The notes under the pieces: generated by a model | Seen by the model: the letters and a program-made list of their open reading frames with translations, nothing else | What the model was told of the DNA's origin: nothing | Databases searched by the model: none | Program-made: the position numbers and the translations under genes | Origin: Natrarchaeobius oligotrophus | GTDB lineage: Archaea > Halobacteriota > Halobacteria > Halobacteriales > Natrialbaceae | Direction: 5' to 3' | Assembly: GCF_003841465.1 (NCBI RefSeq) | Contig: NZ_REFZ01000002.1 | Location: forward strand, 124,001 to 188,000 | DNA: 64,000 bases | In this document: one piece after another, positions 1 to 64,000 of the stretch | How the letters are laid out: every line of letters starts with the position of its first letter | Numbering within the stretch: the first letter of the stretch is position 1

Positions 1-497
1 TGTTCGACGGTCAGTCCCGAGTGTCCCAGCACGCCGGGGAAGTACTGTCCGAAGTAGCCGTAGCCGATCACGAAGAGGATGACGAGCCCCAGGATCGTTC
101 CGTACTTCCTGAACGTGGCGTCGATGACGACCGTGATGATTCCGATGCCGATCAACAGATCGAGGTCGGTATAGACGAGGAGTCGCCCGGACTCGAGCCA
201 GCGATAGTAGTTCAGGTGTACGTAGGCGGTCAGCGCCAAAATCGCGACCGCGAACGCCAACGATACGCCGAGCGAGATTCGCTCGCGCAACTCGAGCGTG
301 TCTCGCTGCAGGAGGGTATGGGCGTTGTTGAAGTAGTAGACCGACAAGCCGAGTCCCAGTACGATGTTTGCGTGTTGCTGTCGGGGAATAAACTCGCCGC
401 TGTACGCGAAGATGATGATCCACATCGACAGGCCCACGGCCAGGAGGAGAATCACGCCTCGCAAACTCCGCTCTACGTTCGATCGAAGGAAACTCAT
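1..497 (-). CDS. TRAP transporter fused permease subunit (5' part, runs off the left edge)
   Basis: The first 165 residues of a TRAP transporter membrane protein of the fused small-plus-large (DctQM) kind that pairs with TAXI receptors; the remainder is outside the window. Hydrophobic segments lie at about residues 12-28, 40-54, 74-93, 108-125 and 130-147, separated by short charged loops, as in the four-helix DctQ-like start of these fusions. The start is ATG at 495-497 (MSFLRSNVERSL). It follows the receptor gene on the same strand after 28 bases, so the two are almost certainly one operon encoding a cation-driven importer of an organic acid. The substrate cannot be read from the sequence. 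Family assignment rests on the neighbour and topology because the conserved large domain is not visible. Confidence 0.8.
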   Translation of the reverse strand, partial: MSFLRSNVERSLRGVILLLAVGLSMWIIIFAYSGEFIPRQQHANIVLGLGLSVYYFNNAHTLLQRDTLELRERISLGVSLAFAVAILALTAYVHLNYYRWLESGRLLVYTDLDLLIGIGIITVVIDATFRKYGTILGLVILFVIGYGYFGQYFPGVLGHSGLTVE

Positions 498-525
498 AGT
501 GACGTTGAACACGGCTCCCGTCCGT

Positions 526-1587
526 TCAGACCTCGCCGACGTCGAAATCGTCGCTCCAGATTCCCTGGTCCTCGTAGAACGACGCGGCACCGGGATGGAC
601 CGGTAGCTCCGTCGTCAGGTTCTCGACCCAGAACTCGTCGTCCTGGAACGGCGCGAACGCGGCGTGGCCCTCTTCGAGACCGTCGCGGTTGTTCCACAGC
701 GTCTCGAGCATCTCGTAGACGGTGTCTTCGGATACCTGTTCGGAACCGTAGACGACAAAATCGGCGGAGACCACGAACGTCTCGTCGGACGTTGTGAACT
801 CCTGAATGTCACCCATCTCGTCGTTCGATTCGTAGACGCCGCTCAACATCGGATTGTTCTGGATCGCGTCGATCGCGGCGTCCTCCCAGGCCAGCAACCG
901 ACAATCGTTTTGCGAGTACGCCTGCTCCATGAACGCTGGGATGATCCCGTTCATCTTTAGCGGACCGCCGGCGGCGACCGCCCGTTCCTCCGCCAGTCCG
1001 TCGGCCAGTTCCGAGACGTCCATGTGCCGAGGGGTAATCTCGTCATCGGACAGCGTCTCCTGAAGTGCCATCTCGAAGGGAGGATAGAACGACGCGCCGG
1101 CCGGCCCGGGTGCGAAGTCTTCCCCGGCGAGATCGCTGTAGTACTCGATGTCCGAATCGACGGGAGCCACCAGCCCGATGCGCATGTAGTAGTACGACAT
1201 GATCTGCATCGGCGTGTAGTTCATCTCGACGTCGGCAAACGGCCCTTCCTGGGTGGCGGCCTGCTGACCGATGAACCCCGTGGCCCACGCCATCTCGTTT
1301 TCACCACCGAGTACGAGCGACAGCGCCTGCGAGCTTGGCTGTGACGTCAGATCGACGCTGTGATCCGAGTTGCTCTCGATGTTGTGTGCAAACTGGTTCG
1401 CCATCGCGAACGACATCGAGTCCGACGGCCCCGCACCGAACGTGTACTCGTCGTCTTCGCCGCCCTCTTCGTCACCCAGACACCCCGCCAGCAGCCCGGT
1501 CGACGTGAGCGCCCCCACGGCGCCCGCTTTCGTCAGAAATGATCGTCGCGTACCAGACCCTTGCGTATTGCCCTCTCTGAACGTCAT
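526..1587 (-). CDS. TAXI-family TRAP transporter solute-binding receptor
   Basis: Extracytoplasmic receptor of about 353 residues for the permease gene that follows. The amino end has a twin-arginine signal (TRRSFLTKAGAVGAL) and a lipobox ending AGC at about residues 34-36, then an acidic linker, so the mature protein is a lipid-anchored, Tat-exported receptor. The body resembles TAXI proteins (FGAGPSDSMSF after the linker, and a C-terminal VHPGAASFYEDQG motif typical of the family). A GTG directly precedes the ATG at 1587; I prefer the ATG. The ligand is unknown; the catabolic neighbours suggest an aromatic or carboxylic acid. An AT-rich stretch at about 1600-1670 upstream probably holds the promoter. 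Confidence 0.9.
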   Translation of the reverse strand: MTFREGNTQGSGTRRSFLTKAGAVGALTSTGLLAGCLGDEEGGEDDEYTFGAGPSDSMSFAMANQFAHNIESNSDHSVDLTSQPSSQALSLVLGGENEMAWATGFIGQQAATQEGPFADVEMNYTPMQIMSYYYMRIGLVAPVDSDIEYYSDLAGEDFAPGPAGASFYPPFEMALQETLSDDEITPRHMDVSELADGLAEERAVAAGGPLKMNGIIPAFMEQAYSQNDCRLLAWEDAAIDAIQNNPMLSGVYESNDEMGDIQEFTTSDETFVVSADFVVYGSEQVSEDTVYEMLETLWNNRDGLEEGHAAFAPFQDDEFWVENLTTELPVHPGAASFYEDQGIWSDDFDVGEV

Positions 1588-1796
1588 CACTAGTCGTTCA
1601 ACGGGGCTAATTGATAACAGCTAACGTAGTGTGGATATGTTGCCGCGGAAGGTACATTATTATATTAGTTTAGTTTCGCGGCGCGTCAACGATGCGGTAG
1701 TCCACCCACGTCGACGCACGCCACGTCTCGAGGCGGTTGGTGCGACTCGATCGGGCTGAACGGTTTCGACGGCGACGTCGAGAACGTGCACATCAA

Positions 1797-1815
1797 TACA
1801 CATACTTAGGGTGTA
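1797..1815. promoter_or_regulatory. Inverted repeat TACAC-N9-GTGTA in the gap before the TAXI operon
   Basis: The 299-base gap between the receptor start and the end of the Nramp-like gene has no convincing gene. It holds AT-rich promoter-like tracts (about 1650-1675) and this 19-base repeat, TACACATACTTAGGGTGTA. A close relative occurs at 24917-24937 (TACACACACTAAGGATGTGTA), also in a gap of the catabolic region. It could be a shared operator. The repeat is seen directly; the function is inference. Confidence 0.4.
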
Positions 1816-1886
1816 CAAATATGCGACGCGCGGAATAATTCGCACCGACGACGCGGGAAGGTGCGAAGGGAGCCGAAATCGTGGCG

Positions 1887-3137
1887 CTAGAGGAACGACG
1901 TCGCGTAGTACACCGCGATGGCGAGGCTCGCGAGGTAGCCGATCAGCGCGAGCGCGTTTCGCACCCGCGTGTTCGCGAAGCCGCCCATGACGTCGCGGTC
2001 GTTCGAGAGGATGAGAATTACGGCACCGAAGTACGGAAGACCGACGATCGAGACCGCCTGTGCCAGGATGAGCGTGTCGATCGGATTCTCGCCGAGCAGC
2101 GACGGAACGAACGCGAACAGCCACGCGACGACGACGAGCGTGATCGCGACCAGCTTGACGGGTTTGCTGTCCATTCCGGTCTCGTAGCCGAGCCCGTCGA
2201 CGAACATCGTGCTCCCGATCAGCGCGTTGACGACGATCGACGAAAACGCCGCTGCGAACAGTCCGAGTCCGAACAGCAGCGACGCGTTCGTCCCGACCAG
2301 TGGCTCGAGCTGGACCGCCATGTCCACCGCGGACTCCGGGACGACACCTGCGGGATTGAGGACGACCGCGCCCGTGATCATGATCGCGATGAGCATGATT
2401 CCCATGAGGGTGATTCCGACGGCGCTGTCGAAGATCGACTGACCGATGTCGTCGGTCGTGTACCCCTTCTCTTTCACGAGGTACGTCTGGTAGATCGCGG
2501 CGTAGAGGCTGAAGTACGTCGCCATCATTGCCATGCCGAGAAACACCGCCTGCTGGTCAGGGAACGACGGCACGAGTCCCGTCGAGGCTTCACCCGGCGA
2601 AAAGCCCGTGATCGCGAGCGTTCCGAAGAAGCCGACGATCATCACGAAGATGAGCGCGAAGATGAGCTTCTCGAGCTTGTCGTAGAGGTCCTGGAGCGTG
2701 ATGAGGGCGATCGCGGCGACCGCGCCGGCGGTCCCCCAGATGAGGGGGCTGCCGCCGACGATCGCCTCCATCCCCAGTCCGATCGCGATCACGTTCCCGG
2801 TTTCGTACCCAAGCGACGTCAGAATCGCGAAAATCCCGCCGACGACGGCCGCGATCCGTCCGTACTTGTGCTCGACGATGGTCCAGATCGGCTCGTCCGT
2901 GACGATGCCGAATCGCGAGGCGATCTCCATGAAGACGATCATGAACACGCCCGAAAACACGAGCAACCACAGCAGCTGGTAACCGTACAGCGCGCCGGTG
3001 ATACTCGAGAGGACCAGCGAGCCGGGCCCGAGCGCGACCGCACCGAGGACGAACGCGGGGCCGATCCGTCTGACCGCCGATCCGAGCGAGGGCCACCGGA
3101 TGTCCTCGATCGAGCTCGTGGCGTCACCTTGGGCCAT
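1887..3137 (-). CDS. Nramp-like (LeuT-fold) transporter lacking the metal-binding motifs
   Basis: A 416-residue polytopic membrane protein with about 11 hydrophobic segments and Nramp-family spacing, for example IGPAFVLGAVALGPG at residues 25-39 and GYQLLWLL just after. In metal-transporting Nramps the first helix carries DPGN and the sixth carries MPH. Here the first position reads GPGS and the sixth-helix region reads MATYFSLYAAIYQ, so neither metal-coordinating motif is present. The gene starts only 2 bases after the stop of the DHDPS-like aldolase gene, so both are one transcript. A carrier for an organic substrate or product of the aldolase is a reasonable inference; divalent metal uptake is unlikely. 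ATG at 3137 is the natural start. Confidence 0.8.
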   Translation of the reverse strand: MAQGDATSSIEDIRWPSLGSAVRRIGPAFVLGAVALGPGSLVLSSITGALYGYQLLWLLVFSGVFMIVFMEIASRFGIVTDEPIWTIVEHKYGRIAAVVGGIFAILTSLGYETGNVIAIGLGMEAIVGGSPLIWGTAGAVAAIALITLQDLYDKLEKLIFALIFVMIVGFFGTLAITGFSPGEASTGLVPSFPDQQAVFLGMAMMATYFSLYAAIYQTYLVKEKGYTTDDIGQSIFDSAVGITLMGIMLIAIMITGAVVLNPAGVVPESAVDMAVQLEPLVGTNASLLFGLGLFAAAFSSIVVNALIGSTMFVDGLGYETGMDSKPVKLVAITLVVVAWLFAFVPSLLGENPIDTLILAQAVSIVGLPYFGAVILILSNDRDVMGGFANTRVRNALALIGYLASLAIAVYYATSFL

Positions 3138-3139
3138 AG

Positions 3140-4174
3140 TTAGATCCCTCCGGCTGCGATAGTCCGCTTCGTCTCTTCCTGGCGGTCCTCGTCGATCGTC
3201 TCGAGTCCCGCGTCACGAAGTAACCGATCCAGTTCGTCGACTTCGGCTTCGTTCGGCGCGGGCATCGGCGGCCGCATGAACGGATGCGGCGTGAGCCCCC
3301 GCAGCCACGTCGCGAGCTTGTATCGGATGTGTAGCCGCGAAAACGTCTCGTAGACGTAGCCGAACAGATCCGACAGCCGCTCGTGCCAGATCCGACGCGC
3401 TCGCTCGACGTCGTCCTCTCGCCAGGCCGAGACGTGCTCGAGCATCGGCTCCATCGCGAAGTTCCAGGCCCCGGTCACCGTTCCGTCGAACGTGCCGGTG
3501 GCCTGGGCAGCGTGGAAGTGCGACCCCTCCGCGCCGAGGATCGCGACGTGGCGATCGAGCGACCGGAGGTAGGACGCGATCGTCTCGTAGCCCCTGAAGT
3601 TGTAGGTCATCTTCCAACCGACGACGTTCGGCTCCGATTCGACGACGGCCTTCGTCGACTCGAGGGGGAGTCCCTCGCCGTACTCGTGGCTCATCGGCGC
3701 TGTCGGGTGGACCAGCACCGGTACGTCGGCGACGTCCGCGACCGTCGCGACGTGGTCCCGCCAGACCTCCGGATTGTTTCGAGCGTCGAGGGTCGTCGTC
3801 ACCTCCATCGTCCCCGCCGGCGGCATCACGAACAACCCGTCGGCACCCGCCTCGAGGGCGTCCTGTGCAGTCGTTCGAATTTCCTCTCGGCTCACGCCGA
3901 AGACGCCGGCGAAGACGGGGTACTCGTCACCCGCGCCCTCGGCCACGAGTTCGACGTTCCGTCGCCGCTCCTCGCGATCGAGGTAGAACACTTCGCCGGC
4001 CTCGGGGTTGACGATGAACCCGCCGTCGAGCTCGTCGAACGTCTCGTTTTCGACGTAGTAGTCGACCAGCTCTCGAGTCGCCGACTCGTCGACGTCGTAA
4101 CTCCCCTCCTCGAACGGCGTCACGAGCGCGGTGAACAACCGATCGTACGCTCCCCCTGATTCATGGTCTCCCAT
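3140..4174 (-). CDS. DHDPS/N-acetylneuraminate lyase family class I aldolase
   Basis: A 344-residue TIM-barrel aldolase of the DapA/NanA/NahE superfamily. The Schiff-base lysine is K188 in VVGWKMTYNF. The usual tyrosine loop is replaced by LVHPTAPMS (about 154-162), and a C-terminal extension runs past residue 310. True DapA enzymes are about 290-300 residues with a YNVP motif, so lysine synthesis is unlikely. Relatives include hydratase-aldolases of meta-cleavage pathways (NahE, PhdJ), which fits the extradiol dioxygenase gene just upstream. It overlaps nothing and is followed 2 bases later by the Nramp-like carrier. A TATA-like tract (TTTATTACATATGG) lies about 17-30 bases before the ATG. 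The exact substrate is inference. Confidence 0.85.
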   Translation of the reverse strand: MGDHESGGAYDRLFTALVTPFEEGSYDVDESATRELVDYYVENETFDELDGGFIVNPEAGEVFYLDREERRRNVELVAEGAGDEYPVFAGVFGVSREEIRTTAQDALEAGADGLFVMPPAGTMEVTTTLDARNNPEVWRDHVATVADVADVPVLVHPTAPMSHEYGEGLPLESTKAVVESEPNVVGWKMTYNFRGYETIASYLRSLDRHVAILGAEGSHFHAAQATGTFDGTVTGAWNFAMEPMLEHVSAWREDDVERARRIWHERLSDLFGYVYETFSRLHIRYKLATWLRGLTPHPFMRPPMPAPNEAEVDELDRLLRDAGLETIDEDRQEETKRTIAAGGI

Positions 4175-4337
4175 GACACGGGTTGTGTGACCATATGTAA
4201 TAAATGCTTTGTCAGATCAGACGGATGAGTAGTACGGTTCTCGAAGGGATCCGGTCGTCGACGGTCACCCGTCTGCGGACCGTGAAGTGGCCGCGGCCTC
4301 GATCGGCCGGGATTCTCCGAACGCGTCCGATCGTCTC

Positions 4338-5234
4338 CTACGAAACGTCTTCCTGGAACGACTCGGGCGGTCTGACCGGACCCCAGGCCGAAATCGCCCG
4401 TTCGAAGGAAAGGTACTCGGTGTCGGCGCTCGGATCGACGGTCGCCATCTCCGCGGTGAGTTCGATCCGGTTTCCACCGGGCGTCTGGAAGTACGAAAAC
4501 ACGTTGTCTCCGGCGTAGTGTCGACCGATACCGAACTCGAGCGGAACGCCGTGTTGATTGATCCGATCGACGAACGACTTCATGTGATCGACCGTTTTCA
4601 CTTCCCAGGAGATGTGGTGCATGGTGCTTTCGGGATCCGGGTGCGGGAGGAACGCGACGTCGTGATGGTAGTCTCCGCGTCGCGTGAACGCCCCGCCCCA
4701 CTCCTCGGCGTCGGGATCGTCCGTTACCGCGGTGGAAACGCTGAAATCGAGGTGGTCGGCGAGGAACGTCGCGTCGTCTTTGACGCGGTGGCTCGCGAGC
4801 GTGATGTGATCGACCCCCATCGGCGCAGCGCCGTCGCGGCCGTCTCCGTACACCTCGTTCGAGTGCCGGTAGCGCCGGTCGTCGACCGTGGCGAGTTCCA
4901 TCCGCGTCCCGGACGGCAGATCGAACCGGAGACCGGCGTTCTGTCCGGGCTCGTCGCCGTCGACACGGTCGACGTCGACACCCGCATCGTCGAGACGGCT
5001 CTCGTAGCTCTCGAGTTCGTCTCCGTCCGCCACCCTGACGGCGAAGTGATCGATACCCGTGTCGCCCTCGCGGATCGCGATGTCGAAGGTTTCGTCCAGT
5101 CCCGATCCTAGATACACGCAATCGCCGTCGTCGCGTATCTCGACCAGCCCGACGACGTCGGTGTAGAACGCCGTCGCCTCCTCGAGGTCGGTAACTCCGA
5201 GCTGTGCGTGTTCGAATCGATGGACGCCAGGCAT
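4338..5234 (-). CDS. VOC-family extradiol dioxygenase (catechol 2,3-dioxygenase type)
   Basis: About 298 residues made of two vicinal-oxygen-chelate modules. Iron ligands typical of type I extradiol enzymes are visible in the second module: His in MGVDHITLA, His in STMHHISWEV and Glu in PGGNRIELTAE. It should cleave a catecholic ring next to the hydroxyls using Fe(II) or Mn(II) and O2 in the cytoplasm. The frame is open further upstream, but I choose the ATG at 5234 (MPGVHRFEHAQLG) because the paralogue at 27503-28393 begins at the matching place and a TATA box at about 5278-5286 would put transcription start near 5255. A palindrome at 5257-5274 overlaps that point. Substrate unknown. Confidence 0.88.
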   Translation of the reverse strand: MPGVHRFEHAQLGVTDLEEATAFYTDVVGLVEIRDDGDCVYLGSGLDETFDIAIREGDTGIDHFAVRVADGDELESYESRLDDAGVDVDRVDGDEPGQNAGLRFDLPSGTRMELATVDDRRYRHSNEVYGDGRDGAAPMGVDHITLASHRVKDDATFLADHLDFSVSTAVTDDPDAEEWGGAFTRRGDYHHDVAFLPHPDPESTMHHISWEVKTVDHMKSFVDRINQHGVPLEFGIGRHYAGDNVFSYFQTPGGNRIELTAEMATVDPSADTEYLSFERAISAWGPVRPPESFQEDVS

Positions 5235-5256
5235 ATCCCATGAACTCCCGGTCAGT

Positions 5257-5286
5257 GACATAACATTGCATGTCATGGATAATATT
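5257..5286 (-). promoter_or_regulatory. Promoter with TATA box and overlapping GACAT-N8-ATGTC palindrome
   Basis: On the minus strand the sequence reads AATATTAT (TATA-like, about 5279-5286) followed by an inverted repeat with arms GACAT and ATGTC (5257-5274) that would cover the predicted transcription start of the dioxygenase gene. That placement is what a repressor site looks like. The arms are short, so confidence is limited. Confidence 0.4.
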
Positions 5287-5411
5287 GCCGGAATAGAACG
5301 GGACGCGAGCGAACCTGCGAGGTTGGTGGGGTCGCCCCGGACGAGACCGAGAACGACCGATCCGATCGGTTCTCCCTCTCGGTACGTCGCCGACGGTCGA
5401 ACCAACGCCCG

Positions 5412-6884
5412 TTAGTCGTGATCGCGGTCGTCGACCGCCGCTCGACCGGCGATACGACCCGTCGTGAACGCCCACGGAAGGTGGTGTCCGTGACCGAAGA
5501 GCTGAACGCTGCCAGCCGCGCTACCGGCGGCGTACAGACCCTTGATCGGTTCGCCCCCCTCGTCCAGGGCGGCCATCTCCGCCGTCACGTCGATTCCGCC
5601 CTCCGCACTCCCTGCGTACGCGTTCACCGGCCCGAGCGCGTAGAACGGCGGCTCACGAAGTCGACGACGCGTGCGCTCTCGTCCCATCGGATCGACGACG
5701 TGCGCCCCGATCTCGACGCCGTCGTTGTACTCCGTCAGCGTCGTTGCGAGCGTATCCGTCGGAATCCCGACCTTCTCGGCGAGCGCTTCGAGACTCTCGG
5801 ATCGATGGAGTCCGCCGTACTCGAGATAGTCGTCGACGTAGCCCCACATCTTGCCGTCTTTCCCGAGCGTAGAGAGGTAGTTCGGCCACTCGGTGTACCG
5901 GCTCGCGATCGACTCGTCGAAGACGACGTACAGGCAGCTTCCGGGTTGATCGACCGTCGCGTAGAGTAACTGTTCGTAATCGACCGCTTCGGTGACGAAT
6001 CGCTCCCCCCGCTCGTTCACGATCACGGCTCCGTCTTCGACGAGCGCGGCGACGTCGGGCGAGGTGTAGAGCGGAGCGCCCATCCGGAGAAACAGCAACT
6101 GGACGTCCATCCCGACGAGGCGAGCGCCGACTTCGGCGGCCATCTGGTGGCCGTCCCCGGTGTTGAACTCGGTTATCGGCGGCGTCCCCGAGTCGGTCGT
6201 GTACCGCTCCCGTAGCCGCTGACTGGAGTGGTAATCGCCGGTCGCGAGGACAACCCCGTTTCTCGATCGGATCGTACGGGAGCCGGATTCGGTCTCTGCG
6301 TTCACGCCGACGATCCGTCCGTTCTCGGTTACGAGCTGTCTCGCCCGGGTGCGTAATAACACCTCGACGCCGCGGTCGCGCAGCTGGTCGCCGAGTACGT
6401 CGGCGTACGCGTCGGTATCGGGGACGATCTGGTGCAGTCGCGGAACCCGGTGTGGCGGTTCCCAGTACGGACCGACGTGCTCGCAGCCGAGATCCTCGAG
6501 CCAGGACAGCGTCTCTCCCGCGTTCTCTACCAGCAACCGCCGGAGTCGGCGATCGTCGGTCTCCTCGAGTGCCTGCTGACGATCGAGGATCGGGTGTCGT
6601 TCCGTGGGATCCGCCGCCGCACGGAGGAACCGTCCGAGATCGGCCGCGTGGGCTGCGGCCGAATCGTCGATTCCGCGTTCGGCCTGCAAATCCGTGTTCG
6701 CCGCGGCGTACGACCCCATCGCCATCGTCGTCGTGCCGCCGAGTTCGTCGAGCTTCTGGAGCAGTACGACGTCCGCGTCCGGTTCCGATTCGGCTGCCGC
6801 CGCTGCGGCCGCCATTCCGGCCCCGCCTCCGCCGACGACGATCACGTCGACTTCCTCGGTTCCTTCGACTGGGTCGGCGCTCAT
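5412..6884 (-). CDS. FAD-dependent oxidoreductase, fumarate reductase/ketosteroid dehydrogenase type
   Basis: About 490 residues with an amino-terminal dinucleotide-binding fold (VDVIVVGGGGAGMAAAA) and a LGGTTTMAMGS flavin loop. A C-terminal FAD segment (GLYAAGSAAGSVQLFGHGH ... TTGRIAGRAA) closes the family signature of succinate dehydrogenase/fumarate reductase flavoproteins and 3-ketosteroid dehydrogenases. No signal peptide, so it acts in the cytoplasm, probably adding or removing hydrogens across a C=C next to a carbonyl. The frame opens at a GTG at 6977 touching the preceding stop, but the ATG at 6884 (MSADPVEGTEEVD) has a purine-rich GGGGTGGG stretch 5' of it and leaves no odd extension, so I choose it. 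It sits between an amidohydrolase and an extradiol dioxygenase on one strand. Confidence 0.85.
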   Translation of the reverse strand: MSADPVEGTEEVDVIVVGGGGAGMAAAAAAAESEPDADVVLLQKLDELGGTTTMAMGSYAAANTDLQAERGIDDSAAAHAADLGRFLRAAADPTERHPILDRQQALEETDDRRLRRLLVENAGETLSWLEDLGCEHVGPYWEPPHRVPRLHQIVPDTDAYADVLGDQLRDRGVEVLLRTRARQLVTENGRIVGVNAETESGSRTIRSRNGVVLATGDYHSSQRLRERYTTDSGTPPITEFNTGDGHQMAAEVGARLVGMDVQLLFLRMGAPLYTSPDVAALVEDGAVIVNERGERFVTEAVDYEQLLYATVDQPGSCLYVVFDESIASRYTEWPNYLSTLGKDGKMWGYVDDYLEYGGLHRSESLEALAEKVGIPTDTLATTLTEYNDGVEIGAHVVDPMGRERTRRRLREPPFYALGPVNAYAGSAEGGIDVTAEMAALDEGGEPIKGLYAAGSAAGSVQLFGHGHHLPWAFTTGRIAGRAAVDDRDHD

Positions 6885-6977
6885 CGTCCCACCCCAGCGA
6901 ACGGGCGTCGCTGCGACCCCGGGAATCGCGACGGCTCCCTCCGCATGGTTACTCGAATCCCGCGACCCGCGGTCCAC

Positions 6978-7943
6978 TCACGTGTTTGCGAGCAATTCGA
7001 GCGCATTTTCGCCGAGGATCCTCTCCGAATCGGACTCCGAACACGTCTCCGTGACGCTCGTTACGAGCGACTCGAACGTTTCCGGTGTTCGGGTTTCGTA
7101 CGGGAAGTCCGTCCCGAACAGCACGTGGCTCGAGGGCAGCGCCTCGAGCGTCCGTCGGAGCACGGCCGGGGAGCCGTCGTAGCCGGACGTGTCGACGTAG
7201 ATTCGCGTCTCGAACGCCGCTTCGAACTCCTGGTAGGAGACCACGTCGTCGAGACCCGGCCACAGGTCGTCGTCCAACTGCAGGCGGACGCGATCGAGCA
7301 TCGCCGCCAGATTTCCTCCCGTGTGGTGGTAGACGAGATTCAACTCGGGATGTCGGTCGAGGACGCCTTCGTGGATCACCTTGCAGATGCTCTCACAGAG
7401 CGCCACCTCCCGGCCGAAGATCGCGTTCAACCGCCACGTGTCGTCGAGGACGTCTTCGTGGAGGGAGTCGTGCAACTTCGGGTGTACCAGAAGCGGCGCA
7501 TCGTGCTTTTCGGCGACGCGAAACACCGGTTCGAGCTCGTCGTCGATCAGCTCGATTCCGTCGGATTTCGTCTCGATCGCTCCGCCGTGGTAGCCCGCCT
7601 CGAGCGATCGCTCGAGTTCGTTCGCGGCCGCTTTGCCCCCGGCTGCGGTCGGGACGGCAGCGAGCCCGAAGAACTCGTCGAACTCTTCGACGATGCGAAG
7701 CAACTCGTCGTTTGCCGCCGCGGTTTCGTCGGCGTCTCCGTATCCCATGAAGTACGGCTGTGACAGCACCGCGTAGTCGACCGCCGCGTTCGCGTACCGT
7801 CGTCGAACGGCTTGCGCGTCCCGACAGATCGTCGATCCGTCGTTCTCTTCGATGAAATCGTGGTAGTAGGCGAACGCCTCGGGATCGGTCGGATGGAGGT
7901 GACCTCCGAAATCGACGATCGGCCGTGTACCCTGATCTGACAT
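6978..7943 (-). CDS. Amidohydrolase family 2 protein (ACMSD/decarboxylase type)
   Basis: A 321-residue metal-dependent TIM barrel. The metal motif HxH is present as GGHLH (H15, H17), followed by His in LLVHPKLHDS, His in LVYHHTGGN and the terminal Asp in LFGTDFPYE. This pattern is that of aminocarboxymuconate-semialdehyde decarboxylase, resorcylate decarboxylases and related C-C lyases or hydrolases. It heads the minus-strand run that continues into the flavoprotein and dioxygenase genes. A TATA-like AATATTTATG lies about 22-32 bases before the ATG, consistent with a nearly leaderless transcript. The reaction is likely decarboxylation or hydrolysis of a ring-cleavage intermediate; that is inference. 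Confidence 0.85.
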   Translation of the reverse strand: MSDQGTRPIVDFGGHLHPTDPEAFAYYHDFIEENDGSTICRDAQAVRRRYANAAVDYAVLSQPYFMGYGDADETAAANDELLRIVEEFDEFFGLAAVPTAAGGKAAANELERSLEAGYHGGAIETKSDGIELIDDELEPVFRVAEKHDAPLLVHPKLHDSLHEDVLDDTWRLNAIFGREVALCESICKVIHEGVLDRHPELNLVYHHTGGNLAAMLDRVRLQLDDDLWPGLDDVVSYQEFEAAFETRIYVDTSGYDGSPAVLRRTLEALPSSHVLFGTDFPYETRTPETFESLVTSVTETCSESDSERILGENALELLANT

Positions 7944-8165
7944 TGACTACACAACGAACGTAAACTCACATAAATATTGGTACGGGTACGCGGAGAACAG
8001 GGACGATCCGATCGACGACGTCGCCAACCCGGCACCCCGTCCAACGAGCGGACGTCGTTCGACCGGTAGTCGTGGGTTTGACGGGGCTCGCCGGATGGCG
8101 TTCGGTCGCTCTGTGAACCCAAAAATCGGTAAAACCGAGAGATGGCGGCTGATGAGCCGGGTCCG

Positions 8166-8981
8166 TTACGCGACCCCCACGACGTCGGTCGTCGAGCGGT
8201 ACGCGTATGCCCGCTTTTCGAGCTGGCGGAAGACGCCGTACTCGATGAGCAGAATAACGATCATGAACAGCACCGCCCACGCCCACGCGAGTTCGTACTG
8301 GTAGCTTTCGTACGCCCGAATGAGCATGTAGCCGACGCCGCTGCTCGAGGCGAAGATCTCCGCGATCGTGACGATTTTCCAGGAGATCGCCAGCCCGAAC
8401 CGAGATGCCGAGAACAGCGCGGGTGCGGTGTTCGGGAGGATCACTCTGCGGAGCAGACGGAGGTTCGACACGCCGAACGCCGAACTCATCTTGAGGAGGT
8501 CGGTTTGGATGTTCTGGACTCCCTTCCAGACGTTGATCGCGATGAACGGAAACGTCGTTGCGATCGTCGCGACGACCGGCGCCATCGGCGACAGGCCGAG
8601 CGAGAGCGTCGAAATTGCGGCCCACGCGATCGCGGGAATCGAGAGTCCGATCACGATGTACGGCACGAAGAACTTCTCCCCGTAGTTGGAGACGCCCATC
8701 AACACGCCGATCACACCCCCCAGGATGAACGCACCCAGGAATCCGAGCAGCGTTCTCCACAGGGTGACGAACAGGTGCGAGAACGCGACACCCGACTGAA
8801 TCAACTCGCCCGTTAACACGAGCGTTTCGAACGGGTAGGGCATCAGGTCGGCGGGGAAGATCGACGCGAGTACGAACCACGCGAGCAGACCGAACAGGAT
8901 TCCACTCACCCGCGCGTGCGTTCCGTTCAGCTGTTTTCGGTACTGCGCGAGCTTGCGTCTGGAGAGAAGTTGTGCACACAT
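8166..8981 (-). CDS. ABC transporter permease (nitrate/sulfonate/taurine type), subunit 2
   Basis: A 271-residue inner-membrane permease of the SsuC/TauC family, with five to six hydrophobic segments and the cytoplasmic coupling loop EAA-like motif (SSAFGVSNLRLLRRVILPNTAPALFSA). It is closely related to the other permease gene just before it: both end with a WAVLFMIVILLIEYGVF-like helix followed by a short basic tail, so the channel is probably a heterodimer of the two. The start ATG at 8981 shares its A with the stop of a 26-codon frame that bridges the two permease genes. The ATPase is encoded divergently at 11258 and the receptor upstream at 9904-11004. Confidence 0.9.
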   Translation of the reverse strand: MCAQLLSRRKLAQYRKQLNGTHARVSGILFGLLAWFVLASIFPADLMPYPFETLVLTGELIQSGVAFSHLFVTLWRTLLGFLGAFILGGVIGVLMGVSNYGEKFFVPYIVIGLSIPAIAWAAISTLSLGLSPMAPVVATIATTFPFIAINVWKGVQNIQTDLLKMSSAFGVSNLRLLRRVILPNTAPALFSASRFGLAISWKIVTIAEIFASSSGVGYMLIRAYESYQYELAWAWAVLFMIVILLIEYGVFRQLEKRAYAYRSTTDVVGVA

Positions 8982-9061
8982 TAGTTCTCACCTCGCCTGG
9001 CACTGGCGGGATCGGTCGTGTTCGAACGAATCGCAATGCATCGCAGTCGATCGTGGCTCAT
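8981..9061 (-). CDS. Possible 26-residue bridging ORF between the two permease genes
   Basis: The 76 bases between the permease genes are open from an ATG overlapping the upstream stop (ATGA) to a TAA overlapping the downstream start (TAATG). The peptide would be MSHDRLRCIAIRSNTTDP followed by eight more residues. I do not recognise it. It may be a real small protein or simply a device that keeps ribosomes moving from one permease to the next. Chance is also possible in so short a frame. Confidence 0.25.
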   Translation of the reverse strand: MSHDRLRCIAIRSNTTDPASARRGEN

Positions 9062-9882
9062 AGATCCACCACCGGTTTCTCCCGCCAGGCGAACACTACC
9101 TTCTCGGTCTGCTGGAAGACGCCGTACTCCAGGATCAGAATGATGACCATGAACAGCACGGTCCACGTGATCACGCCGGTCAACGAGAGAACGGACATCT
9201 GGCGTGCGATCATGTATCCGATCCCGTTTTGGGCGATGATCAGTTCGGTCAGCGTCGTCACTTTCCAGCAGATCGCAAACGAGTATCTGGCCCCCGAAAA
9301 CCACTCCGGCATGATCGATCGTAACACGATCCGGGACAGCACCCGTCGTCTCGAGACCGAAAACGAGTGCGCCATCCGGACCAACTCCTGGTCGACGTCT
9401 TTGACGCCCTCGTAGACGTTTTGGGTGATGAACGGGAACGCGATCAGCGCGCCGGCGACCATCGGCGTCACGTCGCTGAGACCGAACCACATCGCGGAGA
9501 ACACCGCGGCAAACAGCGTCGGAAGCGCGAGTCCCACGATGACGTAGTCTCTGAACGCCTTCTCGAAGAAGGGACTGATCCCCATCGCGACGCCGAGTGC
9601 GGTCCCGACGACGATCGTGAAGACGAATCCGTACAACGACCGACGAAGCGTGACGTAGACGTGGTAGTACCAGTCGTCGGTTAACAGCAACTCGTACAAC
9701 GAGGACGCGACGAGCGACGGCGACGATATCGTGTCGGCCATGCCGAACGCGTTGGCCAGTACGTGCCAGATGACGAGGAAGGAGAGAATCGACTGGACGA
9801 AAATGAACTTGTTGTTCGTTACTACCACTCGCCGAATCGAACCGAGCGCGCCCGTTTCCGAGAGGGTATCGTTTTCCGACAT
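9058..9882 (-). CDS. ABC transporter permease (nitrate/sulfonate/taurine type), subunit 1
   Basis: A 274-residue permease of the same family as its downstream neighbour, with hydrophobic segments at about 27-47, 80-105, 115-145, 195-215 and 235-260. The coupling motif is SFSVSRRRVLSRIVLRSIMP. The N-terminal 25 residues are cytoplasmic and acidic. It begins 21 bases after the receptor gene stop, so receptor, permease 1 and permease 2 form one minus-strand operon. The transported compound is likely an anionic organic acid; family relatives carry sulfonates, nitrate or aromatic acids. Confidence 0.9.
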   Translation of the reverse strand: MSENDTLSETGALGSIRRVVVTNNKFIFVQSILSFLVIWHVLANAFGMADTISSPSLVASSLYELLLTDDWYYHVYVTLRRSLYGFVFTIVVGTALGVAMGISPFFEKAFRDYVIVGLALPTLFAAVFSAMWFGLSDVTPMVAGALIAFPFITQNVYEGVKDVDQELVRMAHSFSVSRRRVLSRIVLRSIMPEWFSGARYSFAICWKVTTLTELIIAQNGIGYMIARQMSVLSLTGVITWTVLFMVIILILEYGVFQQTEKVVFAWREKPVVDL

Positions 9883-9903
9883 CTCTGCTCGTAAATCGTC
9901 TCG

Positions 9904-11004
9904 TTACAGCGGTTCGAACTGCACGTACTCGTCCCACTCCGACGTCACCGTTCCGATCTCCGCGGCTCTGTCGAGGTAGTCGCGCTCGTTACTCACGAAC
10001 TCGTCCGTCAGTTCCACGTCGTCGTAGACGATGAAGTTGTCCGGCGACTCCGGATGAGTCAGATCGATCGCCCACTCGTAGACGAACTCAGCTTCCTCTT
10101 CGGTCTGACAGCCGATGAGCTCCATGTACTCGTCCTGGAAGAACAGTTCGTCGGCTTCGTCGTACAGGATGTTTACGCCCTCTTGCCAGGCGTCCGTAAC
10201 CGCCTCCATGGCCTCCGGATTCTCGTCGACGAAATCAGTCTGTGCGGTCCACGCGTTGTGGATTCCGGTTCCATACCCCATCTCCTGGACCATGTCCATG
10301 TTCCAGAACAGGGTCGTCAACTCCGGCTCGTCGCCCGTCATGTACGGTGCAACGCCGTAGTGACCGGACGTGGAGATGACGTCGACTTCCCCGTCCGCCA
10401 GCAGTTCCGGCAGCGCGAAGTAATCGGCCGTCGTCATCTCGAAATCCCCGTCGTCTTCCTCGAACGAGAGGTCGAACATCTCCGGCATGATCACCCGGTA
10501 CTTCGGGACGTCGCCGCCCGCCCAGGACCCGATCGCGAACAGCCCGTCGTCCGCCAGAAGCTGCATCGACTCCTCGAGGCTTCCGGACACGTCCGGATCG
10601 TACTCGCTGTCCGCCCGTACCATCAGACCCGGGTACGGGGGGGTGAGTACCGAAACGACCGTCGTCTGGATGTCCCGCTCGGTCCCGAGCTGTGCCGCCT
10701 CGAGCGGGCTCACGTCGACGATGTCGGCCTCTTCCGACGCGTACAGGGAGGTGTTTTCGGTCGACGACGAGACGCTCACGTCGTAGCCGCGATCATCGAA
10801 TTCCTCCTCCAGGATCCCACGTTCCTGCAGTTCGGTGAGCGTGATCTCTTTGAACCCACCCGGACTGAACACGAGATCGATCGCTTCGTCGTCATCGTCA
10901 CCGAGGCACCCGGCTAACCCGCTAACAGCAGCAACTCCCGTGCCTGCACCGATTGTTTTCAGCACCGTTCGCCGACTGCGAACATCAGTGGTTCTCTCTG
11001 TCAT
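9904..11004 (-). CDS. ABC transporter substrate-binding lipoprotein (NMT1/TauA-like)
   Basis: A 366-residue receptor with a Tat signal (RSRRTVLKTIGAG) and a lipobox AGC at about residues 31-33, followed by the acidic spacer LGDDDDE usual in haloarchaea. The body is a type II periplasmic-binding fold of the NMT1/SsuA class (DLVFSPGGFKEITLTELQ near the start of the mature protein). It leads the operon for the two permeases. A TATA box (ACTTTTATAT on the minus strand, about 11041-11050) lies some 37-46 bases before the ATG. The ATPase gene reads away from it, so both share the 253-base control region. Confidence 0.9.
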   Translation of the reverse strand: MTERTTDVRSRRTVLKTIGAGTGVAAVSGLAGCLGDDDDEAIDLVFSPGGFKEITLTELQERGILEEEFDDRGYDVSVSSSTENTSLYASEEADIVDVSPLEAAQLGTERDIQTTVVSVLTPPYPGLMVRADSEYDPDVSGSLEESMQLLADDGLFAIGSWAGGDVPKYRVIMPEMFDLSFEEDDGDFEMTTADYFALPELLADGEVDVISTSGHYGVAPYMTGDEPELTTLFWNMDMVQEMGYGTGIHNAWTAQTDFVDENPEAMEAVTDAWQEGVNILYDEADELFFQDEYMELIGCQTEEEAEFVYEWAIDLTHPESPDNFIVYDDVELTDEFVSNERDYLDRAAEIGTVTSEWDEYVQFEPL

Positions 11005-11257
11005 GGTTCGCTATGACGTGTCTAGCTCGATGCGCTCATCATATAAAAGTTCTACACAACATCGAGACGATTACTTCCACACCCGTCGACGGTTTACGCC
11101 TATGGATGGGGAGGTCCGGGCACGGTCGCCGGTCGGCCGTCAGGCGCCAGCGTGCTGTCCGAATGGGAGGTCGATCCGGATCCGATAATGCCGATTGACA
11201 GAAGTGTTTTATACGACCGTGGTAATTACTGACTTGCAATCAACTACCGGGTCTTCC
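11005..11257. promoter_or_regulatory. Divergent promoter region of the ABC transporter
   Basis: This gap separates the receptor operon (minus) from the ATPase gene (plus). It carries a minus-strand TATA-like element at about 11041-11050 and a plus-strand one, TTTTATAC, at 11207-11214. The motif CTACACAAC at 11052-11060 also appears next to the amidohydrolase start (about 7947), which might be a shared site but is too short to be sure. No gene seen. Confidence 0.5.
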
Positions 11258-12061
11258 ATGAACTCCGAGCAACACTCAACCTCCGGCGACGCCGGTACGA
11301 CGCCGTCGTCGGCGTCGATCCACGTCGAAGGACTGGCGAAGGAATACGAGACGAGAAACGGCATCGAACGGGTGTTCGACGACGTTTCGTTCACCATAGA
11401 CGAGGGAAGCTTCGTGACGCTCATCGGTCGATCGGGGAGCGGAAAGTCGACGCTCCTCTCGATCGTCAGCGGGATCGAAGAGGCGACCGAAGGCCGCGTA
11501 CGGTTCGAATCGTCGACCGGGGACGACATCACCCTCGGACACGTGTTCCAGGAACCGCGTCTGTTACCCTGGAATACGTGCGTGCAGAACATCGAGTTCG
11601 TCCACGAGGACAACGATTCGTTCTCGGAGGAACTCGCGAAGGAGTATCTCGACCTCGTCGGACTGGACGGACAGTACGACAAGTTCCCGACGCAGTTGTC
11701 CGGCGGTCAGCAACAGCGAGTCGGAATCGCACGCGCGCTCAGCATCGATCCCGAAATTCTGCTGATGGACGAGCCGTTCAGCAACCTCGACGAGATTACG
11801 GCGGCCGAGTTGAGAAAGGAGTTGATCAGCATCTGGTCCGATCTCGGAAAGACCGTCTTCTTCGTTACACACGACATCACCGAGGCGGTCGAACTCTCCG
11901 ACCGAATACTGATGCTGGGCGACGGCGAGATCTACAGCGACATCTCGGTCGACCTCGAGCGGCCGCGTACCGTCGACTCCGAGGAGTTTCTCACCTTCCA
12001 GCAGCACGCGATCGAGGAGTTCCACGCGATCAAGAAAACGGCGAGCGCGGACGCGTACTAA
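11258..12061 (+). CDS. ABC transporter ATP-binding protein (SsuB/TauB-like)
   Basis: A 267-residue ATPase that powers the adjacent importer. Walker A is GRSGSGKSTLL (about residues 67-77), the signature is LSGGQQQRVGIARAL, Walker B is ILLMDEPFSNLDE and the switch histidine is in FFVTHDITEAVEL. The D-loop and Q-loop (HVFQEPRLLPW) are also intact. An open frame extends 21 codons upstream, but the TATA box at 11207-11214 makes the ATG at 11258 (MNSEQHSTSG) the better start. It is transcribed away from the receptor and permease operon. Confidence 0.93.
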   Translation: MNSEQHSTSGDAGTTPSSASIHVEGLAKEYETRNGIERVFDDVSFTIDEGSFVTLIGRSGSGKSTLLSIVSGIEEATEGRVRFESSTGDDITLGHVFQEPRLLPWNTCVQNIEFVHEDNDSFSEELAKEYLDLVGLDGQYDKFPTQLSGGQQQRVGIARALSIDPEILLMDEPFSNLDEITAAELRKELISIWSDLGKTVFFVTHDITEAVELSDRILMLGDGEIYSDISVDLERPRTVDSEEFLTFQQHAIEEFHAIKKTASADAY

Positions 12062-12470
12062 CCGTTCGTACTTCGGCTTCTCGTACCCCGGCCGACCGAT
12101 CGTTCGGTGCCGTCTGGCGATCGTTGCTGGACCCGGAACAATTTTCGTTTCTGCGTGCGCCTGACGGCCGAAGAGGATACTTCTATACTAGTCGGTGAAA
12201 CGATTCACTCACCGCCGCACTCGAGCGGCCAGCAACGGGCGTGCTGGCCGTTCATTCGCGACCGAGAGTGCCATGTCTCGACGACTCCTGGAGAACGTCG
12301 GGGGGCGGTACTCGTCGTCGATTACGGGTGCAAAAGATCAGCCGAGATACGGCGACGGCTCCTGCCGTAGGTGTCATCTCGCGCAGTTTCGGTACGCTTT
12401 CTCGGTCGACCGGGGAGCGAGTAACGGTGAAATTCGAAACCGACTGAAGGATGTTGAAAACGTTCGTCTC
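12062..12470. other. Gene-free gap of about 410 bases
   Basis: I see no convincing gene in this stretch between two convergent genes (ABC ATPase and APC permease). Open frames here are arginine-rich and do not resemble a halophilic protein. A TATA-like TTCTATACTAG occurs at about 12180-12190 without a recognisable gene after it. Confidence 0.5.
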
Positions 12471-13826
12471 CTATGCGAAGTCGATCCCGGTTGGCATCTC
12501 TTCTGTCACCCGACTCCGCACCAGGTAGTAGACGCCGCCGATGAGCAAGGTGGCGAACCACGCACCGAATGCGACCGGGTTCTCGAGGGCCAGGAAGACG
12601 AAGAACACGGCGTAAATCGGAAGGGCGATGAAACCGCCCCAGGTCACGGCCTTCGGACTGGTGAAGAACGACCCGCTCGCGTCATTTCGTTCGACCTGGT
12701 CCGCGTATCTCTTGACGTACCGAATACCCGAGATCGTCACCAGCGAGTAGAGAAAGAGGAACGAGAAGGTGAAGCCGGCGATCAGCATCTGGAACGGCAA
12801 TCCGAGGAACAGGAACACGATCGCAATCACGAACGAGATCGTCAGCGCGTACATCGGTTCCCCGAACCGGTTTTCCGTCGCGAGAGACTCGGGATACACG
12901 TTGAACTGGGAGGGTTCCGCCAGATACCGCCCCGTGAGAGTCATCGCGGCGACGAGGGTCGAGAACGATGCGAACAGCGCTCCGAAGATCGCGGTGAACA
13001 CGAACGCCGGGCCGCTCAAGATCTGCGACGCTACGTAGGCCACCGTCTCGCCGGCGAGTTCGTCGTGCGGAACCGTTCCGGCCACGATCAGCGTCACGAC
13101 GGCACTGAGGGTCATGACGCCCAGGATACCGAGAGCCAACACGATTGGAACGTTCCGAGCGCCGTCACGAATGTCGGAGCCGAGATCGATAGCGAATAGC
13201 GCCCCGCCGGCCAGGGTGAACACGAGGGGCCACGTCGCGATGTACGTGACCGTCTCGCCTGCGAAGAACGGATCGAAATTAGCCGGTTCCATATGCTGTA
13301 ACCCGCCAGCGGCGAGTAGCAGCACCGCAACGAACAGAAGCGAGATGAAGAAAATCTCGACGATGCCGACGATCCGAACCCCGAGGGCGTTAGTCGCGTA
13401 CGCCAGGACGATCACCGCTGCTGCGTAGAGTATCGGAGAGATCGGCGAGTAAACCGTGTTCAGAAAGTCGCCGGCGGTGATCGCCCCGAGCGGGAGAGCG
13501 AACATCGAAACGGTGGCGAAGAAACTGAACGTTCCCGCTGTGGTCAGAAATTGGTTTAGATGTTTATTGTCGCTCAGATAGCGAGCGGGATACTTGAAGT
13601 GGCCGAGATTGGTCGGTTCGGATCTCACCAGTACGAAGTACGCGGGCAGGATCAGGATAACCGGTATGACGACGATCAACATCGACGTCACCGCCGACGT
13701 ACCCGTGATGTTCACCGCGACCGCTGGGATAACCCAGAGCGAACTACTGAGATTGAGTCCGATGATCCACGCCACGGCACCTGCGAGCCCGATCGTTGCT
13801 AATTTTGCGGTATTCTCTCCGGACAT
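12471..13826 (-). CDS. APC superfamily amino acid/polyamine permease
   Basis: A 451-residue membrane protein with about 12 hydrophobic segments and the APC-like start GLAGAVAWIIGLNLSSSLWVIP at residues 13-34, where unwound TM1 binds substrate in this superfamily. It ends in a short tail rich in charged residues (SRVTEEMPTGIDFA). Substrates in the family are amino acids, amines or carboxylates. It stands alone on the minus strand in a catabolic region, so uptake of a growth substrate is a fair guess. Upstream, TCATAATGTATAAGGGACATAAG (about 13850-13872) holds a TATA-like element. ATG at 13826 is the start. Confidence 0.85.
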   Translation of the reverse strand: MSGENTAKLATIGLAGAVAWIIGLNLSSSLWVIPAVAVNITGTSAVTSMLIVVIPVILILPAYFVLVRSEPTNLGHFKYPARYLSDNKHLNQFLTTAGTFSFFATVSMFALPLGAITAGDFLNTVYSPISPILYAAAVIVLAYATNALGVRIVGIVEIFFISLLFVAVLLLAAGGLQHMEPANFDPFFAGETVTYIATWPLVFTLAGGALFAIDLGSDIRDGARNVPIVLALGILGVMTLSAVVTLIVAGTVPHDELAGETVAYVASQILSGPAFVFTAIFGALFASFSTLVAAMTLTGRYLAEPSQFNVYPESLATENRFGEPMYALTISFVIAIVFLFLGLPFQMLIAGFTFSFLFLYSLVTISGIRYVKRYADQVERNDASGSFFTSPKAVTWGGFIALPIYAVFFVFLALENPVAFGAWFATLLIGGVYYLVRSRVTEEMPTGIDFA

Positions 13827-14037
13827 GTGTGGGGATAGTGAGCTTATGTCCCTTATACATTATGACGAAGGCCAAACAAGATCGGAAGAATATGATGGAT
13901 AGGCATGGATTTTATTCTCGCGGGTGTGAATGACTCACTATATTCGACGACAGGCCCCCGCTCGACGCGAGTGACCCGACCGTTCGGTACCGATGTCGGT
14001 GTCGTCTGTGCCAAAGCGTGTCGCTGAACGGACGGTC

Positions 14038-14805
14038 CTACGACCAGCAGCGTCCCGCGTCGACGTTGATATCCTGTCCCGTAACGTGTCGCGCCCGATC
14101 GCTCAGGAGAAACGCGACCACGTCGGCGGTATCCTCGGGTTCCAACAGCGTTCCCAGCGCGGTCTTCCCCTCGAAAATTTCCTCCCGTGCCTCCGTTTCC
14201 GAGATTCCCAGCCGGTCCGCTTGGTCCGCGATAGACCGTCGAATTCGCGGGCCGTCGGTCGCTCCGGGACAGATCGCGTTCACGGTGATCCCGTCGTCGC
14301 CGAGATCGAGCGCGAGCGACCGCGTCAATCCGATGACGCCCATCTTCGAGGCGTTGTACGGTACTCGGTTCGGAACCGGCTGTTTCGCCGTCGTCGACGA
14401 GACGTTGACGATCCGCCCGCGATCGCTCTCGCGAAGGTGGCCAAGCGCGTGATGGACCGTCGTGAACATCGCGGTGAGGTTCACGTCGAGCGTCCGTTTC
14501 CACTCCTCGAGCGAGACGTCCTCGACCGGCTTCGTCGGACCGACGATGCCCGCGTTGTTGACGACGGCGTCGAGGCCGTCGAACCGATCGACCGTTTCGT
14601 CGACCGCATCGGCGACCGCCTCTTCGTCGGTCACGTCGGCCTGGATGGGGAGAGTCGGACCGTCTATCTTCTCGGCCGTCTCGTGTACGCCGTCGCTTCG
14701 AGCGACGAGCGCGACCGACGCGCCGTGGTCGGCTAACGTTATCGCAGTCTCTCGTCCGATACCACCACTCGCTCCAGTGACGAACGCTGTAACGTCGTCG
14801 AGCAT
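14038..14805 (-). CDS. Short-chain dehydrogenase/reductase (SDR, 3-oxoacyl-ACP reductase-like)
   Basis: A 255-residue classical SDR. The cofactor motif is VTGASGGIGRETA (residues 8-20), NNAG is present, the catalytic serine sits in VNVSSTTAKQP, and the YNASK motif supplies Tyr and Lys. D60-like residues in IQADVTDEE contact the adenine. The N-terminal basic/ neutral residues after the glycine motif do not settle NAD versus NADP use. I chose ATG 14805 (MLDDVTAFVTG) because the fold begins there; the nine codons upstream add nothing. It diverges from the TIM-barrel gene at 14904, sharing a 98-base promoter gap. It probably oxidises a hydroxyl in the same catabolic route. Confidence 0.9.
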   Translation of the reverse strand: MLDDVTAFVTGASGGIGRETAITLADHGASVALVARSDGVHETAEKIDGPTLPIQADVTDEEAVADAVDETVDRFDGLDAVVNNAGIVGPTKPVEDVSLEEWKRTLDVNLTAMFTTVHHALGHLRESDRGRIVNVSSTTAKQPVPNRVPYNASKMGVIGLTRSLALDLGDDGITVNAICPGATDGPRIRRSIADQADRLGISETEAREEIFEGKTALGTLLEPEDTADVVAFLLSDRARHVTGQDINVDAGRCWS

Positions 14806-14903
14806 AGATTCGACATACCGTGCGATGCACAATAGCGTTTCCCCGCCCGGCAGGGAGGCTCTCGACGCGGAGAATTATGTACGACGCTATCAAATGAAAT
14901 CCC

Positions 14904-15842
14904 ATGGAACTCGGTGTACGAACGGTGCCATTCGGCGAAACCGACGTCGAGTCGCTTTTGGAGTGGTTGCAATCGAACGGAATCGAATCGATAGAGTGCA
15001 GCGTCGGCGGGTTCGCACCGTCGAGATTTCTCGACGCCAGTTCGATTCTCGAGAACGGAGAAACCGAGGTGGAACTGCTAGAGGCGATCGACGACGTCGA
15101 CGTCGAAATCGCCGCCCTCGGGTGTCATAACAATCCACTCCACCCGGACGAGGGGGTCGCAAGCGACGCCGACGCGGAGTTACGGTCGGCGATTCGGCTC
15201 GCATCTCGACTGGACGTGGACACGATTTCGTGTTTCTCCGGACTTCCCGGCGGATCGGCCGACGACAGCACCCCGAACTGGATCGTCGCGCCCTGGCCAC
15301 CGGATCACTCCCGCGCCCATCGGTATCAGTGGGAGTCGGTGGCGATCCCGTACTGGTCGGAACTCGCGACGTTTGCGGACGACCACGACGTAACGTTGGC
15401 GATCGAACCGCACGTGAACATGCTGGTACACACGCCGGGGGATTTGCTTCGGCTCCGTGAGCACACCACCGACGCGGTCGCGGCGACCTTCGATCCCTCT
15501 CACCTCTACTGGCAGGGGATCGATGCGATCGATGCCGCAGTCGCGTTACTGGAGCGCGATGCGATCGCTCACGCTCACGCCAAAGACGTCCTCGTGCAGG
15601 AGCGAACTCGACGGGTCGACGGCGTCCTCGACGCCACGTCGTTCGGCGACGGGTCGGAGAGATCGTGGACGTTCTGTCGCCCCGGTGTCGGCCACGGGAG
15701 AGCACACTGGGAAGCGCTCGTCCACACCTTGAAACAGCGTGGTTACGACGGACACCTCTGTATCGAGTACTTCCGCGAGGAAGTCGAAGAGCCTCACGCG
15801 AGCGTCGAGAAGTCGGCCCACTTCCTTCGAGAGATCCTGTGA
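14904..15842 (+). CDS. Sugar phosphate isomerase/epimerase-like TIM barrel (AP endonuclease 2 family)
   Basis: A 312-residue protein of the xylose isomerase-like barrel family. Likely metal ligands appear as Glu in LAIEPHVN, His/Asp in FDPSHLYWQG, His in AHAHAKDVLVQE and Glu in HLCIEYFREEV. Such proteins isomerise or epimerise sugars, inositols or keto-acids, and some cleave dehydroshikimate (AsbF/QuiC type), which would feed protocatechuate. The neighbours (SDR, amidohydrolase, FAH family) favour a catabolic role. It is followed by the amidohydrolase gene after 80 bases on the same strand. Start ATG 14904 follows an AT-rich tract, ATCAAATGAAATCCC. Confidence 0.82.
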   Translation: MELGVRTVPFGETDVESLLEWLQSNGIESIECSVGGFAPSRFLDASSILENGETEVELLEAIDDVDVEIAALGCHNNPLHPDEGVASDADAELRSAIRLASRLDVDTISCFSGLPGGSADDSTPNWIVAPWPPDHSRAHRYQWESVAIPYWSELATFADDHDVTLAIEPHVNMLVHTPGDLLRLREHTTDAVAATFDPSHLYWQGIDAIDAAVALLERDAIAHAHAKDVLVQERTRRVDGVLDATSFGDGSERSWTFCRPGVGHGRAHWEALVHTLKQRGYDGHLCIEYFREEVEEPHASVEKSAHFLREIL

Positions 15843-15922
15843 ACCCGTGATCTCCGATGGGCGATCGAATCGTTCGGCAGGCAAATCGTTTTGAAAGACC
15901 GACGCAAATTGGAACGTGAAAC

Positions 15923-16963
15923 ATGACAGAATCAGAACAGCGGATCGTCGACGGATTCTCCCACGTCCTTCCGGCCGAGTACAAAGACGCACTCGACTCG
16001 TACGCAGGCGGTTCGCACGTAGTCTCGGGACTTCTCGATTCCATTCCCGAACTCACCGACGTCGATCGACGTCTCGACCTCATGGACGAACACGGCGTCG
16101 ACGTCGGCGTTCTGACGCCAGCCAGTCCCCCGGTCGAGACGATCGCCGATCGCCGGGGTGCGGTCGAGCTCGCGCGAACGATGAACGACGGCATCGCCCG
16201 GATCGCGACCGAACACCCCGATCGGTTCGTCGGCGTCGCGACCGTGCCGATGAACGATCCCGACGCGATGGTCGACGAACTCGATCGGGCCGTCACCGAT
16301 CTCGGACTACAAGGCGCGTTGGTCTACTCGAGCGTCGATCGCCGGCCGGCCGACGAACCGCATCTCGGGGGAACGGGACGACCGATCGATCGCCCCGAAC
16401 TCGATCCATTCTACGAGGCTGTCACCGATCTCGACGTTCCGATCTGGCTGCATCCGACGCGACCGAAGACGGTACCCGAGTACGTCGGCGAACGCGACTC
16501 GAAACACCTGATCTGGCAACTCTTCGGCTGGCCGTTCGAACTCAGTGCCGCGATGGCCCGACTCGTCTTCGGCGGCGTCTTCGAACGCCATCCCGACCTT
16601 GACGTGATCGCCCACCACGCCGGCGGCATGCTCCCCCTTCTCGCCGGTCGGATGGACGTTCACGCGGAACTCTTCGAAACGTTCGGCGACGCGGACGTCG
16701 GTGGTGACCTCTCTCGCCCCTACGTCGATCACTTCCGGCAGTTCTACGTCGATTCGGCGACCTTCGGCTCCGTCGCAGCCCTCGAGTGTGCGCTCGAGTT
16801 CTTCGGCCCGGACAGACTACTCTTTGGGACCGACGCACCGTTCGACGTCGATGGCGGTGCCGTCAGCGTCGAGCGGTCCCTCGAGGCGGTCGCCCGGTTG
16901 GACGTCTCCGAGGCCGACCGGCGTCGAATCTACGGCGAGACGATGCTCGACCTGCTCGCGTAG
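15923..16963 (+). CDS. Amidohydrolase family 2 protein with an altered HxH motif
   Basis: A 346-residue TIM-barrel protein like the one at 6978-7943. Metal-site elements are His in IWLHPTRP, His in VIAHHAGGM and Asp in LLFGTDAPFD. The first motif, which is HxH in this family, reads DGFSHVLP (residues 10-17), so its first histidine is phenylalanine and only H14 remains. The protein may bind a single or weaker metal, or use another residue. Function is probably decarboxylation or hydrolysis of a ring-cleavage product. It is co-oriented with the TIM-barrel gene before it and converges on the FAH gene. Confidence 0.82.
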   Translation: MTESEQRIVDGFSHVLPAEYKDALDSYAGGSHVVSGLLDSIPELTDVDRRLDLMDEHGVDVGVLTPASPPVETIADRRGAVELARTMNDGIARIATEHPDRFVGVATVPMNDPDAMVDELDRAVTDLGLQGALVYSSVDRRPADEPHLGGTGRPIDRPELDPFYEAVTDLDVPIWLHPTRPKTVPEYVGERDSKHLIWQLFGWPFELSAAMARLVFGGVFERHPDLDVIAHHAGGMLPLLAGRMDVHAELFETFGDADVGGDLSRPYVDHFRQFYVDSATFGSVAALECALEFFGPDRLLFGTDAPFDVDGGAVSVERSLEAVARLDVSEADRRRIYGETMLDLLA

Positions 16964-16993
16964 CGACGATGCCCCGAAGAGAGTGCAGAGCGG

Positions 16994-17770
16994 TCAGGGC
17001 GACCGAACCTGGTTCTCCAGCGTTCCGACCGTTTCAATCTCGACTTCGACCGTATCTCCCGGCTCGAGGGCCCCCTCGCCGGCGCGGTCGGACCACTCCT
17101 CCATCGGGATCGTTTCGGCGCTCGTCCCGGCTGGGGTACCGGTTGCGATGACGTCGCCGGGAAACAGCGTGAAGTGATCCGAGATCTCCGCGACGAGTTC
17201 GGGGATCGAAAAGAGGAGTTCGTCGGTGTTCGAGGACTGTCTCACCTCGCCGTTGACCCGGCAGGTGATGTCCAGCGATTCCTGGAGGTCCGTCTGAACG
17301 AAGGGGCCGATCGGACAGAACGTATCGAGTCCTTTCGCCCGCGCCCACTGCTCTTCTCTGTATTGCCAGTCGCGAGCGGTGACGTCGTTGACGCACGTGT
17401 AGCCGTCGACGTACGCAAGGGCGTTCGCCTCCGAGACAGACGAACAGCGCTCACCGATAACGACGCCCAGTTCGGCCTCGTAATCGAGGAAGTGAGACGA
17501 CTCGGGAGCGATCACGTCGTCACCGTGTCCGACTATCGACGACGGGGGTTTAAAAAAGAGCATCGGGAACTCCTCCTTCTCGACTTCTCCCAGGATCGCG
17601 CGGACGTGGTCGCGATAGTTCTTTCCGACCGCGACGATTTTCGTCGGTTCGGTCGGCGGAAGGATCTCGACGTCGTCGATCCCATAGGTGGTGTCGTCGG
17701 TCGTGATGCGATCACCGTCGACGGTTCCGCTATTCACCGTTCCATCGGCTCGAAATCGGACAGTGCGCAT
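16994..17770 (-). CDS. Fumarylacetoacetate hydrolase (FAH) family protein
   Basis: About 258 residues, the size of the small FAH-fold enzymes. The metal ligands are the acidic residues of DYEAELGVVIGE, with CVNDVTARDWQ and TGTPAGTS later as usual for the family, and VGKNYRDHV at the start of the domain. Relatives hydrolyse C-C bonds in beta-diketones or decarboxylate 4-oxalocrotonate in meta-cleavage pathways. This is an attractive next step after the extradiol dioxygenases. The start ATG 17770 (MRTVRFRADG) is preferred over a TTG three codons earlier. Confidence 0.9.
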   Translation of the reverse strand: MRTVRFRADGTVNSGTVDGDRITTDDTTYGIDDVEILPPTEPTKIVAVGKNYRDHVRAILGEVEKEEFPMLFFKPPSSIVGHGDDVIAPESSHFLDYEAELGVVIGERCSSVSEANALAYVDGYTCVNDVTARDWQYREEQWARAKGLDTFCPIGPFVQTDLQESLDITCRVNGEVRQSSNTDELLFSIPELVAEISDHFTLFPGDVIATGTPAGTSAETIPMEEWSDRAGEGALEPGDTVEVEIETVGTLENQVRSP

Positions 17771-17955
17771 AGTAATCAATTGACAGGGGCATTCATATTC
17801 TTTTCCGATCTCGAACGCACTGCCACGTCGAATCAGTAATTTGGAACGAGAACCATCGAATGTTCCGGCGGTACTGCCGCACTCGTTGCGATCGGTCGTT
17901 CACGACCGAACGGATGCCGGTTTCGAACGTCCCTCGGTTAACCGCACATCGATAC

Positions 17956-18534
17956 TCACCGTTCTTCGAGCGAAATCTCGTTCGAGTCCGCCACGCTGCC
18001 GAACTTCGCGTCGATACGCTCGAGGCTTCGTTCGTGGGCGATCGGATCCGCCGAGGCGGTGCAGTCCGAGAGTACGGTGATGCGGTAATCGCGGTCGTAC
18101 GCCGAACGGACGGTCGACTCGACGCAGACGTCGGTCGCGATCCCGCCGACGAGCAGTCGCGAGACGTCGTTGCTCGAGAGATACACCTCGAGATCGGTTC
18201 CGTAGAACGCGTCGTAGCGGTGTTTGGTGACGACGACGTCGTCCTCGCGGACGTCGAGCGCCGAGTCGAACGCCGCGCCGTCGCTTCCAGGCGCGCACGG
18301 GAGCGGTCCGTCGCCGTACTTGTCCGACCAGACGGGCGACGTCGCCCGGTCGTCGTGAACCACCCTGACGAAGATCGGTCGTCGCCCGGTCTCCCGATAG
18401 CGCTCCAGCAACTCGTTCGCGGATTCGATGCGCTCCTCGATCGTCCCCGCCTCCGTCTCGGGAACGTAGCCGTGATCGGGGTCACAGAACTGCGCCTGCA
18501 CGTCGATCAGTACCAGCGCCGGATCGGCGATCAT
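17956..18534 (-). CDS. Isochorismatase-family cysteine hydrolase
   Basis: A 192-residue alpha/beta hydrolase of the isochorismatase/nicotinamidase superfamily. The catalytic triad is complete: D11 in VLIDVQAQF, K104 in VVVTKHRYDAF and C137 in GGIATDVCVES, where the preceding residues form the usual cis-peptide. Having a cysteine nucleophile points to amidase activity (N-carbamoyl or nicotinamide-like amides) rather than isochorismate cleavage. It starts at ATG 18534 and diverges from the carboxymuconolactone-decarboxylase-like gene. The amide substrate is not evident. Confidence 0.88.
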   Translation of the reverse strand: MIADPALVLIDVQAQFCDPDHGYVPETEAGTIEERIESANELLERYRETGRRPIFVRVVHDDRATSPVWSDKYGDGPLPCAPGSDGAAFDSALDVREDDVVVTKHRYDAFYGTDLEVYLSSNDVSRLLVGGIATDVCVESTVRSAYDRDYRITVLSDCTASADPIAHERSLERIDAKFGSVADSNEISLEER

Positions 18535-18805
18535 GGCAGTTGATTGCGTCTCGACTACGTATAGTTGTACCGCTGATGGAGTCGATCGGATCTCCCGTTC
18601 GGCGGACTACGGCGTTCCTCGGTTCGGTCCCTCGAGGCGGAACCATTACAAGAAGATGCTGTGATGTCACCACATGGCACGAGTCGAGCTGTGAGATCCA
18701 AAACAGTCCGACGACCCGGACGTCAGATCCTGGGCGTCGAAGGTATCCAATCACGACGGAGAAGTCGGCGCGCACTTCCGGTCCGAGACGTCGTTCCCGG
18801 AGGTG

Positions 18806-19258
18806 ATGATGCCGGTGTACGACGCACGCGTCGCGATCGCGCGCCACCGCGAAATCGGCCCGGAACTGTTTACGAAGATCGCGATCGCGGTATCGATGGC
18901 CAACGAGTGTCGGTACTGCACCGGCGCGTACGCCTCGTTGTTGAGCGGTCGTCTGGGCGACGACGAGGCCGTTCGCGAGTTCCAGACGTCGCTCGCGCGC
19001 GGCGACCTCTCGGGACGGGAGGCTGACTTCGTCGACTTCGCCCTGACGCTACTCGAGGATCCCCACGAGCTGACCGACGAGGACTTCGCCTCGCTTCGCG
19101 ACGCGTACGGGCTGACGGACAGGGGCTTCGTCGGGTTGTTCTACGCCGTAAACATCGTCTCGGGATACAACCGCATCACGATCGGGTTCGATCTCGAGTA
19201 CGATCACTCGTATCCGAAGCGGTGGGCCGATCCGGACGCCCACGAGTGGCAACGGTAG
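18806..19258 (+). CDS. Carboxymuconolactone decarboxylase/AhpD-like protein, amino end interrupted by an in-frame TGA
   Basis: The helical CMD core is intact from here, with the redox motif CRYC followed by TGAY (MANECRYCTGAYAS). AhpD-like CxxC proteins reduce peroxides or take part in thiol-disulfide exchange; CMD enzymes decarboxylate a lactone in beta-ketoadipate pathways. The frame is open and protein-like further upstream: an ATG at 18674 reads MARVEL, then TGA at 18692-18694, then DPKQSDDPDVRSWASK and on into this frame. That looks like a nonsense change (for example CGA to TGA) at codon 7. The short form may still be made from the GTG/ATG at 18803-18809, or the locus may be a young pseudogene. 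Confidence 0.7.
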   Translation: MMPVYDARVAIARHREIGPELFTKIAIAVSMANECRYCTGAYASLLSGRLGDDEAVREFQTSLARGDLSGREADFVDFALTLLEDPHELTDEDFASLRDAYGLTDRGFVGLFYAVNIVSGYNRITIGFDLEYDHSYPKRWADPDAHEWQR

Positions 19259-19347
19259 TCTCGGCGGCAGTCTTGGATGGGGACGACCGCTATCGGTAAC
19301 GCGATCGAAAACTCACCGTGGTAGACGTTTCGGGGTCCGTACCCGCG

Positions 19348-20904
19348 TTACTCGCTAAAGCGCTCCCTGAGCGCGGCGTAGTCGATCTTGCTCGTCCCCG
19401 TCTTGGGTAACTCGTCGACGAACCGAACCAGCCGCGGCTGCTGGTAGTCCGCCAGGTCGGGCGACTCCGCACAGAAGGACTTCACGTCCTCCTCCGTCAA
19501 CGACTCGTCTCGGGGGACGACGATCGCGGTCACCGTCTCACCCCACGTCTCGTGTGGGACGCCGATGACCGCCGAATCCGCAGCCGCCTCCCAGGAACCG
19601 AGCACCTCGTTTACCTTCTCGGGGTAGATGTTGATCCCGCCGCTGATGATCATGTTGTCGTGGCGGCCACGCAGGTACAACAGCCGGTCTTCGCCGACGT
19701 AGCCGAGGTCGCCCGTAAAGAGCCAGCCGTCCTCGTGGAACGTCGCCCGCGTTCGCTCCGGATCGTTCCAGATCTCCTCCGCCACCGACGGTCCGCGGAT
19801 GATGATCTCGCCCGTTTCCCCGCGGTCGACCGCCGCGCTCGGATCTCGACTGCCGGGTTCGATGACCCGCACTTCGGTGTCCGGGACGGGGTAGCCCACG
19901 CTGTCGAGCGTGTCTTCGTCGACGTCCTCCGGAAAGAGCGTCATCGAGGACGACATCGTCTCGGTCGTGCCGTACATCGTACAGATGTTCGGCGTGATCC
20001 GTTCTTTGATCCGCGCGAACAGTCCCGGATCGAGCGGCTCACCCGAGTAGCCGGCCGTTTCGACCGATTCGAGGTCGTACTGCTCGAGGTCCTGGCTGAG
20101 AATCCGTTTCCAGATGGTCGGGACCAGGATCAGCGACGTGATCTCTTCGGCGTCGATCGCCTCGAGGATCTCGACCGGGTCCGACTGCTGGAGATAGACG
20201 ACGGTTGCGCCCGCGTTGACGTGTGGGAACGTCGTGTTCGCCCAGGCGATGAACGACGGCGTGTTCGTCTTGAGCGTTCGGTCGCTCGGGCCGATCTGTT
20301 TCTTGTAAAACGCGAGGTGCGTGCTCTCGACGATGTTTTCGTGGGTGTGGACGACCGGCTTCGGGACGCCCGTCGTGCCGGACGAGAAGTTGATGAAGGC
20401 CCGATCGGACGGGGCGATCTCGGGTAGGTCGCGGGCGGGCGTCTCGAGGAGGTCGGTGTACCGCTTCGCGAACGTCGGCGCCTCCCCCAGCTGATCGAGG
20501 ACGATCGACTCCGCAATCGTGGACGACCCCTCGAGCACGACCTCCGCCGTCTCGCGCAACTGTGGCTGGAAGACGAGCGCGGTCGGCGAGACCGACTCCG
20601 TCATCGCCTGGATCGTCGCGGGCGACTCGCGGAAGTGGATCGTCGCCGGAATCGCTCCGGCGCGCAACGCGCCGAAGTACGCGACGGCGTGTTCGACGAC
20701 GCTCCGATTGAGAAAGACGATCCGATCTCCCGGTTCGATTCCCAGCTCGCGGAGACCGTACGCGAACCGGCGGCTCTCTTCTTCGAGTTCGCCGTACGTG
20801 TAGGCTCGTCGCTCGTCCCGTTCCCCCTGAACCAGCGCTTCGCGTTCCGGATACCACGTCGCCCCGTGGACCAGCGAGTCGATAATCGTCGATCGCGTTC
20901 CCAT
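19348..20904 (-). CDS. AMP-dependent acyl-CoA synthetase/ligase
   Basis: A 518-residue ANL-superfamily enzyme that activates a carboxylic acid to an acyl-CoA through an adenylate. The P-loop is INFSSGTTGVPKPVVHTH, followed by CTMYGTTE, LFTGDLGYV, and RGRHDNMIISGGINIYP at the hinge. The catalytic lysine of the C-terminal domain is in KTGTSKIDYAALRE. The upstream open frame lacks family features; ATG 20904 (MGTRSTIIDSL) is the proper start. It diverges from the hydratase/lyase gene at 21118, and the pair suggests a hydroxycinnamate-CoA route. Acid specificity cannot be read directly. Confidence 0.9.
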   Translation of the reverse strand: MGTRSTIIDSLVHGATWYPEREALVQGERDERRAYTYGELEEESRRFAYGLRELGIEPGDRIVFLNRSVVEHAVAYFGALRAGAIPATIHFRESPATIQAMTESVSPTALVFQPQLRETAEVVLEGSSTIAESIVLDQLGEAPTFAKRYTDLLETPARDLPEIAPSDRAFINFSSGTTGVPKPVVHTHENIVESTHLAFYKKQIGPSDRTLKTNTPSFIAWANTTFPHVNAGATVVYLQQSDPVEILEAIDAEEITSLILVPTIWKRILSQDLEQYDLESVETAGYSGEPLDPGLFARIKERITPNICTMYGTTETMSSSMTLFPEDVDEDTLDSVGYPVPDTEVRVIEPGSRDPSAAVDRGETGEIIIRGPSVAEEIWNDPERTRATFHEDGWLFTGDLGYVGEDRLLYLRGRHDNMIISGGINIYPEKVNEVLGSWEAAADSAVIGVPHETWGETVTAIVVPRDESLTEEDVKSFCAESPDLADYQQPRLVRFVDELPKTGTSKIDYAALRERFSE

Positions 20905-21117
20905 GGCCGGTCTATTACGGTCGGGGTACAACACTGTTTTGTCTGTCCGGTGAGGGAACTCCTGGTCTACTCGCCGAAGATACTCTCGATCACGAGATTC
21001 TGTGGCTCTATCGACACGTCGACAGGCATCGACGACAGCGATCGGTCGTTCCGCGTTCGGCAGCTCTCCCACAATCGGTAGTTATAGATGGATTCGGGTT
21101 CCTCCAGCAAGTAGACC

Positions 21118-21939
21118 ATGCAGTATGAGTACATCGAACTAATTGTCGAGGAAAACGTGGGGCGGCTCACGCTCGACCGACCCGAAAAGCGCAACGCGAT
21201 CGTCCCGGAACTCGCCCTCGAGGTGACCGACGCCCTAGAGCGGATCGAAGACGACGTGCGCGCCGTCGTTCTCGAGGGGAAGGGATCGGCGTTCTGTGCG
21301 GGTATGGACCTCGAAAAACGGTTCTACGAGACCCGCCAAGAAGGTCCCAGGGCGTTTTACGAGGCGGGACGGAAGACGGGGACCATGTTCACGACGCTGT
21401 TCGATTACAACCGACCCGTGGTGGCGAAGATCGACGGCTGGACGTTCGGTGCGGGCTACTGTCTACAGGCGGTCTGTGACTTCGCGATCACGACCGAGGA
21501 GTCGGTGTTCGGGCTCTCCGAGATCAACTTCGGCATCATTCCCGGCGGCGGCGCGATGTGGGCGGCGGTCAACACGATGAACCGTCGGAAGGCGCTGTAC
21601 TACACCTCGACCGGCGAGTCGTTCACCGGTGCCGAAGCCGAGGAGATCGGCGCCGTGACCGAGGCCGTTCCCGAGGACGACCTCGACGATGCCGTCGAGA
21701 ATCTGGTCAACTCGCTCGTCGAAAAGAACCCCGTCGCCATGCAGTTCAACACCGCCGTGCTCGAGCGCGTGCGGTACATGGACTTCCACGAGGCGCTCGA
21801 CTACGAGCGCGGCAAGAGCGAGGAGATGAAGTACTACCAGCAGGACGAGTGGGTGGACGAGGGGATCGGCCAGTTCAAAGAGCGCGAGTACAAGCCGGGA
21901 CTCGAGGCCTACGACGAACAGTCCGAGGAGTCCTCGTAG
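21118..21939 (+). CDS. Enoyl-CoA hydratase/isomerase family, p-hydroxycinnamoyl-CoA hydratase/lyase-like
   Basis: A 273-residue crotonase-fold protein. The oxyanion loop is AFCAGMDLEKRFY, and the active-site segment VFGLSEINFGIIPGGG, with E135, closely follows the hydratase/lyase (HCHL, feruloyl-CoA) pattern rather than that of beta-oxidation hydratases. ALYYTSTGESFTG and LVEKNPVAMQ also match that subgroup. HCHL hydrates feruloyl- or coumaroyl-CoA and cleaves it to the aromatic aldehyde and acetyl-CoA. Next to the acyl-CoA synthetase gene this forms a likely two-step side-chain removal. A TATA box TAGTTATAG lies about 29-37 bases before the ATG. No aldehyde dehydrogenase is nearby, which weakens the assignment a little. 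Confidence 0.82.
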   Translation: MQYEYIELIVEENVGRLTLDRPEKRNAIVPELALEVTDALERIEDDVRAVVLEGKGSAFCAGMDLEKRFYETRQEGPRAFYEAGRKTGTMFTTLFDYNRPVVAKIDGWTFGAGYCLQAVCDFAITTEESVFGLSEINFGIIPGGGAMWAAVNTMNRRKALYYTSTGESFTGAEAEEIGAVTEAVPEDDLDDAVENLVNSLVEKNPVAMQFNTAVLERVRYMDFHEALDYERGKSEEMKYYQQDEWVDEGIGQFKEREYKPGLEAYDEQSEESS

Positions 21940-22063
21940 AACCGCTCGAGGCGTCGTCTGGCCGGCGGCCCCCTCGCTATCGACCGTAAACTACTCGCGT
22001 TCGTTTTGTCGTGCTGGGGCCGAGTCGGAACCAGCGAGGCCGGCTTCACAGAAGAAGTGCGAT

Positions 22064-22141
22064 CGGGTGGCTTACTCGAAGAGCCGCCGGTCGACGAGTT
22101 GACGGGTGGCTTATTCGAGGTACCGCCGGTCGACCAGGTCG
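22064..22141. repeat. Two-copy 39-bp tandem repeat spanning the stop codon of the next gene
   Basis: CGGGTGGCTTACTCGAAGAG... at 22064-22102 recurs as CGGGTGGCTTATTCGAGGTA... at 22103-22141, period 39 bases. The second copy contains the end and stop of the receptor gene (DLVDRRYLE, stop); the first would encode QLVDRRLFE and a second stop. A 13-codon tandem duplication of the gene end is the simplest explanation. Confidence 0.75.
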
Positions 22142-23211
22142 TCCACCTCGACCGTCTCGTCGATGAGACCGGTTCGTTCCGCGAGGTCGATCGAGCGATT
22201 GACTCGGTCGTCCGTGAGCATGTTCGACATGTCCGTCTCCCACATTTCGTCGTTCTGTGCCTCCTCGATGGTCTGTGCCCAGACCTCGACGTCGCCGGAG
22301 TCGTACTCTGGGAAGTCCGCCGGAGAGTCGAATATCATCTCCGCCAGCTCCTCCGGATCGGTCTCGTAGGTTTGTTCGTACGAGTTGGTCAACTCCTCGG
22401 CGATCGTCCGGTACACCTCCTCGTTCTCGTCGAGCCTGTCGTCGGTGGTTACCCACTGGGCGAGCGAGAGAGGCTCTGCGGCGACGTCGTCGTTCGGGTT
22501 GTGGAACCACTGTGCGATGCCGCGCTCTTCGACGTCCACCGCCGCGCTCGCGAACACGGTGGTCGCGACGACCTCCTCTTCTTCCATGGCGGAGATACGG
22601 TTCGGCGTACCTGCGATGTAGCTGATGTCGAACGCCTCCGGATCGCCGAGCTGTGATTCTGCGGTGGCTCGGAGCGTGAGCGCCGAGAACGACTGTGGCG
22701 AGTGCGCCGCGACGGGCGCACCCTCGAGATCGTCCCACGACTCGATGTCTGGCTGTGCGATGATCTGCTGTGAGAACTTCTGGTTTAATTCGAGGAACGA
22801 CGAGATCGGGAATCCTTCCCGGATCGAGTTGATGATCGCCGGCGGGTTGGAGTACCCCAGTTCGACCTCGCCGCTGACGATTCCGGCCACCATCGCGGTG
22901 AAGCCGTTGAACACGACCGGTTCGATCTCAACGCCTCGGTCTTCCATCGCCTCGTTGAATATCGAGTACGTCGGAACGCTGTAGCCCGCCATCGCCGGCG
23001 AGGGATGACCGATGCGGAGCGGATTCGGAAGTTCGCCGTCGCCGTTGCCCGTATCGTCGTCGGCACCTGCCGCGGTTCCGTCGTCGCCGTTGCCGTTCCC
23101 CGTTCCGCCGTTGCCGTTATCGTCTCCCATACAGCCGGCGAGTCCGACCGCAACACCTGCCCCAACTGTCTTGAGAATGGTTCGCCTCCCACTGCCATCG
23201 TTATGTGGCAT
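22111..23211 (-). CDS. ABC transporter substrate-binding lipoprotein (NMT1/SsuA-like), no permease nearby
   Basis: About 366 residues with a Tat signal (GRRTILKTVGAG), a lipobox AGC and a long Gly/Asn/Asp linker (GNGGTGNGNGDDGTAAG) before the binding fold, which begins LRIGHPSPAMAGYS. The fold is that of NMT1/sulfonate receptors; PPAIINSIREG and AHSPQSFSAL are typical ligand-loop segments. It has no ATPase or permease gene beside it, so it may use the ABC system at 8-12 kb. Start ATG 23211 (MPHNDGSGRR) follows a TATA box ATATTTAAAT at about 23235-23244. The gene end is tandemly duplicated. Confidence 0.85.
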   Translation of the reverse strand: MPHNDGSGRRTILKTVGAGVAVGLAGCMGDDNGNGGTGNGNGDDGTAAGADDDTGNGDGELPNPLRIGHPSPAMAGYSVPTYSIFNEAMEDRGVEIEPVVFNGFTAMVAGIVSGEVELGYSNPPAIINSIREGFPISSFLELNQKFSQQIIAQPDIESWDDLEGAPVAAHSPQSFSALTLRATAESQLGDPEAFDISYIAGTPNRISAMEEEEVVATTVFASAAVDVEERGIAQWFHNPNDDVAAEPLSLAQWVTTDDRLDENEEVYRTIAEELTNSYEQTYETDPEELAEMIFDSPADFPEYDSGDVEVWAQTIEEAQNDEMWETDMSNMLTDDRVNRSIDLAERTGLIDETVEVDDLVDRRYLE

Positions 23212-23393
23212 AGTACCACCATTCGCAAGACCCAATTTAAATATTTTGGTCACTATATCAATAGTACCGGAAGAAACGTACCTTCAGGTGGAAGGATTGT
23301 TGTATATAAAAATTCAACCATTCGACTCGAAGTGGTCGATCGTCGATCCACCGCCGGAACGCCGTTTACCGCTCGGCGGGACGAACGACCGTC
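23212..23393 (-). promoter_or_regulatory. AT-rich promoter region of the receptor gene
   Basis: This 182-base gap carries a strong minus-strand TATA element, ACCAAAATATTTAAATTGG (about 23232-23250), placing transcription start close to the ATG at 23211. The stretch 23260-23330 is also AT-rich with GTATATAAAAATTC on the plus strand. No gene seen. Confidence 0.55.
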
Positions 23394-24545
23394 TCAGCTC
23401 AACAGATCGGGCGTGTCGGCGAGTCCGTCGCTCAACACGGCGTCGGCGATGGTATTGCGAAGCATCTCGTCGGTCCCCGCGGCGATCCTCTTCCCACGTA
23501 CCAGTCGATAGAGGTACTCGAGGGGGTGGCCCTGCTGATAGCCGTTCGCACCGTGGATCTGGAGGGCTTCGTCGACGACCGAGTTACACACCTCCGTTGC
23601 GTACAACGCGGCGATCGACGACTCGAGTCGGTCCGGTGGCCGCTCGTTTTCGACGGCACGGACGACCGTGCTGTAAACCATGTTTCGGGCGAGCTGGATC
23701 TGCATCGCCATGTCCGCGAACTTCCATCTGAGCCCCTGGAACTCCGCGATGGGTTGGCCGAACTGTTCGCGCGTCTTTGCGTAGTCGACCGCTTTGTCGA
23801 ACGCACACAGGGAGATTGCGATGCATCCCATCGCCGACGCACAGCGCTCCCAGTTCAGCGCCCGTAGCATGTTCTTGAACGCGCTCTTCCCGCTGACGAC
23901 GACGTGAGACTCCGGAACCGAGACGTCTGTGAACGTAAAGTGCGTCTGCGTTTCGCCGGCCATGTTCGTGTAGTTCGTCTCACGCTCGACGCCGGGCTGG
24001 TCCGTGTCGACCACGACGACGCCCATGTTCGAATCGGGCAGCCTCGTCCAGACGACCAGCGAGTCGGCGCTTTCGCCCTGCGTAATCCAGATTTTCTCGC
24101 CGTTCAGCCGGAACTCGTCGCCGTCTTCCGTCAACTGCGTTCGGATGTTCTGGACGTCGCTGCCGGCCTCCGGCTCGCTGATCGCGACGCTGATGGAGCG
24201 TTCGCCGGCGGTCACTTCGGAGATGTACGTCTCTTTCAGCGACTCCGATCCGAACATCTCGATGACGCGGGGGGCGATCATCGACCGCCGGTAGATGCTC
24301 TGGGCCGTGTCGGGACAGATTCGGCCGATCGCCTCGATCTGCAGACAGACCTCGAACTCCGAGAGCCCGCCGCCGCCCAGTTCGACGGGATAGTTGAGGC
24401 CGATCAGCTCGAGGTCGGCGAGCAGTTCGACGTTCTCCGTCGGCGGTTCGTCGTGCCAGGTGAACGCGCTCGAGGCGAACTCCTGGGTCGCGATCCGACG
24501 ACACTCGGAAAAGATCAGTCGCTGCTCGTCTGTGAGCGAGTACAT
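23394..24545 (-). CDS. Acyl-CoA dehydrogenase family protein
   Basis: A 383-residue flavoprotein with the three ACAD domains: helical start (MYSLTDEQRLIFSECRR), the middle FAD/substrate barrel (SISEPEAGSDVQNIRTQ, GEKIWITQGESADSL) and the helical C-terminal domain (REQFGQPIAEFQ, IHGANGYQQGHPLEYLYR). It should oxidise an acyl-CoA at C2-C3 and pass electrons to ETF. In the usual EGT-x-E-I segment the glutamate that serves as base in short- and medium-chain enzymes is alanine (IAAGTDEMLRN), so another residue must act or the substrate differs. Start ATG 24545 is preferred over the frame start eight codons earlier. It fits CoA-thioester catabolism next door. Confidence 0.88.
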   Translation of the reverse strand: MYSLTDEQRLIFSECRRIATQEFASSAFTWHDEPPTENVELLADLELIGLNYPVELGGGGLSEFEVCLQIEAIGRICPDTAQSIYRRSMIAPRVIEMFGSESLKETYISEVTAGERSISVAISEPEAGSDVQNIRTQLTEDGDEFRLNGEKIWITQGESADSLVVWTRLPDSNMGVVVVDTDQPGVERETNYTNMAGETQTHFTFTDVSVPESHVVVSGKSAFKNMLRALNWERCASAMGCIAISLCAFDKAVDYAKTREQFGQPIAEFQGLRWKFADMAMQIQLARNMVYSTVVRAVENERPPDRLESSIAALYATEVCNSVVDEALQIHGANGYQQGHPLEYLYRLVRGKRIAAGTDEMLRNTIADAVLSDGLADTPDLLS

Positions 24546-25081
24546 GATTGCTTCTCTTGTGAAGATCACTTAAGAGTGTGGGAAGGGGTCGGACGCCACT
24601 CTCGCGGACGACAACTCTCGACGACGCGCTGTGTTCCCCCACGTGAAATCGTCGGCGGCCGTCGTGGGTTCGCGCTTTGGCTGTCCCGCGCCGCGGGGCT
24701 CGCACTCTCCGGCGATCGGCCCCGCATTTGTGAGGATGGCTTCTTTGCGATCGCCGGTCGGTTTCGACACTCGATCGCAATTGCGGTGTGGACACAAACT
24801 ACGATATCGTCAAACATACGCACACAATTTTACAGTTGTATGTGAGTAAACGAGTGAAATATACCAGTAAAATAACACAGTGTTCAATCATGGGGTAGAG
24901 CGTAGACCACTCACTGTACACACACTAAGGATGTGTATCAAATGGGCCGCGGCACGTCGCCGCGGACGACGCCACTGCCTCGTCCGATCGACGCTCGCTC
25001 ATCTGGGGAACGCACCGAGTGGCCGTCCGGATGGAGGGCCAAACACTTAATACCGTCCTCGCGGCCATAGGTAGACGAGAG
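24546..25081. other. 536-base divergent gap, AT-rich in the middle, no gene recognised
   Basis: Between the acyl-CoA dehydrogenase (minus) and the PduS-like gene (plus). The GC-rich left part is open in several frames that look like chance. The middle (about 24790-24940) is unusually AT-rich, with inverted elements ACATAC...GTATGT (about 24814-24843) and TACACA...TGTGTA (24917-24937). A TATA-like AACACTTAATACC lies about 40-50 bases before the ATG at 25082. Confidence 0.5.
24917..24937. promoter_or_regulatory. Inverted repeat TACACA-N9-TGTGTA
   Basis: TACACACACTAAGGATGTGTA has perfect 6-base arms around 9 bases. Its core ACT-A/T-AGG and left arm match the repeat at 1797-1815. The two sites flank different transport or electron-transfer genes of the same catabolic region, so a common regulator is possible. 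The repeat is seen; the role is inferred. Confidence 0.45.
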
Positions 25082-26179
25082 ATGGCAGTTAATACCACGT
25101 TCGAGTTGGATCCGCAATCGATTTCGGAGCGGCTGTACGACGCTGGGGTTGCCGGCGCTGGTGGTGCGGGCTTTCCGTCGGGTGCGAAGTGGGAGAAACT
25201 CGACGACGTTCACTCGTTGCTGGTCAACCACCAGGAGAGCGAGCCGAACTACTACTCCGACGTCTGGCTCGCGGACGACCGCGCCGAGGAGTTCGCAGCG
25301 TTCTTCGAGGCGATGATCGAGGAGGGGCTGTTCGATCGGATAGTCGTCGGCACGAAACAGAAGTATCGCGACGAGTGGACGACCGAGTTCGAGGCGGCCT
25401 GCGACGCAGCCGTCTATCACGAGGACGACCTTCCGGCGGATCTCGACGACGAGGAGGGAATCGTCTTCGCCTACACCGGCGAGACGTACGATTTCAGCGA
25501 AGAGCAAGTGCTCTTGATGATCACCGCCGGCGAACGGATCGGACGCGACCTACCCACGGATCACGGCTGGCTCGTTCACAACACCGAGACGCTGTGGAAC
25601 GTCCGAAACGCGCTGGCCGACGAAACGCCGGTTACCCGAAAGTACGTCCACGTCGACGGCGACACGCCGGTTCACCGCTGTCTCGAGGTCCCCCTGGGAA
25701 CGACGGCTGCAGATCTGCTCGAGGCGGCCGACCTCCCGCCGGACGAGTTGCCCGACGACGCCGTCCTCCTAGATGGGGGCCCGGGCTGGAGTTACGCCAT
25801 CGACGAGGACCCCCGCGCGTTCGGAACCAGAAAGCGAACGAACGCTGTGATGGTCCTCGACGAAGCGACCGTCGAGGAGCACACCGAGCAGGAAGACCGA
25901 GTCAACGTCCTCGAAGAACGCGACTGGTACGCCCGCGAGCACGAGACGGAGCCGACGACGCTCGAACCCGAGTCGGTTCGGATTCCGCTGATCACGAACG
26001 CGGCGTACGACGGCCTGGTAACTCCGGGCGATCCGACCGTCGAACCGGGCGATAGCGTCTCGAGGGGCGACGTCGTGGCCGAGCGGACGGACGGATCCAT
26101 TTCGAACAACCACCACGCGTCGATCGACGGCGTCGTGTCCGAGGTGACCGAGACGCACGTCGTGCTCGAGTCCGAGTGA
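25082..26179 (+). CDS. PduS/RnfC-like flavin and SLBB protein without iron-sulfur cysteines
   Basis: A 365-residue protein that begins with the NuoF/RnfC/PduS nucleotide and FMN motif (GVAGAGGAGFPSGAKW, residues 22-37). An SLBB-like region follows (VPLGTTAADLLEAADLP), and the C-terminal barrel-sandwich element is VEPGDSVSRGDVVAE. This order matches PduS cobalamin reductases, yet the two [4Fe-4S] ferredoxin motifs between SLBB and the barrel are absent: the whole protein has only two cysteines. It may pass electrons from NAD(P)H through flavin to a partner, perhaps the acyl-CoA dehydrogenase or flavoprotein systems nearby. Start ATG 25082 is preferred over the frame start 21 codons earlier. 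Confidence 0.75.
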   Translation: MAVNTTFELDPQSISERLYDAGVAGAGGAGFPSGAKWEKLDDVHSLLVNHQESEPNYYSDVWLADDRAEEFAAFFEAMIEEGLFDRIVVGTKQKYRDEWTTEFEAACDAAVYHEDDLPADLDDEEGIVFAYTGETYDFSEEQVLLMITAGERIGRDLPTDHGWLVHNTETLWNVRNALADETPVTRKYVHVDGDTPVHRCLEVPLGTTAADLLEAADLPPDELPDDAVLLDGGPGWSYAIDEDPRAFGTRKRTNAVMVLDEATVEEHTEQEDRVNVLEERDWYAREHETEPTTLEPESVRIPLITNAAYDGLVTPGDPTVEPGDSVSRGDVVAERTDGSISNNHHASIDGVVSEVTETHVVLESE

Positions 26180-26468
26180 TCCACCGCCGGACCCGGACGT
26201 CGATGCCGTGATCTCCGGGAGTGCCAATCGGATCGCTCGTCGTAAACGGGGGGTTTCGTGTGACCTCGGATGCCGGAAGGCCCGAAACTCGTCGACACCT
26301 TCCGCTGAAACCAGCCCCCAACGGACGTTCGTCACCTTGTTCACCCGGGAAACCTCGTGCGGACCGTTACGAACGGGGAAAGCGACTGCCGCCGGCACCG
26401 TTCACGCGTGGAATACTCATAAATGATGCATGTTATTATATACCATGAGGCCTTATTCTCCGCTGTAC

Positions 26469-27467
26469 ATGAGAGCTGTACGATTCCACGAACGGTCGGG
26501 CAGCGATGCCCTGACCGTCGAAGAGGTCGATGAACCGTCGCCAGCACCCGGACAGATACTGGTCGACGTCGAGGCAGCGGGAGTCAATCGAGTGGACGCC
26601 GTGTTCGCAGAGGGTGGGTTTTCGGAAGTGTATCCGCACTCCCGGCTCCAACCTCCCCGACTGCCGCATATTCCGGGCTCGGACTTCGCGGGCACCGTCG
26701 AGGCCGTCGGCGACGGCGTCCGAAGGTTCGACGTGGGCGATCGGGTCTTCGGTGCCGGACTGGGAGCGAAGTTCCCGGGAACGTACGCCGAAAAGGTCGC
26801 CGCACCAGTTTCAAACGTCGCTCACCTTCCGGACGGCGTGTCGTTCGAGAGCGGCGCTGCGATCGGTCACGCCGGCGTCACGGCGTGGCATTCGCTCGTC
26901 CACCACGCGGACGTGGAACCCGGTGACTACTGTCTCGTCCACGGCGGAAGCGGCGGCGTGGGCCACGTGGCCGTCCAGCTTGCCGCCGCGCTGGGAAGTC
27001 GCGTCGTCGCGACGGCCGGCTCCGCCGAGGCTCGGGAGGTGATCCGTGAGCTGGGCGCCGTCGACGCACTGGATTACGCTCAGTCGCACGACGATCTCCG
27101 GGAGTCGATCCTCGATGCAACCGAAGGCGGCGTCGACGTCATCCTGGATTATCACCTCGACGATTACTTCGAACTGGACATCGAGGTGTCCAACCTGAAC
27201 GGTCAGGTCGTGGTCGTCGAGGGTGGCGAAACGGGTATCGATCACCAGCACCTGCGGCTCGCCCTCTGGAAGGACCTCACGATTCAGGCTGCGGGAATGT
27301 TCAACATACCAGATATGAGCGCCGCGCTGACGAGACTCGGGCGGCTGCTCGAGGACGAGTCGCTCACCGTCGAAATCGATCGTCGGTTCGATCTTGACGA
27401 AGCGAGCGAGGCCCAGAAGGCCGTCGAAAACGAGAGCTACGTCGGAAAGCTCGTCATCGTCCCCTGA
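26469..27467 (+). CDS. MDR superfamily oxidoreductase, NADPH:quinone reductase (zeta-crystallin) type
   Basis: A 332-residue GroES-plus-Rossmann enzyme. The start MRAVRFHERSGSDALTV and the segment DVEAAGVNRVDAVFAEGG are typical of quinone reductase-like MDRs, and the cofactor motif is GGSGGVGHVAVQLA. The zinc ligands of alcohol dehydrogenases are absent, so it is the zinc-free type, reducing quinones or enones. The 289-base gap before it holds no gene but ends in an AT-rich promoter (GTTATTATATACC, about 26429-26441) with an ATGCAT palindrome. I chose ATG 26469 over the frame start 13 codons earlier because the family begins MRAV. Confidence 0.88.
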   Translation: MRAVRFHERSGSDALTVEEVDEPSPAPGQILVDVEAAGVNRVDAVFAEGGFSEVYPHSRLQPPRLPHIPGSDFAGTVEAVGDGVRRFDVGDRVFGAGLGAKFPGTYAEKVAAPVSNVAHLPDGVSFESGAAIGHAGVTAWHSLVHHADVEPGDYCLVHGGSGGVGHVAVQLAAALGSRVVATAGSAEAREVIRELGAVDALDYAQSHDDLRESILDATEGGVDVILDYHLDDYFELDIEVSNLNGQVVVVEGGETGIDHQHLRLALWKDLTIQAAGMFNIPDMSAALTRLGRLLEDESLTVEIDRRFDLDEASEAQKAVENESYVGKLVIVP

Positions 27468-27502
27468 ACTGCGGTCTCGTCTCGCTCACGTCGGATCGCC
27501 GA

Positions 27503-28393
27503 TCACGATCCCTCGCTGGTGAACGACTCCGGCGGGATGATCGGCCCCCACGCCGAGAGCGCCTCTTCGAACGTGTAGAATCCCGGCTCGGCATTCGGAT
27601 CTACGTCTGCAACGCCGGCTGCGAGTTCGAAGCGATTTCCGCCGGGTTCCCAGAAGTAAGAGAAGATACTGTCACCGACGTAGTGGCGACCGATTCCGAG
27701 TTCGAGTTCCTGTCCGTGCTGGTTGATTCGATCGACGAACATTCGCATCTGCTCCGTGCTCTCCATCTCCCAGGCGACGTGGTGCATACTGTACTCCGGC
27801 GGGCCACCGAGGAACGCAATGTCGTGGTGATGGACGCCGTGTCGAGTGAACGCACCACCCCACTCGTCGTCGTTTTCCTCCGCGACGATGACGTTTGAAA
27901 TTTTGAAATCGACGACGTCTCTGAGAAACTCCGCATCGGCTTGTACGTCCGGACTCATGAGCGTAACGTGATCGAGGTCGGGTGGCGTAACCCCGAGCCG
28001 TCCATCCTGGGCCTCGTCGGAGTGGAAGTACGCCCAGTCTTCGACGGTCACGAACTCTACTCGCTTCCCCGTCGGCGTTTCGAACTGTACGCCGACGCCC
28101 TGTCCCGGCTCCTCGCCGTCAGTTCGTCGGACGTCGACGCCCTCGTCGGTCAGTCTCGCCTCGTACGATTCGACCTCGTCCTCGCTCTCGACGCGAACGG
28201 CGACGTGATCGAGTCCGGTCCCGCCCTCGGAGACGGCGAGATCGAAGTTCTCGTCGAGTCCACAGCCGAGATACACCGTACCGTCACTTCGATCCTGTTC
28301 GACTAATCCCATCACATCCGTGTAAAACGGGACGGCGCTGTCGAGCTCTTCCACTTTCACGTGAACGTGTTCTATTCGCTGGGCGCTAGGCAT
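27503..28393 (-). CDS. VOC-family extradiol dioxygenase, paralogue of the gene at 4338-5234
   Basis: A 296-residue two-module ring-cleavage dioxygenase. Iron ligands: His in DLDHVTLMSP, His in SMHHVAWEMES, Glu in GGNRFELAAGV. It is clearly the sister of the enzyme at 4.3-5.2 kb (shared GRHY.GD..FSYF and FE.A.SAWGP segments) but the first modules differ enough to suggest a different catechol. It starts at ATG 28393 with an AT-rich stretch just upstream (GTTAAATAATAGC, TATA-like). It ends 35 bases from the convergent MDR gene. Confidence 0.88.
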   Translation of the reverse strand: MPSAQRIEHVHVKVEELDSAVPFYTDVMGLVEQDRSDGTVYLGCGLDENFDLAVSEGGTGLDHVAVRVESEDEVESYEARLTDEGVDVRRTDGEEPGQGVGVQFETPTGKRVEFVTVEDWAYFHSDEAQDGRLGVTPPDLDHVTLMSPDVQADAEFLRDVVDFKISNVIVAEENDDEWGGAFTRHGVHHHDIAFLGGPPEYSMHHVAWEMESTEQMRMFVDRINQHGQELELGIGRHYVGDSIFSYFWEPGGNRFELAAGVADVDPNAEPGFYTFEEALSAWGPIIPPESFTSEGS

Positions 28394-28831
28394 TGCAGAT
28401 TGCTATTATTTAACATGCTACAATAACTTTTCCCTACCCTCGAGCGAACGCCGTCCCACGATTTTCGTCGACGATCGGGGGGATTCCCAGCTGATCGTCG
28501 CTTTCGATTCGCTGCCGTATGGCGATTCATCGCGGCGTATCGCTCCGATTTTCGGGGATTGTAAAGCGCCGTTTCCCAAACGGTATCGGAATTCGGTCGC
28601 CACCGCAAGACTCGACCGTGCGCTCACCCCGTCGATCCGCGCCGTGTTCGCGTGTACCGGTCGTTTCGGTCCGCAATCGGTCCACCGAACGACGTGTCCG
28701 GTCCGTCCCCCTCGAGAGCAGTCGCTCGCCACGCCGAACGTCTGCGCTGCGAAGAGATCGCCACCCCACTCAGGTGCGGCCGAAACGGAACTAGACGCGT
28801 TGCTCCGTCTCGAGGTGCGGCCGAAACGGAA
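28394..28831. other. 438-base gap with no recognised gene, ending in a tandem repeat
   Basis: Open frames here are arginine- and serine-rich and unlike halophilic proteins. The right end (from 28772) is a tandem repeat copied from the end of trxB. Confidence 0.5.
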
Positions 28832-28864
28832 CTAGACGCGTTGCTCCGTCTCGAGGTGCGGCCG
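28772..28864. repeat. 41-bp tandem repeat at the trxB stop codon
   Basis: AGGTGCGGCCGAAACGGAAC... starts at 28772 and again, identically over 41 bases, at 28813; the first 11 bases recur at 28854 inside trxB. The unit includes the last codons of trxB (LETEQRV and the stop), so the gene end has been duplicated downstream of the gene. Confidence 0.8.
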
Positions 28865-29887
28865 ACTCTCGGCGCGCATAGCGTGTTCTTCGAGCCACTG
28901 CTCGGCGTCGAGGGCGGCCATACTTCCGGTTCCGGCGGCCGTGATCGCCTGACGGTAGTCTGGGTCCATCACGTCTCCTGCGGCGAAGACGCCCTCGAGC
29001 GCGGTTTCGGTCGTCATCCCTGCCTCGGTTAGGATGTGCCCGTCCTCGTCGAGTTCGACGCCCGTCCCCTCGAGAAACGACGTGTTCGGGACGTGGCCGA
29101 CGGCGTAGAAGACGCCGCCGACGTGGACGGTCTCGCGTTCGACGTCCTCGTCGGCTGCGGGCGCGCTCTCTTCGAGTTTGGTCTTCGGACGCCCGTCGGG
29201 ATGGTGGACGAGGATCGCGCCGGTGACGCCGGTCTCCTGGGTGCCGTGAATCTCGAGCAGTTCAGCGTTCCAGCGAAACTCGATCGAATCGTGTTCGCGT
29301 GCCCGCCGGGCCATAATGTCCGACGCGCGGAGTTCGTCGCGTCGGTGGACGACCGTGACGCTGTCGGCGAACTTCGCGAGGAAGAGCGCCTCTTCCATCG
29401 CCGAATCGCCGCCGCCGACGACGATCACGTCCTCGCCGCGGTGGAACGCGCCGTCGCAGGTGGCACACGTCGAGAGTCCGTACCCCATCAGCTCGTCTTC
29501 GCCGTCTGCGCCGACCCAGCGCGCGCTCGCGCCGGTCGCGACGATCAGCGCTCGCGTGGTGACGACGTCGTCGGTCGACAGTTCCAGCTCGAACGGCCGA
29601 TTCTCGAGTGTGGCGTCTTCGACGCTGCCGTGGACGAACTCGGCGCCGAACCGCTCGGCCTGCGCCTTGCCGCGCTGGATCAGCTCCATCCCGCCGATTC
29701 CGTCGGGGAAGCCGAGGTAGTTCTCGACGCCGGTCGTTAGCGTCAGCTGTCCGCCGGGCTCGGGCCCTTCGAGGACGAGCGGCTCGAGGTCGGCGCGCGC
29801 GGCGTAGATTGCGGCCGAGAGGCCGGCCACGCCGGAGCCTACGATCACGACGTCTCGAACCTCGATCTCGCCGGTATCCGTGCTCAT
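28832..29887 (-). CDS. trxB: Thioredoxin-disulfide reductase
   Basis: A 351-residue flavoenzyme that reduces thioredoxin. The FAD motif is IVGSGVAGLSAAIYAARA, the redox-active pair is CATC (STCATCDGAF), the second nucleotide motif is VVGGGDSAMEEALFLAKF, and the C-terminal FAD segment is GVFAAGDVMDPDYRQAIT. The start ATG 29887 overlaps the stop of trxA (ATGA), so the two are translationally coupled. The family is very reliable; cofactor choice (NADH or NADPH) is not clear from the motif, as archaeal members vary. It heads the thiol island and shares the trxA promoter with its TWTTG-N11-CAATA site. Confidence 0.95.
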   Translation of the reverse strand: MSTDTGEIEVRDVVIVGSGVAGLSAAIYAARADLEPLVLEGPEPGGQLTLTTGVENYLGFPDGIGGMELIQRGKAQAERFGAEFVHGSVEDATLENRPFELELSTDDVVTTRALIVATGASARWVGADGEDELMGYGLSTCATCDGAFHRGEDVIVVGGGDSAMEEALFLAKFADSVTVVHRRDELRASDIMARRAREHDSIEFRWNAELLEIHGTQETGVTGAILVHHPDGRPKTKLEESAPAADEDVERETVHVGGVFYAVGHVPNTSFLEGTGVELDEDGHILTEAGMTTETALEGVFAAGDVMDPDYRQAITAAGTGSMAALDAEQWLEEHAMRAESRPHLETEQRV

Positions 29888-30243
29888 TCGGTGTAGTTTT
29901 CGATCAGTGTCCGCAGTCGGTCGGCCGGCAGCGCGCCGGTGTGCTGTTCGACCTGTTCGCCGTCCGCGTAGAGGACCAGCGTCGGGACGCCGCGAACGCC
30001 GTACGCGGCGGCGAGAGGCTGGTGCTGGTCGACGTCTACCTTCGCGACGGTCGCGTCCGTCTCTTCCGCGAGGTCCGCGAGGATCGGCTCGAGCATCTTG
30101 CAGGGACCACACCAGTCGGCGAAGAAGTCCACGAGGACGACGTCGCGTTCGGCGATCACGTCGTCGAGGTGGCTTTCGCTTTCGACGTGGAGCGGCTCGG
30201 TGGGCGAGCGATTCGTCGATCCGGCGTCGGTTTCGGTTGTCAT
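29884..30243 (-). CDS. trxA: Thioredoxin
   Basis: A 119-residue thioredoxin with the WCGPC active site (FFADWCGPCKML, about residues 44-55) and the cis-proline in RGVPTLVLY. A 25-residue acidic extension precedes the fold. ATG 30243 is chosen over a TTG one codon upstream. Four-base overlap with trxB shows a tight operon. A TATA-like TTTAAAGG (minus-strand CCTTTAAAC, about 30268-30276) and a 21-base inverted repeat at 30277-30297 lie directly upstream, suggesting control together with other thiol genes of this region. Confidence 0.95.
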   Translation of the reverse strand: MTTETDAGSTNRSPTEPLHVESESHLDDVIAERDVVLVDFFADWCGPCKMLEPILADLAEETDATVAKVDVDQHQPLAAAYGVRGVPTLVLYADGEQVEQHTGALPADRLRTLIENYTE

Positions 30244-30276
30244 CAACTGCCTCTACGAGCCGGTAGTGTTTAAAGG

Positions 30277-30297
30277 TTTTGTGTCTATTGCACAATA
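30277..30297 (-). promoter_or_regulatory. TWTTG-N11-CAATA operator at the trxA promoter
   Basis: The plus strand reads TTTTG, 11 bases, CAATA. It abuts the TATA box of trxA, 34 bases before the start codon. Inside it there is also a closer pair, TATTG-CA-CAATA (30286-30297). Copies at 33795, 34093, 38065, 41348 and, weaker, 41505 make this a repeated element rather than chance. Confidence 0.65.
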
Positions 30298-30299
30298 TA

Positions 30300-30520
30300 G
30301 GGCCCGCAGACAATCGACGCTTGACTTCGTTGGATCGGTTGCGATCCGCCCTGCTACCTCGTCGATCGTGAACTGCTCGTCGACCGTCGGTCGTGAACGG
30401 CTCGTCGTTCTCAACCATCTCGCGGCAACACGTTCTGTCTAACCGTTTCAGCTCGCACAGACGCTCGATCACGGTCTCTGACTGCAAGTCGTGGTCGAGT
30501 ATCGACGAGACCCTGAGATT
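30300..30520 (-). pseudogene. Remnant of a small HTH regulator broken by a 25-bp duplication
   Basis: The minus strand encodes SETVIERLCELKRLDRTC, REMVENDEPFTTD, and then, in another frame, DEQFTIDEVAGRIATDPTKS. This resembles the start of small haloarchaeal TrmB-like HTH proteins that sit near sulfur genes. The frame changes because GTCGATCGTGAACTGCTCGTC (30361-30381) is a 25-base tandem copy of GTCGGTCGTGAACGGCTCGTC (30386-30406). No ATG precedes the reading frame and the rest of the protein is missing where the trxA promoter begins. The pattern is seen; the family name is a moderate-confidence reading. Confidence 0.45.
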
Positions 30521-30558
30521 CTCCTTTGCGGGTGGTACGCTAGCCTATAGGTTGTGAA

Positions 30559-30570
30559 TATTGCACAAAT
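30559..30570. promoter_or_regulatory. TATTG-CA-CAAAT element before the HTH remnant
   Basis: A half-site pair like that at 30286-30297, next to a minus-strand TATA-like TTTTATAATTTG. It is where the promoter of the broken regulator gene would be, as if that gene had once controlled itself. It could also be a chance match in an AT-rich stretch. Confidence 0.3.
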
Positions 30571-30602
30571 TATAAAATCTCATTCGATGAGCCGACGCCG
30601 AC

Positions 30603-32456
30603 TCAATCGTGAGGATGAAACCGTTTGACGGCTCGGTCGACCGCGTCCATCTGGCCGATGAACGTGACTCGATCGCCCTCCCGGAGTTCGTGATCGCCGG
30701 TCGGCACTTCGGTCGCGCCGTCACGGTGGGTGAGCAAACCGACGATACAGCCGTCGGGAATCTCGGCGTTGAGTTCGGCGATCGTCTTTCCAACGGTGTC
30801 GGCGGCCGTCACTTCGATCTCCTGGACGTCGCCGGTGCGGCCGAGTTCGTTCATCCACGCCGACAGCGACGGCCGCTCGAGAACGTTCTCGAGCGACCAG
30901 GCGGTCGCCATCGAGAGGTCGATCGCGCGGACGCCGAGCGATTCGAAGGCACCGACGTTGTCGGGCTGGTTGACCCGCGAGGCGACCGTTTCGACGTCGA
31001 AACTGGTCTTCGCGAGCTGACAGACCAGCAGGTTGACGTCGTCGTCGGGCGTCGTCGCGATGACCGTCTTCGCGTCGTCTGCGCCCGCGCGTTCCAGGAG
31101 GTCGGCGTCGGTTCCGTCACCCTCGAGCGCGCGGAGCCCGCGTTTGCGGGCCTTCTCGACCGCGGCTGGGTCCTCGTCGACGAGGTGTACGTTTTCACCG
31201 TCCTGTTCGAGCCGTTCTGCGAGGGACAGGCCGACCCGTCCCCCGCCGACGATTATCGTGCGCATTGGTGATATCTCGAGTACGTCCGCGATCTGTCGTG
31301 AGAGGCCGGCCTGGAGGACCACCGTCGCGAAGATGATGAGAAAGACGGTGCCGGCGAGCAGCTGGGCCTCCTGGGGCCGCCCGAGCGCCTGCAACTCGAC
31401 GGCGAACAGCGTCGCCACGCTCGCGGGGATGATCCCGCGCGGGCCGACGACGCTGAGAAAGAGCCGCTCGTTTCGCGTAAAGCGGTCGATCGACGCCGTC
31501 GAGAGGTAGATCACCGCCGGTCGAAGCACCATCGTGACCGCGACGACGACGGCGAGTCCGGCGAGGCCGAGCGAGAGGATGTCTCCGAAGTCGATGAGCG
31601 CCGCAAGCGCGACGAAGACGAACGAGAGGACGACGACCGAGATGTCGTCGAGGAAGTCGATCACCTCCTCGTGGTACGGGAGGTCGACGTTCCCGAGGAC
31701 GAAGCCGGCGGTCGCGGCGGCGGCGATGCCCGTTTCGCCTGCGATCAGCTCCGCACCGCCGTATGCGACGACGATTCCCGCGAGGACGATCAGGCGGGCG
31801 TGAAGCGGCGCGGCACAGGGTCTGGACCGTCCACGCTCGAGCACCAGCCAGACGGTAGCGGCGACGATCGCGCCGACAGCGACCCCGACGAGCAACCGGA
31901 ACGCGAAGTCGCCGACGAGCGCGGTTGGCGTTCCGTTACCGGCGACGAGCACCTCGAAGACGACGACCACGAGAATCGCCGCGGTGACGTCGTTGATCAC
32001 GCCCTCGCCCTCGAGAACTGCGGCGACGTGATCGCGGACGGTGACGACCTGCAGGATGGGGCCGATCACCGTCGGGCCAGTCGCGATCAACAGCGCGCCG
32101 ACCAGCAGGCCGACCTCGAGGCTGGTCTCGAGGAAGACGACCGCGGCGGCGGCCGTCCCGAGCCAGGTGATCGCCGCGCCGACGGTGATCATCCTGGACA
32201 GCACCGTCGGGCTCTCGCGGAGCTTCTCGAACTGGAGGTGGTAGCCTCCCTCGAAGAGGATGATCGCGACGCTGACGCCGACCATCGCCGAGAGTCCCCC
32301 GCCGAACGTCCCCCCGGAGACGAATCCGAGCGCCTCTGGACCGATCGCGATTCCGGCGACGATCAGAAAGAGGACGCTCGGAATCCGAAGTCTGTCGGCG
32401 AGAACGCGGGATGCGACCCCGAGTGCGAGCACGAGCGCGACGGTCGCAACGAGCAT
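30603..32456 (-). CDS. CPA1 (NhaP-type) cation/proton antiporter with C-terminal RCK domain
   Basis: A 617-residue protein. The first about 390 residues form 12-13 hydrophobic helices, including GEGVINDVTAAILV, which holds the ND motif of CPA1 antiporters, and GPRGIIPASVATLFA. The rest is a TrkA-N/TrkA-C regulator: Rossmann motif MRTIIVGGGRVGLSLAERL at about 393, then a TrkA-C-like end (IPDGCIVGLLTHRDG). Such proteins exchange Na+ or K+ for H+ under nucleotide control. ATG 32456 follows a GTG at 32459; either may serve. It follows the TauE/SafE gene by about 75 bases on the same strand, so the two may be co-transcribed. Confidence 0.9.
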   Translation of the reverse strand: MLVATVALVLALGVASRVLADRLRIPSVLFLIVAGIAIGPEALGFVSGGTFGGGLSAMVGVSVAIILFEGGYHLQFEKLRESPTVLSRMITVGAAITWLGTAAAAVVFLETSLEVGLLVGALLIATGPTVIGPILQVVTVRDHVAAVLEGEGVINDVTAAILVVVVFEVLVAGNGTPTALVGDFAFRLLVGVAVGAIVAATVWLVLERGRSRPCAAPLHARLIVLAGIVVAYGGAELIAGETGIAAAATAGFVLGNVDLPYHEEVIDFLDDISVVVLSFVFVALAALIDFGDILSLGLAGLAVVVAVTMVLRPAVIYLSTASIDRFTRNERLFLSVVGPRGIIPASVATLFAVELQALGRPQEAQLLAGTVFLIIFATVVLQAGLSRQIADVLEISPMRTIIVGGGRVGLSLAERLEQDGENVHLVDEDPAAVEKARKRGLRALEGDGTDADLLERAGADDAKTVIATTPDDDVNLLVCQLAKTSFDVETVASRVNQPDNVGAFESLGVRAIDLSMATAWSLENVLERPSLSAWMNELGRTGDVQEIEVTAADTVGKTIAELNAEIPDGCIVGLLTHRDGATEVPTGDHELREGDRVTFIGQMDAVDRAVKRFHPHD

Positions 32457-32532
32457 CACGGCTGGAGACGGTCACCCTTTCCGAACGAGTACGCGGGTGG
32501 GTTGGCGGTTCGCTGGCTAACCATTGGCGTCA

Positions 32533-33558
32533 TCAGTCACCACCGTCGGGGGTCGGCTGTCCGTCGGATTCGTCCGCACCGACCGACCGGACGACCCGGT
32601 AGAGGATCATCGACGCGACGACGAACGACGATCCGACGAGCAGGAGGACGCTTACCAGGTCGAGCGCGCCCGTTCCGAGCCAGTTCGCCAGTTCACTGAG
32701 TGCAATACCGCCGCTCGCGAGCACCATCATGATGCCGAAGTAGACGATGACGTCGTCTTCGTCGACGGTGGTCGTCGCCGCCGAGCCGATCCGCGCGCCG
32801 AGCGCGCTGCCGACGAGCAACAGGGAGACGACCGTCAGGTCGACGCTGCCGGACATCCCGTACGTGAACGTCCCGAACGCGCCCGAGAACAGCCCGGCGA
32901 ACAGGCTGGTCCCGACGGCGGCCGTCAGCGGCGTCCCGATGAGGTAGTAGATCGCGGGCATGCGGATAAATCCGCCGCCGACGCCGATCAGTCCCGAGAC
33001 GAGGCCGACGCTCCCGCCAGCGCCCGTGATCGTCCACAGCGACGCTCGGCCGCCGGACGTCAGCGAGATCATCGGAGGAACGTCGTACGACTGGATCTGC
33101 CGGCCGATCTGGGGTATCTCCTCGTCGTCCACGTCTCCGACTTCGTCGTCCTCGTCGTCGAGCCTGTAGGCGCGACGGAGGAACAGCGCCCCGATCCCAG
33201 CCAGCAGGACGACGTACGCGACGCCCGTGACGAGGCTGGCGATTCCGAGCGCCTCGAGACCGAACACGAGTCGACTGCCGAGTTCGATCCCGATCGAGAG
33301 GACGACGAACAGGATCGCGCCGAGTTTGTAGTCGACCTGTCCGACGTCGTAGTGTTTCAACACTGCGATCACGGAGGTTCCGAAGTAAAACGCCAACCCG
33401 CTGCCGATCGCGACCGGTGCCGGATAACCGAGGATCAACAGCGTCGGCGTGATCAGGAAGGACCCACCCATCCCGAAGAAGCCGAACAGTACCCCGACCA
33501 TGAAGCCGAAGCTCACGAACAGCGCCAACAGCGCCGGGCTGAGTCCCAGTATCTCCAT
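32533..33558 (-). CDS. TauE/SafE family sulfite/sulfur-compound exporter
   Basis: A 341-residue membrane protein with eight to nine helices in two repeated halves: MVGVLFGFFGMGGSFLITP (about 20-38) and VGLVSGLIGVGGGFIRMPA (about 189-207), the two glycine-rich motifs of the family. The loop between them is very acidic (LDDEDDEVGDVDDEE) and cytoplasmic. Members export sulfite, sulfoacetate or related anions. It sits in a thiol/sulfur cluster just after a damaged DUF7512 gene, the usual partner in haloarchaea as I recall. ATG 33558 is the start. Confidence 0.9.
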   Translation of the reverse strand: MEILGLSPALLALFVSFGFMVGVLFGFFGMGGSFLITPTLLILGYPAPVAIGSGLAFYFGTSVIAVLKHYDVGQVDYKLGAILFVVLSIGIELGSRLVFGLEALGIASLVTGVAYVVLLAGIGALFLRRAYRLDDEDDEVGDVDDEEIPQIGRQIQSYDVPPMISLTSGGRASLWTITGAGGSVGLVSGLIGVGGGFIRMPAIYYLIGTPLTAAVGTSLFAGLFSGAFGTFTYGMSGSVDLTVVSLLLVGSALGARIGSAATTTVDEDDVIVYFGIMMVLASGGIALSELANWLGTGALDLVSVLLLVGSSFVVASMILYRVVRSVGADESDGQPTPDGGD

Positions 33559-33561
33559 CGA

Positions 33562-33709
33562 TTATCTGTCCGTGATCGTTTCGATTATCGGTGATGCGAC
33601 TCGCTCGAGGGCGCCGTAGCCGGCGTAGAGGCCGACCGCCTGAACGAGGATGACGGCCACGACGAGCGTCGCCTGTACGGGTGCCGATAGCGCTAGCGGA
33701 TCCGATCAT
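33562..33709 (-). pseudogene. DUF7512-like small membrane protein with a one-base frameshift near its start
   Basis: The minus strand from 33690 to the TAA at 33562-33564 encodes LSAPVQATLVVAVILVQAVG followed by LYAGYGALERVASP, the pattern of small haloarchaeal DUF7512 proteins found beside TauE/SafE genes. That frame has a TGA just ahead and no start codon. The only nearby ATG (33709) reads MIGSAS in the neighbouring frame. One extra base in GCTAGCGCTA (about 33691-33695) would account for the break; without it the gene reads MIGSASLSAPVQA and gives a 48-residue protein of normal size. Damage in this strain or an assembly error are both possible. Confidence 0.6.
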
Positions 33710-33794
33710 GCGTCCCGACCTCCGTGTGCGTTCGGTAGTGTGCGGATCATGGATTTCTACTCAGTAGTCACTACCCGGAGTGTACGTATAACGC

Positions 33795-33815
33795 TTTTGG
33801 GAATGACGCACAATA
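33795..33815 (-). promoter_or_regulatory. TWTTG-N11-CAATA operator upstream of the DUF7512/TauE genes
   Basis: TTTTG, 11 bases, CAATA on the plus strand, directly upstream of a minus-strand TATA-like GTTATACG (about 33784-33791). The position relative to the TATA box is the same as at trxA. Confidence 0.55.
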
Positions 33816-34092
33816 TTACTGCTGAATATGCCACGACTATCCAACGGAGATATTCGAATACGTTATGGGGATATAAGATGGTGGACGCACGTCCTACCCC
33901 GCGCTGGCGCGTCGTGTCGCCCGCAGCACACGTACCGTGCGACGGAGACGGCCGAGACGCTACTCGGGCCTCTCGACGGTCTGCCCGCCCGGACGCGAGC
34001 GACCGCGGGCGATGAAGCCGCCGTAACCAACGCGAAGAGTCGGCGCGAGAGTACGGACTGTGATCCGCTCGTGACCGAACGGATCGGTTGTG

Positions 34093-34113
34093 TATTGGAC
34101 TACCCAAACAATA
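34093..34113 (+). promoter_or_regulatory. TATTG-N11-CAATA operator at the Usp promoter
   Basis: TATTG GACTACCCAAA CAATA runs straight into the TATA box (CAATATTATACC) of the Usp gene, whose ATG at 34140 lies about 26 bases on, as expected of a leaderless transcript. The rest of the 33816-34139 gap holds no gene that I can support. Confidence 0.6.
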
Positions 34114-34139
34114 TTATACCGTCGCTCCCTACGACCGGT

Positions 34140-34976
34140 ATGAAAGCAGTACTCGCCACCGACCTCTCGGCCGCCAGCGAGGCGACCATCGAGAACGAGA
34201 CCTGTCTCGAGTGTCTCGGCCGAATTGGGATCGATGAGATGCACCTGGTGACGGTCGTCCCGTCGAACGTCCACGGCGGCATGCCCGGGATCGACTTCGA
34301 GAAGCGACGACGCCGGTCGATTTCGAACTACGAGCGCGTCATCGAACGCGCCGGCTTCGACGTCGAGACGCACGTCGTCCGCGGCACGCCGCACCGACGG
34401 ATCCGGGGCATCGCCGAGACGATCGGTGCGACCATGACGGTCGTCGGCTCGCGCGGGAAGAGCCCGCTCGAGAACCGCGTCATCGGCTCGACGGCGCGGA
34501 ACCTCTCGCGAACGACCGAGACGCCGCTGCTCGTCAACCGGGTCGAACGTGGCACCGACGACCCTGCGGTCGTCAGACAGCACCTCTTCCAGCGGATGCT
34601 GCATGCGACGGACTTCTCCGAGAACGCCGAGCGCGCGTTCGAGGCGTTCTCGTACCTGCGTCACGCGACCCGGGAGGCGTCGCTCGTTCACGTCGAGACG
34701 CCGAAAGACCCAGGACTCCCCAAAGACGACGATCCCGAATCGCGGCTGGCGGACCTGGCCGCCCAGCTCGAGGAGTGGGGCATCGAGACGCGAACGGCCG
34801 TCCGTCGGGGCGACCCGGCCGACGAGATTCTCGCCGCGGAGGACGAGTACGACCCGACGACGATCCTCGTCGGCTCGCGAGGTCACAGCCGGCTTCGCAG
34901 ACTGCTGCTTGGCAGCGTCTCCGAGGACCTCGTCGCGCGAGCGAACGGAAACGTGTTGCTCGTGCCGCCGGCGTGA
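34140..34976 (+). CDS. Universal stress protein, tandem UspA domains
   Basis: A 278-residue cytoplasmic protein of two Usp domains. The ATP-binding loop appears in each: VVGSRGKSPLENRVIGSTAR and LVGSRGHSRLRRLLLGSVSE. The start MKAVLATDLSAASEATIE is chosen at 34140, close behind the TATA box, rather than the long upstream frame. It is close in type to Usp genes that accompany transporters in haloarchaea. A TATTG-N11-CAATA site in the promoter suggests it belongs to the same regulon as the thioredoxin and TusA genes. Confidence 0.88.
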   Translation: MKAVLATDLSAASEATIENETCLECLGRIGIDEMHLVTVVPSNVHGGMPGIDFEKRRRRSISNYERVIERAGFDVETHVVRGTPHRRIRGIAETIGATMTVVGSRGKSPLENRVIGSTARNLSRTTETPLLVNRVERGTDDPAVVRQHLFQRMLHATDFSENAERAFEAFSYLRHATREASLVHVETPKDPGLPKDDDPESRLADLAAQLEEWGIETRTAVRRGDPADEILAAEDEYDPTTILVGSRGHSRLRRLLLGSVSEDLVARANGNVLLVPPA

Positions 34977-35006
34977 GCGAGCCAGTCGCTTTTCCACTCT
35001 AACGGA

Positions 35007-35417
35007 TCACCTCGAACCAGCGTCGACCGTCCGGTCTGCGTTCGCTCGTCCGGACGACCCTGTCGGCTTCGAGAGCAGTTTTCCCCAGAGCATCCGGTTG
35101 CGAGCGATCCCGCTGTACGTCCACTCTCTGGCTGCGATGTAGGCGTCGAATCGACGCAGGAAATCGATCGACGGTCGAACGGGTCGACCGCCGCCCAAAC
35201 GGGCGAACGCTTCCTCCAACGCGGCTCCACAGGAGTATCCCATCCCATCCGTAACCAGGTGGGCACATCGATCGTAGTCGTCGGGAAGTGCGTTCCGAAG
35301 GCTCGGTTCGAGGTCGGAGAAGCCGACGATCGGTACGTCGGATCGCTGCTCGAAAAACTCGGCCCACCACGTGCAAAAGCCACAGTCGTCGTCGTAGACG
35401 AGGAGTGCGTCGCTCAT
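35007..35417 (-). CDS. DCC family thiol-disulfide oxidoreductase (DUF393)
   Basis: A 136-residue thioredoxin-like protein beginning MSDALLVYDDDCGFC; the DxxCxxC motif (C12 and C15) defines the family. A further cysteine lies in MGYSCGAALEEAF. Members are predicted to swap disulfides but no substrate is known. ATG 35417 is preferred over the frame start five codons earlier because the DCC motif always lies near the N-terminus. It sits 71 bases from the DsrE gene on the same strand. Confidence 0.85.
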   Translation of the reverse strand: MSDALLVYDDDCGFCTWWAEFFEQRSDVPIVGFSDLEPSLRNALPDDYDRCAHLVTDGMGYSCGAALEEAFARLGGGRPVRPSIDFLRRFDAYIAAREWTYSGIARNRMLWGKLLSKPTGSSGRANADRTVDAGSR

Positions 35418-35487
35418 GTCTCCCCGTACCACCAGTACTGCCTTAGTTGTGGACCGGCGGGTCGACGTCGATTCGGATCCGAATTCG

Positions 35488-35838
35488 CTATCCGATCGTC
35501 AGCACGCGATCGGTGGTCGTTACGATCTCGAGAAGGTCGGCCATCGTCGACATCGGACAGTACTCGCTCTCCTCGCTGTTTCTGATGTCCAGACAGGTTC
35601 CACACGCCTGGAGATCGCCGCCCGCGTCGACGAACGCCTCCATCCGATCGCGGACGTCGAACTGGTCGTCGGTGACCTCTTCGGCTTCGACGCCCGCTCC
35701 GAGAAGGAACACCGAAACCTCGTGACCGTGCTCGAGAGCCGTGATACCCAGTCGGAGTGCGTTCCAGGCCCGTTCGGAATCCGCCGTCTCGAGGACGATT
35801 CCGAGCCGTTCTACCGCCTGCGTCGCATCCTGCGTCAT
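35488..35838 (-). CDS. DsrE family sulfur-relay-like protein
   Basis: A 116-residue protein of the DsrE/DsrF fold (RLGIVLETADSERAWNALRL, HGHEVSVFLLGAGVEAEEV). Conserved cysteines lie in DLQACGTCLDIRN and EYCPMSTM, consistent with persulfide carriage. The start is ATG 35838 (MTQDATQAVERLG); the nine codons upstream add hydrophobic residues but no family match. It precedes the DCC gene on the same strand and diverges from the thioredoxin-like gene at 36027. A role in passing sulfane sulfur is inferred from the fold and neighbours. Confidence 0.85.
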   Translation of the reverse strand: MTQDATQAVERLGIVLETADSERAWNALRLGITALEHGHEVSVFLLGAGVEAEEVTDDQFDVRDRMEAFVDAGGDLQACGTCLDIRNSEESEYCPMSTMADLLEIVTTTDRVLTIG

Positions 35839-35984
35839 AATAGTGTACAGAAGCCACACAACCATAACGGTTCCCCCGAAGCCGACTCACGCGGCGGGGG
35901 AAATCATCTCTCGAACGAGGTAGACGTTTACTGGGAAATCCCGGAGATGGGCAGATCGTCGGTCCGCAGTCATAATGGGTCTAA

Positions 35985-36004
35985 TATTGCGCAATACTCA
36001 AATA
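35985..36004 (+). promoter_or_regulatory. TATTG-CG-CAATA element and TATA box before the thioredoxin-like gene
   Basis: A perfect close pair TATTG-CG-CAATA at 35985-35996, followed by CAAATACT (TATA-like). A looser distant pair TATTG-N10-AAATA (35985-36004) is one base shorter than the usual N11. It stands about 23-42 bases before the start codon. Confidence 0.45.
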
Positions 36005-36026
36005 CTCTCGGCCCCTCGTTCCAGTA

Positions 36027-36398
36027 ATGACTGACACAGCACGCCCGGAGACGGCCGTCGACTCGTACGCACCAACAACGCCAGTTCAGGTGGACAGTAC
36101 GGCAGACTACCACGAGTTGATCGAGGCCCACGATCTCGTGTTACTCGAGTTCGTCACTTCCGGCTGCGGGATCTGCGCGTCGATGGAGCCGGTGCTCGGC
36201 ACGGTCGCGCGGAGCGCACCCGGTTCGGTGGCGATCGCCAACGCCGGTCTCGTCCCGGATCTCGCCGGCGAGTTCGGCGTCCGAACCGTCCCGACGCTCG
36301 TCGTCCTGAAAGACGGAACCGAGGTCGAGCGATTGGACGACGGGTTCCAGGGCGCCGAGACGCTCGTCGAGGTGCTCGAGACGCACGCCGAAAGATAA
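36027..36398 (+). CDS. Thioredoxin family protein with a CGIC active site
   Basis: A 123-residue thioredoxin fold with SGCGICASM in place of WCGPC and the cis-proline in VRTVPTLVVLKDG. A leading stretch of about 25 acidic residues (MTDTARPETAVDS) precedes the fold. The unusual active site suggests a different redox potential or a persulfide partner rather than the trxB reductase. Its own promoter carries the TATTG element. It stands between DsrE/DCC and a remnant flavoprotein gene. Confidence 0.88.
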   Translation: MTDTARPETAVDSYAPTTPVQVDSTADYHELIEAHDLVLLEFVTSGCGICASMEPVLGTVARSAPGSVAIANAGLVPDLAGEFGVRTVPTLVVLKDGTEVERLDDGFQGAETLVEVLETHAER

Positions 36399-36589
36399 CG
36401 AGGTCGATACCGCCCGTCGCGGCGGTGGTCCGGCTAGTCGGTAGCGGCGCTTTTCGACGCCGACTTACGAACTGGACCGGTGGATAAGACTCGTGACGTG
36501 ACTGCTTCGAGACGCCCGACACCGTCTCTCACTCGCGGCGGCGGTCGTGGTCGGGGATCGTGTTCACGCCCGTCACAGTAGTCCTGGCC

Positions 36590-36774
36590 GTGATCGCTGT
36601 GGCCTCGAACGGCGTGTTCTTCGAGGGAATACAGACGCGGTTGGGACGGGTGCACCCGAGCGGCTCCTTCTCGACGACCGCGACCGACTGCCGCCGACGG
36701 CCCGCGGCGTAGCGACGTCGAGTCCCGACCACGCCGATCGAGAAGAGGTCGAACGGTTCGTCGGTCGCTTCCAT
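36590..36774 (-). pseudogene. 5' fragment of a dihydrolipoyl dehydrogenase/mercuric reductase-like gene
   Basis: The minus strand from ATG 36774 reads MEATDEPFDLFSIG, then, after a frame change (GLDVA in another frame), SVAVVEKEPLG and NRVCIPSK. These are the start of the FAD fold and the GG(T)CxNxGCIPSK signature of pyridine nucleotide-disulfide oxidoreductases, here with several substitutions and the first active cysteine misplaced. Nothing of the remaining 400 residues follows. It is a decayed fragment, probably of a thiol or metal-related reductase. Confidence 0.55.
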
Positions 36775-36845
36775 ACGGTACGTTGCGACCGCCGTTAAAC
36801 TCGCGTTGCGAACCGATTCACGTGTCATCCTCTCTCGAGACGTGA

Positions 36846-38054
36846 TCAGACGTCCTCGGACTGCCGTTCGACGACCCCGACCGCCGGAAGGGTCAGCGAA
36901 ATCGTCGTCCCCTCGCCGCGCTCGGAGTCGACCCAGATCTCGCCGCCGTGACGTTCGACGATCCGTTTGCAAAGGGCCAGTCCGATGCCCGTTCCGGGGT
37001 GTTCCTCCTGCGTGTGGAGTCGCTGGAACATCCTGAATACCTGCTCTTGTTCCGCCGGATCGATGCCGACGCCGTGGTCTCGGACGGTGACGATCCAGTC
37101 GTCGCCGGTGCGTTCAGCGCCATCGCCGCCGCTGTCCGGGACGGGGATCTCCTCGCATCGCTCGGCGTCGATCTCGATTCGAGGCGGCGCGTCCCCGCTG
37201 TACTCGATCGCGTTCGAGAGGAGGTTCTGGAACAGTTGCCGGAGCTGTCTCTCGTCCCCTTCGACGCGCGGTAGCCCGACGTACTCGATCTCGGCACCGG
37301 ACTCCTCGATCCGTAGCTCGAGGTCCCTGACGACGTCGTCGAGTATCGCCCCGAGTGAGACGGGCTCGAACGGTTCGCCCTGCGTGTCCACGCGCGAATA
37401 CTTGAGCAGGCTGTCGATCATCGCCGTCATTCGGTCCGACCCGTCCAGCGCGTACTCGAGAAACTCCCGAGCGTTCTCGTCGAGGTCGTCGCCGTAGCGT
37501 CGATCGATCAGCTCCAAATAACTCGAGATCATCCGAAGGGGTTCCTGCAGATCGTGCGACGCGGCGTAGGCGAACTGTTCGAGGCGCTCGTTCGACTCCT
37601 CGAGGCGCGCCTGCATTCGTTCGAGCTGTCGGTTTCGCTCCTCGAGCTCGAGTTCGCGCGTTTTCGCACGCGCGTCGAAGGTTCCGACGGCGTAGCCGGC
37701 GACGCCCGCGAATCCGGTGAGGATCGGAACCGACCGGTGCGGTTTGGTGATGCCGATGCCGGGCTGGACGTGATAGAGCCCGAGTATCGAGAGCATCACG
37801 GCGATTCCGGCGACCGACCGACGGAATACGTCGCCGTAGAACTGCGGATCGATGTCGGTCCGCTGGAGCCGGTAGCCACCGACGAGGAGAACGAATCCGG
37901 AACCGCTGATGAACCCGAACGTTACGAGGACGGTGATAGCGGACTCGTCGTGTGACGTCGGAACGATCGCGGTCACGATCGCAACGAGAACGTAGAACGC
38001 ACCGAGAACGCTAACGAGTCCTTTCCCGTCGATCGAAACGGGTGGCCACGACAT
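36846..38054 (-). CDS. Sensor histidine kinase with four membrane helices
   Basis: A 402-residue kinase. Hydrophobic segments lie at about 13-31, 39-62, 84-103 and 108-127, then a coiled coil rich in Glu/Arg (ELELEERNRQLERMQARLEE). The phosphoacceptor is in FAYAASHDLQEPLRM, the N box is FQNLLSNAIEYS, and the ATP lid is HPGTGIGLALCKRI. No PAS domain is present, so the membrane part or lipid state may be sensed. No response regulator gene is nearby, as is common for haloarchaeal orphan kinases. A perfect inverted repeat at 38062-38088 lies 8 bases before the start ATG. Confidence 0.92.
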   Translation of the reverse strand: MSWPPVSIDGKGLVSVLGAFYVLVAIVTAIVPTSHDESAITVLVTFGFISGSGFVLLVGGYRLQRTDIDPQFYGDVFRRSVAGIAVMLSILGLYHVQPGIGITKPHRSVPILTGFAGVAGYAVGTFDARAKTRELELEERNRQLERMQARLEESNERLEQFAYAASHDLQEPLRMISSYLELIDRRYGDDLDENAREFLEYALDGSDRMTAMIDSLLKYSRVDTQGEPFEPVSLGAILDDVVRDLELRIEESGAEIEYVGLPRVEGDERQLRQLFQNLLSNAIEYSGDAPPRIEIDAERCEEIPVPDSGGDGAERTGDDWIVTVRDHGVGIDPAEQEQVFRMFQRLHTQEEHPGTGIGLALCKRIVERHGGEIWVDSERGEGTTISLTLPAVGVVERQSEDV

Positions 38055-38061
38055 TATTGAC

Positions 38062-38088
38062 CGTTATTGGAGAGTGGAGTCAATAACG
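38062..38088 (-). promoter_or_regulatory. Perfect 8-base inverted repeat CGTTATTG-N11-CAATAACG before the kinase gene
   Basis: It contains the same TATTG-N11-CAATA unit (38065-38085) and extends the arms by three bases on each side. It lies so close to the ATG at 38054 that it must overlap the promoter or transcription start, as a repressor site would. Confidence 0.65.
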
Positions 38089-38192
38089 CTTTTGTGCGGC
38101 ACCACTCGAACGAATCGCTCGCATGCGATCGAGGTGATCACCGACGGGCGACGGCTGTTTGCGGCCGAGCGCGATCCGGTTTTCCTCGTCGG

Positions 38193-40229
38193 TCATCCGT
38201 CGAAGCGAAGCAGACGCAGCCCGATCAAACTCACGAGAACGGTCGATCCCTCGTGGCCGACCACCGCGACCGGAAGCGGGATTCCGGCGGTGAGGATCGC
38301 GATCACCATGATCCCGATGGCGCCGAACGCGATGGAAAAGTTGATGTAGAGCGTTCGCCGCGTCTCCTTGCTGAGCGCGAACGCGTAGGGGAGCCGATCG
38401 AGTTTGTCCGACATGAGCACGATGTCGGCCGTCTCGAGGGCCACGTCGGTTCCAGCGCCGCCCATGCCGACGCTGATGTCCGCCGTCGCGAGGGCGGGGG
38501 CGTCGTTCACCCCGTCGCCGACCATCGCGACGGCTTCGTGGCGCTCCTGGAGTGCCTCGACGTGGTCGACTTTCTCCTCGGGAAGCAACTCCGCGTACAC
38601 CTCGTCGATGCCGAGTTCGTCCGCGATGTATCGGGCGACCCGTTCGTTGTCGCCCGTCAGCATGACGATCTGTTCGACGCCCCGCTCGCGGAGTTGCTCG
38701 ATCATCTCGGCCGCGTCGGATCGGATCGTGTCGGTGAACGCGAGCCAGCCGAGAACGCACAGACGGTCGTCGGGTGAGTCGGTTTCACCCACGACGAGGA
38801 CGCTCGTCTTTCCGCTCGCTTCGAGATCGTGGACGGCGTCCAACCCGGTCTCGAGGCCGTCGATCGGCCGATCGTCCAGGACGGTTTCGACGTACCGCGG
38901 GTTTCCGATGTGGATCGTTCGGCCCCCGACGGCTGCGTGGACGCCCTTGCCGACGACCGCCTCGAAGCCGTTCGAGTCGGGAATCTCGAGCGAACGCTCC
39001 TCGGCGGCCTCGACGGTCGCCTCCGCGAGGTGGTGCTCCGATCGGGACTGGACGGCCGCAGCGAGCGCCAGTAGTTGCTCGTCGGTCAGCGGTCCGTCTT
39101 CGAGGGATTCGTCGAGGCGGTCGTTCTGGGCGGAACCGCCATCGGTGGAGAGGAACGCGTCGTCGCGAGCGGTCACGTCGGTCAACCGGGTGTTCCCCTC
39201 CGTCAGCGTCCCCGTCTTGTCGAACGCGACCGCGTCGACGTTGCCCGCCGTCTCGATGTGTTCGCCCCCCTTGAACAGGACGCCCTGTCGGCCGCCGGCG
39301 GAGATCGCCGAGAGGACCGCCGCCGGCGTCGAGATGATGACCGCACAGGGAGAAGCGGCGACCATGAGCGTCATGGCGCGGTAGAACGTCGATTCGAACG
39401 GATGCTCCAGCAGCCAGAGCGGGAGCGCAATCGCGATGGCCGTCATCGCGAAGACGCCCAGCACGTACGGCTGTTCGAACCGATCGATGAGTTGCTGGGT
39501 CGGCGCGCGCTTTTCCTGGGCCTTCTCGACCATGTGGATGAGCCGCGAAATCGCCGACTCGTGGGACTCCCGCGTCACGCGCACCTCGAGGCTGCCGGTC
39601 TCGTTGATCGTCCCGCTGAACACCTCGTCACCGGGCGCTTTCGGAACGGGAACCGACTCGCCGGTGAGCGACGACTGATCGACCGTGCTCTCGCCGGCCT
39701 CGACGACGCCGTCCAGCGGTAGCCGATCACCTGGGCGAACGACGAACACGTCGCCGACCTCGACGTCGTCGATTCGGGTCGTCACCTCCTCGCCGTCTCG
39801 GAGTATCCGGGCGGACTCCGGTCGCATCTCGATCAGCGACCTGATCGCCGTTCGCGATCGCCCCATCGCGTACTCCTCGAGCACGCCCGAAAGCGAAAAC
39901 AGAAACAGCAGCATCGCGCCCTCGAACGGCGCGCCGATGTAGAGCGCACCGAGTGCGGCGATGATCATCAGGAGATCGATTTCCACCGCGGGCTCACTCA
40001 ACGCGGCGACGCTCGCTTTGAGTCCGTACCAGCCGCCGAAGACGTAGGCGACCGCGTAACAGCCCCAGACGAACGACGACGGAGCGCCGAACCAGCCACC
40101 GAGGAGCCCGCCGATCATCCCGAAAAACGTGAGGGCGACGAACGCCGCTTGCCGCCGAACGTCCAGGCGTTCCGCGAGCCCCGCCGGTCCCCCGGGAGTG
40201 ATCGAAGCGGAACTCGATGGCGTCTCCAT
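38193..40229 (-). CDS. P1B-4-type heavy-metal transporting P-type ATPase
   Basis: A 678-residue pump. The actuator motif is SSLTGES (187-193), the transmembrane metal motif SPC is at 293-295 (AASPCAVIIS), and the phosphorylated Asp is D337 in [10 protein letters not shown]. The hinge [17 protein letters not shown] and the C-terminal helix HEGSTVLVSLIGLRLL are present; SPC with HEGS marks the P1B-4 subgroup, linked to Co2+ and sometimes Zn2+ or Fe2+ export. There is no amino-terminal metal-binding domain, which is usual in this subgroup. It lies among thiol/sulfur genes, hinting at metal or redox stress defence. Confidence 0.92.
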   Translation of the reverse strand: METPSSSASITPGGPAGLAERLDVRRQAAFVALTFFGMIGGLLGGWFGAPSSFVWGCYAVAYVFGGWYGLKASVAALSEPAVEIDLLMIIAALGALYIGAPFEGAMLLFLFSLSGVLEEYAMGRSRTAIRSLIEMRPESARILRDGEEVTTRIDDVEVGDVFVVRPGDRLPLDGVVEAGESTVDQSSLTGESVPVPKAPGDEVFSGTINETGSLEVRVTRESHESAISRLIHMVEKAQEKRAPTQQLIDRFEQPYVLGVFAMTAIAIALPLWLLEHPFESTFYRAMTLMVAASPCAVIISTPAAVLSAISAGGRQGVLFKGGEHIETAGNVDAVAFDKTGTLTEGNTRLTDVTARDDAFLSTDGGSAQNDRLDESLEDGPLTDEQLLALAAAVQSRSEHHLAEATVEAAEERSLEIPDSNGFEAVVGKGVHAAVGGRTIHIGNPRYVETVLDDRPIDGLETGLDAVHDLEASGKTSVLVVGETDSPDDRLCVLGWLAFTDTIRSDAAEMIEQLRERGVEQIVMLTGDNERVARYIADELGIDEVYAELLPEEKVDHVEALQERHEAVAMVGDGVNDAPALATADISVGMGGAGTDVALETADIVLMSDKLDRLPYAFALSKETRRTLYINFSIAFGAIGIMVIAILTAGIPLPVAVVGHEGSTVLVSLIGLRLLRFDG

Positions 40230-40482
40230 GGTGATACGTATCGTCTACATTGGATAAGCGTTCGCATAATCCGACCGAACGCCGGTCACTGACCGATGCT
40301 GACCGGTCTCGTTGTTCCGTTCAGACGTACCTGGACGGCAGATACGGAGTGTCGTACCCGAGTTCCGGTCGCGACTCTCCGGAACTGGCGGGCAGTGGTC
40401 GCTCCGTCGGTCGTGCCGACCGGACGGTCGTCGCCGTGGACGTCCTCGAACGCCGCTTTCGCCGAGAGGGATCGTCTACGAG

Positions 40483-41082
40483 CTACACCAGCAGCTGAAC
40501 GTCGGACTCGGCCATGTGCTGGAGCGCCGTCGCGGCACCGACGCCGGTCGTGACACCGTCGTAGAAGTCGTCCTCGTCGTAGTCCATCAACTCGATCGTC
40601 ATCTGACACGCCTGGAGATCGACGCCCTGCTCGAGGGAGAGATCGATCAACTCCTCGATTGTCGCCGTTCCGTTCTCGTCGATTTTCCGTTCCATCATGC
40701 GCGTGGCCATCCGATCCATACCGGGCATCGCGGCGAGCGCGTTCGGAACCGGCATGTTCGGGTTGCCGACGGCGCTCAGCTTGAGCCCTTTCGACTTCTC
40801 CTCGTGGAGGATGTCGAGCCCCCAGAACGTGTGGAAGACGACGACGTCCCAGCCGAAAGCGGCCGCTGTACTGGCGAGGATCAGCGGCGGATACGCCATG
40901 TCGAAGCTCCCCTGCGTGGCGACGATCGTCATCTTCTTTCCGCCATCGTCGGTTCCGTCGATCAGCGACGCCTCGAGTTCGTCGACGCGTTCGCGCAACG
41001 CCTGTAGCTCGGCGGGGGCGAACTCGGGCGCCGCATCGGCCGTGCCATCGTCGGTCGTCGTCGCTCGATTGTCCGTGCTCAT
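40483..41082 (-). CDS. DsrE/DsrF/DrsH-like family protein
   Basis: A 199-residue protein starting with about 55 acidic and variable residues (MSTDNRATTTDDGTADAAP), then the DsrE fold: KKMTIVATQGSFDMAYPPLI and TFWGLDILHEEKSKGLKL. A conserved cysteine is in DLQACQMTIELM. The start codon is ATG 41082, one base after the TusA stop, so both are one transcript. In other prokaryotes TusA and DsrE partners carry persulfide sulfur between enzymes. The stretch 40230-40482 behind it holds no gene. Confidence 0.88.
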   Translation of the reverse strand: MSTDNRATTTDDGTADAAPEFAPAELQALRERVDELEASLIDGTDDGGKKMTIVATQGSFDMAYPPLILASTAAAFGWDVVVFHTFWGLDILHEEKSKGLKLSAVGNPNMPVPNALAAMPGMDRMATRMMERKIDENGTATIEELIDLSLEQGVDLQACQMTIELMDYDEDDFYDGVTTGVGAATALQHMAESDVQLLV

Positions 41083-41083
41083 G

Positions 41084-41329
41084 TTACGCCGTTTTCTCCA
41101 CGTAGTGGACGTAGCGCTGGCCGTCCTCGATCTGCTCGAGGAGCTCGACTCCGTCGGTGCCCTCGGCCCAGCCCTGGATATCACTCGTACTGCCCGAGTC
41201 GGTCGCGACGACCTCGAGTACGTCTCCAATCTCGAGGCCGTCGACGGTCTGTTTGGTCTTGACGATGGGCATCGGACAGGACAGCCCTTTCACGTCGAGT
41301 GTCTCCGCGGTGTGGTATTCTGAACTCAT
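41084..41329 (-). CDS. tusA: TusA-type sulfurtransferase
   Basis: An 81-residue protein with the signature DVKGLSCPMPIVKTKQ; C18 is the persulfide-bearing cysteine and CPxP is invariant in the family. It carries sulfur to acceptors such as DsrE proteins, or in tRNA thiolation. The DsrE/F/H-like gene follows by one base. The promoter has a TATTG-N11-CAATA site at 41348-41368 that overlaps the TATA box about 20 bases before the ATG. Confidence 0.93.
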   Translation of the reverse strand: MSSEYHTAETLDVKGLSCPMPIVKTKQTVDGLEIGDVLEVVATDSGSTSDIQGWAEGTDGVELLEQIEDGQRYVHYVEKTA

Positions 41330-41347
41330 GATCGATATGATGCTCTA

Positions 41348-41368
41348 TATTGGACCTATTACACAATA
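41348..41368 (-). promoter_or_regulatory. TATTG-N11-CAATA operator at the tusA promoter
   Basis: TATTG GACCTATTACA CAATA; the left arm overlaps the minus-strand TATA element (CAATATAG). A second, imperfect close pair TACTG-TG-CAATA stands at 41397-41408. Both lie in the 244-base gap shared with the rhodanese gene. Confidence 0.65.
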
Positions 41369-41504
41369 CTGGGCGATCCACTATAAGGATGTCGGCTACT
41401 GTGCAATAGACGAACTGTTACGCTCCAGATGAGACTCGTTCACGAGTTTAATTCCCGATCTACGCGCACTCGGTACCGTGACGGTCGGGTCACGTCGACA
41501 GCTG

Positions 41505-41525
41505 TATTGTGCATTTGGGTAAATA
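41505..41525 (+). promoter_or_regulatory. TATTG-N11-AAATA element before the rhodanese/MBL gene
   Basis: One mismatch from the common form. TATA-like CCTTAAG follows at about 41537-41543, some 31-37 bases before the ATG. Confidence 0.45.
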
Positions 41526-41573
41526 TCATGCAAATCCTTAAGTGCCAGCGGTCGGTACTGGGAACTGTACCAC

Positions 41574-42815
41574 ATGAACGACATGGACTTTCCAACGCCG
41601 GACGTCGAGGTCGAATCGGTGTCGCCGGCCGAGCTGAAAGGGCGAATAGACGCGGGGGAGAACGTTTCGCTGCTCGACGCGCGGATGGCGTCGGATTACG
41701 AGGAGTGGCGAATCGACGGAGAGAACGTCGATTCGGTCAACGTTCCGTACTTCGAGTTCCTCGATGAGGAGATCGACGACGACGTTCTTGCACAGATTCC
41801 GGACGATCGGGAGGTCACCGTTCTCTGTGCGAAAGGCGGTGCGAGCGAGTTCGTCGCCGGCTCGCTCAAAGCGCGCGGCTACGACGTGAACCACCTCGAG
41901 GAGGGGATGAACGGCTGGGCGCGCATCTACGAGCGCGTCGAGGTCGAGCGCTACGACGGCGCCGGGACGCTTTACCAGTACCAGCGTCCCTCGAGCGGCT
42001 GTCTCGGCTACTTCCTCGTCGACGGCGACGAAGCGGCCGTGATCGACCCGCTGCGTGCGTTCACGGACCGCTACCTCGAGGACGCCGCAGAACTACGTTC
42101 TTCGAGCCCTGCTTTGCAAGCTCAGCAGGACGCCACAGAGCTGGGCGTCGACCTAACGTACGCCATCGACACGCACATTCACGCGGACCACATCTCGGGC
42201 GTCCGAAACCTCGCTGCGGAGGGAGTCGAGGGCGTCATCCCCGACGCGTCCGTCGACCGCGGCGTCACCTACGCCGACGAGATGACGCTGGCCGAAGACG
42301 GCGACGAGTTTCAGATCGGCGACGCGACGATCGAGACGGTCTACACACCCGGCCACACCTCCGGGATGACCTCGTATCTGATCGACGACGAGTTACTGGC
42401 GACGGGCGACGGCCTCTTCGTCGAGAGCGTCGCCCGCCCCGACCTCGAAGAGGGCGACGACGGCGCACCCGAAGCCGCCGCACAGCTCTACGAGTCACTC
42501 ACGGAGCGCGTACTCTCGCTGCCCGACGAGACGCTGATCGGCGGCGCTCACTTCAGCGACGCCGCCGAGCCCGCCGAAGACGGCACCTACACGGCACCGA
42601 TCGGCCAGCTCGCCGACGAAATGGACGCGCTGACGATGGACGAAGACGAGTTCGTCGAGTTGATCCTCTCGGACATGCCGCCCCGGCCGGCCAACTACGA
42701 GGACATCATCCCGACGAATCTCGGTCAGCGGAAGGCCGACGACGAGGAGGCGTTCGAACTCGAGCTCGGACCGAACAACTGCGCCGCCAGCCAGGGGTCG
42801 CTGGCCGGTGACTAA
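41574..42815 (+). CDS. Rhodanese plus metallo-beta-lactamase (persulfide dioxygenase-like) protein
   Basis: A 413-residue fusion. The first about 125 residues are a rhodanese domain with the active cysteine C85 in VLCAKGGASEF. The rest is an MBL fold with THIHADHISGV (H201 and following) and the later metal segments TPGHTSGMTS and GGAHFSD, as in glyoxalase-II-like persulfide dioxygenases. These oxidise glutathione- or thiol-bound sulfane sulfur to sulfite, suiting the nearby TauE exporter. Residues 175-190 (RSSSPALQAQQDATEL) are an insertion explained by a 48-bp element. It is followed closely by the two YeeE genes. Confidence 0.9.
   Translation: MNDMDFPTPDVEVESVSPAELKGRIDAGENVSLLDARMASDYEEWRIDGENVDSVNVPYFEFLDEEIDDDVLAQIPDDREVTVLCAKGGASEFVAGSLKARGYDVNHLEEGMNGWARIYERVEVERYDGAGTLYQYQRPSSGCLGYFLVDGDEAAVIDPLRAFTDRYLEDAAELRSSSPALQAQQDATELGVDLTYAIDTHIHADHISGVRNLAAEGVEGVIPDASVDRGVTYADEMTLAEDGDEFQIGDATIETVYTPGHTSGMTSYLIDDELLATGDGLFVESVARPDLEEGDDGAPEAAAQLYESLTERVLSLPDETLIGGAHFSDAAEPAEDGTYTAPIGQLADEMDALTMDEDEFVELILSDMPPRPANYEDIIPTNLGQRKADDEEAFELELGPNNCAASQGSLAGD
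42096..42143 (+). repeat. 48-bp in-frame insertion with flanking 15-bp direct repeat in the MBL gene
   Basis: GACGCCGCAGAACTA (42081-42095) recurs as GACGCCACAGAGCTG (42129-42143), enclosing 33 bases that contain a small palindrome (CCTGCT...AGCAGG). The insertion adds 16 residues just before the metal-binding helix and keeps the frame. Confidence 0.6.
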
Positions 42816-42835
42816 CCCGACCACTCACCAGCCGT

Positions 42836-43393
42836 ATGGTAACTGAGCTCTTCGCTCCGGCGCTGTACGAAACGCTCTTTCCCGCCGGGATCAGCCGCTA
42901 CGCCGTCGGTGGACTGCTCGTCGGCCTCGGGGCCGTCGTCATCTACCTCGGCACCGGGATTCCGGCCGGCGCGAGCACGTTCCTCGAGTCGACGCTGTCG
43001 TACGTCTCGGACCAGTCGCGGTTCCAGCGGTATCGCGCCTCGAGAGACTGGCGGATCGTCTTCACGCTCGGCATCGTCGCGGGCGCGGCGGTGTACGCGC
43101 TGACGTTCCAGTCGGGGCTGGTCTCGAGCGGCCTCTACGAGTCCGGGACGACGGGTGAGTTGCGGGAGGTCGGCGGGTTCACCCTCTGGCTGACCGACGT
43201 CCAGCCGTGGCGGCTGTTCCTCGGCGGGATCCTCGTCGGAATCGGCACCCGGATCGGCAAGGGCTGTACGTCGGGCCACGGGGTCTGTGGCGTCGGCTCG
43301 GCCTCTAAGACGTCGATCGTCGGTGTGGTAACGTTCCTGATCGTGGCGATCGGGACGGCGCAAGTCGTGATGGCACTGGGGGTGAGTCCGTAA
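42836..43393 (+). CDS. YeeE/YedE (thiosulfate transporter TsuA-type) protein, first half
   Basis: A 185-residue membrane protein with four to five helices. The family motif with its key cysteines is GKGCTSGHGVCGVGS (about 145-159), where bacterial TsuA passes thiosulfate along persulfide or thiol groups. Here the transporter is split into two genes, a form common in archaea and DUF6691-type proteins. The second half begins 3 bases after this stop. Start ATG 42836 comes 20 bases after the MBL gene, so all three are probably one operon importing or exporting a sulfur compound. Confidence 0.88.
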   Translation: MVTELFAPALYETLFPAGISRYAVGGLLVGLGAVVIYLGTGIPAGASTFLESTLSYVSDQSRFQRYRASRDWRIVFTLGIVAGAAVYALTFQSGLVSSGLYESGTTGELREVGGFTLWLTDVQPWRLFLGGILVGIGTRIGKGCTSGHGVCGVGSASKTSIVGVVTFLIVAIGTAQVVMALGVSP

Positions 43394-43395
43394 CG

Positions 43396-43854
43396 ATGAA
43401 CGGAAATCGACATCCGCTGTTCATGCCGCTGATCTTCGTCGGCGGTCTGATCTTCGGTTTCGGGCTCGGTTTCAGCCACATGGCCCGTCCCGAGGTCGTC
43501 CTCAACTTCCTGCAGTTTACGGACTTCGGGCTGCTGTTCGTCATGGGCGGGGCGGCGGTCGTCACCGGAATCGCCTTCGCGCTGGTGCCGCGACTGCTCG
43601 AGCGCGCGCCGCTGACGGGCGATACCTACGGTCGTCGGCTGAAATCCTTCGACAGGAACGTCCTGATCGGCGGCGGAATCTTCGGCGTCGGCTGGGGCCT
43701 GTCGGGGATCTGTCCCGGAGCGGCCTACGCCAGCCTCGGCGTCGGCAACGTTACGATCCTGTGGGCGCTGGCCGGCATGTTCGTCGGCGCCTACCTGCAG
43801 GGGTACTGGCGCAGTCAGCGCGCTGGTTCGACGGCACCCGCAAGCGCCGACTGA
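43396..43854 (+). CDS. YeeE/YedE family protein, second half (DUF6691-like)
   Basis: A 152-residue membrane protein with four helices and the complementary motif GWGLSGICPGAAYASLG (about 97-113) with its single cysteine. It pairs with the preceding gene to rebuild a full YeeE-type channel. The segment HMARPEVVLNFLQFTDFGLL is typical of the second-half family. It shares tight spacing with the first half. Confidence 0.88.
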   Translation: MNGNRHPLFMPLIFVGGLIFGFGLGFSHMARPEVVLNFLQFTDFGLLFVMGGAAVVTGIAFALVPRLLERAPLTGDTYGRRLKSFDRNVLIGGGIFGVGWGLSGICPGAAYASLGVGNVTILWALAGMFVGAYLQGYWRSQRAGSTAPASAD

Positions 43855-44155
43855 TGATCGAAAAACGCGGTCGGTGCTCACCTCGCGATCAGTTGCGGTC
43901 ACTCGTTCTACCGTCCGTCGGACGATCTGTCGTCCGTCGGTATCGGTGGGATCGCGAGCCCGTCGGGTGCAGCGGTACCTCGTTACAACAGTCCGGATGA
44001 GCCCTCCGATCGGTCACGAGTATCCCCTCGCGTTACCGGCGATACTCGAGCCGTACGCTCCCGTGTTACCGATTTGCACGCTTGGTTCGTCAGTACCGGG
44101 CGGGAAACCGCGAGTGTTCGAATTATGGTGCTTGGTACCATGAGTTATTCTACGG
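43855..44155. other. 301-base gap, no gene recognised
   Basis: Short open frames here lack halophilic composition. An AT-poor stretch without clear promoter elements, apart from GAATTATGGTGC close to the next start (about 44119-44130). Confidence 0.4.
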
Positions 44156-44647
44156 ATGACCGTAGACGAACTTTCCAACTACGGACTGGAGCCGATGGAC
44201 GACGACGAGATCGAACAATTCCTCTCGACGAAGAGTCTCGGCGTGCTGGGACTCCCCGCAGCAGGAGCGCCCTATCTGCTTCCGATGTCGTACGGATTCG
44301 ACGGGGAGTCGCGGCTGTATTTCATCTACGTCGTGGGGGCAGAGAGCCGAAAAGCGACGCTTTCCGATCGGACGGAGACGGCCAGCTTTCTCGTCTACAG
44401 CGCTGAGACGATGTTTCACTGGCAAAGCGTTCTTACGAGGGGAACGATTCGGTCGCTCTCCGAGGACGAACGATCGGCCGTGGCGGACGCCGAGACTCCG
44501 ACGTGGCGACCGGAACTCCTCGAGGCGGCCGGTGAACTGGAAGAGACTCGGTTCTACGAACTTCGGATCGAGGAGTGGTCGGGAATCCGACATTCGATCA
44601 AACCGCCGACGTTCGCCCAGCGGAAAAGTCCCGAGCGATCGGAGTGA
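44156..44647 (+). CDS. Pyridoxamine 5'-phosphate oxidase-like (FMN-binding split barrel) protein
   Basis: A 163-residue split-barrel protein. The core segments are SLGVLGLPAAGAPYLLPMSY and RLYFIYVVGAESRKATLS, as in haloarchaeal PPOX-like proteins that bind FMN or F420 and reduce or sense small molecules. It has no neighbour on the same strand within its operon range. Specific function is unknown. Confidence 0.82.
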   Translation: MTVDELSNYGLEPMDDDEIEQFLSTKSLGVLGLPAAGAPYLLPMSYGFDGESRLYFIYVVGAESRKATLSDRTETASFLVYSAETMFHWQSVLTRGTIRSLSEDERSAVADAETPTWRPELLEAAGELEETRFYELRIEEWSGIRHSIKPPTFAQRKSPERSE

Positions 44648-44699
44648 AAGTCGGTCCCGTAGCGCTCGCTCGGAGCGAAAGCGAAACGGTGGCGTCCGC

Positions 44700-46253
44700 T
44701 CACCTGGCCCGAACGTAGCACAGCAAAAACCCAACGGCGACCACGAACGTGACGGCCGCAAACAGCGCGTCCTGAAACGACAACAGCGCCGCCGCGACCA
44801 CGAACGCACTCGAGAGGACGGCGTATCCGGTCCCCGAATCGCCGTCGGTTGATTCGACGGGATCGGTTCTGACGACGAGTTCGCCGCGCTCGAGCTGTCC
44901 AAACACGGTATCGATCCGCGCCGGTAGCCCTGCTACCGCCGGTGCGGACCGACGAACGTCGGCCCGCATGTCCTCTATCAGGGCCTCGAGTTCGTTCTCG
45001 ATGAATCCGTGATCGACCAGGAACGATCGCGTCGCCGCTAGAAAGTCGAACTCAGGATCGAGGCTCCGACAGACCCCTTCGCCGACGGTGCCGACCCTGA
45101 CGAGCAACATCACGTTCGGCGGAATTCGAAACGGGAAGTCGTGGAGCATCGTGAACAGTTCGGTGATGATCGCCCGCCAGGTGATTACGGATCGACCTTC
45201 GAGGGTCTCGATCACCAGCTCGAGAACCCGTCGCACCGCGACGCGGTCCACGGACGGCTCGAGGACGTCGAGCGCGATGAGGACGTTCACCAGCCCGTCG
45301 ATGTCCCGTCGAACGAGCGTTCGATACAGCGCGGTGATGTCGGCCTGTTCCTGCGACGTCAACCGCTGACTCATGCCGTAGTCGTAGATCACCAGTTTTC
45401 CCCGTGTCGTCACTGCGAGATTTCCCGGATGAGGATCGGCGTGAAAGACGCCGTCGATCAACCCCATCCGGAGGTACGTGCGCGTTATGAGCGTCGCCAT
45501 CTCGGTCGCGTCCATCCCCGCATCCGCGAGGGCGTCGTCGTCCGTGATCTTCGTCCCGTCGACGTACTCCATCGCGACGATTCGCTTCGAACACAGCGCC
45601 GGATGTACGTCCGGGACGACCACCCGGTCGTCGTCCGCGAAGTTCTCGCCGATCTCGACCATCACGGACGCCTCGCGCTCGAAATCCAGCTCGTCGAGGA
45701 TTATCTCCTCGAAATCGTTGGCGGCGTTCTCGATCGAGTACCGTTGTCGTTCGTTCGCGAAGAACGCGAGCGGAGGAATCAGCCGACGGATGACGTGGAG
45801 GTCCCGTTCGATCGTCTCGACGAGCTCCGGACGGCGAACCTTCAGCGCGATCCGTTCGTTCTCGTACTCCGCGGTGTAGACGTACGCGAGCGAGCCGCCG
45901 GCGATCGGCGTCACCGTCTCGAGGTCGATCACGTCGCCGAGCTCCCGTTCGACGACCGTAAACGGGTCGCCGCCGGTTTCCTCGGGAACCTCGTCCTGTA
46001 GCGTCGAGAGAACCTCGACGTAGGTCGGTGGGACGATGTCGGGACGCGTCGAGAGGACCTGTCCGACCTTGATGAACGCCGGCCCGAGCTCGAGCATCGT
46101 CTCCGTCAATCGCTCCGCGCGTTCGCGGTGAACCGCTTCGGAGACGGATCGCGAGGGACCGAACAGAACGAATCGCCGCCGGTCTCTGAGGAGCGCGATC
46201 GCGATCGGTAAAAATCGAACGACCACCTGTAGATACCGGTAGTAAAACCTCAT
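44700..46253 (-). CDS. ABC1/UbiB/AarF family atypical kinase
   Basis: A 517-residue protein. The family loop is AFIKVGQVLSTRPD, with the invariant KxGQ in place of a glycine-rich loop. Nucleotide-binding alanine-rich segment PIAGGSLAYVYTAEY, then GVFHADPHPGN (catalytic loop) and VIYDYGMSQ (DFG equivalent) follow. One or two C-terminal hydrophobic helices (YAVLSSAFVVAAALLSFQ and following) anchor it. UbiB proteins act as ATPases in quinone biosynthesis or lipid transport. ATG 46253 is preferred to the open frame 49 codons earlier. Confidence 0.88.
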   Translation of the reverse strand: MRFYYRYLQVVVRFLPIAIALLRDRRRFVLFGPSRSVSEAVHRERAERLTETMLELGPAFIKVGQVLSTRPDIVPPTYVEVLSTLQDEVPEETGGDPFTVVERELGDVIDLETVTPIAGGSLAYVYTAEYENERIALKVRRPELVETIERDLHVIRRLIPPLAFFANERQRYSIENAANDFEEIILDELDFEREASVMVEIGENFADDDRVVVPDVHPALCSKRIVAMEYVDGTKITDDDALADAGMDATEMATLITRTYLRMGLIDGVFHADPHPGNLAVTTRGKLVIYDYGMSQRLTSQEQADITALYRTLVRRDIDGLVNVLIALDVLEPSVDRVAVRRVLELVIETLEGRSVITWRAIITELFTMLHDFPFRIPPNVMLLVRVGTVGEGVCRSLDPEFDFLAATRSFLVDHGFIENELEALIEDMRADVRRSAPAVAGLPARIDTVFGQLERGELVVRTDPVESTDGDSGTGYAVLSSAFVVAAALLSFQDALFAAVTFVVAVGFLLCYVRAR

Positions 46254-46436
46254 CGTCGCCGAGCGGCTGCGGGTGCGATCCGGTGTCGACTCATGACGGA
46301 TCGTTGACCGAGACACTACTAATAGCTGGCTGATTTTCCCCCTGCCCGAGTCGCCGGAAGTTGATCCTCGAAGCCGTCCCGATCGGTCGGCGCCCCACAA
46401 CTGATACTACAGGTCGTCGTAGGACTCGGACGAAGG

Positions 46437-47678
46437 ATGCACGCTCCATCACTCTCGGATCGATCGATCGAAGCGTACGCTTCCGTGACGGGGCGCAAGC
46501 GACTCGAGCGTCTCCGGTCGCTCGCCGACGCGCTGGCGGACGTCCGGATCCTCCACGTCAACTCGACCGCGACCGGCGGTGGCGTCGCCGAGTTGCTTCG
46601 ATCGATCGTTCCGCTCTGTACCGATCTCGGTATCGACACCGACTGGCTCGTCATGGACGGCGACGACGAGTTCTTCGAAGTTACCAAAGCGATGCACAAC
46701 GGGCTCCAGGGAAGCGGTCCTTCGCTGACCGAAGGGATGAAAGCGACCTATCGTGCGGTAACCGAGCGAAACGCGCGCGAGTTCGACGGGGAATACGATT
46801 TCGTCGTGATTCACGATCCGCAGCCGCTCGGTATGATCGATCGACTCGAGGAGACGATGCCGGACGCGCCGATCACCTGGCGCTGTCACGTCGACCTCAC
46901 GGATCCCTCCGACGAGTATCTCGCGTTCGTCTCCGAATACACGAGCAGAATCGACCACGCGGTTTTCAGCCGATCCGCCTACGAAATCGAGATCGACGCA
47001 CCGACGACGATCGTCTACCCGTCGATCGACCCGCTGACGGAGAAGAACCGCTCGCTCGACGAGGGAACGATGGCGAACGAACGCGACAGACTGTACCCGC
47101 TGTCGTTCGACGCTCCGGTCGTGACGCAGGTGTCGCGGTTCGATCCGTGGAAAGATCAGTTCGGTACGCTCGAGGCGTACCGTCGTGCACGCGAAAGGGT
47201 TCCGGACCTCCAGCTCGCGCTGGCCGGGGGGATGGCCGGCGACGATCCGGAGGGAGAGAAGCTGTACGAGCGGGTCGCCGGAGAAGCGGTCGACGATCCG
47301 AACGTTCACGTGCTGGCCGATCTGCCCGACGCGAGGGTGAACGTCCTGCAGCGTCTGTCGGACGTCGTCGTCCAGAAATCGTTGCGCGAGGGGTTCGGAC
47401 TCGTCGTCTCGGAGGCGCTCTGGAAGCGAACGCCGGTCGTGGGCTCGAACGTCGGCGGGATTCCGCTGCAGATCGAAGACGGGAAAACCGGCTATCTCGT
47501 CGACCCGGAGGACGCCTCGGGCGCTGGAGACCGCGTCGCGGATCTCCTCGAGGACGATCGCCGTCGAACGGAGTTCGGCGAACACGCTCGGGAGCACGTT
47601 CGCGAGCGCTTTCTGTTACCCCGTCAGCTCGTCGATCTGCTCGAGGTCGCCGTCGACGCGCTGGACCGGTCGAAATGA
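46437..47678 (+). CDS. GT4 glycosyltransferase, trehalose synthase (TreT)-like
   Basis: A 413-residue GT-B enzyme. The first domain starts RILHVNSTATGGGVAELL, which follows the TreT family (trehalose from nucleotide-glucose and glucose). The C-terminal GT4 signature is VVQKSLREGFGLVVSEALWK, then GSNVGGIPLQIEDGKTG. It also contains PLGMIDRLEET and HVDLTDPS, typical of TreT. Trehalose is a known compatible solute in haloarchaea, so an osmotic role is plausible. The adjacent sugar nucleotidyltransferase (48727-49701) may supply donor. Confidence 0.85.
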   Translation: MHAPSLSDRSIEAYASVTGRKRLERLRSLADALADVRILHVNSTATGGGVAELLRSIVPLCTDLGIDTDWLVMDGDDEFFEVTKAMHNGLQGSGPSLTEGMKATYRAVTERNAREFDGEYDFVVIHDPQPLGMIDRLEETMPDAPITWRCHVDLTDPSDEYLAFVSEYTSRIDHAVFSRSAYEIEIDAPTTIVYPSIDPLTEKNRSLDEGTMANERDRLYPLSFDAPVVTQVSRFDPWKDQFGTLEAYRRARERVPDLQLALAGGMAGDDPEGEKLYERVAGEAVDDPNVHVLADLPDARVNVLQRLSDVVVQKSLREGFGLVVSEALWKRTPVVGSNVGGIPLQIEDGKTGYLVDPEDASGAGDRVADLLEDDRRRTEFGEHAREHVRERFLLPRQLVDLLEVAVDALDRSK

Positions 47679-47799
47679 CGTCTCGCGCCGAGTGTGACAG
47701 TCCCTCTGACGTCGGTTCGTCGACAAGTCGAGGGGCGGACTGCACGTCGCCACCGGGTCCCACACAATTATCCGCTGCGACGGTGAAGACGAGAGGGCT

Positions 47800-48702
47800 A
47801 TGAGCCGGCCCATCGACTCGATACTGATACCGACGGACGACAGCGAGGGGGCCCTCGCAGGAGCGAAACGGGGAATTGCGCTCGCATCACGAACCGACGC
47901 GAACGTGCACGTGCTCTCGGTCGTCGACGTTCCCGACGACTCGCCCGAGATCATCGATGCGGCCGACTCGCTACGCTCGACGCTCGAGGCCGACGCGGAA
48001 GACGCGGTGGAAACCGTCGCGGAGATGGTGTCCGCCCACGATTCGGGTCTCGACGTGACGACGACGGTCAAGCGGGGAACGCCGTTTCAGACGATCCGAG
48101 AGTACGCGAAGCGACGCGAAATCGACGTCGTCGCCATGGGAACGAAAGGGAGGACGGGGCTGGACAGGGTCCTCCTCGGAAGCGTCACCGAGAACGTCCT
48201 CCGCACGGCGAGAACCCCCGTGCTCGCCGTTCCGCCGAACGCGGACGCGCCCGAGATCGACGACGTCGCGTTCGACGATCTCCTCGTGCCCACGGACGGC
48301 AGCGACGGCGCCGCGATCGCCGCCGACTGGGGTGTCGCGCTCGCAACGCAACTGGACTCGATGGTTCACGCGGTGTACTCCGTCGACACGGGTCGCGTGT
48401 CGCGGGTCCAGGAGCCGGACGAAATTCTGGCGGCGCTCGAGCACAGAGGCGAGGGGGCGATCGACGCGATTCGGGAGCGTGCCGGCGACGCCGGCGTCGG
48501 CGTCTCGGGAACGGTCGCGACCGGCTCGCCGGTAGACGTGATCCTCACGACCGCAGGTGAACGCGCCGTCGATCTGATCGTCATGGGGACGCACGGCCGA
48601 ACCGGTATCGGCCAGTGGTTTCTCGGGAGCGTCACCGAGAACGTGGTTCGACAGACCGACGTCCCGGTGTTTTGCGTCCCGGTCAGCGCGGAGTCGCCGT
48701 GA
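47800..48702 (+). CDS. Universal stress protein, tandem UspA domains
   Basis: A 300-residue protein with two Usp domains: SILIPTDDSEGALAGAKRG at the start and DDLLVPTDGSDGAAIAADWG at about 161. The ATP loops GTKGRTGLDRVLLGSVTENV and GTHGRTGIGQWFLGSVTENV are both intact. It is better conserved than the Usp at 34 kb and lacks the operator. ATG 47800 is the start. Confidence 0.9.
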   Translation: MSRPIDSILIPTDDSEGALAGAKRGIALASRTDANVHVLSVVDVPDDSPEIIDAADSLRSTLEADAEDAVETVAEMVSAHDSGLDVTTTVKRGTPFQTIREYAKRREIDVVAMGTKGRTGLDRVLLGSVTENVLRTARTPVLAVPPNADAPEIDDVAFDDLLVPTDGSDGAAIAADWGVALATQLDSMVHAVYSVDTGRVSRVQEPDEILAALEHRGEGAIDAIRERAGDAGVGVSGTVATGSPVDVILTTAGERAVDLIVMGTHGRTGIGQWFLGSVTENVVRQTDVPVFCVPVSAESP

Positions 48703-48726
48703 CGGGTCCCGCGACGCGCACCGCTA

Positions 48727-49701
48727 TCAGGGCTGGGAATCGCTCGGAATCTGCGTGTACGCGCCGATCATTGCATCGTAAAGGTCGATTCCGCCGAGCG
48801 ACGCGCCCTCGTCGACGATCGATCGGCGCACGGTCGTCGCCTCGAGCGTCACGTCCGGGAAGACCACCGCCCGTTCGACCGTGGCGTCGACGAGTGTCGC
48901 GTCCGACAGCACGTGGACGTTCTCGCCGACCGTCGCGTTCTCGAGGGTCGCCGTCTCGTCGACGCGCGACTCGCCCCCGAGTTTCCAGGCGACTGCGTCG
49001 AGGTAGCTCTCGCGGGTACCGACGTCGAACCAGGTCCCGTCGAACGTGTACGCGTACGTCGGCTCCCGCGACTGGAGCCACTGGACGAACCAGCCCGGCT
49101 CGTCGGGGTCGTTCCCCGCCTCGAGGTAGGTGGGAAAGAGCGAGAGCGTCTCGCGCGGAAACGCGTAACAGCCGATCGAGACGCGCGTGCCGGCCGGCTC
49201 GTCGGGCTTTTCCTGGAAGCCGACTACGCGGTCGTCCTCGAGGTCGACGACGCCGTATCCGGTCGCTCGCTCGGTGGAACCGACGTCGTATGCGGCGATC
49301 GTCGGCGCGTCGATTCTGTCGTAGTAGTCGAGAAAGCTCGCGAGCTCGAAATCGAAGACGTTGTCGCCGGCGATCACCAGGAGATCGTCGTCGATCCCCT
49401 CGCGGTCGATCAGCTGAGCCAGCGCGGCGACGACGCCGAACTTCTCGTCTTCCTCGCGCGTCCGTTCGATCGAGAGGCGCGGTTTCTCGTAGCCGCGTTC
49501 CGCGAGCGCCGCCTCGAAGTCCGAGGCGAAGCGCTCGTTGGTGCTGACGTACACGTCGTCGATTCGCTCTTCGATCTCGAGTTCGGCGTAGATGCGGTCG
49601 ATGACGGTGCTCTCCCCGAGCGGGAGGAACATCTTCGGCCGGTGTCTCGTGATCGGCCACAGTCGCGTGGCGTACCCACCGGCGAGGACGATAGCGTCCA
49701 T
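48727..49701 (-). CDS. Sugar nucleotidyltransferase (glucose-1-phosphate thymidylyl/UTP transferase type)
   Basis: A 324-residue enzyme. The signature is LAGGYATRLWPITRHRPK at residues 6-23, followed by a central VIAGDNVFD Mg-binding site (about 110) and a left-handed helix C-terminal part with hexapeptides (VGENVHVLSDATLVD). It makes an NDP-sugar from NTP and a sugar-1-phosphate. Substrate sugar cannot be fixed; it might feed the TreT-like enzyme next door or glycosylation. It starts at ATG 49701. Confidence 0.88.
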   Translation of the reverse strand: MDAIVLAGGYATRLWPITRHRPKMFLPLGESTVIDRIYAELEIEERIDDVYVSTNERFASDFEAALAERGYEKPRLSIERTREEDEKFGVVAALAQLIDREGIDDDLLVIAGDNVFDFELASFLDYYDRIDAPTIAAYDVGSTERATGYGVVDLEDDRVVGFQEKPDEPAGTRVSIGCYAFPRETLSLFPTYLEAGNDPDEPGWFVQWLQSREPTYAYTFDGTWFDVGTRESYLDAVAWKLGGESRVDETATLENATVGENVHVLSDATLVDATVERAVVFPDVTLEATTVRRSIVDEGASLGGIDLYDAMIGAYTQIPSDSQP

Positions 49702-49865
49702 CCGCTCAGACCGCCTCCGACTGGTCGAGATCGTTTCTTCCGCCGCGGCTCACGTGAATCGCTATCCGGTTCGTGTTCATACGGATCAGGGAGGATCCCG
49801 GACGTGAGCTCCCACGCCACCGGTGGTAAATCTTTCATCGCCCCAGAATCGCGACGAGTCGCGAA

Positions 49866-52142
49866 TCACGCCTCCTCGAGTTCGGCGACGGTGAGCAGCG
49901 TCTCGACCGCGACGTCGGGTGACACCGAGATCGAATCGATCCCGGCGTCGAGCAAGAACTCGACGTACTCCGGGATCGTCGACGGCGCGTCGCCGCAGAT
50001 GCCGACCGGCCGACCGTGGCTGTGGGCCTCCTCGATCAACGAGCCGATCGACCGCGTGACCGATTCGTCGGTCTCGTCGAACAGGGGCGCGAGTTGCTCC
50101 GAGTTGCGGTCGACGCCGAGGGTCAACTGCGTGAGATCGTTCGACCCGATCGAGAAGCCGTCGAACAGTTCGGCAAAGCGATCTGCAAGCACGATGTTCG
50201 AGGGGAGCTCCGCCATCACCCAGACGTCCACCTCCTCGCGAGAGAGCCCGTACTCGGCCATCAACTCGAGAACGCGTTCTCCCTCTTCGGGCGTGCGACA
50301 GAACGGAACCATCACGACGACGTTGTCCAGTCCGACGTCCTCGCGAACGCGCCGGAGCGCCTCGCACTCGAGTCGGAACGCCTCGCGAAACTCCTCGTCG
50401 TAGTAGCGGGAGGCGCCGCGCCAGCCGATCATCGGGTTCGCCTCCGCCGGCTCGTACTTCCAACCGCCCTCGAGGTTGCGGTACTCGTCGGTCTTGAAGT
50501 CGCTGAGCCGAAAGACGACCTCGTTCGGGTAGAAGGCGGCTCCGATCTTCGCGATGCCTGTCCGCAACGCGTCGATGAATCGCTCCTCCTCGCCACGCTC
50601 GAGCAGCTCCAGGGGGTGATAGCCGACGTGGGAAGTCACAATGAACTCCTCGCGCGCCAACCCGACGCCGTCGACCGGCAGGTTCGCGAGCGAGAACGCC
50701 CGCGCGGGATCGCCGAGGATCAGCTTCACGTCGGTGTCGGTCTCCGGGAGGTCGTCGATCGCCTCTTCGGTGACCTCGTACTCGAGTTCGCCCTCGAAGA
50801 CCCGCCCGACGTCGGTCGAACAGTCGACCGTCACGGCGGTGCCGTTCGCCAGCGTCTCGGTGGCGTCGCCGGTGCGAACGATCGCGGGAATCCCGAGTTC
50901 CCGGGAGACGATCGCCGCGTGGGAGGTCTTGCCGCCCCGGTCGGTTACGATCGCGCTCGCTCGCTTCATCACGGGAACCCAGTCCGGGTCGGTCATCTCC
51001 GTGACGAGGACGTCGCCCTCCTCGACCCGATCCATCTCCCGGTGATCGTCGAGAACCCGGACGGGGCCGGTCGCGACGGCGTTTCCAATCGCGATCCCCT
51101 CACGGAGCTCGTCGGCGGACTCCGCGAGGCTGTACGTTCGGATGACGTTCCCGTCGGCCGCCCCGTGGACCGTCTCCGGCCTGGCCTGGACGACGAACAG
51201 CTCCTCGAGTTCGCCGTCGACGAGCCACTCGACGTCCTGGGGGACGCCGAAGTGGTCTTCGATGCGACTCGCGTACGTCGCGAGCTCCCGGATCCGGTCG
51301 TCCGAGAGCGCGAACTCCGCCCGGGCGTCTTCGGGGACCGGCTCGAGTTTCGTGCCCCCGTTGCGCCGAACCATCCGCTGGGTCTTTCCGCCGAGTTCCT
51401 TCTCGACGATTCCGTTCGTGGGTTCGAAGACGACGTACCTGTCCGGATCGACCACGCCCTGAACGACGGGCTCGCCGAAGCCGTAGGCCGCCTCGATGAC
51501 GACGACGTCGTCGAAGCCGGTGTCGGGATCGAGGGTGAACAACACCCCCGAGGACGCAATATCCGCACGCCCCATCTTCTGGACGGTGCAGGCGAGTTTC
51601 ACCGCGAGGTGGTCGAAGTCGTTGTTCTCGCGGTAGGCGATCGCGCGGTCGGTGAACAGCGAGGCGAAACAGTGTTTGATCGACTCGAGCAGTTCCGTCG
51701 GCCCGGCGACGTTCAGGAACGTCTCCTGTTGGCCCGCGAAAGAGGCGTCCGGCAGATCCTCGGCGGTCGCGGAACTCCTGACGGCGACCTCGGGGTCGTC
51801 GATCTCCAGCCGGCTTCCCAGCTCCTCGTACCGCTGGACGATCGCGGACTCGAGGTCCGCGGGCATCTCCGCGTCCGCAATCAGGCTTCGTACTCGCTGT
51901 CCGCGTCGCTGCAGATCCGAGACGTCGTCGGCGTCCAGCCCGGTGAGTTCGGACTCGATCGCCTCGCGGGTGCCGGTCCGCTCGACGTAGAAATCGTACG
52001 CGCCGGCCGTCGTCGTAAAGCCCGGTATCACCGGCACGTCGAGATCGGCGAGTTCCCCGAGGTTCGCGCTCTTTCCGCCGACAGATCCCGTATCGGCGCT
52101 GCTGACGTCCTCCAGCCACCGAACGAATGTATTTTCTTCCAT
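49866..52142 (-). CDS. ppsA: Phosphoenolpyruvate synthase
   Basis: A 758-residue enzyme converting pyruvate, ATP and water to PEP, AMP and Pi in gluconeogenesis. Domain order: ATP-grasp-like N-terminal part (GSVGGKSANLGEL, residues 20-32), the swivelling phosphohistidine domain (GGKTSHAAIVSRELGIP at about 400) and the C-terminal TIM barrel with GICGDAPS (Cys and Asp of the active site). ATG 52142 opens the reading frame. It diverges from the ADP-dependent phosphofructokinase gene, and the shared 195-base gap carries a 3 x 25-bp tandem repeat. Confidence 0.95.
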   Translation of the reverse strand: MEENTFVRWLEDVSSADTGSVGGKSANLGELADLDVPVIPGFTTTAGAYDFYVERTGTREAIESELTGLDADDVSDLQRRGQRVRSLIADAEMPADLESAIVQRYEELGSRLEIDDPEVAVRSSATAEDLPDASFAGQQETFLNVAGPTELLESIKHCFASLFTDRAIAYRENNDFDHLAVKLACTVQKMGRADIASSGVLFTLDPDTGFDDVVVIEAAYGFGEPVVQGVVDPDRYVVFEPTNGIVEKELGGKTQRMVRRNGGTKLEPVPEDARAEFALSDDRIRELATYASRIEDHFGVPQDVEWLVDGELEELFVVQARPETVHGAADGNVIRTYSLAESADELREGIAIGNAVATGPVRVLDDHREMDRVEEGDVLVTEMTDPDWVPVMKRASAIVTDRGGKTSHAAIVSRELGIPAIVRTGDATETLANGTAVTVDCSTDVGRVFEGELEYEVTEEAIDDLPETDTDVKLILGDPARAFSLANLPVDGVGLAREEFIVTSHVGYHPLELLERGEEERFIDALRTGIAKIGAAFYPNEVVFRLSDFKTDEYRNLEGGWKYEPAEANPMIGWRGASRYYDEEFREAFRLECEALRRVREDVGLDNVVVMVPFCRTPEEGERVLELMAEYGLSREEVDVWVMAELPSNIVLADRFAELFDGFSIGSNDLTQLTLGVDRNSEQLAPLFDETDESVTRSIGSLIEEAHSHGRPVGICGDAPSTIPEYVEFLLDAGIDSISVSPDVAVETLLTVAELEEA

Positions 52143-52187
52143 CGATCTGTCGTGCAGACCACGTGGACGGTAATAAGTCGGCGGGGA

Positions 52188-52262
52188 TCACAGAACGTAC
52201 GAGTCCCAGACGTCACAGAACGGACGGTTTCCCGAAGTCACAGAACGTACGGGTCCAGAACG
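52188..52262. repeat. Three 25-bp tandem repeats in the ppsA / ADP-PFK divergent promoter
   Basis: Units begin TCACAGAACGTACGAGTCCC (52188), TCACAGAACGGACGGTTTCC (52213) and TCACAGAACGTACGGGTCCA (52238), period exactly 25. The conserved TCACAGAACG-T/G-ACG core begins each unit. They lie between a gluconeogenic and a glycolytic gene and may be operator iterons, or a duplication by slippage. A TATA-like GTAATAAG at about 52170-52177 serves ppsA; no clear TATA for the other gene. Confidence 0.7.
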
Positions 52263-52337
52263 CACTCCCGCGTATCGGGGAGGTTCGATCGTGGCACGCA
52301 CAGCATTAACTCGCTGGCGCTGGGAGCACCCCGTGTC

Positions 52338-53726
52338 ATGGCAGGCGATCACTCCCAGCTGGAGGCTGACGTACGGGCACTCGACGGACTGCCCGTGTTC
52401 GTCGCGTACAACGCGAACGTGGACGCGATCGTCCGGGTCGACGAGGACCTCGAGTCGTTTCTCGAGCGACCGCCCGATCCCGGCGACCGCCACCCGCCCA
52501 GTCCGCTCGCGTCGAAACGCGACCTCGCGACGGCGATCACGCACACGATGGCGGCCGGCCGCGGCGACGAAGTCGCGATGACCGACGAGTTCGCGGCGAC
52601 GCTCGAGACCGAGTTGCCCCCGGACAGCCAGCAGATGGGCGGCCAGACGGGAATCATGACCAATCTCGTCTCCTCGCTCGGGGCCGCGCCGATCACGTAC
52701 ACCTACCTGATCTCGGACAGGCAGCTTTCGATGTTCGACCACCCCGACGCGGTGACGTACCCGATGGTCGAAGACGGCGAAGTGGAGTTCGTCCCGCTGG
52801 ACGAGGCGGTCAACGCCGAACGAACCAAGATCAACTGGGTGTTCGAGTTCAGGGTTGGCGACGAACTCTTCGACGTTCGAGCGATCGAAGACACCCGGTT
52901 CATCGCGGCCTCGAGACCGCCGGAGTTCGACCTCGTCGCCGGCGACCTCGACGCACACGTCGACCAGATCGGCGACGTCGTCGACGGGGCGTTGCTCGCC
53001 GGTTATCACAACCTCACGCCCGACCACGTCGAGGAGGACTACGAGCAGGCACATCGGCACGCTCGAGACGTCATTCGTCGACTCCGATCCGGGGGCGGGA
53101 GCGACCTCATGGTACACGTCGAGTACGCCGTGACCCACGACGACGACCTGCGAGAGAGCATCTACGAGTGGATCCTGCCGGAGGCGAACGTCGTCGGCGC
53201 GGACACTCACGAGCTCACCATCCTCCACGAGGACGCTGGACTCGGCGTCGTCGACTCGCCACCGAGCGAGGAGACCGCGTTCGAACCCGACGAAATTCTC
53301 GCCCACTTTCGCATGCTCTCGGCGCTGCGTGAGGAACTCGGCGTCGACTGCATCCGGTTACACGCGATGGAGTACCACCTCGCGGTGATGGACTCGTATC
53401 TCCCCCCGACGGCGGTCGAGCGCGGACTGGAGTTCGCCGCCGTCAACGCCGCGACGAAGGCGGCGCTCGGCGACGTCACCTCCCCCGACGACCTCGAGAC
53501 GGGACTCGAGTACGAGCCCTCCGAGAACGGGAAAGCGGCGATCGGCCTCCTCGCGGATCACGTCGGCGAGACGGCCGACGACGGCGTCCTCTACACCCCG
53601 ACGGTCGCCGCCTGTCCCAACCGCGTCGTCGACGAACCCGCGGGAACGGTCGGAATCGGCGATATCGTCTCCGCTTCGAGCTTCGTCCTCGAGTTGGCGG
53701 TCGCCAACGGCGACGAGGAGCCGTAG
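52338..53726 (+). CDS. ADP-dependent phosphofructokinase/glucokinase
   Basis: A 462-residue ribokinase-fold sugar kinase of the archaeal ADP-dependent family. Conserved segments are VFVAYNANVDAIVRV at residues 18-32, QMGGQTGIMTNLVSSLGA, VVGADTHEL and the catalytic GTVGIGDIVSAS near the C-terminus. It phosphorylates glucose or fructose-6-phosphate using ADP as donor. I chose ATG 52338 (MAGDHSQLEADVRAL) because the family begins there; an open frame extends far upstream only by chance through the ppsA antisense. The opposite pathway direction to ppsA suggests switching between glycolysis and gluconeogenesis. Confidence 0.9.
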   Translation: MAGDHSQLEADVRALDGLPVFVAYNANVDAIVRVDEDLESFLERPPDPGDRHPPSPLASKRDLATAITHTMAAGRGDEVAMTDEFAATLETELPPDSQQMGGQTGIMTNLVSSLGAAPITYTYLISDRQLSMFDHPDAVTYPMVEDGEVEFVPLDEAVNAERTKINWVFEFRVGDELFDVRAIEDTRFIAASRPPEFDLVAGDLDAHVDQIGDVVDGALLAGYHNLTPDHVEEDYEQAHRHARDVIRRLRSGGGSDLMVHVEYAVTHDDDLRESIYEWILPEANVVGADTHELTILHEDAGLGVVDSPPSEETAFEPDEILAHFRMLSALREELGVDCIRLHAMEYHLAVMDSYLPPTAVERGLEFAAVNAATKAALGDVTSPDDLETGLEYEPSENGKAAIGLLADHVGETADDGVLYTPTVAACPNRVVDEPAGTVGIGDIVSASSFVLELAVANGDEEP

Positions 53727-53793
53727 CCGGCGGTTCGACCGGTGCCCCTCGAGAGCGGATACGGGTACCTCGAGCGTTCCCTTCGATCGGACC

Positions 53794-55272
53794 TCACCGA
53801 CGCTCGACGAGCGCGTCGGCTTTGCTGCGGACGCGAATCGGCTCGAGCCGATCGGCGAGCGCGTTCGCCTCCTCGAGTTTGGCCGCCGCCTCGGCGTGAA
53901 TCGTGTACAGCGAATCGCCGGCCACGACCGCCTCACCGGCTTCCCGGTGGATCACGAGACCGGCACGCGCATCGAGCGGAGCACCCGCCCGGCGCGCGAC
54001 GTCGCTGAGTTGCCTGTTGTCGATGCGTGTCGCGATTCCCGACCGGTCCGCTCGGACGGTCGTCGTCTCCTCCCCCGGCTCGAGATCGTCGGATTCGACC
54101 TCCGAATCGCCGTTCTGGGCGGCGACGATCCGTCGGAATCGCTCGAGGGCTCGACCCGAATCGAGGACGTCGGCAGCCGACGCGTCGACGCCGCAGTGGT
54201 CGAGCAACATCTCCGCGAGTCGGATCGATTTGAGCCGGAGCGGCTCCGGGCCGTCGCCTTCTAACACCGCGAGGACGTCCCGGGCCTCGAGGACGGGTCC
54301 GACGCCGCGGCCGGTCGGGGCGGTTCCGTGAGTGATCGCACAGGTGACGTCCACGTCGAGGTGGTCACCGACGCGTTTGACGTCGTCAGCTAGCTTTCGC
54401 GCGTCGACGAGGCTCTCGACTTTCGCACCTTCTCCGTACGGGACGTCGATGACGACGTGCGTCGAGCCGGCGCTGCGTTTTTTCGAGAGCACCGACGCGA
54501 TGAGCTGGCCCGGCGGGTCGATCGAGAGCGGATTCTCGGCGCGAATAATCTCGTCGTCGACGGGTGAGAGGTCGACGCCGCCGCCCCAGACGAGACAGCC
54601 GTTCGTCTCGGCGACGATGGCTTCGATTTCGTCGATCGAGAACTCGACGTCACAGAACACCTCCATCACGTCCGCCGTACCCGCCGGCGAGGTCACCGCA
54701 CGGGAGGAGGTCTTCGGCATCGTCAGACCGGTCTCCGCGACGATCGAGACGACGATCGGCGTGACGGAGTCGCCGGCCACGCCGCCGATCGAGTGTTTGT
54801 CCGCGACGACCGGACCCTTCCACGTCAGCTGCTGTCCGACCTCGGTCATCGCTTGCGTTAGATGCTCGGTCTCTTCGAGCGAGAGGCCGTTCGCGTAAAT
54901 TGCCGAGACGTAGGCCCCGAGTTCGACGTCGGAGAGGCGGTTCTCGTGAACGTCCCTGACGATCGTCTCGAGCTCGTCCGCGTCGAGTTCGACGTCGTCC
55001 AGCTTCTTGCGGACGTACCGAACCGACCGCGGCTGTCCGGCCAGCGTGACGTCGACGGTACCGCGGACGTGGCGAAGCGGTTCCGTCACGCCGATCGTTC
55101 CCCGGTCGACCAGTTCGTCAGTCCGCTTGACGATGCCCGTCATCGATTCGGTCCCGTCTTCGATCCTGACCCTATCGAGCGGATGTGCGCCCATCTCGGC
55201 CGCGTCGACGGAGTGTAACAGCACGAGCGGGCGTGTCGTCCCGATGTCGATAGTGACGGCGTCGAGTTGCAT
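53794..55272 (-). CDS. deoA: AMP phosphorylase (archaeal thymidine phosphorylase family)
   Basis: A 492-residue enzyme. The family motif is KHSIGGVAGDSVTPIVVS, then TSSRAVTSPAGTADVMEVF and VWGGGVDLSPVDDEI. An extra 80-residue N-terminal domain (MQLDAVTIDIGTTRPLVLLH) distinguishes archaeal AMP phosphorylases from bacterial DeoA. It splits AMP by phosphate to adenine and ribose-1,5-bisphosphate, which feeds Rubisco in the archaeal AMP pathway. Neither R15P isomerase nor Rubisco is in the window. ATG 55272. Confidence 0.92.
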   Translation of the reverse strand: MQLDAVTIDIGTTRPLVLLHSVDAAEMGAHPLDRVRIEDGTESMTGIVKRTDELVDRGTIGVTEPLRHVRGTVDVTLAGQPRSVRYVRKKLDDVELDADELETIVRDVHENRLSDVELGAYVSAIYANGLSLEETEHLTQAMTEVGQQLTWKGPVVADKHSIGGVAGDSVTPIVVSIVAETGLTMPKTSSRAVTSPAGTADVMEVFCDVEFSIDEIEAIVAETNGCLVWGGGVDLSPVDDEIIRAENPLSIDPPGQLIASVLSKKRSAGSTHVVIDVPYGEGAKVESLVDARKLADDVKRVGDHLDVDVTCAITHGTAPTGRGVGPVLEARDVLAVLEGDGPEPLRLKSIRLAEMLLDHCGVDASAADVLDSGRALERFRRIVAAQNGDSEVESDDLEPGEETTTVRADRSGIATRIDNRQLSDVARRAGAPLDARAGLVIHREAGEAVVAGDSLYTIHAEAAAKLEEANALADRLEPIRVRSKADALVERR

Positions 55273-55439
55273 TCGTCCGTGGACTCACACCACGTGAGCA
55301 AAACAGTAGCGGGAAGCGACGCTCGAGGGGATCGTTCTCGAGACGGTCCGAACGACCGTACCGTGGCCTTCGACGGGCGGGATCAGTTGCGTACCGTCGT
55401 CGCGGGACACAACCGTAGACCAGCCGCGATTGGAGCAGT

Positions 55440-55740
55440 GCTCCGGTCGCTGTGCACGAACCGCGTCCGCACGCAGCTTTCGTCGTGTCGACTGCGTCGG
55501 CGATGAGTTCGCACAGGTCGTCGGCGGTGATGATCCCGACGAGGTCGGTACCGTCACGGACTGGAGGTCGTCGTGGTCAGCCATCAGACTCCTCACCCGG
55601 TAGGACCCGCCGTCGCACTCGAGCGTCGCCGGATTCGCCGTCGTCACGTACTCGTCGCTCGGTCGGTTGTACCGATGCCCCCGACGACGCGCAGGCCCCG
55701 ATCGCGGTCGGTGACGACGTCGATCACTGGGGGAATTAAG
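55440..55740 (-). pseudogene. CBS-domain protein remnant with two frameshifts
   Basis: The minus strand reads VIDVVTDRDRGLRVVGG, then in a second frame DEYVTTANPATLECDGGSYRV and SLMADHDD, then in a third frame GTDLVGIITADDLCELIADA. These are the segments of a haloarchaeal CBS-pair protein (VTDRDI, MT-x-NP-x-T, LVGIITADDL) in the right order, but the frame breaks at about 55650 and 55555 and the first CBS part is missing. Nothing else supports a gene in 55273-55923. Confidence 0.65.
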
Positions 55741-55923
55741 GGACAGATCGTCGTACACCGTGACAGATGATCGTTCACAGCGCTTTCGACACTACCGCCG
55801 GCGGTCGGTGGCGTTGGCGGAGTGATCGCAAAGCACGAGCGTCAAGATAGCCGTCGTCCGCCCAGTCACGCTCTCGAAACACGTCGAAATTGAGACTACG
55901 CTACCGATAGCGACTACATACGC

Positions 55924-58731
55924 GTGTCACGATCAACACACGACGAACGAACCGAAGCTGCGCCGACTGCCGACTGGCACTCCCGGCCCCTCGAGGACGT
56001 CTACGCGGCCCTCGAGACCACCGACCGGGGACTGGATCCGGCGGAAGCGCGCCGCCGCCTCGAGCGGGAGGGTGCGAACGAAATCGAAGCGGGAGAGGGG
56101 ATCACGCCGCTACAGATCCTCGTCGAGCAGTACAAAACGGCGCTGATCTGGGTGCTCGTGGTTGCCGCCGCCGTGATGGCGGCGGTCGGTCACACGATCG
56201 ACGCGGCGGTCATCGCCGGCGTAGTGATTTTCATCACCGTCTTCGGTTTTCTGCAGGACTATCGCGCCGAACAGAGTATCCAGGCGCTCAAGGAGATGTC
56301 GACGACGTACGCGCTCGTTCGCCGCGGCGGCCAAAAGACCGAGATCGACGCCAGAAAGGTGGTTCCGGGCGACGTGATCTTCGTCGAATCGGGTGATATC
56401 GTTCCCGCCGACGCCCGACTGATCGAGGAATCGAATCTACGCGTCGACGAGGCGGCGCTGACCGGCGAGAGCGTCGGCGTTTCGAAGGAAGTCGGTGTGG
56501 TCGACGAGGGGACGTCGCTGGCCGAACGCGAGAACACCCTGTACAAGGACACCGTCGTCGAACGCGGTTCGGGAGCGGCGGTCGTCGTCGAGACGGGTCC
56601 CGAAACGGAGATCGGCCAGATCGCGACGGCGCTCGAAGGAGCCGAAGAGCGCGATACCCCGTTTCAGGCGGAGATGGATCGCCTCGGAAAACTCATCGCG
56701 CTTGGCGTGATCGGCATCGTTTCGATCATCGCGATCACAGAGCTGGTGATCGGCGATACGCCGCCATTGCAAGTCTTTCTGACGGCGGTCGGCGTCGCCG
56801 TCTCGGCGGTTCCGGAGGGTCTCCCGGCGGTCGTCACGCTCTCGCTCGCGCTCGGAGCCCGCCGGATGGCCGAGAAGAACGCACTCGTACGGAGACTGCC
56901 GATCGTCGAAGCTCTTGGATCGGTCGACGTCGTCTGTACGGACAAGACGGGGACGCTCACCGAAGAGGAGATGACGGTTCAACGGATCGTCGCCAACCGC
57001 GAGACGTACGAGGTGACGGGCACGGGATTCGACGTCGACGGCGAGTTTCGTCGTGACGGCGAGCCCGTCGACGTCGACCGGGTCGCCGAGATCTTGCGCT
57101 GCGGGATGCTCTGTAACAACGTCGACCTGGGTACCCGCGAGCGTGACGACGACACCGAACCGACGGAAGACGGATCCGGGGAACGGGACCGAGCCTACCT
57201 CGGAGACCCCACCGAAATTGCCCTGTTCGTCGCCGCACAGAAGGCCGGGTTCGACCACCGCGAACTGGCCGACGAGTACCCGCGTCTCGATGAGGTCGAG
57301 TTCACCTCCGCGCGCAAGCGGATGACGACCGTCCACGGAACTCCCGATGGGGGAACGACCGCTTACATGAAAGGCGCACCCGAGACCGTTCTCGAGCGGT
57401 GCGACCGGGAACTCGTCGACGGAGAAGTCGTCGAACTGACGGCCGACCGACGGCGAGAGATCGAAAGACGAACCGAGGAGTTCGGCGAGGACGCACTCCG
57501 CGTGATGGGGTTTGCCTACCGGCCCGACGTCCCCGACTTGCAGACGCGCGATCCCGACGAAGACCTAGAGCAAGAGATGGTCTTTCTCGGCCTGCAGGGA
57601 ATGCTCGATCCGCCTCGTCCCGAGGTCCCGAACGCGCTCGAGGGCTGTCTCGATGCCGGCATCAACGTCGTGATGATCACCGGTGACAACGCCGTCACCG
57701 CTCGCGCCGTCGGCGAGCAAGTCGGGCTCAGCTCGACGACGGTGATCACGGGCCCCGAACTCGAGGAAATGAGCGACGACGAGCTTCGGGACGTCGTCGA
57801 CGGCGTCGACATCTTCGCACGCACTTCGCCGGATCACAAGACGCGAATCCTTCAGACGCTCCAGGGCAAGGGGCACACGGTGGCGATGACCGGCGACGGG
57901 GTCAACGACGCGCCAGCCGTGAAAAACGCCGACGTCGGCATCGCCATGGGAATCCGCGGGACTGACGTCACCGAGCAGGCATCGGACATCGTCCTGCTCG
58001 ACGACAACTTCGCGACGATCCGGGACGCCGTCGAGGGAGGACGGCGCATTTTCGACAACGTTCGCAAGTTCGTCAACTACCTGCTGTCGGGCAACGGGGG
58101 CGAGGTGACGATGATCTTCACCGGGACGCTCGCCGGTCTCGGGCTCGTGATTACGCCGATCCAGGTCCTCTGGATCAACGTCGTCACCGACGGCATCCCT
58201 GCGCTCACGATGGGCGTCGACCCGGCCGCTGAGGACGTCATGGAGCGCGATCCCCGGCCACCGGACGAGGGCGTCATCACCGAGCGGATCGTCACGTCGA
58301 TCGTCGGTATCGCGATATTCATGACGATCTGTCTACTTCCCCTGTTCACCCTCAACTACTTCGGCGAACTGATTCCGGGCTACGACGTGACCGGTACGCT
58401 ACTCGGATGGAGTCCCGACTACGAGGTGGGACGCGACCTCGCTCAGACGATGGTGTTCACCGGGTTCGTCGTCTTCGAGATCGTTCGAATTCAGGCGATC
58501 CGGTACCGATACGGGCTTGGAATTCTTTCGAATCGGTGGCTCGTACTAGCCGTCGCCGTCGCGATCACGCTGCAGCTACTCGTACTCTACACGTCGACGG
58601 GGCACCTGCTGTTCGACGTCGAACCGCTCGCGCTCGTTCACTGGGCCCAGATCGGCGTCGCTACGGTTGTTTTCGCGCTGCTGATGGCCGTCTTCGTGAA
58701 AGTTCAGGATCGGTTCTTCGATCGGTACTGA
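55924..58731 (+). CDS. Cation-transporting P-type ATPase (P2, Ca2+-ATPase-like)
   Basis: A 935-residue pump. Segments in order: cation ATPase N-terminal domain ([20 protein letters not shown]), actuator [13 protein letters not shown]4 [15 protein letters not shown] (PEGL as in Ca2+ and related P2 pumps), phosphorylation site [15 protein letters not shown], hinge [21 protein letters not shown], then four C-terminal helices with [16 protein letters not shown]. It probably exports Ca2+ or another divalent cation, or moves Na+/K+; the ion is not settled. The start is GTG 55924; no earlier in-frame ATG fits. Confidence 0.92.
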
Positions 58732-58772
58732 GCCACACCCGTATCGCTCAACCGCGTCATCCGGGTCCGCTG

Positions 58773-59085
58773 TCAGTCGATTCCGGTCCACTCGTGAACG
58801 ACCGGCCAGACGCGTCGACGGTCCGATAATCACGATCCTCGAGGATCGCCGTCTCGGTGCGGGGTGCGCTGACGCCGATCACAGGGACGTCAGCGAAGCG
58901 GACGGCGCGTTCGGTCGTGTCCTCGAACAGGTGCGTTCCGAGACAGTCTCGCCGCGGTCCCCATCACGATGCAGGCGGCGTGCGTGGCCGCCGTCGCGAA
59001 AATTCGCTGATCGACTCGGCGCCTGGGAACCCACACGTCGACGGCGACCAGTCGCGACTCGCGACCGACCTCGTCCGCGGATTAG
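58773..59085 (-). pseudogene. UspA remnant downstream of the HTH gene
   Basis: The minus strand reads RLVAVDVWVPRRRVDQRI, then TAATHAACIVMGTAARLSRN, and in the next frame HLFEDTTERAVRFADVPVIGVS. These match the carboxyl half of a Usp domain (IVMGT-x-GR and S-T-E-R-x-V-R-x-ADVPV) but the frame shifts at about 58930 and the first half is absent. The fragment begins where the HTH gene stops. Confidence 0.55.
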
Positions 59086-59432
59086 ACTTCACAGGACAAG
59101 GTCAGCCCGCTCTTGACGCACTCGATCTGGATTGGATCGTCGTACGTGATGGAGATGCAGTCCATCGACTTCGTGTACCGTGTCGCCGTCGTAGACGGAT
59201 CCTCAGCCGGTGTTAGCATTCCGGCTTTGGTCAGCTGGTCGAGCTTTCGATACACGGTGCTGATCGGGACGTCGCACTCGGTTGCGATCTCTTTCGCCGT
59301 TTTCGGTTCGTCACACGCCAGGAACAGCTCTCTAGCCTCGTCGTCCGAGACCACCTCCACGATCGCCGGCGGATCGCATCCGGTCGGTCGATCCTGGGCT
59401 TTCAGATTGCAGGGGAGTGGTTCGTGGGACAC
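59082..59432 (-). CDS. Small winged HTH transcriptional regulator
   Basis: About 116 residues. An ArsR/TrmB-like winged helix is visible: SDDEARELFLACDEPKTAKE, IATECDVPISTVYRKLDQLT, KAGMLTPAEDPSTTATRY. Cysteines in CNLKAQDRPTGC and CDVP lie early. The start is uncertain: GTG 59432 (MSHEPLPCNLKA) gives a normal size and sits after an open, arginine-rich frame that does not look like protein. A second-half wing and dimer helix follow. It stands next to GAPDH, pointing away from it, and may control that gene or itself. Confidence 0.75.
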   Translation of the reverse strand: MSHEPLPCNLKAQDRPTGCDPPAIVEVVSDDEARELFLACDEPKTAKEIATECDVPISTVYRKLDQLTKAGMLTPAEDPSTTATRYTKSMDCISITYDDPIQIECVKSGLTLSCEV

Positions 59433-59757
59433 GTGTGATACCACGGGGAACCTCGAGTTACAAGCCGGTGACAACACCTGTCTCGTGGGAATGTGAGTCA
59501 CGTTTATGGGTTCCGACCACCGTCGTCGACACTGATCGACGTACTCCTCGCCGGATGTGTCGGTACGTAGAAGCACCGAATGCGACGGACGACCGCCCGT
59601 CCGATCCGAAGAACGTGGCAGTCTGCGCCTCGGTCCATCCGATACGGTGACGTCGGATAACGCACCCGTGCGGCGACGCCACCTATCGAATGGACCGTCT
59701 ACACGCTCTCCCCGGGTCGGGGAAACAAATTTATCACCAGCCGTGGCCCGCTCGAGT
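59433..59757 (+). promoter_or_regulatory. HTH/GAPDH divergent gap with GAPDH TATA box
   Basis: A gene-free 325-base gap. The plus-strand TATA-like AAATTTATC (59727-59735) lies 23-31 bases before the GAPDH ATG, indicating a leaderless or short-leader transcript. Confidence 0.6.
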
Positions 59758-60828
59758 ATGAGAGAGAACGTAGATGGCGGATCGAAACGGGGAGACACGG
59801 TTCGAATCGGACTCAACGGGTTCGGACGCGTCGGCCGGAGCATCCTTCGCGCGTCGCTGGCCAACGACGACGTCGACGTCGTCGCAGTCAACGACGTGAT
59901 GGACGACGACGACATGGAGTACCTGTTCCGGTACGATTCGGTCCACGGCCGACGTCCGGGCGTCTCCCGCGAGGGAAACGTCCTCTCGGTCGACGGCGAG
60001 GACGTGCTGTTGCTCTCCGAGCGCGAGCCGGCCGAGTTACCCTGGGCGGAACTCGACGTCGACGTCGCGTTCGAGGCGACCGGCCTGTTCCGTACCCACG
60101 ACGAGGCCGCAAATCACCTTGAGGCCGGTGCCGACAAGGTGATCATCTCGGCCCCGCCGAAAGGCGAAAAAGCGGTTCCGATGTTCGTCTACGGCGTCAA
60201 TCACGAGAAGTACGACGGACAGGACGTTCTCTCGAATGCCTCGTGTACCACGAACTCGGTCGCGCCGGTCTTACAGGTCCTCGACGACGAGTTCGGCATC
60301 GTTTCTGGCGTGCTCATGACCGTCCACGCTTACACCGGCAGTCAGGGACTGGTCGACGGGCCGATGGACAAACGTCGACGCGGTCGTGCGGCCGCCGAGA
60401 ACATCGTTCCGACGACGACCGGCGCTGCGCTCGCCACGACGGAGATTCTCCCCGGACTCGAGGGGAAACTCGACGGGATGGCGATGCGCGTTCCGGTCCC
60501 CAACGGATCGATCACCGACATCACCGTCAACGTAGCGGCCGACGTCGAGCGAGACGAACTCCTCGACGCCATCCGTACCGCGGCCGACGATCGTCTCGCC
60601 GGCGTTCTCGGCTATACGGACGACGAAATCGTCTCGCGTGACATCGTCGGACTGCCGTTTGCCTCCTACGTCGACCTCGAGTCCACGATGGTCGTCGCGA
60701 ACGACATCGTCAAACTGCTTGCCTGGTACGACAACGAGTACGGCTTTTCGACCCAGATGCTGGATCTCGCGCGATACGTCGCCGTCGAATCGGAAATCAC
60801 CGAGGCGGCGGGGACAGTAACCCACTGA
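59758..60828 (+). CDS. gap: Type I glyceraldehyde-3-phosphate dehydrogenase
   Basis: A 356-residue NAD-dependent-type GAPDH, the bacterial kind. N-terminal Rossmann motif RIGLNGFGRVGRSILRA begins at residue 16, and an extra 13-residue charged lead (MRENVDGGSKRGD) precedes it. The active-site cysteine is C163 in SNASCTTNSVAPV, with the later RRGRAAAENIVPTTTGAA and YDNEYGFSTQML segments. It may act in glycolysis or gluconeogenesis beside ppsA and ADP-PFK. Bacterial-type GAPDH is known in haloarchaea. ATG 59758, close behind a TATA box. Confidence 0.95.
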   Translation: MRENVDGGSKRGDTVRIGLNGFGRVGRSILRASLANDDVDVVAVNDVMDDDDMEYLFRYDSVHGRRPGVSREGNVLSVDGEDVLLLSEREPAELPWAELDVDVAFEATGLFRTHDEAANHLEAGADKVIISAPPKGEKAVPMFVYGVNHEKYDGQDVLSNASCTTNSVAPVLQVLDDEFGIVSGVLMTVHAYTGSQGLVDGPMDKRRRGRAAAENIVPTTTGAALATTEILPGLEGKLDGMAMRVPVPNGSITDITVNVAADVERDELLDAIRTAADDRLAGVLGYTDDEIVSRDIVGLPFASYVDLESTMVVANDIVKLLAWYDNEYGFSTQMLDLARYVAVESEITEAAGTVTH

Positions 60829-61655
60829 CGTCGCTCGCGCGGTTTTCGCCGACGCGTCGAGACGCGCACACCGTGCGTTCCGCAACCTGCTGGCGTTTCT
60901 GTGGCCGTCTCGTGCGCGCGAGAACGAGCGGGAACCGGCGACCATGCGGCGTGGTATCGGCGGACCGATCTCGCTCTGTGGCGTCACTGAACCTGCCGTC
61001 GCTCGGGGACCCGATCCGACTCGCGTCTCTCGATAGCGGGCGGAGATCCGTATACAGCGGCGAGGGCACGAAGCGAACGGGTTGTTCGGCGTTCGTCGCG
61101 AGGCGGTTCCGACGACTGGAACACCACTGCCGTCTCGATCGCGAGCGACGCGTCTCGGGTACACCGCCGCACCGAATCCCGCGCTGGGGTCGAAGAGCCC
61201 CGCCGAAGACGTCCGCGACGGCGTGGCCTACACCGGCCGCGAGTCCGCGGCGACGCAACTCTCCGTCGTCACGTTCGCCACACCTGTTTTCAGCCCGTAA
61301 TATCTCCGTTTCAGCGCCAATATTTCGTTATCTTCGTCGAGTAATTACGAGTGTACTACCGTAAATACGCGTATATACACCCGTACCTGTACGGGAAAGC
61401 TCTTGTTATTCCCCGGGACCGGCGAAACGGTACGAGACAGACTAATTGATAGCAGGTATGGAATATATCGGACGGGATCGTCAGTCGCCCTACGAGGTGT
61501 CTCAGTTTGGACGAGATCACCAGTCGTTCGAGGAGGTCGACCCGAGTGCGTCCACGACGTCGGACTCGACGAAGCAAATCAGTGGGACGAAACCCTCACT
61601 CCATCCGTTCGAACTCCACCGGATTATTAGCGCCGCGGTGACGTACGGAATCTCG
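60829..61655. other. 827-base stretch with no recognised gene
   Basis: Open frames on either strand (for example minus 60797-61258) are very rich in Arg and Ser and lack any known motif; they look like frame noise. From 61290 to 61445 the sequence is AT-rich with repeated TATA-like strings (CGTATATACACC). Possibly the eroded upstream part of the glycosyltransferase pseudogene. I cannot name anything in it. Confidence 0.45.
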
Positions 61656-62559
61656 ATGGCGAGTGTCAGCTTGCCGACGTTCGAGTGGACAGCGTCGTGC
61701 GACCGTCTGGCGCGATAGCTCGAGCCCGAAAACGAAGTCCTGATGGTCTGCGACAGCGAGGACGATCCCATCGCGAGTGAAGAGCTTCCCGAGGAAGCCC
61801 GGTTGCTCATCGCCGGGGAGTCGGAGGGCTGTTCCGGCAAGGCAAACGCCGTGGCGTTTGCGCTGGAGCGTGCGTCTCAGGATCGGATCGTGTTGACCGA
61901 CGACGATGTCGAACGCGACGACGACTGGCTGGAGACGCTCAAGCGACTCGGCGAGGAACGCGGGACGGCGACGGCGATTCCAGTCTTTCTCAGCGACGAC
62001 TACCCGTTCAAACTGTTAGAGCCACTTTGCGTCGTTCTCGCGTCGTTCGTGATCGGTCGGACGAACTGGATTACCTGGGGTGTGGGGTCACCTTCGACCG
62101 ACGCGAAATCGACCTCGAGGACTACGTGACGAACCTTCGAAGCACGGTCTCGGACGACGCGCTGCTCGCCGAGTACACCGACGAGGTCGTCGCTTCTCGG
62201 GAACTCGTCAGCGTGGTACGCGTCCCGGGTGGTCCTCGCATCACTTACGAACGGATCACGCGATTCGTCACGATCTTCTATCGGTTCACCCCTCGACGGA
62301 CGATCGCGATTCTCGGGCGCTTCGTGGCCGTCACGGCCGCGACGGTCGCCGGCCCCTGTTCGTCGCCGCGGGTGTGACGTATCTCGCACGGGCTCAGTAT
62401 CGTACGCTCGGCGTCGATCGACGAACGTGGCTGTTCGCGGTTCCGTCGCTCGTCCTCGCACCCCTCTTCGGCATCGCCGGGATCGTCAGGCCCACCTTCG
62501 TCTGGGGCGATCGTCGCTACCGGTGGGACGACACGTTCGACGTAACCGTACTCGAGTAG
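61656..62559 (+). pseudogene. Family 2 glycosyltransferase, broken by a stop and two frameshifts
   Basis: Starting at ATG 61656 (MASVSLPTFEWTASCDRLAR) the protein runs into TAG at 61716-61718 where a Q (CAG) is expected, then continues LEPENEVLMVCDSEDDP. GT2 features follow: GCSGKANAVAFALERASQ and DRIVLTDDDVERDDDWL. At about 62085 the frame slips (WITWG / GVTFDRREIDLEDYV), and again at about 62350 (TVAGP / LFVAAGVTYLARAQYR), ending RPTFVWGDRRYRW. All pieces are in order, so this is a recently decayed gene of about 300 residues for a membrane-linked glycosyltransferase. Confidence 0.85.
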
Positions 62560-62560
62560 G

Positions 62561-62749
62561 TCATTCCGAGAGATGCTCCTCGAGGTCGTCGTACAGCGCC
62601 CGAGCCTGATCTTCGGTCAGATCGACGATGGGCTGGCGCCGATATTCGGGCGGTTTCGACTCGGGGTGTGGGCGAAAGTAGCCGTCGAGTTCGTACATTC
62701 GTCTCCCCTCGCGCTCGCGGACGCGAACCTCGATGTGGTCGTATTCCAT
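62561..62749 (-). CDS. Small acidic protein of unknown function
   Basis: A 62-residue protein, MEYDHIEVRVREREGRRMYE followed by LDGYFRPHPESKPPEYRRQP, with an acidic helical end (TEDQARALYDDLEEHLSE). I do not recognise a family. The frame is open another 81 codons upstream and that part is also acidic (ATIDENESNDLDVEAG), so a longer protein cannot be excluded; a TATA-like ATTAACC about 30 bases before ATG 62749 favours the short form. It ends 1 base after the pseudogene end on the opposite strand. Confidence 0.55.
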   Translation of the reverse strand: MEYDHIEVRVREREGRRMYELDGYFRPHPESKPPEYRRQPIVDLTEDQARALYDDLEEHLSE

Positions 62750-63341
62750 ACCTGGCGATACGTCCTCGAGGGGGTTAATGGTTCCAGCGCATTCGTTCCC
62801 CGCTTCGACGTCGAGGTCGTTCGATTCGTTTTCGTCGATGGTGGCGTCGAACGTCGAGTAATCGGTTAACTCGACCCGCGGAGAACGACGTCGCGTGAGA
62901 CGTTCCGTGGCAATCGACGGTACTGAAACGTCGACGAACGCACTCGCCTTCGCGACCGACTCGCGGACGCGATGGACGGTTCGGTCGCCCACACTGTCGA
63001 CCTGCCGTCTTCGAAGAAGCTGCCAGCGATCCGATCAGTGGCCCCGGTGACGCCGCCGACCGGCTCGCGATCGAGCGAATCGACGACGCCGATGACGTCA
63101 GAACCGACGGGCGCACCGCCGTTTCGAGACTGGCGTATCGAGTGTGTACTCGACGCGCTCGTTCGAAACGGCGTCTCCGATATTCGTGGATGACTGCTAT
63201 CGGATCGATCGTTCGAGCTGTACCGCCCGTGGGAGGTCCTGCAGGGTCGTTCGCGGCCAGTGGAGAACGCTCGGGGGACGACTCCGACTTCCGGGGCGTC
63301 GGGTTCGGCCGAAGCTCGTTTCGCTCCCGTCTCCGATCCCT
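62750..63341. other. 592-base stretch without a confident gene
   Basis: Frames on the minus strand give protein-like fragments (for example SDVIGVVDSLDREPVGGVTG and RVRESVAKASAFVDVSV) in two different frames, suggesting another eroded gene, but I cannot name it. No promoter is clear. Confidence 0.35.
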
Positions 63342-63980
63342 TCACGGCTCCAGGTAGCTCATTGCCTCGTCGTCGGATACCTGCCCGAAGTCCGCGTAGA
63401 ACTGACCGACACCCCTGAATGCGGCGGGCGTCTCGAGACAGACCACCTCGTCGACCTGCGCTTCGAGGTCGGCGATCGTATCCGGCGGACCGACCGGAAC
63501 GGCCAGGACGATTCGCTCGGCGTCGGATCGCTCGAGTTTCGAAAGACACGCCCTCAGAGTCGAGCCGGTCGCCACCCCGTCGTCGACGACGACCACAGTT
63601 TTCCCGCCAAGATCGGGTGCCGGTCGGCCGACGCGGTAGCGTTCAGCCTTCCGGTGGGCGTTCTCCGCTTCGATCTCACGCCGTTCCTGGAAGTACCCCT
63701 CGTCGGTTCGCGTCCCGTTGATCGCTCGTTCGTTCCGCCAGGCGCTTCCGTCGCTCGCCACGGCGCCGACGGCGTACTCCGGATTTCCCGGCGCACCGAT
63801 CTTCTTCGCGACGACGACGTCGAGCGGTGCCTCGAGCGCGTCCGCGACGGCACGTCCCAACGGGAGTCCGCCGCGCGGGACGGCGAGGACGATATCGGCG
63901 TCGATCCCGCGCTCACGAAGGGCCTGGCCGAGTCGCTTTCCCGCGTCGGTTCTGTCCGCGAACTGTCGAACCCCAGCCAT
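63342..63980 (-). CDS. Phosphoribosyltransferase family protein
   Basis: A 212-residue type I PRTase-like protein. The PRPP motif is VVVVDDGVATGSTLRACL (about 136-153), and LAVPRGGLPLGRAVAD lies in the first half, as in haloarchaeal/bacterial PRTase-like proteins sometimes paired with hydrolases. The base or acceptor is not known. Start ATG 63980 (MAGVRQFADRTDAG) is preferred to an ATG six codons earlier that lies only 2 bases from the window edge. The upstream region is outside the window. Confidence 0.85.
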   Translation of the reverse strand: MAGVRQFADRTDAGKRLGQALRERGIDADIVLAVPRGGLPLGRAVADALEAPLDVVVAKKIGAPGNPEYAVGAVASDGSAWRNERAINGTRTDEGYFQERREIEAENAHRKAERYRVGRPAPDLGGKTVVVVDDGVATGSTLRACLSKLERSDAERIVLAVPVGPPDTIADLEAQVDEVVCLETPAAFRGVGQFYADFGQVSDDEAMSYLEP

Positions 63981-64000
63981 CGTTCCGACCGTCTCCACGT

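Follow-up and report, generated by a model that had tools for sequence, protein, structure and literature searches.

The gap between two divergent genes of Natrarchaeobius oligotrophus, a soda-lake haloarchaeon of the Natrialbaceae, holds a tandem repeat array that is real and for which chance is excluded. One of the genes encodes PEP synthase (PPS) and the other probably ADP-dependent phosphofructokinase (ADP-PFK). We tentatively read the array as a lineage-specific cluster of binding sites that abuts the PPS promoter and would act mainly on PPS, a reading that stands about level with non-functional tandem duplication. Lineage-specific tandem amplification is very likely the origin of the array under either reading. 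At best, the array would be a local means of control gained recently, not an old switch between the synthesis and the breakdown of sugar.

The repeat array and its setting

The features below are numbered by their position in the window, the whole stretch of 64,000 nucleotides that was analysed.

49866 to 52142, minus strand: gene for PEP synthase (pyruvate, water dikinase), PPS; TIGR01418, 1030 bits against a cut-off of 740
52171 to 52187, minus strand: putative PPS core promoter; TATA-like ACTTATTA (52171-52178) and BRE-like CCCCGCCG (52179-52187)
52188 to 52212, plus strand: repeat unit 1, TCACAGAACGTACGAGTCCCAGACG; core TCACAGAACGTACG (52188-52201), linker AGTCCCAGACG; orthologue in N. chitinivorans TCACAGAACAGACGGGTGCGGTAG
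52213 to 52237, plus strand: repeat unit 2, TCACAGAACGGACGGTTTCCCGAAG; core TCACAGAACGGACG (52213-52226), linker GTTTCCCGAAG; orthologue in N. chitinivorans TCACAGACCGTACGGGGCCCGGCGA
52238 to 52253, plus strand: repeat unit 3, core TCACAGAACGTACGGG; read as 25 bp (52238-52262), TCACAGAACGTACGGGTCCAGAACG; orthologue in N. chitinivorans TCATAGACCGTACGGG
52254 to 52266, plus strand: degenerate fourth copy, TCCAGAACGCACT, 16 bp past unit 3, aligned with N. chitinivorans
52306 to 52326, plus strand: putative ADP-PFK core promoter; TATA-like TTAA (52306-52309) and conserved TTAACTCGCTGGCGCTGGGAG
52338 to 53726, plus strand: gene of the ADP-dependent phosphofructokinase/glucokinase family; PF04587, E 6e-91

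The sequence and a repeat finder agree on an exact period of 25 bp over three units starting at 52188, 52213 and 52238. TRF reports a period of 25, 3.0 copies and a score of 97, which describes head-to-tail similar units and hence a tandem repeat. Shuffling the 195-bp gap 5000 times with its dinucleotides preserved gave threefold runs of 8 at most, allowing up to one variable column, compared with 14 in the real gap. The three 25-bp repeats that the sequence-only reading had placed at 52188-52262 are borne out by these results, with one correction at the end of the array: the start and core of the third unit stand, while the last nine bases assigned to it are the start of the fourth copy. The units share the core TCACAGAACG-T/G-ACG and their linkers have diverged. 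The counterpart of the fourth copy in N. chitinivorans, CCACAGAACGTACT, is almost intact and found in the same place. A coding repeat was ruled out, as 25 bp is not divisible by three.

The copies are spaced by 25, 25 and 16 bp here and by 24, 25 and 16 bp in N. chitinivorans, none of these spacings being a multiple of the helical turn. When held against multiples of 10.5 bp, the spacings in both species exclude simple same-face phasing. That 25 bp amounts to 2.4 helical turns had been pointed out before; the figure is correct and counts against such phasing. The core is not palindromic, and its only self-complementary part, a CGTACG hexamer, is lost in unit 2 and in unit 1 of N. chitinivorans.

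By its domain matches (PF01326, PF02896 and PF00391) and its score above the model cut-off, the minus-strand gene is a bona fide PEP synthase. The plus-strand gene belongs to the PF04587 family and is probably ADP-PFK; the ADP-PFK model TIGR02045 is its best NCBIfam match, at 203 bits, below the 408-bit cut-off. TATA-like boxes are located about 30 bp upstream of both start codons (29-36 nt for PPS), and both transcripts are probably leaderless or almost so. On the PPS side, the array begins 10 bp from the TATA box, abutting the far side of the BRE-like stretch; on the ADP-PFK side, it stops about 40 bp short of the TATA box. Being upstream of both boxes, it lies outside both likely transcripts.

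The two genes are part of a larger cluster (46437-53726) with genes for a TreT-like trehalose synthase, a universal stress protein and a sugar-phosphate nucleotidyltransferase. The cluster is also kept together in N. chitinivorans, as a single 7.3-kb match, and in N. swarupiae. It is conceivable that the PPS/ADP-PFK pair serves sugar or trehalose synthesis and is not an opposing switch.

Distribution among relatives and frequency of tandem repeats

We compared the gap in genomes with ADP-PFK, counting a genome when PPS diverges from ADP-PFK and has an intact start. The divergent pair is found in 13 other named species: N. chitinivorans (strain AArcht4, used as the nearest relative), Natrialba swarupiae, Halostagnicola sp. 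A-GB9-2, two Natronococcus isolates, N. pandeyae, two Natronolimnohabitans, Natrinema hispanicum, Natribaculum breve, Natronorubrum halalkaliphilum and two Halobellus. We count N. swarupiae as a congener on its placement in Natrarchaeobius by the genome collection.

Only one of the 13, N. chitinivorans, has the array, also with four copies. In the other 12, the best match to the core is 3 to 6 mismatches off and no better than in shuffled gaps, the lowest shuffle fraction being 0.07 (Halobellus inordinatus). The 129-bp gap of N. swarupiae holds no copy of the core, and none was found upstream of PPS in relatives where PPS is not beside ADP-PFK. The sequence-only reading had proposed that a core and spacing conserved among relatives would support an operator, and presence here only would support slippage. 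The result falls between the two, with a near-identical layout in N. chitinivorans and absence from 12 other species with the pair.

Nor does the core recur as a regulon. The whole genome holds no second tandem pair of it, and among 125 family genomes the tandem core is found only here and in N. chitinivorans, all other matches being scattered, unrelated repeats. The single near-consensus matches (at most 1 mismatch) that were inspected elsewhere mostly fall in coding sequence or stand alone between genes, beside unrelated ones; one coding match, TGTCCGGTCTGTGAC, encodes the CPVCD motif of a zinc-finger protein. There is no recognisable regulon for the core. The reading from sequence had also suggested that the repeats may be a set of operators by which the cell switches between glycolysis and gluconeogenesis. 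The layout shared with N. chitinivorans and a core that changes less than the linkers speak mildly for the operator part of this claim. A general switch is unsupported, since the array is absent from 12 other species with the pair, one of them a congener, and lacks a regulon; it could be at most a lineage-specific add-on.

Several further observations concern the locus in relatives. The fourth member of the genus, with a 3.5-Mb genome (G002), is without ADP-PFK and without this type of PPS. Among the family genomes searched, this PPS type is found only in those having ADP-PFK, and three relatives (L050, L057 and L061) have only PPS fragments beside ADP-PFK. These fragments suggest repeated loss of this PPS. 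Two relatives (L042 and L059) have a fructose-1,6-bisphosphatase gene directly upstream of ADP-PFK on the same strand, and another (L025) has one for a DeoC/LacD-type aldolase there. The locus is about 92% identical to that of N. chitinivorans, and the published ANI of the likely strain pair is 80.9% (PMC12343721). We do not claim a recent transfer of the locus, as the identity of neighbouring segments varies from 74 to 91%. For a plasmid or virus origin, viral contigs gave no tandem core, and plasmids and phages gave no match to the array.

How often such arrays occur was estimated by TRF on 464 kb of this genome, which hold about 300 intergenic gaps and include 20 sampled stretches of 20 kb. 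About a dozen other non-coding arrays with a score of at least 60 were found, some perhaps lying in missed genes. In a distant relative (genome G021; L030, about 1500 bases upstream of ADP-PFK), this gap carries a threefold tandem duplication of its own, about 40-47 bp long and unrelated in sequence, which takes in the ADP-PFK TATA region; of PPS, just pieces are left close to the gene. Given the dozen comparable arrays and this duplication, a tandem repeat between interesting genes is unsurprising by itself. One array tested for calibration is not kept in N. chitinivorans; of the other calibration arrays, one is without shared flanks and one is a different kind of repeat. Perfect or near-perfect repeats are also seen elsewhere: the window has a 41-bp unit in 2.3 copies, 100% identical, at 28772-28865, and another part of the genome (L161:7594-7876) has two adjacent near-perfect intergenic arrays, one with 4.1 copies of a 16-bp unit and the other with 3.9 copies of a 56-bp unit.

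Explanations for the array

To explain the array as a cluster of binding sites, we propose that a 25-bp element multiplied in tandem within this gap in the ancestor shared with N. chitinivorans, either after the split from N. swarupiae or with loss in that split. The 14-16 bp core (TCAYAGAMCRKACGGG) would be a probable candidate site for a DNA-binding protein, giving three to four sites that run from just upstream of the PPS BRE/TATA to about 40 bp before the ADP-PFK TATA. In the simplest case, the protein would act on PPS from the upstream side, either recruiting or excluding TFB/TBP. The array would then be a lineage-specific overlay, the older control elements being those between TATA box and start codon. 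That such a cluster would act mainly on PPS is suggested by its position: it abuts the PPS BRE/TATA, where TrmBL1-type activators act. By analogy with this upstream placement (PMC4706686, PMC10817205), the position of the array would favour the binding-site reading.

Further support comes from how the array has changed since the two species separated. When the core is fixed in advance from this genome and the fourth-copy bases are excluded from the linker, orthologous cores are identical at 36/42 positions and linkers at 11/23 (P=0.003, this genome against N. chitinivorans), and variation within the core is confined to four columns. The copies of N. chitinivorans alone give the same contrast at P=0.028, with the fourth-copy bases left unmasked. 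When three tandem units were simulated with one rate throughout the two-species history, again with the fourth-copy bases kept out of the linker, the contrast had P<=0.0004 for the predefined core; correcting for a scan of all 14-bp windows brings P to about 0.03-0.05. Moreover, the four copies have retained a near-identical layout despite about 20% divergence at fourfold-degenerate sites. The contrast between core and linker is suggestive and mildly favours binding sites, but is not a proof of them.

The closest competitor is that the array is a promoter minisatellite, a non-functional product of slippage or recombination in a tolerant gap that two sister species inherited, and we hold this to be about as probable as the binding-site cluster. 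Under neutral duplication, the core/linker contrast would be a small-sample effect, or would come from linker misalignment and shuffling of units. Absence from the 12 other named species with the pair, N. swarupiae included, the frequency of comparable arrays and the separate duplication in the same gap of the distant relative are all in its favour. So is the level of conservation itself. Fourfold-degenerate sites of the flanking genes are 79-81% identical between the two species and the array as a whole 74%; the core, at 86%, shows no excess over the fourfold sites at 80% (P=0.43), and the linkers are if anything faster-changing than these sites. Since the core is no better kept than the fourfold sites, the contrast stems from unusually divergent linkers. 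What neutral duplication accounts for less readily is the contrast found with a predefined core and the persistence of a four-copy layout in two species; of the other arrays, one that was tested is not kept in N. chitinivorans, the remaining calibrations being uninformative. The binding-site reading in turn has to contend with a core that only equals the fourfold sites, the weaker P values after scanning, spacings off the helical turn, a non-palindromic core without a regulon or a match to any known regulator motif, and occurrence in two genomes only.

It is improbable that the length of the array matters and not its sequence, such that about 75 bp of extra DNA would separate nearly back-to-back promoters and uncouple them. 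Most Natrialbaceae with the pair have gaps of about 98-116 bp in which both BRE/TATA regions nearly touch, compared with 195 bp here and 194 bp in N. chitinivorans, and Halostagnicola sp. A-GB9-2 has a 229-bp gap of unrelated sequence; both points are in favour of spacing. Spacing leaves the preservation of core over linker unexplained, and in N. swarupiae, whose gap is 129 bp, no need for extra length is apparent.

Less probable still is that the array is the target of a TrmB-type sugar regulator, either haloarchaeal TrmB or TrmBL1 of Thermococcales. In its favour, TrmB activates ppsA in Halobacterium salinarum (PMC10817205), and in P. furiosus the ADP-PFK gene PF1784 is a binding target of TrmBL1 (PMC4706686). 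The published TrmB box in the form that the sequence-only reading had quoted, TACT-N7/8-GAGTA, has no match in the whole window, as that reading had noted for the array. The gap has no match to the Thermococcales glycolytic motif (TGM), TATCAC-N5-GTGATA, within 3 mismatches, and the window has 6 such matches against 8.8 expected. The core also does not resemble the partly palindromic 19-bp site of TrmB, as TCACAGAACGTACGGG is self-complementary only in CGTACG. The least probable explanation, an RNA-level element such as a structured leader, small RNA or attenuator, has nothing but the repeat itself in its favour. The array lies outside both likely transcripts, shows no folding beyond that of shuffles for either strand (z 0.57 to 1.62) and belongs to no Rfam family. 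Scans for bacterial sigma-70 promoters and terminators, whose models are not apt for archaea, found nothing.

Conserved promoter elements and known systems

Candidates for a conserved switch of the pair are found outside the array, in two deeply conserved promoter elements. The ADP-PFK element TTAWCYCGCTGSNNCTGGGAG, between TATA box and start codon, is kept in 24 Natrialbaceae sequences at a nearly constant distance, its TTA beginning 31-33 nt before the start codon. It is also kept where the upstream neighbour is not PPS, and it is unique in this genome. Around it, 37/37 bases (52301-52337) are identical with N. chitinivorans. We regard TTAACTCGCTGGCGCTGGGAG at 52306-52326 as a candidate operator in a repressor-like position. 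At PPS, the promoter footprint CCCC..CGAACTTATTRTCGTCCGCGTGGTC..GAGTGACAG (52143-52187, minus strand) is conserved over 12 species with the pair, as is CCCC..CGAACTTATT of the core promoter in 12 species, and its TATA and GTGGTC parts are also found in some relatives where PPS is away from ADP-PFK. Conservation drops right at the start of the array.

In a bolder form of the binding-site reading, which we consider unlikely, tandem amplification at the PPS promoter would have made a new multi-site operator whose regulator couples PPS and ADP-PFK in the two sister haloarchaea, with relatives using single elements downstream of TATA. If the array is functional, it would be a small natural case in which tandem duplication, inside a single genus, gave an archaeal promoter a cluster of binding sites, the repeat-free congener serving as a control, and a true operator would be a recent gain of cis-regulation through repeat expansion in archaea. 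If it is not, the array is one among many intergenic tandem repeats. For a search for the true regulator of the pair in Natrialbaceae, the two conserved elements are the better place to begin.

The array shares with intergenic minisatellites of prokaryotes its head-to-tail units of about 25 bp, its restriction to a lineage and its imperfect copies. It differs from a free-running minisatellite in that its core and linker seem to have diverged unequally and in that two species keep its layout, neither of which a minisatellite need show. The TrmB regulon of haloarchaea (Halobacterium salinarum, Haloarcula hispanica) resembles it in that TrmB targets ppsA in H. salinarum, and gluconeogenic genes, from sites that lie upstream of the promoter (PMC10817205), but uses a partly palindromic 19-bp motif, and its published box is not in the window. 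In the TGM/TrmBL1 system of Pyrococcus furiosus, ADP-PFK and gluconeogenic genes are likewise controlled from sites upstream or downstream of BRE/TATA (PMC4706686), an upstream site leading to activation and a downstream one to repression (PMC4706686); TrmB in haloarchaea follows a similar position rule (PMC10817205). The TGM, however, is a single palindrome with a genome-wide regulon, whereas the array has three to four direct, non-palindromic copies, no regulon and two species only. The conserved elements downstream of TATA occupy the same place as the repressing TGM at the P. furiosus ADP-PFK gene PF1784 (PMC4706686).
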